This document shows positions 1-29,798 of a stretch of DNA of 29,798 bases, one piece after another (the first letter of the stretch is position 1; every line of letters starts with the position of its first letter). The notes under the pieces were generated by a model. It did no database searches and was not told the DNA's origin. It was given only the letters and a program-made list of their open reading frames with translations. Source of the stretch: a virus. Made by a program: the position numbers and the translations under genes. The stretch is taken from positions 1-29,798 of the IMG/VR virus record IMGVR_UViG_3300032246_002423; one strand, given 5' to 3'.

Positions 1-2
1 CC

Positions 3-218
3 AAGCCCTCACATAATAAAGAATCAAGAAAAGCAGAACAAATAGCCAAATTGCTTACGGAAGATTTTTCTATTGACCTAGAGCGAGTTGGTTATTATCT
101 AGTTAGAAATCTACCTATGATTGTTTTTCATAGGTTTGATGTCCTTGCCTTGACAGCACAGGAAGAACATGGTAAACTTATGGAAGAGATGAAAACAGGA
201 GGCCCATCATGGCGGTAG
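3..218 (+). CDS. Hypothetical phage protein, 5' end cut by window edge
   Basis: Frame 3 is open from the window start to a TAG at 216-218, giving 71 visible codons. The visible part is charged and helical in character, with no motif I recognise. Its end overlaps the start of the next gene by 10 bases, and an AGGAGG-like sequence lies inside it just before that start, so the two are translationally coupled. The start codon is outside the window. I have no function to propose. Confidence 0.6.
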   Translation, partial: KPSHNKESRKAEQIAKLLTEDFSIDLERVGYYLVRNLPMIVFHRFDVLALTAQEEHGKLMEEMKTGGPSWR

Positions 219-511
219 AGTTTGCAGATAAAGCAGGTATCTTAGGACAACTTTGGATTGAGTTCCGAGGGGATGAAGATTTTACTGACTTTATTGAATA
301 CAATGATCTAGGACTACCAATGTCCTATATGGTTGCAGAAGGTTTAATCAAAGAGTGTAGTGTAACAGGTGAAGCACTTATTGAAGAAACATTTGTTATG
401 TTTTGTGAGTTGCTAGAAATCACAGAAGATGATTTTGATGTTCTTGAAGAGATTAATCTTGGTGCAGTTTTAATGTTTGCTTACAACAAGAAGCAGAATA
501 AGCCAGAATAA
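209..511 (+). CDS. Conserved-looking acidic phage protein, unknown function
   Basis: This is a 100-residue, strongly acidic protein starting at ATG 209 behind a good Shine-Dalgarno sequence (acaggaggc). It is rich in Asp/Glu and aromatic residues, with motifs such as RGDEDFTDF and YNDLGLP. It has no Cys cluster, signal peptide or membrane segment. It overlaps the upstream partial gene and is followed by a terminator-like hairpin, so it probably ends an operon. I recall similar short acidic proteins in aquatic actinophages but cannot assign a role. Confidence 0.7.
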   Translation: MAVEFADKAGILGQLWIEFRGDEDFTDFIEYNDLGLPMSYMVAEGLIKECSVTGEALIEETFVMFCELLEITEDDFDVLEEINLGAVLMFAYNKKQNKPE

Positions 512-523
512 TTAAACATTGTG

Positions 524-540
524 AGGGGCCTTGTGCCCCT
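524..540 (+). terminator. Terminator-like hairpin after the first operon
   Basis: AGGGGC (524-529), loop CTTGT and GCCCCT (535-540) form a perfect 6-bp GC-rich stem 13 bases after the stop of the upstream gene. The tail is only weakly T-rich (tgcttt), so it may be an inefficient or factor-assisted terminator. Confidence 0.5.
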
Positions 541-618
541 TGCTTTGTGCTGCCTGGACGGGACGTCAAACCATATCAAATTGGACATATTACCCAAACC
601 ACATTTTCTCATACAAAC

Positions 619-762
619 ATTACGAAGATCAAATTCTTTTCCCCAATCATGGACAAACATTTTTTCAAATAATTATTACGAAAGACAAATATTTTTCCCC
701 GTACCAGACAAACATTGTTTTGTCAAACCTTATATCAGACAAACCTTTATTTGTCAAACCAT
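619..762 (+). repeat. Direct repeats and GACAAACNTT array upstream of the origin block
   Basis: Two diverged copies of a roughly 43-bp unit lie at 619-661 and 675-716. Each begins ATTACGAA, has a CCCC in the middle and ends GACAAACATT. The shorter motif GACAAAC(A/C)TT or GTCAAACC(T/A)T recurs at about 652, 684, 707, 722, 738 and 753. The last copies overlap the -35 region of the promoter of the gene at 785, which would suit an operator array or replication iterons. The 512-784 gap has no credible gene; small ORFs in it look like chance. Confidence 0.6.
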
Positions 763-778
763 ATAATAATGATATAAT
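751..778 (+). promoter_or_regulatory. Promoter of gene 785, leaderless type
   Basis: A -35-like TTGTCA (751-756) is separated by 16 bases from a perfect TATAAT (773-778). The hexamer ends exactly 6 bases before ATG 785, so transcription should start at or next to the A of the start codon. Confidence 0.6.
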
Positions 779-784
779 TTGTGT

Positions 785-1018
785 ATGAGTCCTCATAATA
801 ATACTAGATTCAATGGATCAAACCTTAATAGCAAATCTTCATACCATAATAACCAAAATGAATTAGGTTTGGCTATGGAAAGACTCTTATCTCATATACG
901 TGGTTTGTTATATACCTATAGTGGATTACGATCCCTTAGATCCCGTCGCATTTTCAAGCGGGGAATTCAAGACAACCAACTAACAATGCCTCCAATCACT
1001 GACGGTATACGACAATAA
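785..1018 (+). CDS. Small basic protein of unknown function next to the origin
   Basis: This 77-residue protein is Asn/Ser-rich at the N terminus and Arg-rich in the second half (LRSLRSRRIFKRG), which could bind nucleic acid. I chose ATG 785 over the upstream TTG at 779 because a TATAAT ends 6 bases before it and no Shine-Dalgarno sequence is present, matching a pattern repeated elsewhere here. A strong terminator lies 50 bases after the stop, so this is probably a monocistronic unit. Its position between the repeat array and the origin suggests a role in replication or its control. That is inference only. Confidence 0.5.
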   Translation: MSPHNNTRFNGSNLNSKSSYHNNQNELGLAMERLLSHIRGLLYTYSGLRSLRSRRIFKRGIQDNQLTMPPITDGIRQ

Positions 1019-1068
1019 CCAAACCTTATATCCCTATATATAAAACAATAACTTTTTAAAACTTTATC

Positions 1069-1105
1069 AAACCTTTATATATTTTTATAAGGGTTTTTTT
1101 ATTTT
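1069..1105 (+). terminator. Rho-independent terminator
   Basis: AAACCTTTATA (1069-1079) pairs with TATAAGGGTTT (1086-1096), giving 11 pairs including one T-G wobble, over a 6-base loop. A run of T residues follows (to about 1105). It closes the unit containing the gene at 785. Confidence 0.75.
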
Positions 1106-1155
1106 TATGAGCAAATTTGCAGAAAATTGTCATAGCAAATTGTATCAATTTGAAC

Positions 1156-1184
1156 TTGACAAACACTAATGTTTGGTATATAAT
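1156..1184 (+). promoter_or_regulatory. Consensus sigma70-type promoter P1
   Basis: A perfect TTGACA (1156-1161) and perfect TATAAT (1179-1184) are separated by 17 bases. This is one of the best promoters in the window, and it points toward the origin region. No gene follows for about 430 bases. Confidence 0.75.
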
Positions 1185-1202
1185 CCGCTATCGGGTATAT
1201 GT

Positions 1203-1231
1203 TTGACAAAGGTTTGGATATATGGTATAAG
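1203..1231 (+). promoter_or_regulatory. Tandem promoter P2
   Basis: TTGACA (1203-1208), a 17-base spacer and TATAAG (1226-1231) lie 47 bases downstream of the matching elements of P1. Both -35 regions sit in the same kind of sequence (TTGACAAA), and GTTTGG occurs in and around both spacers. The pair may share a regulator. Confidence 0.65.
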
Positions 1232-1261
1232 TGTTTGGATAAAATTGGGGATAGGGGGTTT

Positions 1262-1283
1262 GGCCCGTAAGATTACGACGGCC
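1262..1283 (+). other. GC-rich hairpin in the untranslated transcript
   Basis: GGCC-CGTAA-ga-TTACG-ac-GGCC can fold into a compact stem, in sharp contrast to the AT-rich surroundings. No T-run follows, so it is not a standard terminator. It lies just downstream of P1 and P2, at the 5' end of any transcript that would run through the origin. Confidence 0.45.
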
Positions 1284-1366
1284 CTCTTAAATATGCTCAG
1301 TACTCCACTATCCTCCACTTTACTCCACTTCTAGACCATATAATAAAAATATCAGTAACATTTATT

Positions 1367-1562
1367 TGTGGATAAACCTGTGGATAACTATCAAAATATG
1401 TACATAATTCTGTACAAAACCTCACAAACCATCCTATCAAAACCTAACAAACTGTGGATAACTTTGATCCAAACCTAACAAACCAAGGTATCCTAACACC
1501 TTAAAACCTAACAAACCTGTGGATAATTTATTACCTGTGGATAACTTCTTACCTGTGGCTAA
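1367..1562. other. Probable replication origin: DnaA-box cluster with iterons
   Basis: TGTGGATAA, the reverse complement of the DnaA box TTATCCACA, occurs exactly at 1367-1375, 1379-1387, 1453-1461, 1518-1526 and 1536-1544. A one-mismatch copy (TGTGGCTAA) is at 1554-1562. All copies face the same way. Interleaved are four iterons listed separately. The 1019-1614 stretch has no gene and holds a terminator, two strong promoters, a hairpin and this cluster. Knowledge of bacterial origins supports host DnaA binding; that this is the phage origin is inference. Confidence 0.7.
1417..1517 (+). repeat. Four iterons AAACCTMACAAACY
   Basis: Fourteen-base copies lie at 1417-1430, 1440-1453, 1471-1484 and 1504-1517. 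They differ at one or two positions, and their starts are spaced 23, 31 and 33 bases apart. Two of them run directly into a DnaA-box-like site. Such direct repeats usually bind an initiator. No initiator gene is recognisable in this window. Confidence 0.65.
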
Positions 1563-1602
1563 ATTTTTTGCACGGAACCTATATCCGTTAACCTTAATGT
1601 GA

Positions 1603-1608
1603 TACTAT
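1603..1608 (+). promoter_or_regulatory. -10 element of a leaderless unit (TACTAT)
   Basis: TACTAT ends 6 bases before ATG 1615. There is no Shine-Dalgarno sequence. Confidence 0.5.
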
Positions 1609-1614
1609 AGGGTT

Positions 1615-1746
1615 ATGGAATGCAAACACTACTATGAAATTGATCTAGATGGCAAGGTTTCTTGCTCTAATTGTCATGCTGTAGTAGATGAAATTCAAAC
1701 AAATAATGACGATTTTTGGTCATCACAAATGAGTTTTGAGGAATAA
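1615..1746 (+). CDS. Small Cys/His protein, putative zinc binding
   Basis: This 43-residue protein has one early Cys-Lys-His and a CSNC pair near the middle (C-x2-C), followed by an acidic C-terminal tail. The Cys/His set (C3, H5, C18, C21) could hold one zinc ion. It is the first gene after the origin and the head of a chain of very small genes. The start ATG 1615 is preceded by a -10-like element and no ribosome binding site. No function is recognised. Confidence 0.5.
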   Translation: MECKHYYEIDLDGKVSCSNCHAVVDEIQTNNDDFWSSQMSFEE

Positions 1747-1749
1747 GTT

Positions 1750-1887
1750 ATGGACCTGTGGATTCTATATATTTACTGGATTTATCTTATGCTAGGTATA
1801 TCTACTATAGCCATTGTTGATTGTTTATACTGGTACTTTAGGTCTTTCTTTACTTCCCCCGCCAAATCTGATATACTTAAAAGATGA
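1750..1887 (+). CDS. Small single-span membrane protein
   Basis: This 45-residue protein begins at ATG 1750, three bases after the preceding stop. Residues 3-30 are almost wholly hydrophobic and aromatic (Trp, Tyr, Leu, Ile), giving one membrane span. A short basic tail follows (SDILKR). Its end overlaps the next start in an ATGA junction. No family is recognised, and no phage role can be assigned from sequence. Confidence 0.5.
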   Translation: MDLWILYIYWIYLMLGISTIAIVDCLYWYFRSFFTSPAKSDILKR

Positions 1888-2075
1888 TAACACTACTATT
1901 AATTATAACAACTTGGTATCTAACCAAACTTTACTATACAAGAAGTCTAAAACTTGATATGCCAGGACTACAAGATCATGGCATGATGAGTGCAAAATGT
2001 TCAAGATGTTCACAATATATTATTATTTCTGAAGAGGAAATGCGTACCCCATTCTATTGTATTGTTTGTAAATGA
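1884..2075 (+). CDS. Membrane-anchored zinc-ribbon-like protein
   Basis: This 63-residue protein has an N-terminal hydrophobic segment (about residues 2-18) followed by two Cys pairs: C39-x2-C42 and CIVC at residues 59-62. That is typical of a small zinc ribbon, presumably on the cytoplasmic side. It starts within the ATGA overlap with the gene before it and ends in another ATGA overlap. The repeated membrane-plus-ribbon architecture in this chain is notable, but the function is unknown. Confidence 0.55.
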   Translation: MITLLLIITTWYLTKLYYTRSLKLDMPGLQDHGMMSAKCSRCSQYIIISEEEMRTPFYCIVCK

Positions 2076-2188
2076 AACAAGCAATTGCTTTGGTATTATT
2101 GTTTTATGTAATCAAAGGAACTTTTGTAACATTATTGTGTTATAAAGGCTATAAATGGGTTAGGAGAAAAAATGAAAACAACATATAA
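2072..2188 (+). CDS. Tiny membrane protein
   Basis: This 38-residue protein starts at ATG 2072 overlapping the preceding TGA. Residues 3-25 are hydrophobic, and a basic tail follows (KGYKWVRRK), consistent with an N-out/C-in single span. Its 3' end carries the AGGAG ribosome binding site of the next gene. Nothing links it to a known family. Confidence 0.45.
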   Translation: MKQAIALVLLFYVIKGTFVTLLCYKGYKWVRRKNENNI

Positions 2189-2291
2189 GTGTCCAGAATG
2201 TAAGACAACTATCGCTATTTCTACAACAGTCCATACGCTGCCAGAATCAATTATCTGTCCGTGTGATGCTGTAATGCCAAAGAACGCATAG
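2172..2291 (+). CDS. Small zinc-ribbon protein
   Basis: This 39-residue protein has CPEC (residues 7-10) and CPC (residues 28-30), matching a minimal zinc ribbon. A clear aggagaaaa ribosome binding site precedes ATG 2172. The gene overlaps the previous one by 17 bases and converges with the - strand nuclease-like gene, overlapping it by 41 bases. Such an antisense overlap is unusual for this otherwise orderly block. Confidence 0.5.
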   Translation: MKTTYKCPECKTTIAISTTVHTLPESIICPCDAVMPKNA

Positions 2292-2592
2292 ACTTATTGA
2301 TCATACGGATAATAGCCTTCTTGCTTACTTTCTTTGAAGAAAAGGTTTCCGTATAACCATTTTGAGGCATATCCTCTTTGCTTAAAAAATGTCCGTGTTT
2401 ATCTCTTAGTTTCTTTACTACTAGGGATTCTATCTGTCTTGCCCTATCCCGCTCAAAAAAATGCCAATAACAAACTAATTTCCACCCTTTAGTCCTGTGG
2501 GAAGCAAACCTCTTACCATCGATAGACGATATGCCTATTTTAATGGCAGATAGTTCATGGTTATATATTACATATAATATTGCTTCATCCAT
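2251..2592 (-). CDS. GIY-YIG-like nuclease (T5orf172/Mug113-type)
   Basis: This 113-residue protein has the layout of a compact GIY-YIG domain. LYVI near residue 7 gives the first half of the motif, KIGIS about 14 residues later gives the second, then come an Arg and a His, and a Glu in GYTETF. The family cleaves DNA and includes homing and repair enzymes. I chose the internal ATG at 2592 rather than 2640 because TATAAT ends 6 bases upstream of it. It is the lone - strand gene in a + strand block, which suits a selfish, independently inserted element. Activity is not proven. Confidence 0.6.
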   Translation of the reverse strand: MDEAILYVIYNHELSAIKIGISSIDGKRFASHRTKGWKLVCYWHFFERDRARQIESLVVKKLRDKHGHFLSKEDMPQNGYTETFSSKKVSKKAIIRMINKSMRSLALQHHTDR

Positions 2593-2598
2593 GACTTG

Positions 2599-2604
2599 AT
2601 TATA
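2599..2604 (-). promoter_or_regulatory. -10 element of a leaderless unit (TATAAT)
   Basis: A perfect TATAAT on the - strand ends 6 bases before ATG 2592. It fixes the start of the GIY-YIG-like gene, and it lies almost back-to-back with the + strand element at 2619-2624. Confidence 0.6.
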
Positions 2605-2618
2605 CTCCCCAGATAAGG

Positions 2619-2624
2619 TATACT
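2619..2624 (+). promoter_or_regulatory. -10 element of a leaderless unit (GG-TATACT)
   Basis: TATACT, preceded by GG, ends 6 bases before ATG 2631. There is no Shine-Dalgarno sequence. Confidence 0.6.
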
Positions 2625-2630
2625 GAATAT

Positions 2631-2840
2631 ATGTGGTCATGGATATTGGCAGTAATTGGTGTAACAGGTATTTTCTTTGTTGGTCGTAAGACCATTTGGG
2701 GATGGTTTGTGCTGTTATTCAATGAATGTCTTTGGATGTTTTATGCTATAACTACTCGTCAATATGGCTTTATCTTTGCATCCCTGGCCTATGCAGCCAC
2801 TTATATTAAATCATACAGACATTGGAGACGAGAAGAATGA
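2631..2840 (+). CDS. Small membrane protein, PnuC-like in pattern
   Basis: This 69-residue protein has two or three hydrophobic helices rich in Trp and Tyr (residues 3-18, 22-40 and 45-60) and a charged C terminus (YRHWRREE). I recall similar small proteins in many actinophages, and the Trp/Tyr pattern loosely resembles part of the PnuC vitamin-transporter fold. It is far too short to be a full transporter, so transport is unproven. A leaderless-type -10 element precedes it, and it overlaps the next gene by 4 bases. Confidence 0.6.
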   Translation: MWSWILAVIGVTGIFFVGRKTIWGWFVLLFNECLWMFYAITTRQYGFIFASLAYAATYIKSYRHWRREE

Positions 2841-2980
2841 CAAATCAAGAAATAGCAGACCTATTGGACAAAGAGTCTTATCGTGTTTGGGATACCGCTA
2901 GAGTAATCAAGAACCAAGACTACCATGATGGATTGGTTAAGGGTTTGAAGATGGCTTCTAAGTTTGTAGCCAAACTATGA
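2837..2980 (+). CDS. Small hypothetical protein
   Basis: This 47-residue soluble protein starts in an ATGA overlap with the membrane protein upstream and ends in an ATGA overlap with the gene downstream. It is helical in character (TNQEIADLLDKE..., ending in a Lys-rich helix). It has no Cys cluster and no recognisable motif. The tight coupling on both sides is the main support that it is translated. Confidence 0.5.
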   Translation: MTNQEIADLLDKESYRVWDTARVIKNQDYHDGLVKGLKMASKFVAKL

Positions 2981-3183
2981 TTAATATGGAAATACCTGAT
3001 CCATTTCAAACCTTTGTAGCCAACAAATATGCCAACGCTAAAGGCTATGTACATGACTGGTTTAGTGGTGAATGGTCATTTAAATGCTCTGCATGTAGGG
3101 AAGAATTGATTGGCCCATCCCGCAAAATATTGACAAAAATCAGACTATATCATACAAGAAATGAGTGTTTAGGTGGATACTAA
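2977..3183 (+). CDS. Small CxxC/His protein, putative zinc finger
   Basis: This 68-residue protein contains CSAC near residue 38 and a His plus Cys near residues 58-63 (H-x4-C). Together these could form a single zinc site. ATG 2977 overlaps the preceding stop; ATG 2986 is a possible alternative. It overlaps the next gene by 11 bases. The function is unknown. Confidence 0.5.
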   Translation: MINMEIPDPFQTFVANKYANAKGYVHDWFSGEWSFKCSACREELIGPSRKILTKIRLYHTRNECLGGY

Positions 3184-3337
3184 TTGCTGCACTATACCTA
3201 AAGATGATGAGTCCTTTTGGTATACCCATCAAACCATGCCTGATGGTCATATCTGGTGTCTCACCAAGTCTATGGTCGATAAGGCAGTTGCTGATGTTAA
3301 GGCTAGGTATGGCAATAAGAAAAGACATCGCCAATGA
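3173..3337 (+). CDS. Small hypothetical protein with GTG start
   Basis: This 54-residue reading frame starts at GTG 3173, directly after an in-frame TAG, so no longer form exists. It ends in an ATGA overlap with the next gene. The composition is protein-like, with Trp/Tyr/His in FWYTH and DGHIWC and a basic helix at the end (KARYGNKKRHRQ). It shares the region with a longer but less protein-like ORF in another frame. The chain of overlaps favours this one. Confidence 0.45.
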   Translation: MDTNCCTIPKDDESFWYTHQTMPDGHIWCLTKSMVDKAVADVKARYGNKKRHRQ

Positions 3338-3441
3338 AAAAATGTGATCATACCTGGTATATGAGAGAGCCAGGAATACAGTGTACAAAATGTTTAATTG
3401 TTTGGGAGAGTGATGAGGATAATAGTTTGTCCAATTTGTAA
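3334..3441 (+). CDS. Tiny zinc-ribbon-like protein
   Basis: This 35-residue protein has Cys-x-His at residues 4-6 and CTKC in the middle, a plausible zinc knuckle, followed by an acidic stretch. It starts in an ATGA overlap with the gene upstream and overlaps the next gene by 29 bases. Its role is unknown. Confidence 0.45.
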   Translation: MKKCDHTWYMREPGIQCTKCLIVWESDEDNSLSNL

Positions 3442-3517
3442 GAAGGAGTGGGATTTAAGATGGGGTATATTTGGACACGACTCTTTATCTAGGCATATGA
3501 AGGATGCTCACCGATAG
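3413..3517 (+). CDS. Single C2H2-type zinc-finger microprotein
   Basis: This 34-residue protein reads almost entirely as one finger. CPIC is at residues 6-9, then a Trp-rich loop with a His, then LSRH and DAH near the C terminus, so Cys2-His2 spacing is plausible. A GGGAGAG sequence 2 bases before ATG 3413 may serve as a ribosome binding site. It closes the chain of tiny genes and is followed by a hairpin. Binding DNA or a host factor is possible but unproven. Confidence 0.5.
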   Translation: MRIIVCPICKKEWDLRWGIFGHDSLSRHMKDAHR

Positions 3518-3532
3518 TGCCCTTGTAGGGCA
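3518..3532 (+). terminator. Short hairpin at the end of the micro-gene chain
   Basis: TGCCCT (3518-3523) and AGGGCA (3527-3532) pair over a 3-base loop directly after the stop of the last gene. The following T content is modest, so it is either a weak terminator or an RNA 3'-end protector. Confidence 0.45.
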
Positions 3533-3603
3533 TGGGATGGTTTAATTTACCTCTAGTTTGCGCCGAACTTAAAAACAGTTAATTAAATTTTTCGAACTTA
3601 TAT

Positions 3604-3632
3604 TTGACTTATTTAACTTATTAAGGTATAAT
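3604..3632 (+). promoter_or_regulatory. Sigma70-type promoter of the next block
   Basis: TTGACT (3604-3609), a 17-base spacer and TATAAT preceded by GG (3627-3632) precede a leader with a strong AGGAGG site before ATG 3655. Here the leader is normal, unlike the leaderless units. Confidence 0.7.
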
Positions 3633-3654
3633 TAATATAACAACAGGAGGCATT

Positions 3655-3744
3655 ATGATTCATTCGTTATTTTTAATTCCCGCTTTTATCATGGGATATG
3701 TAGCATGCTATATTGCTATGACATATAAGGTTGATCAAGATTAA
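3655..3744 (+). CDS. Tiny membrane protein
   Basis: This 29-residue protein has one hydrophobic span (residues 4-24) and a short charged tail (KVDQD). It is supported by an excellent ribosome binding site and promoter upstream, which is unusual for a chance ORF of this size. It leads the operon that includes the first sulfotransferase-like gene. No family is recognised. Confidence 0.5.
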   Translation: MIHSLFLIPAFIMGYVACYIAMTYKVDQD

Positions 3745-3763
3745 AGAGCCAAAGATCTTTCAA

Positions 3764-3856
3764 ATGGACTGGCGCAGCGTTGGCTATTGGCCTGTTTGGA
3801 AAGATGGAAAGAAAATATGGGTACCTAAAGATGATAAATCATTTGACAAAGATTGA
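3764..3856 (+). CDS. Tiny Trp/Lys-rich protein
   Basis: This 30-residue reading frame from ATG 3764 has many Trp, Lys and Asp residues (VWKDGKKIWVPKDD). It overlaps the next gene by 26 bases. Evidence for translation is its composition and its place in a packed operon. There is no function. Confidence 0.35.
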   Translation: MDWRSVGYWPVWKDGKKIWVPKDDKSFDKD

Positions 3857-4085
3857 AAGAACCAAGGTCTGGCCATTACGATGGATAGGCAATTTCCTTG
3901 GTGGATATGCTGGTGATCATTTAATTAAGGCTATTGATTTAGATGAGTCTTTAGATAGTAATTTAGGATTTCGTTATAAATACCACGCAAAAATGTGGAA
4001 GTATCTTAACAAACCTTACGAGTGGTGGGGAACTTATTACGAAGTTGATATGGAAAAATGGAATAAAGACATTGCTAACAGGTGA
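3831..4085 (+). CDS. Hypothetical actinophage protein
   Basis: This 84-residue protein is read from ATG 3831; a TTG at 3780 or ATG 3804 would make it longer. It has a Gly-rich hydrophobic middle (WIGNFLGGYAGDHL) and a Trp/Tyr-rich end (LNKPYEWWGTYYEVDM) that I recall from other actinophage proteins of unknown role. It lies directly before the first sulfotransferase-like gene, whose ribosome binding site overlaps its end. Confidence 0.55.
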   Translation: MINHLTKIERTKVWPLRWIGNFLGGYAGDHLIKAIDLDESLDSNLGFRYKYHAKMWKYLNKPYEWWGTYYEVDMEKWNKDIANR

Positions 4086-4089
4086 ATAT

Positions 4090-4620
4090 GTGCTTTATTC
4101 TTATCCAAGGTCAGGAAGCAACTACTTTCAAGAAGCCTGGATACAAAAAACTCAAACGGCAATTCCTTGTTTTAGAGAAACAAAAATAATAAAAAATATT
4201 TTAGAAAATTACAATTTTATAACTTTGGCCTTAATTAGAGACCCGATTGAGTCAATTGCATCTAGAACATTAATATCTATAGAGCATGAAAAAACCAAGG
4301 TTTCACTAGATGACTTTATTGATTATTCAATTTTAGAATATAAAAAAATATATCAAATTATTTTAGACAATGCAAAATATATTATTAACATTAATGATTT
4401 TGATAAAATAGACATGATTATTGATAAAATATATAATAAAAAAATGATTGCTATAGATGAAGACTTAATCAATAATAATTTAAGCAAGATTCCAACATAT
4501 TCTCCAACTTTTAAAGAACATGATCAATATGAAGAGTTGTTGCAAATAATTAGCACTAAAGATATAGAAGAATGTTATTTTTTATATTGGGCTGCAAATG
4601 AAAAACGAATAATGGTATAA
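4090..4620 (+). CDS. Sulfotransferase-like protein 1
   Basis: This 176-residue protein has two hallmarks of the PAPS-dependent sulfotransferase fold. The N-terminal 5'-phosphosulfate loop is SYPRSGSNYF (residues 4-13), and a 3'-phosphate motif RDPIES follows from residue 50. The family moves sulfate from PAPS to hydroxyl or amino groups. I chose GTG 4090, 5 bases after AGGTGA, because it gives almost the same length as paralogue 2. The ORF is open back to 4045. The C-terminal pattern KDIEECY...A..K matches paralogue 2. It is about two thirds of typical length, so activity and substrate are uncertain. Confidence 0.65.
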   Translation: MLYSYPRSGSNYFQEAWIQKTQTAIPCFRETKIIKNILENYNFITLALIRDPIESIASRTLISIEHEKTKVSLDDFIDYSILEYKKIYQIILDNAKYIININDFDKIDMIIDKIYNKKMIAIDEDLINNNLSKIPTYSPTFKEHDQYEELLQIISTKDIEECYFLYWAANEKRIMV

Positions 4621-4621
4621 T
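4616..4621 (+). promoter_or_regulatory. -10 element of a leaderless unit (TGG-TATAAT)
   Basis: An extended -10 TGGTATAAT overlaps the stop codon of the sulfotransferase-like gene and ends 6 bases before ATG 4628. Confidence 0.65.
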
Positions 4622-4627
4622 TAATAT

Positions 4628-4759
4628 ATGAATAAAAAAGATTTGTGTCAGTACTGTGAGTCAGAAGCCAAGTTTAATGATATTGGCATTGACAAAGATA
4701 ATAACTATACAGTTGTTAGTGTTTGCACATGTCATTTTACAAACTATCATGTATCTTAA
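4628..4759 (+). CDS. Small zinc-ribbon-like protein
   Basis: This 43-residue protein has CQYC (residues 7-10) and CTCH (residues 33-36), a compact zinc-binding pattern. It has its own extended -10 element overlapping the upstream stop and no Shine-Dalgarno sequence, so it is probably a separate leaderless unit. It converges with the - strand zinc-ribbon gene 3 bases further on. The function is unknown. Confidence 0.55.
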   Translation: MNKKDLCQYCESEAKFNDIGIDKDNNYTVVSVCTCHFTNYHVS

Positions 4760-4762
4760 TTT

Positions 4763-4945
4763 TTAAATACTAACCTGAATATCATGTGACTCAAAACAAT
4801 TAGTGCAAGATGATTTTGGATGGTTTAAGTACCTATCTCTATACCCAGCAAGAATTATCTTGCCATCTTTATGCAATGACAAGTTTGTATCTGTTATAAC
4901 TCCATAAACTATTGGTATTAATTTACCTTGGCATATTGGGCACAT
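4763..4945 (-). CDS. Zinc-ribbon protein
   Basis: This 60-residue protein begins MCPICQGKL, continues with a Val/Tyr strand (IPIVYG), and has a second pair CTNC near residues 47-50, forming a complete two-Cys-pair ribbon. I recall similar short proteins in many actinophages. The start is supported by a TAGAAT element ending 6 bases upstream. It lies on the - strand among + strand genes, as an independent unit. Its role is unknown; nucleic acid or protein binding is possible. Confidence 0.6.
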   Translation of the reverse strand: MCPICQGKLIPIVYGVITDTNLSLHKDGKIILAGYRDRYLNHPKSSCTNCFESHDIQVSI

Positions 4946-4951
4946 ATTACA

Positions 4952-4957
4952 ATTCTA
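4952..4957 (-). promoter_or_regulatory. -10 element of a leaderless unit (TAGAAT)
   Basis: TAGAAT on the - strand ends 6 bases before ATG 4945. No Shine-Dalgarno sequence lies between. Confidence 0.5.
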
Positions 4958-4986
4958 TCATACTAGACAAAACTGCTAAACTTTGG

Positions 4987-4992
4987 TATACT
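4987..4992 (+). promoter_or_regulatory. -10 element of a leaderless unit (TGG-TATACT)
   Basis: An extended -10 TGGTATACT ends 6 bases before ATG 4999, and it starts the operon of the second sulfotransferase-like gene. Confidence 0.65.
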
Positions 4993-4998
4993 TATTAG

Positions 4999-5532
4999 AT
5001 GAAGATCTTATTGCCATCTTACCCTAGGTGTGGAACACATTTTTTGGCTGAACAATTTTTACAAAAAACTGGTGTGGTTATGAATAAAACTCATGCTCCA
5101 ATGCTTGGTGACTATGATGTTTATCTGACATTAATAAGAAATCCTAAAGATAGTATAATATCAAGACTTGCTATGGAACTAGAGTTTGAAGAAAATCCAA
5201 AAGCAATGGAAGAATATTTAGAAATATGCAAAACAGAATATATGGTATTCTATAAATATATAATTAAAAATATTGATATTGTTTTTCATTACGATGATAT
5301 AAGCACAAATGTAGATAAAATGATAGATAATATTTGTAATAGATTTAATATAAATAAAATTTCAGATACTTTTGTAGATACAATTGAGGATAGAAGAAAT
5401 ACAAGATTCTTAAAAACAAGTAAAAGTTCTGATAGATATGCTGAAGCAAAAATTTTTATGAATGATAAAGACTTAGATGAATGTTATAATATATTTATGG
5501 AAGCAGACAAGAAAGCGATAAGGTTTAAATGA
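4999..5532 (+). CDS. Sulfotransferase-like protein 2
   Basis: This 177-residue protein has SYPRCGTHF (residues 7-15) as the 5'-phosphosulfate loop and IRNPKDS (46-52) as the 3'-phosphate motif. This is the closest of the three to the textbook sulfotransferase signature (RNPKD). It is the likely paralogue of the gene at 4090, with the same length and the same C-terminal KD(L/I)(D/E)ECY pattern. It has its own extended -10 element and no leader. It overlaps the JmjC/cupin-type gene in an ATGA junction, which hints that the two act on a common target. The acceptor is unknown. Confidence 0.68.
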   Translation: MKILLPSYPRCGTHFLAEQFLQKTGVVMNKTHAPMLGDYDVYLTLIRNPKDSIISRLAMELEFEENPKAMEEYLEICKTEYMVFYKYIIKNIDIVFHYDDISTNVDKMIDNICNRFNINKISDTFVDTIEDRRNTRFLKTSKSSDRYAEAKIFMNDKDLDECYNIFMEADKKAIRFK

Positions 5533-6080
5533 GTATACTAAAAGCATTAAATGACAATGGTTTATGGGAAAAAGTAAGGGCAGAAGAGCCTTTTGTTTTT
5601 AGATCTGCTGATTTGCCTGAAGTTAGTTGGGATAGTGTGCTTGCATTAATAGATACTGATTTAAAAATTGGTAAACCTTTGGGTCAAGGGGACAAGGGCA
5701 TTTATAATGAATTTGGTTTTAAAGTAATGAAAGCAGATAGAATAGATGCAATCAATAATGAAATAGAATCTTTAAAAACATTCTTTGAGGTATCTGAAGA
5801 CTTTACCGTTTCACCAAGGGCTGCACATCAACTTTATGTAAGTTTAACAACAAACGAAAAGTCTTACGGAATTCCTCATACTGATCCAGAAAATGTTTTC
5901 TTTTGGCAACTGCAAGGCAAAGCAAACTGGAAGATTTGGTCAGAAGATAAAACTGTTGTAGAGGTTGATGAAGTTTTGTCAAAAGGAGATTTTATATATT
6001 GCCCACCAAATAGACAGCACCATATTATTGCCGTAACTCCAAGATGTGGTATTTCTATTGGCTACGGAAAATTAAAATGA
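5529..6080 (+). CDS. JmjC/cupin-type 2OG-Fe(II) oxygenase-like protein
   Basis: In this 183-residue protein the metal triad can be read as H117-x-D119 (in GIPHTDPEN) and a distal His near 164 (NRQHHI), after GDFIYCPP. This is the arrangement of cupin_4/JmjC oxygenases, which hydroxylate protein side chains or small molecules using 2-oxoglutarate and oxygen. FFWQLQGKANWKIW is the usual strand between the metal ligands. It is coupled upstream to a sulfotransferase-like gene and downstream to a nuclease-like gene by 4-base overlaps. The substrate is unknown. Confidence 0.65.
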   Translation: MSILKALNDNGLWEKVRAEEPFVFRSADLPEVSWDSVLALIDTDLKIGKPLGQGDKGIYNEFGFKVMKADRIDAINNEIESLKTFFEVSEDFTVSPRAAHQLYVSLTTNEKSYGIPHTDPENVFFWQLQGKANWKIWSEDKTVVEVDEVLSKGDFIYCPPNRQHHIIAVTPRCGISIGYGKLK

Positions 6081-6487
6081 TGAGAGCACCATGGGACAGG
6101 GACTTTCAGGCTGAATCAAAGAAGAGTGGAGATGAGTTTGAGCATAAAGTATATAAAGACTTGGTTAATCGTGGATTTAGTACTATTGACAGAAATTATG
6201 TTTTTGATATTGTTGGGTGCGAAGTAGATTTTAGAGCACATTCAGATACCCGCTTTGAATATGTAGAAGCAAAAGGTGGCAATTCTGGTGATGGCAAAAG
6301 ACCAGGTGCACAAAGAACCGACAATGTTAAAAAAGCAATAGCAAATGGTGCCCTAATAAAAACATATAATGTGGTTTATTATGTTGTTTATTTTTCAGCA
6401 CAACCAGAACCAAATAGTTATTCAGATAAAATGATAAAAACTGCACTAAAATATAAGATAATTGACGAAGTTAGATATATTGACTAA
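6077..6487 (+). CDS. PD-(D/E)XK nuclease-like protein
   Basis: This 136-residue protein has the core of a restriction-endonuclease-like fold: an early helix with Glu (GDEFEHKVYKDL), then GCEVDF with the metal-binding Asp (about D51), then YVEAKGG with E64-x-K66. It lacks a recognisable DNA-target domain. Possible roles are host-DNA attack, recombination or defence against other phages. ATG 6077 sits in an ATGA overlap with the oxygenase-like gene. This last gene of the operon is followed by a new leaderless promoter. Confidence 0.6.
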   Translation: MMRAPWDRDFQAESKKSGDEFEHKVYKDLVNRGFSTIDRNYVFDIVGCEVDFRAHSDTRFEYVEAKGGNSGDGKRPGAQRTDNVKKAIANGALIKTYNVVYYVVYFSAQPEPNSYSDKMIKTALKYKIIDEVRYID

Positions 6488-6502
6488 ACATAAAGAGTTT
6501 GC

Positions 6503-6508
6503 TACAAT
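6503..6508 (+). promoter_or_regulatory. -10 element of a leaderless unit (TACAAT)
   Basis: TACAAT ends 6 bases before ATG 6515. Confidence 0.55.
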
Positions 6509-6514
6509 TGTATT

Positions 6515-6685
6515 ATGAGAAAAGAATACTTGCTAGAAGACTTTGACTATGATCCTGAAATTAATATTATTTCAGCAGACATTCAAAAAAATATAATTAT
6601 TAAGTATTTATCAAGAACATATTATTGGACTATTGGATTTTTTATGTTTATAGTTGGATTCTTGGTTGGAGTAATAGTAAGATGA
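6515..6685 (+). CDS. Small C-terminally anchored membrane protein
   Basis: This 56-residue protein has an acidic, soluble N terminus and a hydrophobic C-terminal span (about residues 38-55, IGFFMFIVGFLVGVIV), so it is a tail-anchored protein. It has its own leaderless -10 element and overlaps the next gene by an ATGA junction. No function is recognised. Confidence 0.5.
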   Translation: MRKEYLLEDFDYDPEINIISADIQKNIIIKYLSRTYYWTIGFFMFIVGFLVGVIVR

Positions 6686-6879
6686 TTGGAAAAAAAATGC
6701 CATGTAGTTGTGGTTTTACAACAAATACAGATAATACCTGTAATGGAAATCATAAGATTGTTAAATCTGTAAAAGATTCTATTATAAATAATGTAGAAAA
6801 TGTTTTTAAAGATATTAACGATGAAAAAACTTTAGAGTTAAAAACTTTAATTGTTAAAACAATTAAGGAATCAAGATAA
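6682..6879 (+). CDS. Small Cys-containing protein of unknown function
   Basis: This 65-residue protein has CSCG near the start (residues 8-11) plus Cys and His (TCNGNH), a possible metal site, then an amphipathic charged helix. It starts in an ATGA overlap and ends 3 bases before the third sulfotransferase-like gene, so the two are cotranscribed. Confidence 0.5.
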   Translation: MIGKKMPCSCGFTTNTDNTCNGNHKIVKSVKDSIINNVENVFKDINDEKTLELKTLIVKTIKESR

Positions 6880-6882
6880 AAA

Positions 6883-7533
6883 ATGATTGAAGAGTCTAGG
6901 CCACCACTAATTTATACTATAGAGCGTTCTGGAACTAATTTTATTTCATACGCTTTTAGTCATATTTTTGTAAATCCAATAAATACTCATAATAAAAATA
7001 AAAAATTTACTGATGGCGAAGATATTGATTATAAAGATTATGATGTATTTGCAACAATACGTGATCCAAAAGAAATAATTATCAGCGATATTTATGTATT
7101 GTATGAAGAAAATCCTGCTTTTTCTCCATTGCCAAATGAGATAGTGTATATAGCAAAGAAAAACTGTAAACTGCAAGAAAAATATTTAAATGATTTGATA
7201 GAAAATAAAAACTTTTATATAATGCCTTTTAAGTATTTTACAAAAGATACGTATAAATTTTTTATTAAATTTGCAGATGAAAATAATTTTTCTGACATTC
7301 AAAAACAAAAAATAGAAGATTTTGTTTTTTTTAAAAATCCTTTGCTAACAATTTCACAAGATAAAAGAACAGATAAAAAAAGATATCCAAGGGTTTATAA
7401 AGAAGATATTAGAGAATACATAAGTAACTCACTAGAACTTGAAGATATGCCAGATGTTTTAAATAAAATAAACAAACTTTATGATGTGTTATTAAAGAGG
7501 TATGAAGATGGACAAGTCAATAGATACTCCTAA
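6883..7533 (+). CDS. Sulfotransferase-like protein 3
   Basis: This 216-residue protein is longer than the other two. The 5'-phosphosulfate loop is reduced to ERSGTNF (residues 14-20), and RDPKE (60-64) is the 3'-phosphate motif. The usual Tyr-Pro before the loop is replaced by Ile-Glu, so cofactor binding may differ. It is coupled with the upstream small gene and overlaps the next by 26 bases. Divergence from the other two suggests an older duplication or separate acquisition, probably with a different acceptor. Confidence 0.6.
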   Translation: MIEESRPPLIYTIERSGTNFISYAFSHIFVNPINTHNKNKKFTDGEDIDYKDYDVFATIRDPKEIIISDIYVLYEENPAFSPLPNEIVYIAKKNCKLQEKYLNDLIENKNFYIMPFKYFTKDTYKFFIKFADENNFSDIQKQKIEDFVFFKNPLLTISQDKRTDKKRYPRVYKEDIREYISNSLELEDMPDVLNKINKLYDVLLKRYEDGQVNRYS

Positions 7534-7801
7534 TATTCCTTATGAGGATATCCTAGTGATTATATTAGATGAATATATGTCATGCTTAAATGTAAAGTTT
7601 TATAATGATAGATTGTATTGTGACTTATGGTGGAAACATGATGATTGCGAAAGAATTATGAATTTGTTATATAAGATTACGAAAGATCAAACTTATACCC
7701 GACCACAGTCTGCACCATCTATGTCTTCATCAATTAATCAGGCCTTGACAAATCCTTCTATAAGTACTACACTTAGTATGTTGGAAGAAAATGGTATATA
7801 A
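7508..7801 (+). CDS. Hypothetical protein
   Basis: This 97-residue protein is read from ATG 7508, 7 bases after AGAGG; ATG 7502 is also possible. The N-terminal half is acidic with Trp-Trp and Cys (CDLWWKHDDC). The C-terminal half is low-complexity Ser/Thr/Pro-rich. It is the last protein gene before the tRNA cluster. No family is recognised. Confidence 0.55.
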   Translation: MDKSIDTPNIPYEDILVIILDEYMSCLNVKFYNDRLYCDLWWKHDDCERIMNLLYKITKDQTYTRPQSAPSMSSSINQALTNPSISTTLSMLEENGI

Positions 7802-7806
7802 AATAA

Positions 7807-7880
7807 ACACCAGTAGCCAAGTTGGTTAAGGCCCCGAACTCATAATTCGGTTATCGTAGGTTCAAGTCCTACCTGGTGTA
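7807..7880 (+). tRNA. tRNA with CAU anticodon (Met or lysidine-type Ile)
   Basis: The acceptor stem ACACCAG/CTGGTGT is perfect. The anticodon arm is CCGAA-CTCATAA-TTCGG, and the T arm GTAGG-TTCAAGT-CCTAC is perfect. No CCA is encoded. CAU reads AUG, or AUA if C34 is modified to lysidine; sequence alone cannot decide. Confidence 0.9.
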
Positions 7881-7884
7881 CTAT

Positions 7885-7958
7885 ACATCTGTAACTCAGT
7901 TGGTTAGAGTACCTGCCTTATATGCAGAGAGCCGAAGGTTCAAGTCCTTCCAGATGTA
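7885..7958 (+). tRNA. tRNA-Ile (UAU)
   Basis: The acceptor stem ACATCTG/CAGATGT and T arm GAAGG-TTCAAGT-CCTTC are perfect. The anticodon loop is CTTATAT, giving UAU. The outermost anticodon-stem pair is C-A. UAU is a rare bacterial anticodon, because AUA is normally read by a lysidine-modified CAU tRNA. Confidence 0.85.
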
Positions 7959-7980
7959 CTAAATAATTAAATATAGTAAT

Positions 7981-8051
7981 GCGGATGTTGCATATTGGTA
8001 GTGCCTCTGCCTTCCAAGCAGAAGGGGTGAGTTCGATTCTCATCATCCGCT
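7981..8051 (+). tRNA. tRNA-Gly (UCC)
   Basis: The acceptor stem GCGGATG/CATCCGC, anticodon arm TCTGC-CTTCCAA-GCAGA and T arm GTGAG-TTCGATT-CTCAT are present. No CCA is encoded. Confidence 0.92.
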
Positions 8052-8055
8052 CTGG

Positions 8056-8128
8056 GTCCCCATCGTCTAGAGGCCTAGGACATCGCCCTTTCACGGCGGT
8101 AACACGGGTTCGAATCCCGTTGGGGGCA
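8056..8128 (+). tRNA. tRNA-Glu (UUC)
   Basis: The acceptor stem GTCCCCA/TGGGGGC is present, and the anticodon loop CTTTCAC gives UUC. The T arm is ACGGG-TTCGAAT-CCCGT. The sequence closely resembles typical bacterial tRNA-Glu. Confidence 0.95.
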
Positions 8129-8137
8129 CAATACCAT

Positions 8138-8211
8138 TCCTAGATCGTCTAAAGGCAGGACAGGGGCCTTTGAAGCCCTTAATCGTGGTTCGAATCCATG
8201 TCTGGGAGCCA
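8138..8211 (+). tRNA. tRNA-Gln (UUG), CCA encoded
   Basis: The acceptor stem TCCTAGA/TCTGGGA is followed by discriminator G (8208) and CCA (8209-8211). The anticodon loop CTTTGAA gives UUG. It is the only tRNA in the cluster with a templated CCA. Confidence 0.9.
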
Positions 8212-8212
8212 A

Positions 8213-8283
8213 GGGCCTAAAGCATTAAAGTGATGCTCAGGACTTTTAATCCTGAGAAGAAGGAGCATTACCTTCTAGGCCTA
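8213..8283 (+). tRNA. tRNA-Lys (UUU)
   Basis: The acceptor stem GGGCCTA/TAGGCCT is present, and the anticodon arm CAGGA-CTTTTAA-TCCTG gives UUU. The T-arm stem GAAGG/CCTTC is perfect, but the loop AGCATTA departs from the usual TTCGANN. It starts one base after the tRNA-Gln CCA. Confidence 0.8.
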
Positions 8284-8287
8284 CTAA

Positions 8288-8360
8288 ACCTCTGTAGTTC
8301 AGTGGACAGAACGATGGACTTCTAAGCCATGCGTCGCAGGTTCGATTCCTGCCAGGGGTA
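8288..8360 (+). tRNA. tRNA-Arg (UCU)
   Basis: The acceptor stem ACCTCTG/CAGGGGT is present, the anticodon loop CTTCTAA gives UCU, and the T arm is GCAGG-TTCGATT-CCTGC. There is an A-G mismatch at the loop-closing pair of the anticodon stem. Confidence 0.88.
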
Positions 8361-8394
8361 CTGCACAAGTGATATACTTTATAAAAGGAGTTTT

Positions 8395-9495
8395 ATGAAC
8401 ATTGTTATTCCCATGTCTGGTTTGGGATCTAGATTTAAAGCCAAAGGTATAGATACTCCAAAGCCATTAATTCAAGTTGATAATAAATATTTAATTGAGC
8501 ACTCTATATCATCTCTTGGAATTAATGGAAAATATATTTTTATTACTAAAAAATATGAAGATAAAACATATAATGATCAATTATCTTTTCTTTTAAAGTC
8601 TTTAGTACCAGATTCTGTTGAAATTCAAGTTGATCGTGAACAGTATGGTGCAGCAGATGCAGCATTGTATGCAGCAGACTATATTGATAATGATGAGCCA
8701 CTAATAATTACAAATTGTGATCAAATACTTTTTTGGAACTCTCAAGAATTTATAGATTTTGTAAGTAGCACCCCTATTGATGGAGCAGTAGCAATTTTTA
8801 AATCTTCTGATCCAAAAAATAGTTTTGCAATAATTAAAGATAATATAATTACTAATATAGAAGAAAAAAACCCAATAAGTTCAGATGCTCTAGTTGGTTT
8901 ACATTACTGGAAACATGGAAAAGACTTTATTTTTTCTGCTAAAAAATTATTATCGGAGTATAGGGAAAAGGGTTTTCCAGAATGCTATATCTCCTCAACA
9001 TATAACTATTTAATTAATTCTGGTAAAGTAATTGCACCATATTTAATGCCACATAATGGATATGTCTCTCTTGGTACTCCAGAAGATATTGAAGTATACA
9101 ATGGAAAAGTTAAAGAATTTTATACAGATAAACCAAAAACTATTTTTTGTGATATTGATGGCACAATTATTAAGCATGCACACAAATTTAGTCTTGTTGG
9201 AAAAGATAATGCAAAAGATTTAGATGGTGTTCTTGCTAAATTTAATGAATGGGATTCTAAGGGTCATAAAATTATTTTAACAACTGCTAGAAAAGAATCA
9301 GCAAGATATATAACCGAAAAACAATTAAGCGATCTTGGTTTTTGTTGGGATTACCTACTAATGGGCATGACAAGTGGTGTTCGTGTTTTAATCAATGATA
9401 GACATCGCTTAACAGATAATGACAGGGCAGTTGCAATAAGCCTACTGACTGATGAAGGATTTAATAATATAGATTGGAATGCAATCGGCTTATGA
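8395..9495 (+). CDS. Sugar nucleotidyltransferase-HAD phosphatase fusion
   Basis: This 366-residue two-domain protein has an N-terminal NTP-transferase domain with the nucleotide loop G9-L-G-S-R13 and K23-P downstream (TPKPLIQV). It resembles enzymes that activate hexose phosphates to NDP-sugars. From about residue 250 a HAD-like phosphatase begins with CDIDGT, followed by ILTTARKES and LINDRH. The fusion could couple sugar-phosphate activation with a dephosphorylation step in glycan assembly. A TATACT element and AAGGAG site precede ATG 8395. An in-frame extension to 8329 would run into the tRNA-Arg gene, so I rejected it. It is coupled to the cupin gene by ATGA. Confidence 0.75.
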   Translation: MNIVIPMSGLGSRFKAKGIDTPKPLIQVDNKYLIEHSISSLGINGKYIFITKKYEDKTYNDQLSFLLKSLVPDSVEIQVDREQYGAADAALYAADYIDNDEPLIITNCDQILFWNSQEFIDFVSSTPIDGAVAIFKSSDPKNSFAIIKDNIITNIEEKNPISSDALVGLHYWKHGKDFIFSAKKLLSEYREKGFPECYISSTYNYLINSGKVIAPYLMPHNGYVSLGTPEDIEVYNGKVKEFYTDKPKTIFCDIDGTIIKHAHKFSLVGKDNAKDLDGVLAKFNEWDSKGHKIILTTARKESARYITEKQLSDLGFCWDYLLMGMTSGVRVLINDRHRLTDNDRAVAISLLTDEGFNNIDWNAIGL

Positions 9496-9821
9496 AAATT
9501 TCTAGAATAGAAACAACAGATAGAGGTTGGTTTGTTGGAAACTTTGCAAAGGCTGCATTTCAAACAGATGCATGTGAGGTATCATTTAGAACTCATAAAA
9601 TGGGTGAACTCTGGCCTTTACATTATCAAGAAAAAATTACTGAAATAAATATGCTTGTTCGTGGAGAAATGATCATGCAAGGTACAAAAATAATTGCTGG
9701 AGATATTTTTATTGTTTATCCGTTTGAAATTGCTGATCCAGAATTTTTAACTGATTGCGAAGTTATTTGTGTAAAAATTCCAGGAATTCAAAACGATAAG
9801 GTAGTAGTTGAAAAAGTTTAA
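9492..9821 (+). CDS. Cupin-fold protein
   Basis: This 109-residue single-domain cupin-like protein has a His (LHYQEK) and Glu (EINMLV) in the first motif and G-D-I-F-I-V-Y-P in the second. Small cupins next to sugar nucleotidyltransferases are often sugar ketoisomerases or epimerases (FdtA/WxcM-like); that role here is an inference from the neighbours. It starts in an ATGA overlap and ends 1 base before the GDPD-like gene, so the three form one operon. Confidence 0.65.
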   Translation: MKISRIETTDRGWFVGNFAKAAFQTDACEVSFRTHKMGELWPLHYQEKITEINMLVRGEMIMQGTKIIAGDIFIVYPFEIADPEFLTDCEVICVKIPGIQNDKVVVEKV

Positions 9822-9822
9822 T

Positions 9823-10272
9823 ATGAAGATTATTGCACATAGGGGTAATACCTCTGGCCCATCAAAATTTGAAAACTCTCCAGAGTCTATAAACTATGCA
9901 TTAATGTTGGGGTTTGATGTAGAGATAGATATTTGGTGTTTTAATGGATCTATATATTTAGGTCATGACGGACCAGAGTATTTAGTAGACAAAAGTTTTA
10001 TTCTTGATATAGGTCACAGTGGTTGGTTTCACTGTAAAAATTTAAATGCTATAAATATGTTTGCTGACTACTTTCCTAATTTAAACTATTTTTGGCATCA
10101 AAGCGATGACTTTACACTTACAAGTGAAGGGTTTATATGGACATACCCTGGAAAAGAAATTGGTAAAAACTCAATTATTGTTTTACCAGAAACAGTTTCA
10201 GAAGAAGATCTTAGCGTTATGTTTTTAAATAAGCCCTATGGAATTTGTACTGATTGGCCCCATAAATATTAA
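9823..10272 (+). CDS. Glycerophosphodiester phosphodiesterase-like protein
   Basis: This 149-residue protein shows the GDPD catalytic pattern: H6-R7-G, E17-N (ENSPES), E34-x-D36 and G-H48-D. The family opens glycerophosphodiesters with a divalent metal. At about 150 residues it is shorter than standard GDPD enzymes (usually 230 or more), so part of the TIM barrel is missing. It may be a compact viral version or have shifted activity on sugar-phosphate diesters. It is third in the sugar operon and overlaps the convergent GT61-like gene by 4 bases. Confidence 0.65.
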   Translation: MKIIAHRGNTSGPSKFENSPESINYALMLGFDVEIDIWCFNGSIYLGHDGPEYLVDKSFILDIGHSGWFHCKNLNAINMFADYFPNLNYFWHQSDDFTLTSEGFIWTYPGKEIGKNSIIVLPETVSEEDLSVMFLNKPYGICTDWPHKY

Positions 10273-11261
10273 AATATTTTGCTAGAGTTTTCAATGTGCT
10301 TTATTATTTCTAAAGATGATTTAACACCAAAACATTTTATTATTTTATGATTTTTATTAAACCATTGAGACCAAAAACGATATGCATCATGCTGTTGTTT
10401 TTCTGAATTTCTAATTTCTATAATGTTAGATTGTTCTGGACTAAACAAAGTATTTACCATAGAACTGCCATTGTAAGTAACAATATCTGAACATGAAGAA
10501 ACTAAATCTACCTGATCTCTAAAGGATAACTCTTCAAAAAATACAACTTTATAACCATTATTAATGTAGTACTCTTGCAAAATATGTTCATCATTAACTC
10601 TTCTTCCGTTATCATCTTCAGTAATTGCATTTTTCCTGCTTACATATATTTTATTTGTATATGAATATTCTTTAACAAATTTTTCTCTTATTAGATTTAA
10701 TGTAAATACAAAGTTATCCATATTTCCAGTAGTTGAATCAGCAACAATTACTTTATCAAAAAATAAAGAATCTTCTGAGCCTATGTCTACAAGGCATGAC
10801 TCATATTCTGGCAACCCAAGCCAATAAAAAATTTCTTTATGAAAAGACTTTACTTCTCTTTGAATAAACGATTCTTTTGATTCAAAATGATCTAGTTTTA
10901 TTATTATTTTAATATCAAGATTTCTAATTCCAGAATTTTGAATATGCAAAATTTTTCCAACCATATCAATTAAAAAATGATGATATGAAGTAGTATGATT
11001 TGAAATAAAAGTTGGCTGAACTTTATTATTTTTTTTAAATATTTCTGCACTATTATTTTTTTCATTATATATTCTAACATTATGGTATTCTTGAATGCTT
11101 GGGACAGTATCCTTTACTATGTTAACTAAAGATTCATCATAGTATGGGGAACCATCTGACTTTGTTACTAAAGTTTGATTTTGTGTTTTTGGTGGTAGTG
11201 CGTATCTAAAATAATCTGATACCACCTTATAACTAATGTTTTTATTAATAAAATTTAACAT
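10269..11261 (-). CDS. GT61-family (DUF563) glycosyltransferase-like protein
   Basis: The C-terminal half of this 330-residue protein carries typical GT61/DUF563 signatures. KIYVSRKNA is followed by R-R-V-N-D, then FFEELSFRDQVDLVSSC, then the acceptor-side YNGSSMVNTLF and IIEI. An early HH pair (TTSYHHFLID) also fits. The family transfers sugars onto proteins or glycans. No signal peptide or membrane segment is seen, so it would act in the cytoplasm. It converges on the nucleotidyltransferase/cupin/GDPD operon, which could supply its donor. Confidence 0.7.
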   Translation of the reverse strand: MLNFINKNISYKVVSDYFRYALPPKTQNQTLVTKSDGSPYYDESLVNIVKDTVPSIQEYHNVRIYNEKNNSAEIFKKNNKVQPTFISNHTTSYHHFLIDMVGKILHIQNSGIRNLDIKIIIKLDHFESKESFIQREVKSFHKEIFYWLGLPEYESCLVDIGSEDSLFFDKVIVADSTTGNMDNFVFTLNLIREKFVKEYSYTNKIYVSRKNAITEDDNGRRVNDEHILQEYYINNGYKVVFFEELSFRDQVDLVSSCSDIVTYNGSSMVNTLFSPEQSNIIEIRNSEKQQHDAYRFWSQWFNKNHKIIKCFGVKSSLEIIKHIENSSKIF

Positions 11262-11285
11262 TTAAAGTTTCCAAAACAAATTTAT

Positions 11286-11432
11286 TTATCTTTCTGATTT
11301 TGGTTTTAGTTGTGTTGTTCTAGCGTAATATGGTTCAATTTTTGCTTTAATAGTTCCATCTTTACGAACTTTTACAATCCAACCATCTTTAATTTGAGTA
11401 TCATTGAATGATCCCGCTTTTTTCTTTGGCAT
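11286..11432 (-). CDS. Small basic protein
   Basis: This 48-residue Lys/Arg-rich protein begins PKKKAGSF and has a short beta-like centre (GWIVKVRKDGTIKAKIE). Its start overlaps the stop of the upstream gene in a TAATG junction, so it is translationally coupled to the Cys-repeat virion-associated protein. It may be a small accessory virion or DNA-binding protein. No family is recognised. Confidence 0.55.
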   Translation of the reverse strand: MPKKKAGSFNDTQIKDGWIVKVRKDGTIKAKIEPYYARTTQLKPKSER

Positions 11433-12706
11433 TATCTAAATAACCTATCTGTTCGTGTTTCTTTTGTATAATCTTTTCCAAATTCAGCAAACAAAGACTT
11501 ATTTTTTTCACGATTAACAATTCCTCTTGACCATGAGAATCCTGCATCTCCGCCCCATGCAAGCCACATAATATATCCATTAGATGGGTTTGCTGAGTTA
11601 CCCCAGTCTTTACCCTTCTTGTCTACCTCATGGCGTGAGAAGTATGAGTACATTCTCTTAACAGTACTAAGAGATAATGACTCACCTCTTGCTAACTGCC
11701 CTGCACGAGTCCAGCCAACTGCAGTTCCTGCACCGTTAGCCTTTCCATCTTCCTTAAACTTAATTGCTCTACGAGCAGCAGATCTTGCTCCTGCTGGTGG
11801 TGAGTATCCGTCTGCTTTAGACATCTTTGCTGCATCCTCATAGTCTTCTAAACTAATGTTTGGCATATTAATTCTATTTATATCAGACATCAAAGCACCA
11901 ATAGAGTAAGGTGTGTAGTAGTATGTTCCATCTTCTTCTTCAAGCATTCTAACTGCAACTGCTGGATTATCTGGAGTAGACTCAACAGAATAAGGATTTC
12001 CTGGCTGACCATATGTTCCGCCTTCAAGCATAACATGCTCTACTTGACCAACAACTGGACCTTCAGTTGTCATTGCAATAACAAAATCTCCTTCAACTAT
12101 TGGTGCATCCATTTTTGTTACTGGAATACAATTAGGAACCATTCTGCCATTATCTCCTGGCTTCATACCTCTTTGTGTATATCCTTCCCAACAAGGATCT
12201 GCTTTACCAATTTGTGCATCATACATAGCCATTTGAGTTTCTGCATCTAATCCACCGCCACATTCAGGACAAGATGAACATGGAATATTTTGCTCCATAC
12301 ACATTTCACATTCACATTTTTGATAAGTATTAGTTGGCATTATTGGATTTTCTGGAAGTGGTGCATTGGCTTTCATTTCAGACATACTATCTTCATCTGG
12401 TATTGGGTTTGCACATACTGGACAATCTGGGCAATCTACATTCATTTCTTTACAGGTTGCACAATCGCATCCTTGATATGTTGATGGTGCAATAACTTCT
12501 GCAGTAATTGACTTACCAAACGCAGAACCAGCCCAAATACTTACACCAGGCTTATTATGTATTCCAGGCCCTGTAGGTCTTGATTGATTTAAACTATATT
12601 GTGGTTTCTTCATACCAACTGATGGATTAATGTGTGATGAAGGGTTTGCTGGTGTTGGATCAGTTACAGTTGCATTGTAAGACACATCCATTGGTGTGTC
12701 AGACAT
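11432..12706 (-). CDS. Virion-associated protein with tandem Cys repeats and prohead-type C-terminal domain
   Basis: This 424-residue protein has two matching Cys clusters (C80-C98 and C131-C149), each reading C-x-C-x2-C-x6-C-x2-C-x2-C, so a duplicated metal-binding module. Then comes CWEGYTQRGMKPGDNGRMVPNC. The C-terminal region (about 300-400) resembles a domain often attached to phage prohead proteases or head proteins: SAARRAI, GTAVGWTRAGQLA, VKRMYSYFSRHEVDK, WLAWGGDAG. No protease domain is visible. It is coupled by TAATG to Dps upstream and the small basic gene downstream. Confidence 0.6.
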   Translation of the reverse strand: MSDTPMDVSYNATVTDPTPANPSSHINPSVGMKKPQYSLNQSRPTGPGIHNKPGVSIWAGSAFGKSITAEVIAPSTYQGCDCATCKEMNVDCPDCPVCANPIPDEDSMSEMKANAPLPENPIMPTNTYQKCECEMCMEQNIPCSSCPECGGGLDAETQMAMYDAQIGKADPCWEGYTQRGMKPGDNGRMVPNCIPVTKMDAPIVEGDFVIAMTTEGPVVGQVEHVMLEGGTYGQPGNPYSVESTPDNPAVAVRMLEEEDGTYYYTPYSIGALMSDINRINMPNISLEDYEDAAKMSKADGYSPPAGARSAARRAIKFKEDGKANGAGTAVGWTRAGQLARGESLSLSTVKRMYSYFSRHEVDKKGKDWGNSANPSNGYIMWLAWGGDAGFSWSRGIVNREKNKSLFAEFGKDYTKETRTDRLFR

Positions 12707-13155
12707 TAGTCGTTGCCAACTTCTTTAAGTGATGCAGACAGCATCCAGTGCCATCTCTGATGCATGTCCATGCGCTCTGCAAAGAAGTTTGCAATTGCAT
12801 GTTGCTTATTTTGTGTAGCAAGATCAACAGCATCTGTAAGTTTTGCAAGAACCATATCATTAGCCATAAGTAAATCTGCAGACATCATCATTGGGTCTGA
12901 AGTAACATCAGGCTCTCCAACTTCATTTAATACAATAAATCTTGATAGTTTAAATGGTGCATATGTATCTAACTTACGAAGCCATTCTGCATACGTATCT
13001 GTTGCTCCATCATAATCTGTATAAATATTTTCAAAAAGTTCATGGTACTGAAGGAAATCATCACCCTCTACATTCCAGTGATATCCATGTGCTTTTAGTT
13101 TAAGAGTTATGTTGTCTGCAAGCAAAACTTTTAACAGATTGACTAATTCTTCCAT
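12706..13155 (-). CDS. dps: Dps-like ferritin
   Basis: This 149-residue protein has K-x-H-x2-HWNV-x-G and the inter-subunit ferroxidase ligands H26, H38, D53 and E57. These show exactly the spacing (12, 15 and 4) of classic Dps proteins. Dps dodecamers oxidise Fe(II) with hydrogen peroxide, store iron and often protect DNA. There is no Lys-rich N-terminal tail, so DNA binding is not obvious. The gene sits between two TAATG junctions next to virion-type genes, so it could protect DNA during infection or be packaged. Confidence 0.85.
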   Translation of the reverse strand: MEELVNLLKVLLADNITLKLKAHGYHWNVEGDDFLQYHELFENIYTDYDGATDTYAEWLRKLDTYAPFKLSRFIVLNEVGEPDVTSDPMMMSADLLMANDMVLAKLTDAVDLATQNKQHAIANFFAERMDMHQRWHWMLSASLKEVGND

Positions 13156-13727
13156 TACATATCCATATGATAAACAGTAGATGCTTGTGTCTGAATGATA
13201 TCACCCTTGAACTTTATCTTTACAAAATATTGATTTTCATATTTTTGTGGTAGTGATAATGCATAATACTTATCAGGGAAAACAATAAATCCTCTACCAG
13301 CAACTGGAGAAAACATTGTAAATACTGTTAGGTCATCTACTGATTTTGCTTCCCCTGCTTTTTCATTAAAAACATATGTGTGGGCATCTGATTCATTTGC
13401 AGATATAAACAAGATTAGGTTTCCCTCTTCCTCATCTATTTCTGGTGATTCGTATTCAATTTCTTGTCTATCTGATTTTTGGTCCATTTTAATTAAAGTG
13501 ATAGCCTCTACACGCTTTATATCTATTCTATTAAAATTGGCAAACTGATCTAACTTTCTAACAAAAAATGCTGCTTCTTCACTTAGTTCATCTGGATTTA
13601 CATCTAAGACAACATTAGAAATTAAACTATTGTCTTTATCAACTGACCAATCACGCCTAGCCTCAAGGGTTCGAAGTAGTTCTTTGCCTTCTTCTTGCTC
13701 CATGTATCTATCATCAAAAATAATCAT
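13155..13727 (-). CDS. Hypothetical protein, possibly oxygenase-fold or virion-associated
   Basis: This 190-residue acidic protein has a beta-rich second half (GRGFIVFPDKYYALSLPQ, YFVKIKFKG). The pattern loosely recalls the C-terminal strands of phage 2OG-oxygenase-like proteins, but no HxD...H triad can be placed. It is the first gene of the Dps operon. A TGGTATAAT promoter lies upstream, and AGGTGG plus GGGG precede the ATG. Confidence 0.55.
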   Translation of the reverse strand: MIIFDDRYMEQEEGKELLRTLEARRDWSVDKDNSLISNVVLDVNPDELSEEAAFFVRKLDQFANFNRIDIKRVEAITLIKMDQKSDRQEIEYESPEIDEEEGNLILFISANESDAHTYVFNEKAGEAKSVDDLTVFTMFSPVAGRGFIVFPDKYYALSLPQKYENQYFVKIKFKGDIIQTQASTVYHMDM

Positions 13728-13761
13728 TATGCCCCTACCACCTTTTCTTGGTTATAACTAT

Positions 13762-13767
13762 ATTATA
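13762..13767 (-). promoter_or_regulatory. Extended -10 promoter of the Dps operon
   Basis: TGG-TATAAT on the - strand, overlapping the 3' end of the HNH gene, is 34 bases before ATG 13727. Confidence 0.55.
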
Positions 13768-14029
13768 CCATTCTTCTGTTATAAGTTCTTATTCTGTGAC
13801 AATTTGCACAGACTACTTCACATTTTTCTATCTCTTTTTTTATAGATTTCCAGGAAAATCCGTCATGAATCATGCGTGAAACATTGTATTTCTTATCTCT
13901 TATGTGATCAAAATCTAGTATTATATGGTTATTAATTCCACAATCAACACAGCCAGAAGCCTCTTTAATTTCAGCAAGTTTGCGCTTATACTCTTGCTTA
14001 TTGTATTGATCCAACTCTTTGTTAGTCAT
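13763..14029 (-). CDS. HNH endonuclease
   Basis: This 88-residue protein has CVDC near residue 27, then the HNH core DFDH, and CEVVCANCHRIRT at the C terminus supplying the second Cys pair and His. This is a complete small zinc-stabilised HNH domain of the homing type. I chose ATG 14029 because a GG-TATAAT element lies 7 bases upstream; the ORF is open further to 14071. It has its own promoter between host-like genes, in keeping with a mobile homing gene. Confidence 0.8.
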   Translation of the reverse strand: MTNKELDQYNKQEYKRKLAEIKEASGCVDCGINNHIILDFDHIRDKKYNVSRMIHDGFSWKSIKKEIEKCEVVCANCHRIRTYNRRMV

Positions 14030-14036
14030 TGAGATT

Positions 14037-14042
14037 ATTATA
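14037..14042 (-). promoter_or_regulatory. -10 element of a leaderless unit (GG-TATAAT)
   Basis: TATAAT ends 7 bases before ATG 14029 and is preceded by TTTGACGG. The same TTTGACGG precedes the element at 26683-26688. Confidence 0.6.
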
Positions 14043-14057
14043 CCGTCAAATATTAAG

Positions 14058-14139
14058 CCCCACACAGGCAATTCACCTGACTTGCGCCACGGTCTCTATC
14101 TAATGGGTAACTAATCCATCACTAAGGTCCTGTGTGGGG
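14058..14139 (-). ncRNA. Candidate structured RNA closed by an 11-bp stem
   Basis: CCCCACACAGG (14058-14068) and CCTGTGTGGGG (14129-14139) are perfect inverted repeats 60 bases apart in a gene-free gap. Read on the - strand, a TACAAT (14148-14153) lies about 8 bases before the 5' arm, so transcription could start at the stem. The inside holds a further hairpin, TGATGG pairing with CCATTA. No T-run follows the 3' arm. It could be a small RNA, or a 3' structure of the hsp20 transcript. Confidence 0.45.
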
Positions 14140-14153
14140 ACTTTTATATTGTA

Positions 14154-14570
14154 CTACTTGATTTTAATTGTTTTAGGTTTTTTTTCTTCAGGAACGATTC
14201 GATCAATGCTTACATTGAGCATGCCGTCTTTTAGTTCAGCACCAGTAACCTCCATGTATTCACCTAGAGCAAATGATCTAACAAACTTACGACCAGCAAT
14301 GCCCTTATGAACAACTTCAGCGTTTGTTGTTTCTGTTATCTCACCCTTGATAATTAATGTTCCACTATCAATTGTTACATCAATATCATCTTTTGTAAAT
14401 CCTGCAATTGCGATTGACAAACGATATGTATCTTCATCTAATTTAAGAAGATCATATGGAGGATATGATTGTGAATTTACCTTATGTGCGGTATTTAAAC
14501 GGCTCAACTCTCTGTTAAAGCCAATAAAAAAAGGATCATTGAATAGATCCATAGCGAACTGTGTTACCAT
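14154..14570 (-). CDS. Small heat-shock protein (Hsp20/alpha-crystallin)
   Basis: In this 138-residue protein the alpha-crystallin domain starts at about residue 36. It has the sequence SIAIAGFTKDDIDV, a central GTLIIKGE, FVRSFALG and GMLNVSID, then a Lys-rich tail ending IKIK in the usual I-x-I position. The family holds unfolding proteins in soluble complexes without ATP. Phages of several groups carry it. It forms its own unit, with a -10 (TGATATAAT) just after the terminator upstream and a GGGG ribosome binding site. Confidence 0.88.
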   Translation of the reverse strand: MVTQFAMDLFNDPFFIGFNRELSRLNTAHKVNSQSYPPYDLLKLDEDTYRLSIAIAGFTKDDIDVTIDSGTLIIKGEITETTNAEVVHKGIAGRKFVRSFALGEYMEVTGAELKDGMLNVSIDRIVPEEKKPKTIKIK

Positions 14571-14626
14571 GTTATTCCCCTTTCAAGCGAATAATTAATT
14601 GACCCCCCTAATGGGCAGGTACAAAT

Positions 14627-14632
14627 ATTATA
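14627..14632 (-). promoter_or_regulatory. Extended -10 promoter of hsp20
   Basis: TGATATAAT on the - strand is 57 bases upstream of ATG 14570. It leaves a leader with a short CCC/GGG hairpin. Confidence 0.55.
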
Positions 14633-14641
14633 TCATAAAAA

Positions 14642-14664
14642 TGAACAGTTTATAGACTTGTTCA
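14642..14664 (-). terminator. Rho-independent terminator
   Basis: On the - strand TGAAC-(A)-AGT, loop CTATAA and ACT-GTTCA form an 8-pair stem followed by TTTTT. It ends the transcript from the gene at 15035, after the structured element next to it. Confidence 0.65.
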
Positions 14665-14669
14665 GGTCC

Positions 14670-14727
14670 CCCAGGTTGCGACCCTGGGCTTATCCGTACT
14701 CAGCAATAAGGTCGCTTACAAAGCAAC
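14670..14727 (-). ncRNA. tRNA-like three-arm RNA element, not a standard tRNA
   Basis: Three adjacent hairpins can be drawn on the - strand. GTTGC-TTTGTAA-GCGAC has a 5-bp stem and 7-base loop, like an anticodon arm with TGT. CTTAT...ATAAG is like a long variable arm. CCCAGG-GTCGCAA-CCTGGG is like a T arm but lacks TTCGA. No acceptor stem can be paired, so a functional tRNA is unlikely. A degenerate tRNA or tRNA-mimicking 3' element is possible. A terminator follows. Confidence 0.4.
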
Positions 14728-14753
14728 TGCATGTATCATGACGGAATATTATA

Positions 14754-15035
14754 TTACTTTTTTGCTGCTGTCTTCTTTGCTACTGCTTTCTTTGCAGGAG
14801 CCTTTTTTACAGTTGCCTTCTTTACTGCAGCCTCTACTTCTGCTACTTCTGGAAGACGACCAAATGCTTTATCATTTGGATTAATTGCTCTTAATGCCAC
14901 TGGTGCAATTGCAGCCAATAGTGAGTACGCAAGAGTCTTAGGATCTGTTACCCCAGACATATATAGTGCAATTGCAGCACCAAGTACTGATCTACCATAT
15001 GATGCAAGCATTGCTTTTAGTTGTGTGTTATTCAT
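14754..15035 (-). CDS. Small membrane protein with histone-H1-like Lys/Ala tail
   Basis: In this 93-residue protein, residues 8-50 contain Ala/Leu-rich hydrophobic helices (RSVLGAAIALYMSG, LLAAIAPVALRAI). The last 25 residues are a repeat of Lys-Lys-Ala with Thr, Pro and Val, as in H1-like DNA-binding tails. It has a strong AGGAGG site. I recall similar actinophage proteins near structural genes. Holin-like or DNA/membrane tethering roles are both conceivable. The highly charged end also fits holins. Confidence 0.6.
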   Translation of the reverse strand: MNNTQLKAMLASYGRSVLGAAIALYMSGVTDPKTLAYSLLAAIAPVALRAINPNDKAFGRLPEVAEVEAAVKKATVKKAPAKKAVAKKTAAKK

Positions 15036-15045
15036 AATTTTCCTC

Positions 15046-15204
15046 CTAGGAAATGTAGTTAGATAGTATGTAGTAGCCTAACCACAATCCAATTATACCA
15101 GCAACCCCAGCAAAAACTGGTGGGGCAGGAACTGGTAATTTAAAAGCAGCAAAAACTATACCACATCCAAATCCTGTAAATATAGATAATATAACATCTT
15201 TCAT
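15046..15204 (-). CDS. XapX/DUF1427-like small membrane protein
   Basis: This 52-residue protein has two membrane spans separated by LPVPAPP, which is the signature of the XapX domain (DUF1427). I placed the start at ATG 15204 because AAGGAG lies 6 bases upstream; the ORF extends to 15234 without a site. The family's function is unknown. It was named for its link to xanthosine metabolism, but no such genes are nearby. Confidence 0.7.
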   Translation of the reverse strand: MKDVILSIFTGFGCGIVFAAFKLPVPAPPVFAGVAGIIGLWLGYYILSNYIS

Positions 15205-15205
15205 T

Positions 15206-15400
15206 TTATTCTCCTTTTGCGTCTGGATGATCAAGTGGGGTTGGAGCAGTAATTAAGCAATCACACTCAGCACATCTTGCATCATCTAATAAATAACCAG
15301 CAACATCATAAGTTTCTGGATCAAACTGAACTGTAATTCTTATAAATACAGAACCACAGCATGGACAAATTGATGAAGGAATTCCCCTTGCATCAATCAT
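15206..15400 (-). CDS. Zinc-ribbon protein
   Basis: This 64-residue protein has CPCC (residues 12-15) and CAEC (residues 43-46), followed by Cys-Leu-Ile, with a beta-like centre. It is a classic short zinc ribbon of the kind I recall in many aquatic phages. It starts in an overlap with the gene upstream and ends just before the ribosome binding site of the XapX-like gene. Confidence 0.6.
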   Translation of the reverse strand: MIDARGIPSSICPCCGSVFIRITVQFDPETYDVAGYLLDDARCAECDCLITAPTPLDHPDAKGE

Positions 15401-15785
15401 TTTTTATTTCTTCTGGAAATATTTTTTCTAGTTCTCTATATAGTTCTACTATTGTAACCATTTGATCATAAAGTGGATATCCAGAGCCAACAAGTCCAAC
15501 TCGCTCAAAATGTTCAACTATTGGCAACATATCTTTTTGAAATTTCAGAAAACTTTCTTGAACTGTCTCAATATATAAAAATGCATCATCTCTAGATTTA
15601 TTTAAAAATATTAAATATTCTTGACTATTTTTAATAGATATATCGTCTTTTAATATTGTATTATCAATAGAAGTTTGCAAAAGTTTCTTTGAAACTTTAT
15701 GTAATGATGATCTAACTTTTGCATTATCAAATATTAAAAATAAAAAAGAAGATATAAAAATAAAAAATATTATAAAATCTAGCAT
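15393..15785 (-). CDS. Membrane-anchored hypothetical protein
   Basis: This 130-residue protein has an N-terminal hydrophobic segment (residues 2-20, rich in Phe and Ile) followed by a helical, probably coiled-coil cytoplasmic part. ATG 15785 is chosen because GGGGG lies 4 bases upstream; the ORF is open to 15803. It overlaps both neighbours. The layout (anchor plus coiled coil) is compatible with spanin-like or superinfection-exclusion proteins, with no specific evidence. Confidence 0.55.
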   Translation of the reverse strand: MLDFIIFFIFISSFLFLIFDNAKVRSSLHKVSKKLLQTSIDNTILKDDISIKNSQEYLIFLNKSRDDAFLYIETVQESFLKFQKDMLPIVEHFERVGLVGSGYPLYDQMVTIVELYRELEKIFPEEIKND

Positions 15786-15793
15786 GCAACCCC

Positions 15794-16078
15794 CTATATC
15801 CAATACTTAATTATAGCAGTAAGAGCCAATGTTGTCCATATAAGATTAAATATAATTATAGTGGGTAATGTTTTCACTGTTGATGTCCAAATTAAGGATA
15901 AACTAGATACTAATGCAAAAATATATAGCCACCACCATTGCATACCAAAAAGCAGTCCTGGTACAATTATTGTTACCTTTGTCATGAAGGCAATAAACTC
16001 TATTGTATTTGTTTTATTCCAATAAGATTTTTTTCTCATTGTTAATAGTACAGTTTTAATTGTAGAAAGGCTATTCAT
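15794..16078 (-). CDS. Small integral membrane protein
   Basis: This 94-residue protein has three hydrophobic stretches (about residues 30-47, 48-63 and 70-92) with many Trp residues. The start ATG 16078 overlaps the end of the halogenase gene (AATGAATAG), with GGGGG upstream, so it is translated with the halogenase. It may serve as a membrane partner; there is no direct evidence. Confidence 0.55.
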   Translation of the reverse strand: MNSLSTIKTVLLTMRKKSYWNKTNTIEFIAFMTKVTIIVPGLLFGMQWWWLYIFALVSSLSLIWTSTVKTLPTIIIFNLIWTTLALTAIIKYWI

Positions 16079-17594
16079 TAAATCCCCCAAGTTGTTTGAT
16101 AAACTGCGAATGATCAATAAAATGGTTTGATAAAACTTTTCTTTTTGCTTTAACTTTATTTAGTTGTTCTTCCTGATGCTTGTATTGTTTATATATGTCT
16201 TGAAGATAATCTTTATTAAAAATATTATTTCCATACATAATTATATAATAACTGATTGGATCAAAAGACATATTTTCACCAACAGTATATTTAAAACTAT
16301 TTAAATCTTTAATTTTTTCTTTTAATGTTTCTGGCATTTTATTATTAATAGTAAAGTTTGTCCAAAAATCAGTATTCATTTTATCTGTCATGTAATGCAG
16401 GTATAAAAAGTCTCTGATCTCCTCGCAATCCGCTGAATAAGTATCATTAAGTATTTGAACATGTTCTTTATTTTTTTCAAAGATATTGAATTCTTTTCTA
16501 AAAGCAATACCCAATACAGTAATTGATTGCATTATAGATGTTGCCTCTAAAGGTTCAACAAACCCTGAAGAAAGACCTACTGCTATTGTGTTTTTATTCC
16601 ATATTGTTTTATAATGACCTGGATTAAATGTAAATGTTTTAGGAGATTGAATTTCATGTCCCAATTTTTTTTCAATTTCTTTTTTTGCTTCATCTTCTGT
16701 TATATAGTCAGAATCAAAAACATATCCACAGCCATATCTATGCTGTAATGGTATCTTCCACATCCAACCATAATTCATTGCTGTGGACTCTGTATATGCT
16801 GGTATGTTTTCTTTATCTATATCAAGAAAAAATGGAACTGCTTTTTTTGCTGGTAAACTTTCTGAAAAACTTTTCCATTCTGTTTTAAAAATATTTTTAT
16901 TTATTAGTCTGGCAAAACCAGAACAATCAAAAATAAAATCAGAGTTAACTTTAAAGCCATCCTTTAATTTAATCTCTATAATATCTCCTGTGCTATCTTG
17001 AATAAAATCTTCAATAACACCATCTACATGCACAACTCCTCTTTGAATTGCTACCTCTGATAAATATTTTGCCATTGCTCTTGCATCAAAATGCAAAGAG
17101 TATAGATTATATATATCAAAATCTGATATATCTGTTGACTGATTATTTTTTCCTATAAAAGGTATTTTATTTACATCTAAAGCCATTGCAGATATTTTAT
17201 ATTCATCTTGTTTTACATCTTGTGACATATAAAAAAGATCTAAAACTGGAATTTTATTTTTATTTGTTGGAGTATTAAAAAATATTTCTTTTGTTTTTAA
17301 ATTAAATTTATTTATTGAAAATCCATGATAATAACTATTTCCATTATTGTTAAAATTATCAAATTTAATTGCAAGTTTCATTGTTGAATTGGTTTTTTTT
17401 ATTAAATCCTGAACAGATATTCCTAGTGAGTCAAGGAATGGAATAAAATTTGGGGTTGAACCCTCTCCTGCACCCAATATACCAATTTCAGTACTCTCTA
17501 TGACAGTAATTGAGCAGTCTGGGTACCTTTTTTGTGCAGCAAGTGCTGTTAGCCATCCCGCAGTTCCGCCACCTACAACAACAATTTTTTTCAA
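16071..17594 (-). CDS. Flavin-dependent halogenase (tryptophan halogenase family)
   Basis: This 507-residue protein is full length for the family. The FAD loop GGGTAGW is at residues 8-14 and the second flavin motif GAGEGSTP at 41-48. The catalytic-lysine region TMKLAIKF has K73 at the position of the chloramine lysine of PrnA-type enzymes. The diagnostic W-x-W-x-I-P (WMWKIP) is near residue 276, and PLEATSI is near 347. Such enzymes oxidise chloride, bromide or iodide with reduced flavin and halogenate aromatic substrates. No flavin reductase is visible. It starts at TTG overlapping the upstream TGA. Confidence 0.9.
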   Translation of the reverse strand: MKKIVVVGGGTAGWLTALAAQKRYPDCSITVIESTEIGILGAGEGSTPNFIPFLDSLGISVQDLIKKTNSTMKLAIKFDNFNNNGNSYYHGFSINKFNLKTKEIFFNTPTNKNKIPVLDLFYMSQDVKQDEYKISAMALDVNKIPFIGKNNQSTDISDFDIYNLYSLHFDARAMAKYLSEVAIQRGVVHVDGVIEDFIQDSTGDIIEIKLKDGFKVNSDFIFDCSGFARLINKNIFKTEWKSFSESLPAKKAVPFFLDIDKENIPAYTESTAMNYGWMWKIPLQHRYGCGYVFDSDYITEDEAKKEIEKKLGHEIQSPKTFTFNPGHYKTIWNKNTIAVGLSSGFVEPLEATSIMQSITVLGIAFRKEFNIFEKNKEHVQILNDTYSADCEEIRDFLYLHYMTDKMNTDFWTNFTINNKMPETLKEKIKDLNSFKYTVGENMSFDPISYYIIMYGNNIFNKDYLQDIYKQYKHQEEQLNKVKAKRKVLSNHFIDHSQFIKQLGGFNE

Positions 17595-17812
17595 ATTGGT
17601 TTTCCACCTTCACGAACTAATAAGACTATTGCCCCATTATCTTCTAATGCTTTTTTAACTCTTATCATATACTCTACTGCAGCAACTCTATCTTCAACTG
17701 TTAGCCTCATGAAATCTGGCTCACTAGCCTTTACAGTAATAAAATTTTCATTATCTACTAGCGTCACATTAAAGTTTTTAGGTGCATGAATAGAGCGAAA
17801 TGCTCTTTTCAT
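17591..17812 (-). CDS. Small hypothetical protein before the halogenase
   Basis: This 73-residue protein has a beta strand, a central RLTVEDRVAAVEYMIRVKKALEDN-type amphipathic helix and a short strand. I prefer ATG 17812 because TATACA ends 6 bases upstream, as in the leaderless units. A GTG at 17827 with AGGA and a TAGTG junction is a good alternative that adds 5 residues. It is coupled to the halogenase by a TTGA overlap, so the two are coexpressed. The function is unknown. Confidence 0.55.
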   Translation of the reverse strand: MKRAFRSIHAPKNFNVTLVDNENFITVKASEPDFMRLTVEDRVAAVEYMIRVKKALEDNGAIVLLVREGGKPI

Positions 17813-17826
17813 TTGATCTGTATACA

Positions 17827-18030
17827 CTAATTCCTACCCCAAGAAATTTTATTCCACCCACGCTCATGAAAGTAATAAAGTATTGTCTTTGTTATCACTT
17901 CAAACCCTGCAATTGATGCAGCAGTAATTGCCTTATGTGTTATAAAGTATGACAATACAAAGGTATCTGCCGTTCCAATTATGCGCCAAGTGATTGCTTT
18001 TATTGCTGATCTTTGTTTAGTTACTTTCAT
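17827..18030 (-). CDS. DUF2061 membrane protein, copy 1
   Basis: This 67-residue protein shows the DUF2061 pattern: a basic start (KAITWRIIGTADTF), two hydrophobic helices and the ending YYFHERGWNKI. A second member is at 23293. The family's function is unknown; it also occurs near sulfate-assimilation genes in bacteria as I recall it, and here an APS kinase-like gene lies just upstream. The ribosome binding site is GGGGCAGGG. Confidence 0.75.
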   Translation of the reverse strand: MKVTKQRSAIKAITWRIIGTADTFVLSYFITHKAITAASIAGFEVITKTILYYFHERGWNKISWGRN

Positions 18031-18072
18031 TGCCCTGCCCCTATAGCCAACCAGGACAAAACTTCTTTTATT

Positions 18073-18834
18073 TTAGAGACCCATCTCTTTACGTTTTTGC
18101 GTAGCGCTAATAGCATGAATGTCTGCCCCCAAATCTACTTGCTCAATCTTATATCCTACATCACGACCATAAACAATGTTAGTAATGTTTGGTAATCTTA
18201 ATACTAATGCACCATCCATAAATTCATCCTTGGCAATATATTCTTTTACCTGATCAAACTTAAGTGGATCTTTCTCGCTTGTATTATATGTGTTTCGTAC
18301 TCCAAGAAGTACTTGATCTGTACGCTTGCCAGCCTCTACGTATAAAGCATGATGCCCTTCATGCCATGGTTGATATCTACCAAGCATAAGTGTTGTAGGT
18401 GCAGACCAATCATGCAAACTAAATTGATCAATTATCTGTGTTGCTTTTTCATTTGCATCCCACTCATGGCTAATGAATACAATATCAAACTCTGAAGGCT
18501 TTTCAAACATCTTGTTGGTGTCTTCAAATCTACCTTCTGAAATTGTGTCCATAAATACTAAAATATTTGGCTTACCAAATGCTGCACGAGTTAAATCTGT
18601 TGGGCATACAAAGTCAACAATAACTGGTGCAACACCTTGCTTTGAAATTAGTTTTGCCATCTCGCCCATACGACGAGCCTGTTCAATTCTATCTTCTGGA
18701 GTAAATCCTAAATCTGAATTTACCGTTGCTCTTACTTCATCTGCATTAAGGTGAATAGCGTTAATTCTTTCTTTTAATGCTTTTGCAAGTTCTGTTTTTC
18801 CTGAGCCAGGTAGCCCAATAATTTGAATAATCAT
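18073..18834 (-). CDS. APS kinase-like / HxGH nucleotidyltransferase fusion
   Basis: This 253-residue protein has an N-terminal kinase with P loop GLPGSGKT (7-14), then LNADEVR and DLGFTPEDRIEQARRMGEM. The latter is characteristic of APS kinase, which makes PAPS from adenylyl sulfate. The C-terminal domain has GRYQPWHEGH (about 149-158) and ISATQKRK (242-249), the two motifs of cytidylyl/NMN-adenylyl-type nucleotidyltransferases. ATP sulfurylase has a related HxGH, so a PAPS synthase-like enzyme is conceivable, but the motif looks closer to NadM/RibL types. It could feed the three sulfotransferase-like proteins. A TATACT promoter and GGAG site precede it. Confidence 0.75.
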   Translation of the reverse strand: MIIQIIGLPGSGKTELAKALKERINAIHLNADEVRATVNSDLGFTPEDRIEQARRMGEMAKLISKQGVAPVIVDFVCPTDLTRAAFGKPNILVFMDTISEGRFEDTNKMFEKPSEFDIVFISHEWDANEKATQIIDQFSLHDWSAPTTLMLGRYQPWHEGHHALYVEAGKRTDQVLLGVRNTYNTSEKDPLKFDQVKEYIAKDEFMDGALVLRLPNITNIVYGRDVGYKIEQVDLGADIHAISATQKRKEMGL

Positions 18835-18868
18835 ATAAATAACTCCATTTCAACTATATAAGTATACA

Positions 18869-19162
18869 CTATTTAATTTCCTTTTCTGTTACTAGGTATT
18901 TCCATGTATTTCCCCAGTCAGATTTACTTTTGTGGCTATTAAACTCTTTTGATATTAGTCCACCTTCTAAATAAATACCGCCCCAAACTCCCCACTCTTT
19001 TGTAGAAACACCAACCGCAAAACACTTATTTGCAACAGGGCATCCAGAACAAAGTTTGTCTACCGCACTTCTTAAATTTTCTTCATCTTCATACTTTTCA
19101 AAAAATATATTTGTATCATATTCAAAGCATAAAGCATCATCTTTCCATCTATCTCTATGCAT
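18869..19162 (-). CDS. WhiB-family iron-sulfur regulator
   Basis: This 97-residue protein has the four cluster ligands C12, C38, C41 and C47 in the WhiB arrangement (C...CxxC...C) and the turn GVWGG (58-62), after which the Arg/Lys-rich tail normally contacts DNA. WhiB proteins are confined to Actinobacteria and their phages, so this is a key host marker. They act with the main sigma factor. In phages they can block or redirect host WhiB control. The tail here is short and only moderately basic. Confidence 0.9.
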   Translation of the reverse strand: MHRDRWKDDALCFEYDTNIFFEKYEDEENLRSAVDKLCSGCPVANKCFAVGVSTKEWGVWGGIYLEGGLISKEFNSHKSKSDWGNTWKYLVTEKEIK

Positions 19163-19164
19163 TT

Positions 19165-19374
19165 TTATTGCACAAACTTATCTGGTATTTCCCAACCACT
19201 ATGATCTGCAACAAACCTACGAGTAATATACCACTTTCCATTAGAGTACTTACCAAATTTTGATGTTCTGCCTTTGTCTGAAAGGTATGAATGAATAACA
19301 TCCCAACCATCCCAATTCAATGATTTATTATTTGTAACAATGTTTTCCATTTGACTTAGTTCTGTAATTTTCAT
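19165..19374 (-). CDS. Small hypothetical protein upstream of WhiB
   Basis: This 69-residue protein is read from ATG 19374, with AAAAGGA 5 bases before it; the ORF is open to 19410. It has several Trp residues (NWDGWDV, GKWYITRR). It ends 2 bases before WhiB, so the two are cotranscribed. No family is recognised. Confidence 0.55.
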   Translation of the reverse strand: MKITELSQMENIVTNNKSLNWDGWDVIHSYLSDKGRTSKFGKYSNGKWYITRRFVADHSGWEIPDKFVQ

Positions 19375-19387
19375 ATTAATCCTTTTC

Positions 19388-19738
19388 TTAGTAGTTAAAA
19401 ATTCCAACATCGATATTATTTAGTTTTGCTTCACCAACTAATTTTGAAACACTATCTCTTTCTTTTGACAAAAAAACAAAATAGTTTACATCTTTAATAT
19501 TTTCCGATATCCATTCTGGAGCAACTTTATAGAACTTAATCTTTTTACCTCTACTCTTCATTCCACGCTCAGAAAGATTTACAAATTCCATAACCATGGA
19601 ATTAACTCTGGACGGTCCTGCAGAATATATATAGAAGTATTGATCATTTTCTTGTAAACCAGAAAGAGCAACCCCCATTGAACGCAAAAATACGTTATAG
19701 TCTTCAAAACTATTTGTTCCTTGCACTCCCACTATCAT
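19388..19738 (-). CDS. SLOG/DUF2493-like nucleotide-binding-fold protein
   Basis: This 116-residue protein starts with a beta strand and Gly-x-x-G-rich turn (MIVGVQGTNSF). It then has SAGPSRVNSM, SERGMKS and NYFVFLS. This order of strand, SAGP loop and ERG motif resembles Rossmann-like SLOG/DUF2493 proteins, which bind nucleotide-derived ligands. It overlaps the anchored gene upstream. The specific ligand is unknown. Confidence 0.5.
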   Translation of the reverse strand: MIVGVQGTNSFEDYNVFLRSMGVALSGLQENDQYFYIYSAGPSRVNSMVMEFVNLSERGMKSRGKKIKFYKVAPEWISENIKDVNYFVFLSKERDSVSKLVGEAKLNNIDVGIFNY

Positions 19739-20132
19739 TATCTAGACCTTCCCTTAATTTATCCATGATGAACAACATCTTATCTAATTCTACCTCATTC
19801 ATACCTATTGTGTCAACTACTTCAGTCGTATCTGTGTTGACTTTATTGTCAAGTACTTCTGCCTTATAAAAAACATTTTCTTTTACCCAATAGGCTAAAT
19901 GATCTACAATAATAACACGTATGTTAGTTTTTTGATCATGTTTGTATGATTGAGAGTTTCTATTTATTTTATTTGTATTAGCAATTTCTGGTAGCAAAGG
20001 ACTAAGTAAGTCAAAAATATGACTTTGACTATATCTTATGTTTATTTTTTCTTTTTTAACATCATCCTTTTTAATAAAAGATATTAAAAATATTAAAACA
20101 AAGGTAGTAAAAGAACCAATTAAATATTCCAT
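19710..20132 (-). CDS. Membrane-anchored hypothetical protein
   Basis: This 140-residue protein has one N-terminal membrane span (residues 3-20) and a Lys-rich stop-transfer. The soluble domain contains NIRVIIVDHLAYWV and ends in an acidic helix (ELDKMLFIMDKLREG). A TATAAT element and AAAGGGG site precede the ATG, so a transcript starts here. I recall related aquatic-phage proteins without known function. Confidence 0.55.
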   Translation of the reverse strand: MEYLIGSFTTFVLIFLISFIKKDDVKKEKINIRYSQSHIFDLLSPLLPEIANTNKINRNSQSYKHDQKTNIRVIIVDHLAYWVKENVFYKAEVLDNKVNTDTTEVVDTIGMNEVELDKMLFIMDKLREGLDNDSGSARNK

Positions 20133-20153
20133 TTTACCCCTTTACTAATTATA

Positions 20154-20486
20154 CTACTTTTCTTTATTTGATACTCTAAAAACCTCTTCAAGTGTTTTTT
20201 GCTCATCTTTATTTAACATTTTTAAACTTTCTTGATTTTTGGCTTTATCTGTTATTGATACTATAGGATCATCTGATTCTAAATTGATATCTAAAAACCC
20301 TTTTTCCCACAAATTCATCATTTCTAAATGAAAATAATGCTGTGCAACTTTATGTAATTCTGGGTTTATATTTTTTAATTCATCAGTAAAATTATAAAGC
20401 ATTTCTCCAGACTCAATATCTATGCCACTAATTTCAAGACCACCATTAAGTATTAATGACTCAATAATCTCATCTTCACTAGACAC
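20154..20486 (-). CDS. Hypothetical acidic protein
   Basis: This 110-residue acidic, helical protein starts at GTG 20486, overlapping the nuclease stop in a TAGTG junction. It has no Cys cluster, no membrane segment and no motif I recognise. Coupling to the nuclease suggests coexpression rather than a defined partnership. Confidence 0.55.
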   Translation of the reverse strand: MSSEDEIIESLILNGGLEISGIDIESGEMLYNFTDELKNINPELHKVAQHYFHLEMMNLWEKGFLDINLESDDPIVSITDKAKNQESLKMLNKDEQKTLEEVFRVSNKEK

Positions 20487-20893
20487 TATTTACCGCTTTT
20501 TTTTCTTGCTTTTGCTAGTGCATCAAAATCTTTAACTTTTGTATCTCCAAGATATCCCCAAGCATAACCATCGTTAATCATCATATCATTTAAAGATACT
20601 GTATTGCCATCTATATATACCCAGCCTAAAATGCGACCATATTTTTCAGATGAATCCATCTTTTCAGTTTTAATTACAACTGACTTAGCATCTTTAATAT
20701 GTTTCTTTACATACTCTTTGGCTTCAAGACCAAGAGACTTTTCAGCAAGATCTTTTGTGCGAGACTCAGGGGTATCAATACCAGCCAACCTTACACGGGA
20801 TTGAAATAAAATATCAAACCCTAAATCAATAAGAACATCGATGGTGTCTCCATCTACTACATTCTCTACTTTTCTTACATAGTACTCGTACAT
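20486..20893 (-). CDS. Thermonuclease-family (SNase) nuclease
   Basis: This 135-residue protein has VVDGDTIDV with Asp ligands near 14-16, RLAGIDTPES with R35, D40, T41 and E43, and EKYGRILG with R87. These are the catalytic residues of staphylococcal nuclease at nearly the same numbers. It has no signal peptide, so it should act inside the cell, probably degrading host DNA or RNA. The ribosome binding site is AGGAG. It may recycle nucleotides during infection. Confidence 0.9.
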   Translation of the reverse strand: MYEYYVRKVENVVDGDTIDVLIDLGFDILFQSRVRLAGIDTPESRTKDLAEKSLGLEAKEYVKKHIKDAKSVVIKTEKMDSSEKYGRILGWVYIDGNTVSLNDMMINDGYAWGYLGDTKVKDFDALAKARKKSGK

Positions 20894-20901
20894 ATTTTCT
20901 C

Positions 20902-21477
20902 CTATTGTATATATCTGTTTGGAAGAATATCAAATAGAAAATGTATTCTATCTGTATCTCCATTATTTATTACACCATGAAACCTTGCATTGTTAATTTC
21001 CCAACAATCTCCAACTTCCATATGTTTTTTTTCCTGATCAATTAAAAATATTGCATCTGGGTTTGTTTTTATTGCTATATGGTGACGGTGTGCAAGACCA
21101 AGGTAATCTCCCTCATCGTAATGCTGATAGACAATCTTATCTTCTGGAAGTCTTAAAAAAACTGCCTTTCCAAGTTTGCCATCATGCATATTTTCATACA
21201 TATTTATTATTGGCTTAATCATTTCCCATAATACATCATCTTCTAACCTAAAGGTTGGGTTAAATGGCATACCTGGTTCCCAGCCAATTACCTCTGATAC
21301 AAACAAAGATGTTGTTTCCCTATGCACAAAGGGGGGTGTTTGTTGGCGTGTTCTATCTAGCCACCATTGTTCTTCACTGTAGGAAGAAAGTCTTTCGGCT
21401 ATACTGCCTACATCGTGTTTTCCACGATATACATATCTCCAGTCTTCCTCCCTTTTTTTCTCTATTGGTGTTTTCAT
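20902..21477 (-). CDS. Aspartyl/asparaginyl beta-hydroxylase-like oxygenase
   Basis: This 191-residue protein has the metal site H119-x-D121 (YQHYDEGDY) and distal H167 (NNARFHGVINN), followed by R177 (DRIHFLFD) for 2-oxoglutarate. This is the PF05118-type pattern. The family hydroxylates protein side chains or related small substrates. The start overlaps the DUF7455 gene stop in an ATGA junction. It is the second of three oxygenase-like proteins in the window. The substrate is unknown. Confidence 0.8.
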   Translation of the reverse strand: MKTPIEKKREEDWRYVYRGKHDVGSIAERLSSYSEEQWWLDRTRQQTPPFVHRETTSLFVSEVIGWEPGMPFNPTFRLEDDVLWEMIKPIINMYENMHDGKLGKAVFLRLPEDKIVYQHYDEGDYLGLAHRHHIAIKTNPDAIFLIDQEKKHMEVGDCWEINNARFHGVINNGDTDRIHFLFDILPNRYIQ

Positions 21478-21695
21478 TCCGATAATCTCGATCTTTCATC
21501 TACAACTTTATACATAAACTTCATCATTTTTTCATAACCGACAGCATTATCCATAATTTTATTATAATGATGGTTGCAGAATGACAATTCTCCAGTTACC
21601 CCGCTAACCTTTACATATGCCTGTGCCTGGCATGAATCGCATCTATCATTTGCATTTAGTATAAACTCTTTTTCATCTATTTTTGAAGTTATCAT
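21474..21695 (-). CDS. DUF7455-like zinc-binding protein
   Basis: This 73-residue protein contains the typical core DRCDSCQAQAYV, then GELSFCNHHYNKI, giving C-x2-C...C-x-H-H ligands. Small proteins of this type are common in Actinobacteria and their phages, and their role is unknown. I chose ATG 21695 because TATAAT ends 6 bases before it; the ORF continues to 21773 inside the upstream gene. Confidence 0.8.
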   Translation of the reverse strand: MITSKIDEKEFILNANDRCDSCQAQAYVKVSGVTGELSFCNHHYNKIMDNAVGYEKMMKFMYKVVDERSRLSE

Positions 21696-21701
21696 ACTCT
21701 T

Positions 21702-21707
21702 ATTATA
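21702..21707 (-). promoter_or_regulatory. -10 element of a leaderless unit (TG-TATAAT)
   Basis: TATAAT on the - strand overlaps the last codons of the glycosyltransferase-like gene and ends 6 bases before ATG 21695. Confidence 0.65.
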
Positions 21708-22698
21708 CATCCCATTGCCTACTGTTGTCAATACTTGCCAACAACTGCTCATCCGTAATGCCATGAAAATCAAAATATTGCTTTATTGATCTCTCAGTAT
21801 TTCTAAAATCTTCTTTTAATATATCATTAAATTCATTTTCAATAAGTTTGCTGGCCTCAGAAAGTTTATTTATTACCTTTTTTGTTTCTTCATACAATAA
21901 ATGTGATGATAGAACTGTGTCTGTATGATCATACTTTATTGTAGAAATATTACTTGTAATCAACTCTGTATTATCTGTATATTTTTGATAACTATCATGT
22001 TTTGATATTGCCGATAAAAACCAAGCCATTCTATCGTCACATTCTTTTTGATTTTTTGGAACGGTTGTTAGATATGTTTGTTGTAGTTCATATATATCAA
22101 AACCATTACAAAATAGTTTAATTGATAATATATGGTCTTCATCTCCCCAAAAATACATATATGGGTAATCTATCTTCATAAACTCTTTACTTGCAAAAAT
22201 AAAATGAGGACATACTCTTTGAGACAAATATCTTTCTTTTATAGTTTCTGTTTCTTGAGAATAAATATATTGTATCCCCCACCCGCTTCGTTCTGAAAAA
22301 ATATATTTTGATTTTTTTGCATTTAAAGTAATTCTGTCAGTTAGAAATTGACTTATTACTGCTTTTTTATTTCCAATTTTTTCATATTCATTTATTAATT
22401 TTTCATCCCAGTCTTGAACAAATCCAGTATGGCAATCAATACTTAATATATAATCTTCATTGTTATATAGTTTTTGAAGTTGATATCTTGTTTTACCTAT
22501 TCCATAAACAATATTTTTATCTAATATAATTATTTTTTTTTCATTTTTAATTTTATCAAAACTAATATTATTTACACCTTGAAGTGATAGCGCAAATGTA
22601 AGTCTTTCTGGATATTTTGCTTTTAATATAGAGTTTTCTACAGTTTTTTGAATTGCATCATCAAACAAACTAGGGATCATTATAAAAATTTTTTTCAT
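21703..22698 (-). CDS. GlcNAc-transferase-like glycosyltransferase (PF11397/GT60 type)
   Basis: This 331-residue protein has an N-terminal strand and loop (IFIMIPSLFDD) and a sugar-nucleotide site near residue 89 (ILSIDCHTGFVQDWD, an Asp-containing motif in place of strict DxD). It then has FWGDEDHILSIKL and GFDIYE, matching the UDP-GlcNAc:hydroxyproline transferase family. In eukaryotes that family glycosylates hydroxyproline on Skp1. Here three oxygenase-like genes make a hydroxylate-then-glycosylate pathway a reasonable idea. No membrane anchor is visible. Confidence 0.7.
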   Translation of the reverse strand: MKKIFIMIPSLFDDAIQKTVENSILKAKYPERLTFALSLQGVNNISFDKIKNEKKIIILDKNIVYGIGKTRYQLQKLYNNEDYILSIDCHTGFVQDWDEKLINEYEKIGNKKAVISQFLTDRITLNAKKSKYIFSERSGWGIQYIYSQETETIKERYLSQRVCPHFIFASKEFMKIDYPYMYFWGDEDHILSIKLFCNGFDIYELQQTYLTTVPKNQKECDDRMAWFLSAISKHDSYQKYTDNTELITSNISTIKYDHTDTVLSSHLLYEETKKVINKLSEASKLIENEFNDILKEDFRNTERSIKQYFDFHGITDEQLLASIDNSRQWDV

Positions 22699-22701
22699 TT
22701 T

Positions 22702-22884
22702 TTATTTTCTATTATCTGTTACATAAAATCCTGAACCATGAAATGCTGACCCTACTGGTGTATAGACACGAACAAGTTTGGAGTTGCATGTTTCACAGTT
22801 GTATCCTGGTTCTGCCTCAGACATTGATCTTTGTTTTTCATATCTTTTTGCACAAGGCATGCAATCATATACATATATTGGCAT
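22702..22884 (-). CDS. FmdB-type zinc-ribbon protein
   Basis: This 60-residue protein begins MPIYVYDCMPC, as in the FmdB regulatory-protein family, with a second pair CETC (residues 30-33) and a Gly/Phe-rich end (SAFHGSGFY). It starts in a TAATG junction with the ferredoxin. It lacks a DNA-binding domain. The family's function is poorly known. Confidence 0.75.
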   Translation of the reverse strand: MPIYVYDCMPCAKRYEKQRSMSEAEPGYNCETCNSKLVRVYTPVGSAFHGSGFYVTDNRK

Positions 22885-23189
22885 TATATTTCCTTAATTT
22901 CTGGATGATCTAGATGTTTTTGTGTGTGGTTTACTGATCCCTGCAAATTTCCAATTGGTATAAAAAATTCATGGTTAATTCTTTTAAAATCTAATTTTTC
23001 TTTTGGAAGTTCTTCATCCCAATATATTGCATCTGTAGGACAAACTGGTTGACATGCTCCACAATCAATACATTCTTCTTGATTAATATAAAGCATTCTT
23101 CCGCCTTCATAAATACAATCAACAGGGCATTCGGCAATGCATGACCTATCTTTTATATCTACACATGCATCAGTTATTACATATGCCAT
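22884..23189 (-). CDS. fdxA: FdxA-type 7Fe ferredoxin
   Basis: This 101-residue protein is read from ATG 23189. Cys residues at 9, 17, 21 and 25 and at 40, 43, 46 and 50 match the 3Fe-4S plus 4Fe-4S pattern of actinobacterial FdxA (CIAECPVDCIYEGG, CIDCGACQPVCP). It is an electron carrier. Possible partners in the window are the oxygenase-like enzymes or, less likely, the halogenase, which needs FADH2. It is coupled by TAATG on both sides. Confidence 0.85.
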   Translation of the reverse strand: MAYVITDACVDIKDRSCIAECPVDCIYEGGRMLYINQEECIDCGACQPVCPTDAIYWDEELPKEKLDFKRINHEFFIPIGNLQGSVNHTQKHLDHPEIKEI

Positions 23190-23293
23190 TATTTTTTCTT
23201 TGCTTTTACTGTCCAAAAAGGCAGTTTGAGATTGTCTCCGCCCCATTCATATCCAAGTGCTTTAACAACAAACTTAATAATTTTAATACGCAT
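23189..23293 (-). CDS. Tiny basic protein
   Basis: This 34-residue Lys-rich protein (MRIKIIKFVVKALGYEWGG..., ending KAKKK) lies between two TAATG junctions with a GGGGG site before its ATG. The precise coupling makes translation likely despite the small size. The function is unknown. Confidence 0.5.
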   Translation of the reverse strand: MRIKIIKFVVKALGYEWGGDNLKLPFWTVKAKKK

Positions 23294-23493
23294 TACTTTA
23301 CCCCCTTACCAAACTTCTCCCAAATTCTTTCATGAACAAAGTATCCAAGCGACTCAATACCTATGTATAACAATGCCCCAAGACTAGCATATTCCCACTC
23401 CCCAGTAAATACATAGATTATTCCAGCAAGTACTGTTAGGTGAAATAGTTCCCAGGTAATAGTTTTAATTGATGTTTTTCTAGTTGATTCCAC
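23293..23493 (-). CDS. DUF2061 membrane protein, copy 2
   Basis: In this 66-residue protein, IKTITWELFHLTVLAG, two hydrophobic helices and FVHERIWEKF match copy 1 at 17827 in layout. It starts at GTG 23493 after GGGGG, right behind the endolysin stop. Its place next to the endolysin could suggest a lysis role. The family is not known for that. Confidence 0.7.
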   Translation of the reverse strand: MESTRKTSIKTITWELFHLTVLAGIIYVFTGEWEYASLGALLYIGIESLGYFVHERIWEKFGKGVK

Positions 23494-24291
23494 TTATGCC
23501 CCCAAAATTTTCTTATATGTTGTAGCATCAACAATGCCTGTAACGGTTAAACCAGATTTTTTTTGAAAAGCCTTTACTGCCTTATCTGTGCCTGGACCAA
23601 ACTCACCATCTGCAGTAAGCCCAAGTGCTTCTTGAACCTTCTTAACAGAAGATCCTTTTGCTCCTACCTTAAATGGCTTAAACTCTTTCTTAGCAGCAGG
23701 TACTGCAGTAGTAGGCTTTGATGTCTTTACAGGTGCATCAGATGATCCTACCTTTGAAAGTAGTGGGAGGTTTTCTTCATCAGCATAGACTGGACGACCC
23801 CAACCAACTACTGCATTTATTAACTTAGGCTTATTGTTCTTTACATATGCACGAGTCTTCTCTACGCACATTCCGCCATTTCTTTGGTCACCCTTAGCAG
23901 TTCCTGAAGTATTTCCTTCAATAACTTGAATAGTTCCATCGCCATTATTCTTAATGCAAAGGCCTACATGTGAAATACGATTTACACCGTCATCTGGAAA
24001 ATCAAAATAAATCCAGTCTCCTGCAGTTGGTTCATCATTGCGAGCATCAGCCCAGCGATTATTTTTCTTAAACCAATCCGATGCTGCTATAGTTGCTGCA
24101 CTCTTTGGGTATGTCTTAGGATCTAATCCTGCAGTGAATGCACACCAAGAAACAAATGACTGACACCATGGAAGGAAGTTTGCACCTGTCCACTTGCCAT
24201 ACTTTGTTTCATTATCTTTTGGACCTTCAATAGTTCCAACTTCTTTCTTTGCAACCTCAATGATTGCTTCTAGTGATCCTTTTACTGACAT
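23494..24291 (-). CDS. Endolysin: CHAP-like peptidase with peptidoglycan-binding domain
   Basis: In this 265-residue protein, residues 1-160 form a CHAP/NlpC-type domain with the nucleophile C43 (PWCQSFVSWC), H108 (ISHVGL) and E125 (VIEGN). A Pro/Thr/Ala linker (185-200) leads to a PG_binding_1 domain (about 200-265, VGAKGSSVKKVQEAL and DGEFGPGT). The enzyme should cut peptide bonds in peptidoglycan at the end of infection. There is no signal peptide, so a holin is needed. It overlaps the upstream oxygenase-like gene in a TAATG junction. Confidence 0.85.
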   Translation of the reverse strand: MSVKGSLEAIIEVAKKEVGTIEGPKDNETKYGKWTGANFLPWCQSFVSWCAFTAGLDPKTYPKSAATIAASDWFKKNNRWADARNDEPTAGDWIYFDFPDDGVNRISHVGLCIKNNGDGTIQVIEGNTSGTAKGDQRNGGMCVEKTRAYVKNNKPKLINAVVGWGRPVYADEENLPLLSKVGSSDAPVKTSKPTTAVPAAKKEFKPFKVGAKGSSVKKVQEALGLTADGEFGPGTDKAVKAFQKKSGLTVTGIVDATTYKKILGA

Positions 24292-25205
24292 TATTTATTT
24301 TCCTTTTCTATAAGAGGCGTAATGCCTTTTCTTGAATGAACATTTGTATCTTCTTCATTTGGAATTTCAGACCATGGGATCTCAGGGGCATCAAAATCTT
24401 TAAGTGTATTTAAATATAACTTTTGAAAAATTGAACTTCTTTGTGATTGAAAATTCATAAAATCAGGTGTATCCCTAAAATCATTTCCAAACACATAAAG
24501 ATCTTCAATCTCTTTTGGTCTATCAACTCCTGGCTTTAATTTTTTCCAGCACCAATGATTTTTATTTACTAAGTGAATAAAAAAGGCTTGATAAAACTCA
24601 TTTGGATCTGTACTATTCCAAGATGGTCTGTAATGGTAGTCAAACTGAGGTTGACAAATTACTGCTTGATTTGGTTTTGTTATGAAGTTTGTATATCTTC
24701 CCACAAATCCCCAATCACGATTTCCACCAATATGCAAATCAATCATATATGCCCCTGGTGCCCAATCAATATGCAATGGCAATTTAGGAACCCTGCCTTC
24801 AGATGTTATTTGATGATGAGCATACATATTGTATGCTAATTTAATATCTTCAGTACCAATAAGTTTTTTAACTTTTTCTATTGCATAGTCATAAAACTTT
24901 TGTGGAATGACTGCTCCTTGCTCCCACTTATTCATTTGATTAGAAAAATCTATTTTATCTAATTGTTTTGATGTAAGGATACTAACTAATTCATCAAACA
25001 TTTCTTGTGGATAAAAATCTTCTACTAAAAATGGATCAAATAAGGTTACTTCTCTTGTGAGAATATCTTCAATTTGCATATACTTTTCTTTTGATAAAAA
25101 ATTCCAACTTATATCATCAACATTTCCTGGATAGTTTTTTAGCAATGGATGACCATTTAGTTTTAATAAGTTTAAGTCTGCATTTTTATTATTTGATAAT
25201 GTCAT
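24291..25205 (-). CDS. 2OG-Fe(II) oxygenase-like protein
   Basis: In this 304-residue protein, LPLHIDWAPGAYMIDLHIGG gives H145-x-D147. H191 with R193 (YHYRPSW) fits the distal His and 2-oxoglutarate Arg, though the spacing is unusual. ATG 25205 is chosen because GGAGG lies 5 bases upstream, behind a TGGTATAAT promoter at about 25222-25230. It is in one operon with the endolysin. Possible targets are virion or host proteins, or glycans. Confidence 0.6.
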   Translation of the reverse strand: MTLSNNKNADLNLLKLNGHPLLKNYPGNVDDISWNFLSKEKYMQIEDILTREVTLFDPFLVEDFYPQEMFDELVSILTSKQLDKIDFSNQMNKWEQGAVIPQKFYDYAIEKVKKLIGTEDIKLAYNMYAHHQITSEGRVPKLPLHIDWAPGAYMIDLHIGGNRDWGFVGRYTNFITKPNQAVICQPQFDYHYRPSWNSTDPNEFYQAFFIHLVNKNHWCWKKLKPGVDRPKEIEDLYVFGNDFRDTPDFMNFQSQRSSIFQKLYLNTLKDFDAPEIPWSEIPNEEDTNVHSRKGITPLIEKENK

Positions 25206-25236
25206 TTTTCCTCCAATCAATTATACCATTTATTTG

Positions 25237-25309
25237 CTGGGGTGGCAGGTATCGATCCTGCGACATCCGAATTAACAGTTCGGCACTCTACCATCTGAGT
25301 TACACCCCA
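25237..25309 (-). tRNA. tRNA-Asn (GUU)
   Basis: On the - strand the acceptor stem TGGGGTG/CACCCCA is perfect, and the anticodon arm CCGAA-CTGTTAA-TTCGG gives GUU. The T arm is GCAGG-ATCGATA-CCTGC (A in place of the first T), and the discriminator is G as usual for Asn. No CCA is encoded. It stands alone between two protein genes. Confidence 0.9.
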
Positions 25310-25313
25310 ATGT

Positions 25314-26459
25314 TTATAGTTTAACATATCCACTTGGACATACTGGACTATAGTTTGTTATATATATAAATCTTTTTCCTTTATAACACTTTATTGTTAT
25401 TTTTTTCTTTACAACTTTAGCAACCTTTGCTAATTGTGTTGGTGTAGCACTTGGTGTTGGTGTAGCAGATACAGTTGGAGTTACTGGCTCAACTGCTGCT
25501 GCTTTGTTTTGTTGCGGGACCTTCGATAATGCCTTTTTTAGCAAATCTGGATAGTTTGCAATGATAATATGTGAGAATGTGTTTCTATATTTATAATTTG
25601 GATCATTTGCTGCTGTAAAAGCACTATAGTCTTTTAACTCAGGACAATCCCAGCCAGTAGAGTGAGATCCTGGACCTATCAAAAACTCTTCTCCATTTAT
25701 TTCAATAACTGCTGGGGATCCTGATGTGCCTGTAGCACCACACACTGGAAGTTTTGCTATAACCATTTTTGGCAACCCAATGAAGTGTTTATAGCCACTT
25801 GGCAAACTTTCTTTATAAAAACTATACTCTAGCATTCTTGGATTCAATTGATCTGAAACACTATATCTTTGGTTTTCCTGCATAGAGTAATAGGCATTTG
25901 ATTCTGCAATTGAGTTTAAGCCATAACCATAGACTCTCATCTTAATTCCATTATCAATTGCATATTTAATTTGCTCTAGTGATGCAATTTTATAAGCAAC
26001 TTTTTCAACAATAGGTTTTTCTAATACTAAAAATGCTATATCGTCTTGTGACTCTGTTTTTGCTGTTGGAAATTCAACGGAGTTCCCAAGAGAATCTGGT
26101 CTGATTACTTCAACAACTTTAACTCTTTTTGCTGTTGGGTCGTCCGCTCTTTTCCCTGGTTCTTGAATCCAAATTGTTCCACCGTTATGCGAATAAGCAT
26201 TATTTTGATCTCCATATATTCCCCAAATACAATGGGCTGCGGTGACAACAACATATGGGTCTATTGGCTCACTTGTGCAAGGCATCACTGTATAACTATC
26301 AGATGCCTTACCTGACCCACTCTCTCTCATTGGTGAGGCAAATTGATTTCCTAAAGCAGGGGTAAACTCTTGATATCTTTTCCATTCTTGAGCAAAAGAT
26401 TGATCAATTACTGCAAAATTAAATAAAGAAAGACAAATAATAAAAATAATTTTTTTCAA
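25314..26459 (-). CDS. Secreted trypsin-like serine protease
   Basis: This 381-residue protein has a signal peptide (KK, hydrophobic 4-18, cleavage after SFA at 23). The triad is H76 (VVTAAHC), D140 (DDIAFLVL) and S246 (GTSGSP). After about residue 318 there is an Ala/Thr/Pro linker, then a Lys-rich C-terminal segment with two Cys (ITIKCYKGKR, SPVCPSGYVK) that I recall from secreted actinobacterial proteins. It starts at TTG behind AAGGAG. A full, exported, apparently active protease is unusual in a phage and may have come from the host. Confidence 0.82.
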   Translation of the reverse strand: MKKIIFIICLSLFNFAVIDQSFAQEWKRYQEFTPALGNQFASPMRESGSGKASDSYTVMPCTSEPIDPYVVVTAAHCIWGIYGDQNNAYSHNGGTIWIQEPGKRADDPTAKRVKVVEVIRPDSLGNSVEFPTAKTESQDDIAFLVLEKPIVEKVAYKIASLEQIKYAIDNGIKMRVYGYGLNSIAESNAYYSMQENQRYSVSDQLNPRMLEYSFYKESLPSGYKHFIGLPKMVIAKLPVCGATGTSGSPAVIEINGEEFLIGPGSHSTGWDCPELKDYSAFTAANDPNYKYRNTFSHIIIANYPDLLKKALSKVPQQNKAAAVEPVTPTVSATPTPSATPTQLAKVAKVVKKKITIKCYKGKRFIYITNYSPVCPSGYVKL

Positions 26460-26472
26460 TGCAAACTCCTTA

Positions 26473-26676
26473 TTAAGAAATCATTAATCTAACAACATGC
26501 TGGCAGGGGTCCCCACCTGCATCCCACTCTTCTAACTCTTCTTCACCCATATATTCATACCCACCATCATGGGTATTGCAATATGGTGGTGTTACCCAAC
26601 CACGATCAATGCCGTTTGATAACCAAATACTAAATTCTTGTTCTTCAGGTGATAAGTCATCATGTGTGTGATTCAT
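26473..26676 (-). CDS. Small acidic actinophage-type protein
   Basis: This 67-residue protein is Asp/Glu-rich with conserved-looking YCNTHDGGYEYM and WDAGGDPCQHVVRLM. Its Cys and His residues might bind a metal. I recall similar proteins in actinophages and Actinobacteria, of unknown function. The start is supported by TACACT ending 6 bases upstream, with no ribosome binding site. Confidence 0.65.
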   Translation of the reverse strand: MNHTHDDLSPEEQEFSIWLSNGIDRGWVTPPYCNTHDGGYEYMGEEELEEWDAGGDPCQHVVRLMIS

Positions 26677-26682
26677 ATAATA

Positions 26683-26688
26683 AGTGTA
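26683..26688 (-). promoter_or_regulatory. -10 element of a leaderless unit (GG-TACACT)
   Basis: TACACT on the - strand ends 6 bases before ATG 26676. It is preceded by TTTGACGG, as at the HNH gene. Confidence 0.55.
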
Positions 26689-26691
26689 CCG

Positions 26692-27216
26692 TCAAATGCT
26701 AACTATGTCAACTGGTCCCATACAAGATGGGCTAAACTTAATTGCAGCATTTACTGCTTGAACTACTCTATTCCTTGCATTTTTTTGTTTGTCTGTTGCA
26801 TATAAAACACCATAAGCATACTCTGCTCCAGATCCCATAGCAAGATAAGGAAGTGTATATTTAGATAAAGACATATCTGCAGAACTATGTTCATAAATTT
26901 CACCACGAACTGCAATAATTAAACCAAGATCTCCATCTTTAGATGTATCAACCCAGAATTCATTATAGAATTCACGAAGTTCTTTAACAAATTTTGTCTG
27001 CATGAACTTGTCTGTATCTTTAATATTAGGAGCAGTTGGCTTAAAGTTATAACGGATTCTTTCTCCGTCCATTGCACCTGCATACCCAATTAGATACGGA
27101 CCAATTTTCCAAACCTTTGGTGCATCAAGTGCTAAGATAGTGCCATCATCAGAAGCACCACGATCCCCAGCCATATAGACCTTATCTTCATGTTTTACTA
27201 CGGCAATACAAGTCAT
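26692..27216 (-). CDS. Proteasome-beta/HslV-like Ntn hydrolase
   Basis: This 174-residue protein starts Met-Thr-Cys, so after Met removal Thr is the N-terminal nucleophile. Counted from that Thr, an Asp (AGDRG) falls at position 17 and a Lys (APKVWK) at 33. These are the exact T1/D17/K33 set of active proteasome beta subunits and HslV. No HslU-like ATPase is seen in the window. It may act alone or with a host partner, for example in prohead maturation or host-protein turnover. It has a strong promoter and GGAGG site. Confidence 0.85.
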   Translation of the reverse strand: MTCIAVVKHEDKVYMAGDRGASDDGTILALDAPKVWKIGPYLIGYAGAMDGERIRYNFKPTAPNIKDTDKFMQTKFVKELREFYNEFWVDTSKDGDLGLIIAVRGEIYEHSSADMSLSKYTLPYLAMGSGAEYAYGVLYATDKQKNARNRVVQAVNAAIKFSPSCMGPVDIVSI

Positions 27217-27247
27217 GACAAAACCCTCCCAGGCTAGGTAACACTTA

Positions 27248-27277
27248 AGTATACCACTGCCCAGAGAGGGCTGTCAA
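27248..27277 (-). promoter_or_regulatory. Consensus promoter with palindromic spacer
   Basis: On the - strand, TTGACA (27272-27277) and extended TGG-TATACT (27248-27253) are separated by 18 bases. The spacer begins with GCCC-TCTCT-GGGC, an inverted repeat right after the -35, which could be an operator for a repressor of the Ntn hydrolase gene. Confidence 0.7.
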
Positions 27278-27293
27278 CTAAGGTCAATAATGA

Positions 27294-27578
27294 CTAATTA
27301 GCCTTTTTATCTACCGTTTTAAATGCATCATTTATTTCTGTTAATGATAGCCTTCCATCGTCCAAAAAAGCCCTTGCCAGTCTTTCAATAACTGTGGCTA
27401 CCCCTAAGAGTCCTGCAAGCATGACTGCTTGTACAGTTTCAATTCCTACTACGGCTCCTGCTCCCAAGACTGATAGTCCTGATGCTGCAAATACCGCAAG
27501 AATTCTCATTAGAATATTTGTTATTGCTTTCTGTGGGTGTTCATTCTTTGGGGGTTCTACTATTTTTTTAGTTGCCAT
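27294..27578 (-). CDS. Holin-like membrane protein
   Basis: This 94-residue protein has a charged, Pro-containing N terminus, two hydrophobic helices (about 24-46 and 50-65) and a charged C-terminal helix. The topology suits a class II holin. It is the last of three small membrane genes with TAATG overlaps that follow the PA14/Pro-rich gene. The endolysin is about 3 kb downstream in the same direction. Which of the three is the holin cannot be settled from sequence. Confidence 0.55.
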   Translation of the reverse strand: MATKKIVEPPKNEHPQKAITNILMRILAVFAASGLSVLGAGAVVGIETVQAVMLAGLLGVATVIERLARAFLDDGRLSLTEINDAFKTVDKKAN

Positions 27579-27790
27579 TATTTATCTCCTTTTCCTGCAA
27601 AGTATCCACCAATAATTCCTATTAGTCCTACTAATGCATTTTGAACTAATGCAATTGCGTCTGAGTTAGTACCAAACTTTTCTCCAGATGTCGCCTGTTG
27701 CATTAACATTGAAGAGTATTCTCCAATAACTACAAGGCCTACAAAGCCTAATATTCCTAGGGTAATTACCCACATTAATTTATCTTTCAT
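27578..27790 (-). CDS. Small two-span membrane protein
   Basis: This 70-residue protein has a hydrophobic helix at 5-22, a polar middle (MLMQQATSGEKFG) and a Gly-rich second helix (51-65), ending in GKGDK. TAATG junctions occur on both sides. It is a candidate holin, antiholin or membrane partner of its neighbours. No family is recognised. Confidence 0.55.
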   Translation of the reverse strand: MKDKLMWVITLGILGFVGLVVIGEYSSMLMQQATSGEKFGTNSDAIALVQNALVGLIGIIGGYFAGKGDK

Positions 27791-28020
27791 TATTTATCCT
27801 CTTTTCTTAGCGGGATTGTGATAAGCCAGATTACTGTTGTTGCAAGTACTGCAAGTCCAACAATGTCTCTTGCTGATCCCGTCAAAGTTAACCATGCGAT
27901 AAAGAAGCCAAGGAGGGTAAATGCCTGTGCAATTAATTCCATTCCTGCATCTCTAAACCATTTAACTAATCTTTTGAGCATTTTGCCTACTAGGTTGATG
28001 GCTTTATTGATTATTTTCAT
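27790..28020 (-). CDS. Small two-span membrane protein with basic N terminus
   Basis: In this 76-residue protein the N-terminal 25 residues are an amphipathic Lys/Arg-rich helix (GKMLKRLVKWFRD). Two membrane helices follow (about 29-47 and 52-70). AAGGAGG and an ATGA overlap couple it to the PA14/Pro-rich gene. It could be a holin or a virion-membrane protein. There is no firm evidence. Confidence 0.55.
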   Translation of the reverse strand: MKIINKAINLVGKMLKRLVKWFRDAGMELIAQAFTLLGFFIAWLTLTGSARDIVGLAVLATTVIWLITIPLRKEDK

Positions 28021-29798
28021 TTGTTCCTCCTTATCATTGCCCCTGCAATTTGTGATGCAATGACCACTGGGACAATTACTTCTTGTGCTTTTTCTCTCTG
28101 ATCATCTGTCATGTCCATACCCAACTCAGAAAAATTGGATAGGAGTTCTAATGGATCCACAGCAAATACTGCTCCAAGTGGATCTGATAAAAATGCATCT
28201 GTTTGTACTTCTGTTACTGCATCTGCTAATGTAAATGGCATTGGGGTTTCTCCTGCCTCTGCTGCTTTATCATTAAAGGAAACAAATGCAGCAGCAAGTG
28301 CTGGGTTAGATTTCATTTGATCTGCAACCTTTGCAACTTCTGATGCGGAAATACCAAGGCTTTCAGCAACTTGTGTTTTTGCTTCTTGTGTTAAAGCCTT
28401 TAATGTTTGACTAACTGCTGCTGTTTGCTCTGCAGAAAGTTTAATTAATTTATTATCCTTGCTTGTAAGGTTTGCAATAACACCAGATAAATCTTCTTTG
28501 TTTCCTGTGCCATTTTGTGGGATAAGTGCTGCCAACTCTGTATCCTTGATTACTGGATCAATGTTTTCTGCTGGTTTAAAATCTGGCCTTGGAAGTGGCT
28601 TAAGTTCTGGTTTTGGCTCTACAGAAGGCTCTGGAGCAGGTTCTGGCTTTGGTTCAGGGTTTGGGGCAGGTGTAGGCTTAGGCTCTTCTGGCTTTGGCTT
28701 GTCTGTTGGTTCTGGTTTAGGTCCAGGCTCTTCTGGCTTTGGGCCTGGCTGTGTTGGCTTAGGACCTGGTTCTTCTGTAGCAGTATTATTAGTTGGCTTA
28801 GGCTCAGGTTTATCTGTTGGTGGTGGTGAAGGCTTTGGCTTTTCTGGTTCAACAGTTGGCTTTGGGGAAGGTTCTGGTTTTGGTTGATTTGCTGCAGCGT
28901 TTGCTGCTGCTTGAGCAATTGCTCTTTGAATTTCTCTTTGTGACTGCTCATCATAGTAACGCCATGCGTCATCAATTGCACTGTTAACATCAAGTATTGC
29001 GTTATTAAAATTAGATATAGAATTATTTTTTTCAGATAAAGCATCTTCTGTATCATTAACAGCATTTTCATACTCAGATGTTTTATTAGTTAACTCTTGA
29101 CTATATGAATTTAATGTTGCAACCTCTTGATTATAAATATTTAATTTATCATTATATTCTTGCTGTGCTGCATTCTTTACACTTAATGCTGCTTGATAAT
29201 CTGCAGTCTGTGTTGCACTTGCTCCAGATCCAGAAGAAAATGTATTTAAGTTACAACTAAAGTTTTGTCCCCAGACTCTTGGGGTTCCAGCATAGTCGCA
29301 ACCTGCACCAGTCCAACCTAAACTGCCAGATGAATCATACGGTATTCCCCATCCAAGATGATAAGATCCTGGTCCTCCACCGTTATACCACCATATTTCT
29401 ACATTTAATGCTTTCTCTTCGCTTACATCGTATATTGGAGAATACGCACTCCAAGTTGTTCCCTGTTCCCGCCAATTATTTATAGCAAGATTTCCATTAA
29501 CATACATTCTAAAACCATCATCTGTGTATCCTGCAAATTTTGTTGATGTAAACCATGAAGGCACTGTTATTTTTCCAGTAAATTTAACTATAAAGTTTTC
29601 ATATCTATTACCACAAACAGGCAAATTCATATAATTAGAATTCCATGTACCACTACATAAAAGTTGATTTGTGGCTGCTTGGCCATTAACTCTAATTAAA
29701 CTGTAGACATCATATCTTAAACCAGGACCACCTGCGCCACTTAATGCTTGCTGGGCAGTTGATAGATTAATGTTGGCTAAATCAAGAGCATCTTTAGC
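28017..29798 (-). CDS. Large virion-type protein with PA14-like domain, coiled coil and Pro-rich linker (5' end outside window)
   Basis: There are 593 visible residues, and the frame is open to the window edge, so the start is missing; ATG 29630 is internal. The visible order is as follows. A PA14-like beta domain comes first (GYTDDGFRMYVNG, INNWREQG, GPGSYHLGWGIPY), a fold that binds sugars. A long Gln/Asn/Glu coiled coil follows, then about 100 residues of Pro-Lys-Pro-Glu-Pro repeats (visible 303-400), then a helical domain ending in a hydrophobic helix (VIVPVVIASQIAGAMI). This suits a host-recognition or tail-surface protein. It heads the small membrane gene set. Confidence 0.7.
   Translation of the reverse strand, partial: AKDALDLANINLSTAQQALSGAGGPGLRYDVYSLIRVNGQAATNQLLCSGTWNSNYMNLPVCGNRYENFIVKFTGKITVPSWFTSTKFAGYTDDGFRMYVNGNLAINNWREQGTTWSAYSPIYDVSEEKALNVEIWWYNGGGPGSYHLGWGIPYDSSGSLGWTGAGCDYAGTPRVWGQNFSCNLNTFSSGSGASATQTADYQAALSVKNAAQQEYNDKLNIYNQEVATLNSYSQELTNKTSEYENAVNDTEDALSEKNNSISNFNNAILDVNSAIDDAWRYYDEQSQREIQRAIAQAAANAAANQPKPEPSPKPTVEPEKPKPSPPPTDKPEPKPTNNTATEEPGPKPTQPGPKPEEPGPKPEPTDKPKPEEPKPTPAPNPEPKPEPAPEPSVEPKPELKPLPRPDFKPAENIDPVIKDTELAALIPQNGTGNKEDLSGVIANLTSKDNKLIKLSAEQTAAVSQTLKALTQEAKTQVAESLGISASEVAKVADQMKSNPALAAAFVSFNDKAAEAGETPMPFTLADAVTEVQTDAFLSDPLGAVFAVDPLELLSNFSELGMDMTDDQREKAQEVIVPVVIASQIAGAMIRRNK

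Follow-up and report, generated by a model that had tools for sequence, protein, structure and literature searches.

A phage-borne flavin-dependent halogenase is accessory cargo recurrently paired with a small membrane protein

In the virus family studied here, the gene for a flavin-dependent halogenase (FDH) is accessory cargo, and it travels with a gene for a small membrane protein of 94 amino acids (aa), which we call TM94. Both features are new here and were missed by the original prediction, which was made from the DNA letters alone. Enzymes of this kind put chlorine, bromine or iodine onto aromatic molecules, and their genes are carried by hundreds of viral contigs. The stretch of DNA that we analysed (the window) comprises 29,798 nucleotides (nt), positions 1 to 29,798 of the IMG/VR virus record IMGVR_UViG_3300032246_002423. 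We propose, with confidence that is evenly balanced, that FDH and TM94 together form an accessory halogenation unit of two genes, whose site of action is the host membrane or its vicinity and whose substrate is aromatic.

The FDH gene occupies positions 16071-17594 on the minus strand and is a complete open reading frame (ORF) of 507 aa with a TTG start and no internal stops. A Shine–Dalgarno sequence, AAGGTGG (17604-17610, minus strand), which is conserved in relatives, lies about 10 bases upstream of the TTG, and the start shares the letters TTGA with the stop of the preceding gene, u78. The TTG start, the stop overlap and the Shine–Dalgarno sequence are all present in most FDH relatives at 62-67% identity. 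The protein matches the Pfam family Trp_halogenase (PF04820) over residues 3-463 of 507 with 353.6 bits (E 2e-105; cut-off 21), its match among PHROGs is PHROG 2928 ('tryptophan halogenase'), and the PDB sequences of solved FDHs match it with E values down to 2e-64; NCBIfam returned weak generic flavoprotein matches and nothing else. Modelled with AlphaFold2 from a viral alignment (pLDDT 88.4, pTM 0.90), the enzyme is predicted to have the FDH fold, with Z scores of 40.6 to PrnA, 41.8 to 9luq, 35.5 to VirX1 and 38-43 to many FDHs. The full-length FDH claimed in the original prediction is thus borne out, well beyond chance, by its length, family match and fold. The gene is under purifying selection, with dN/dS values of 0.12-0.44 between relatives.

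We read the active site from an alignment of 24 viral homologues and from one with PrnA (sequence as in PDB 2apg), in which the position of E346 was anchored by the E346D structure 2jkc. The dinucleotide motif GxGxxG is formed by G8, G10 and G13, and the W-x-W-x-I-P motif by W277, W279, I281 and P282, corresponding to W272, W274 and P277 of PrnA. The catalytic lysine, K73 (PrnA K79), is the first lysine of MKLAIKF, and the catalytic glutamate is E350 (PrnA E346); both are invariant across the 24 aligned viral homologues. Two stretches differ in detail from the reference: FDH carries GAGEGSTP, with GAGE where PrnA reads GVGE, and EPLEATS stands in its halide loop where the reference has EPLESTG. 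All of the motifs on which the original prediction had relied (GGGTAGW, GEGSTP, the MKLAIKF lysine and W-x-W-x-I-P) were recovered by alignment, and loss of the catalytic lysine, which it had named as a possible refutation, is contradicted by the retention of K73 in the alignments with PrnA and the 24 viral homologues. Judged by its retained residues, the enzyme is apparently intact, and by homology its chemistry is likely to be halogenation. That it is instead a halogenase-fold flavoenzyme that no longer halogenates, working as an oxidase or monooxygenase, is conceivable from the few compared family members that have lost K79 or E346; this seems very unlikely for an enzyme under purifying selection in which, as in its clade, K73, E350, W277 and W279 are all kept.

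Substrate motifs separate FDH from the classical enzymes. The Trp4 motif, which binds free tryptophan, occurs in halogenase groups A and B (PMC8269204). In FDH this motif is missing: PrnA Y443/Y444 align with gaps, E450 is replaced by G and F454 by S. On this test, FDH would fall outside the free-tryptophan halogenases of groups A and B. The tryptophan halogenases PrnA, RebH, Thal and PyrH share its fold and the equivalents of K79, E346 and WxWxIP, which were checked against PrnA, but differ from it in having Trp4 and in reading ESTG where FDH reads EATS.

Phylogeny with VirX1 and PrnA, as suggested in the original prediction, set FDH apart from both. In a tree of 69 rows (a quick version with SH-aLRT support only), it belongs to a 22-member clade of uncultured phage FDHs (support 99) near the enzyme of Pelagibacter phage HTVC008M (AGE60413), whereas VirX1 shares a separate clade with four further cyanophage FDHs (support 100) and PrnA, BorH (6ul2) and Th-Hal make up another (support 97). 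The HTVC008M enzyme, from a sister lineage and 40% identical, is the closest named phage relative, but its gene sits between terminase genes next to a phytanoyl-CoA dioxygenase gene and lacks TM94, unlike that in the window. VirX1, which is the cyanophage Syn10 protein AGH56623 and identical to PDB 6qgm, resembles FDH in fold, catalytic residues and the missing Trp4 motif, but is only 26% identical and has a Z score of 35.5; placed outside this well-supported Syn10 clade, FDH does not appear to be of the VirX1 type. The bacterial BrvH, Xcc4156 and Pseudoalteromonas 9luq group is among the top structure and sequence matches. The best 80 matches in bacterial genomes are nearly all proteobacterial, with a few labelled Deltaproteobacteria, at 28-36% identity (mostly 30-36%). 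Judged by these best 80 matches, a recent acquisition from an actinobacterial host seems unlikely and was tentatively rejected.

The virus itself is identified as an actinophage by a gene for a WhiB-family transcription factor (18869-19162, minus strand; PF02467, E 1e-11), a type of gene that the literature uses as an actinophage marker (PMC6802176, PMC10202952). WhiB is present in 33 of 41 relatives, in which it is kept near FDH, and in a control of 14 genomes PF02467 matched in Corynebacterium only, in agreement with the actinophage context originally proposed. The G+C content of the window is 33% (31-36% in most relatives) and that of the low-GC aquatic Actinomarinales is 32.5%, which is compatible with a low-GC aquatic actinobacterial host. 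Two other elements of the original prediction fared less well. The novelty claimed for a halogenase in an actinophage falls because a halogenase alongside WhiB had been published in 2023 for Actinomycetia phage DSL-LC01 (PMC10611076), and WhiB accompanies FDH in 19 of 40 FDH-bearing viral records. The sulfation-gene context is thin, amounting to one marginal sulfotransferase match. DSL-LC01 (OQ999401) resembles the window phage as a WhiB-bearing predicted actinophage with a glycosyltransferase nearby, but its FDH (WJZ48553; 12001-13536 of our contig L044) is 27% identical, lacks TM94, has altered motifs, among them TLAE in place of GVGE, and sits on a long branch of unsure placement in the 69-row tree. 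Because the second tryptophan of its WxWxIP motif (W274) is replaced by S and the catalytic glutamate (E346) by D, its halogenase activity is doubtful. When the window was compared with named phages by megablast, the only match was the region of a tRNA cluster, in which seven tRNA genes are packed into 555 bases (7807-8361).

The accessory status of FDH is evident from its genomic surroundings. The gene order u140–u116–u81–WhiB–[variable]–u78–FDH is seen in dozens of contigs. In the window, the variable cargo between WhiB and u78 (17827-18834, minus strand), which comes and goes between relatives, consists of genes for a DUF2061 membrane protein (17827-18030, minus strand) and an APS-kinase-like/nucleotidyltransferase-like protein (18073-18834, minus strand). 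The FDH–TM94 unit is bordered on the left by u78 (17591-17827, minus strand), which encodes a conserved 78-aa phage protein, and on the right by c136 (15393-15803, minus strand), encoding a conserved hypothetical protein. A 99.6-kb contig from a close relative, L202, in which u78 is 97% identical, reads WhiB–APSK–DUF2061–u78–c136–c62–c94, so that exactly FDH and TM94 are absent; c136 likewise directly follows u78 in the FDH-less contigs L204 and L208. Among 79 loci selected by u78, WhiB is present in 75 and an adjacent FDH in one. Given L202 and this single adjacent FDH, the two genes make up an optional unit between u78 and c136. A dedicated partnership between u78 and FDH was rejected, as 78 of the 79 u78 contigs lack an adjacent FDH. 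The u78 protein has a fold similar to that of small proteins from the actinophages Trina and Coruscant; the PDB gave no significant match.

Several side observations concern the same region. The protein at 18073-18834, encoded beside the DUF2061 gene, fuses an APS-kinase-like P-loop domain to a nucleotidyltransferase-like domain (GRYQPWHEGH). In L002, a contig with an FDH 98% identical to that of the window, an extra ORF of 218 aa (8063-8719) lies between WhiB and the APS kinase; the window lacks it at 18834-18869, marking an active cargo site. Five contigs (L042, L182, L198, L201 and L045) carry two or three FDH genes in tandem or clustered, with TM94 between the two FDHs of L042.

TM94 is encoded at 15794-16078 on the minus strand, and its ATG start overlaps the FDH stop by 8 nt. 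Hydropathy indicates about three hydrophobic segments, and an alignment of 22 homologues has 18 invariant residues, including two lysines, one glutamate, two asparagines and two prolines. With no Cys and no His in these 18 columns, we rejected TM94 as a haem or Fe–S protein. It gave no Pfam match of weight and no PDB sequence, and none of 50,697 named phages contained a match. Across many different phages, close homologues lie immediately next to FDHs, some on one side and some on the other. We quantified this by a reverse scan of the viral collection with a seed alignment drawn mostly from FDH-bearing contigs, taking the best 80 of 574 matches. From these came 77 additional loci, including some that were other parts of known contigs, and 73 of the 77 had more than 600 nt on each side. 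FDH lies within 126 nt of TM94 in 72 of these 73 nearest homologues, compared with the 1 in 79 found for the neighbouring gene u78.

The association is spread widely over the FDH family. On a FastTree phylogeny of 120 FDH rows, the TM94 label changes 13 times, and supported branches force at least 10 of these changes; the label reaches the clade that holds VirX1, in which some uncultured FDHs do have TM94. All 39 distinct TM94-linked FDHs have the equivalents of K79 and E346, compared with 75 and 74, respectively, of the 81 other FDHs. TM94 proteins share a mean identity of 67%, against 38% (minimum 22%) for their FDHs, and a Mantel test shows the two sets of pairwise identities to be correlated (r 0.45; none of 2,000 permutations as high). 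The pairing has limits. Scans seeded with an unlinked member (from L354) and with a distant branch gave adjacent FDHs in 41 of 67 and 12 of 40 cases, and we accordingly rejected the idea that TM94 is strictly tied to FDH throughout its family. FDH in turn has no need of TM94, as no adjacent copy accompanies 21 of the 41 FDHs nearest to that of the window or 68 of the 82 FDH ORFs of the wider set; none was found beside the 149 bacterial FDH ORFs checked. With unlinked TM94 branches and TM94-less FDHs, the association is thus recurrent and enriched rather than an obligate pair, and what it documents is adjacency, not interaction. In contigs L401-L453 and L354, FDH-less TM94 homologues lie in the replication region, flanked by a primase-like gene on one side and a conserved gene for 218 aa on the other.

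These data bear on a possible but less favoured explanation, in which FDH acts alone as a soluble enzyme that halogenates a small indole or phenol metabolite of the host. Its gene would then be a classical auxiliary metabolic gene, the role assumed for those of cyanophages, and TM94 an unrelated small phage membrane gene inserted beside it by chance. The many relatives whose FDHs have no TM94 alongside would fit such an enzyme, as would the FDH-less contexts of the TM94 family and the in vitro iodination of many small aromatics by VirX1 (PMC8407142). Chance insertion is harder to reconcile with the joint absence of FDH and TM94 from the empty site, and with the adjacency of 72 of the 73 nearest TM94 homologues (best 80 of 574 matches) to FDHs as little as 22% identical to one another.

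The main alternative to membrane action is a peptide substrate, because a neighbouring FDH clade sits in a radical SAM/2OG cassette. Seven contigs (L170:6750-12698, L168, L164, L185, L183, L161 and L167), with FDHs 37-45% identical, combine a radical SAM/SPASM enzyme resembling the PapB/CcpM maturases, 2OG-Fe(II) oxygenases and FDH. Six of these contigs also encode, directly before the radical SAM gene, a short protein whose C terminus is rich in Cys and Trp (for example ...NCDCDCWICACACW), and L161 has a second, B12-type-like radical SAM enzyme. This arrangement looks like phage-encoded tailoring of a peptide or virion protein. MibH and a proteusin brominase are reportedly FDHs that modify ribosomally made peptides of the RiPP class. 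By analogy, the window enzyme would modify Trp or Tyr of a phage or host protein, which would also be compatible with a membrane location. The peptide-maturase-like radical SAM enzymes beside neighbouring-clade FDHs, the short Cys/Trp-rich protein, the 2OG oxygenases that flank the cassette tested and the missing free-tryptophan motif all speak for this idea, and FDHs acting on RiPPs have been reported (PMC10858898). However, the window has neither such a cassette nor an obvious peptide substrate, and the cassette FDHs form a clade of their own, so that we regard a peptide-tailoring role for the window enzyme as rather unlikely.

For an FDH–TM94 unit acting at the membrane, the electrons would have to be supplied. 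In keeping with the original prediction that no flavin reductase is visible, PF01613 had no match at or above the cut-off in 31 phage records, including HTVC008M, Syn10, P-SSM2, S-H38 and DSL-LC01, and the same search found the family in 13 of 14 control genomes. A phage-borne flavin reductase was rejected on these grounds, and the host is therefore the likely source of FADH2. A gene for a 4Fe–4S dicluster ferredoxin at 22884-23246 of the window is unlikely to encode a fixed FDH partner, because only three close relatives share it. During infection, FDH would bind FADH2 from a host flavin reductase, and the complex would react with O2 to give a flavin-C4a-hydroperoxide, which would oxidize halide to HOX. 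The HOX would reach K73 by way of an internal tunnel; there, with the participation of E350, it would halogenate an aromatic ring through electrophilic substitution. The most likely role of TM94 is to keep either FDH or the molecule that FDH modifies at the host membrane, a location that we infer. If it is such a tether, halogenation would fall on an aromatic group carried by a molecule or protein of the membrane or envelope, and not on free tryptophan. More tentatively, and with confidence short of even, we suggest that the pair is a mobile halogenation unit that works at the host membrane or envelope and that unrelated phages, including actinophages, have acquired repeatedly.

If this is true, TM94 would be a dedicated membrane partner of FDH, and we know of no earlier example of such a partner for a flavin-dependent halogenase. 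Its pairing with very different halogenases in other phages hints at the place where viral halogenases may be active. Biocatalysis could also draw on the numerous FDH sequences, which keep intact active sites and diverge from VirX1. Together, the membrane partner, the empty site and the sister cassette with its possible peptide substrate make the question of what phages halogenate experimentally specific.
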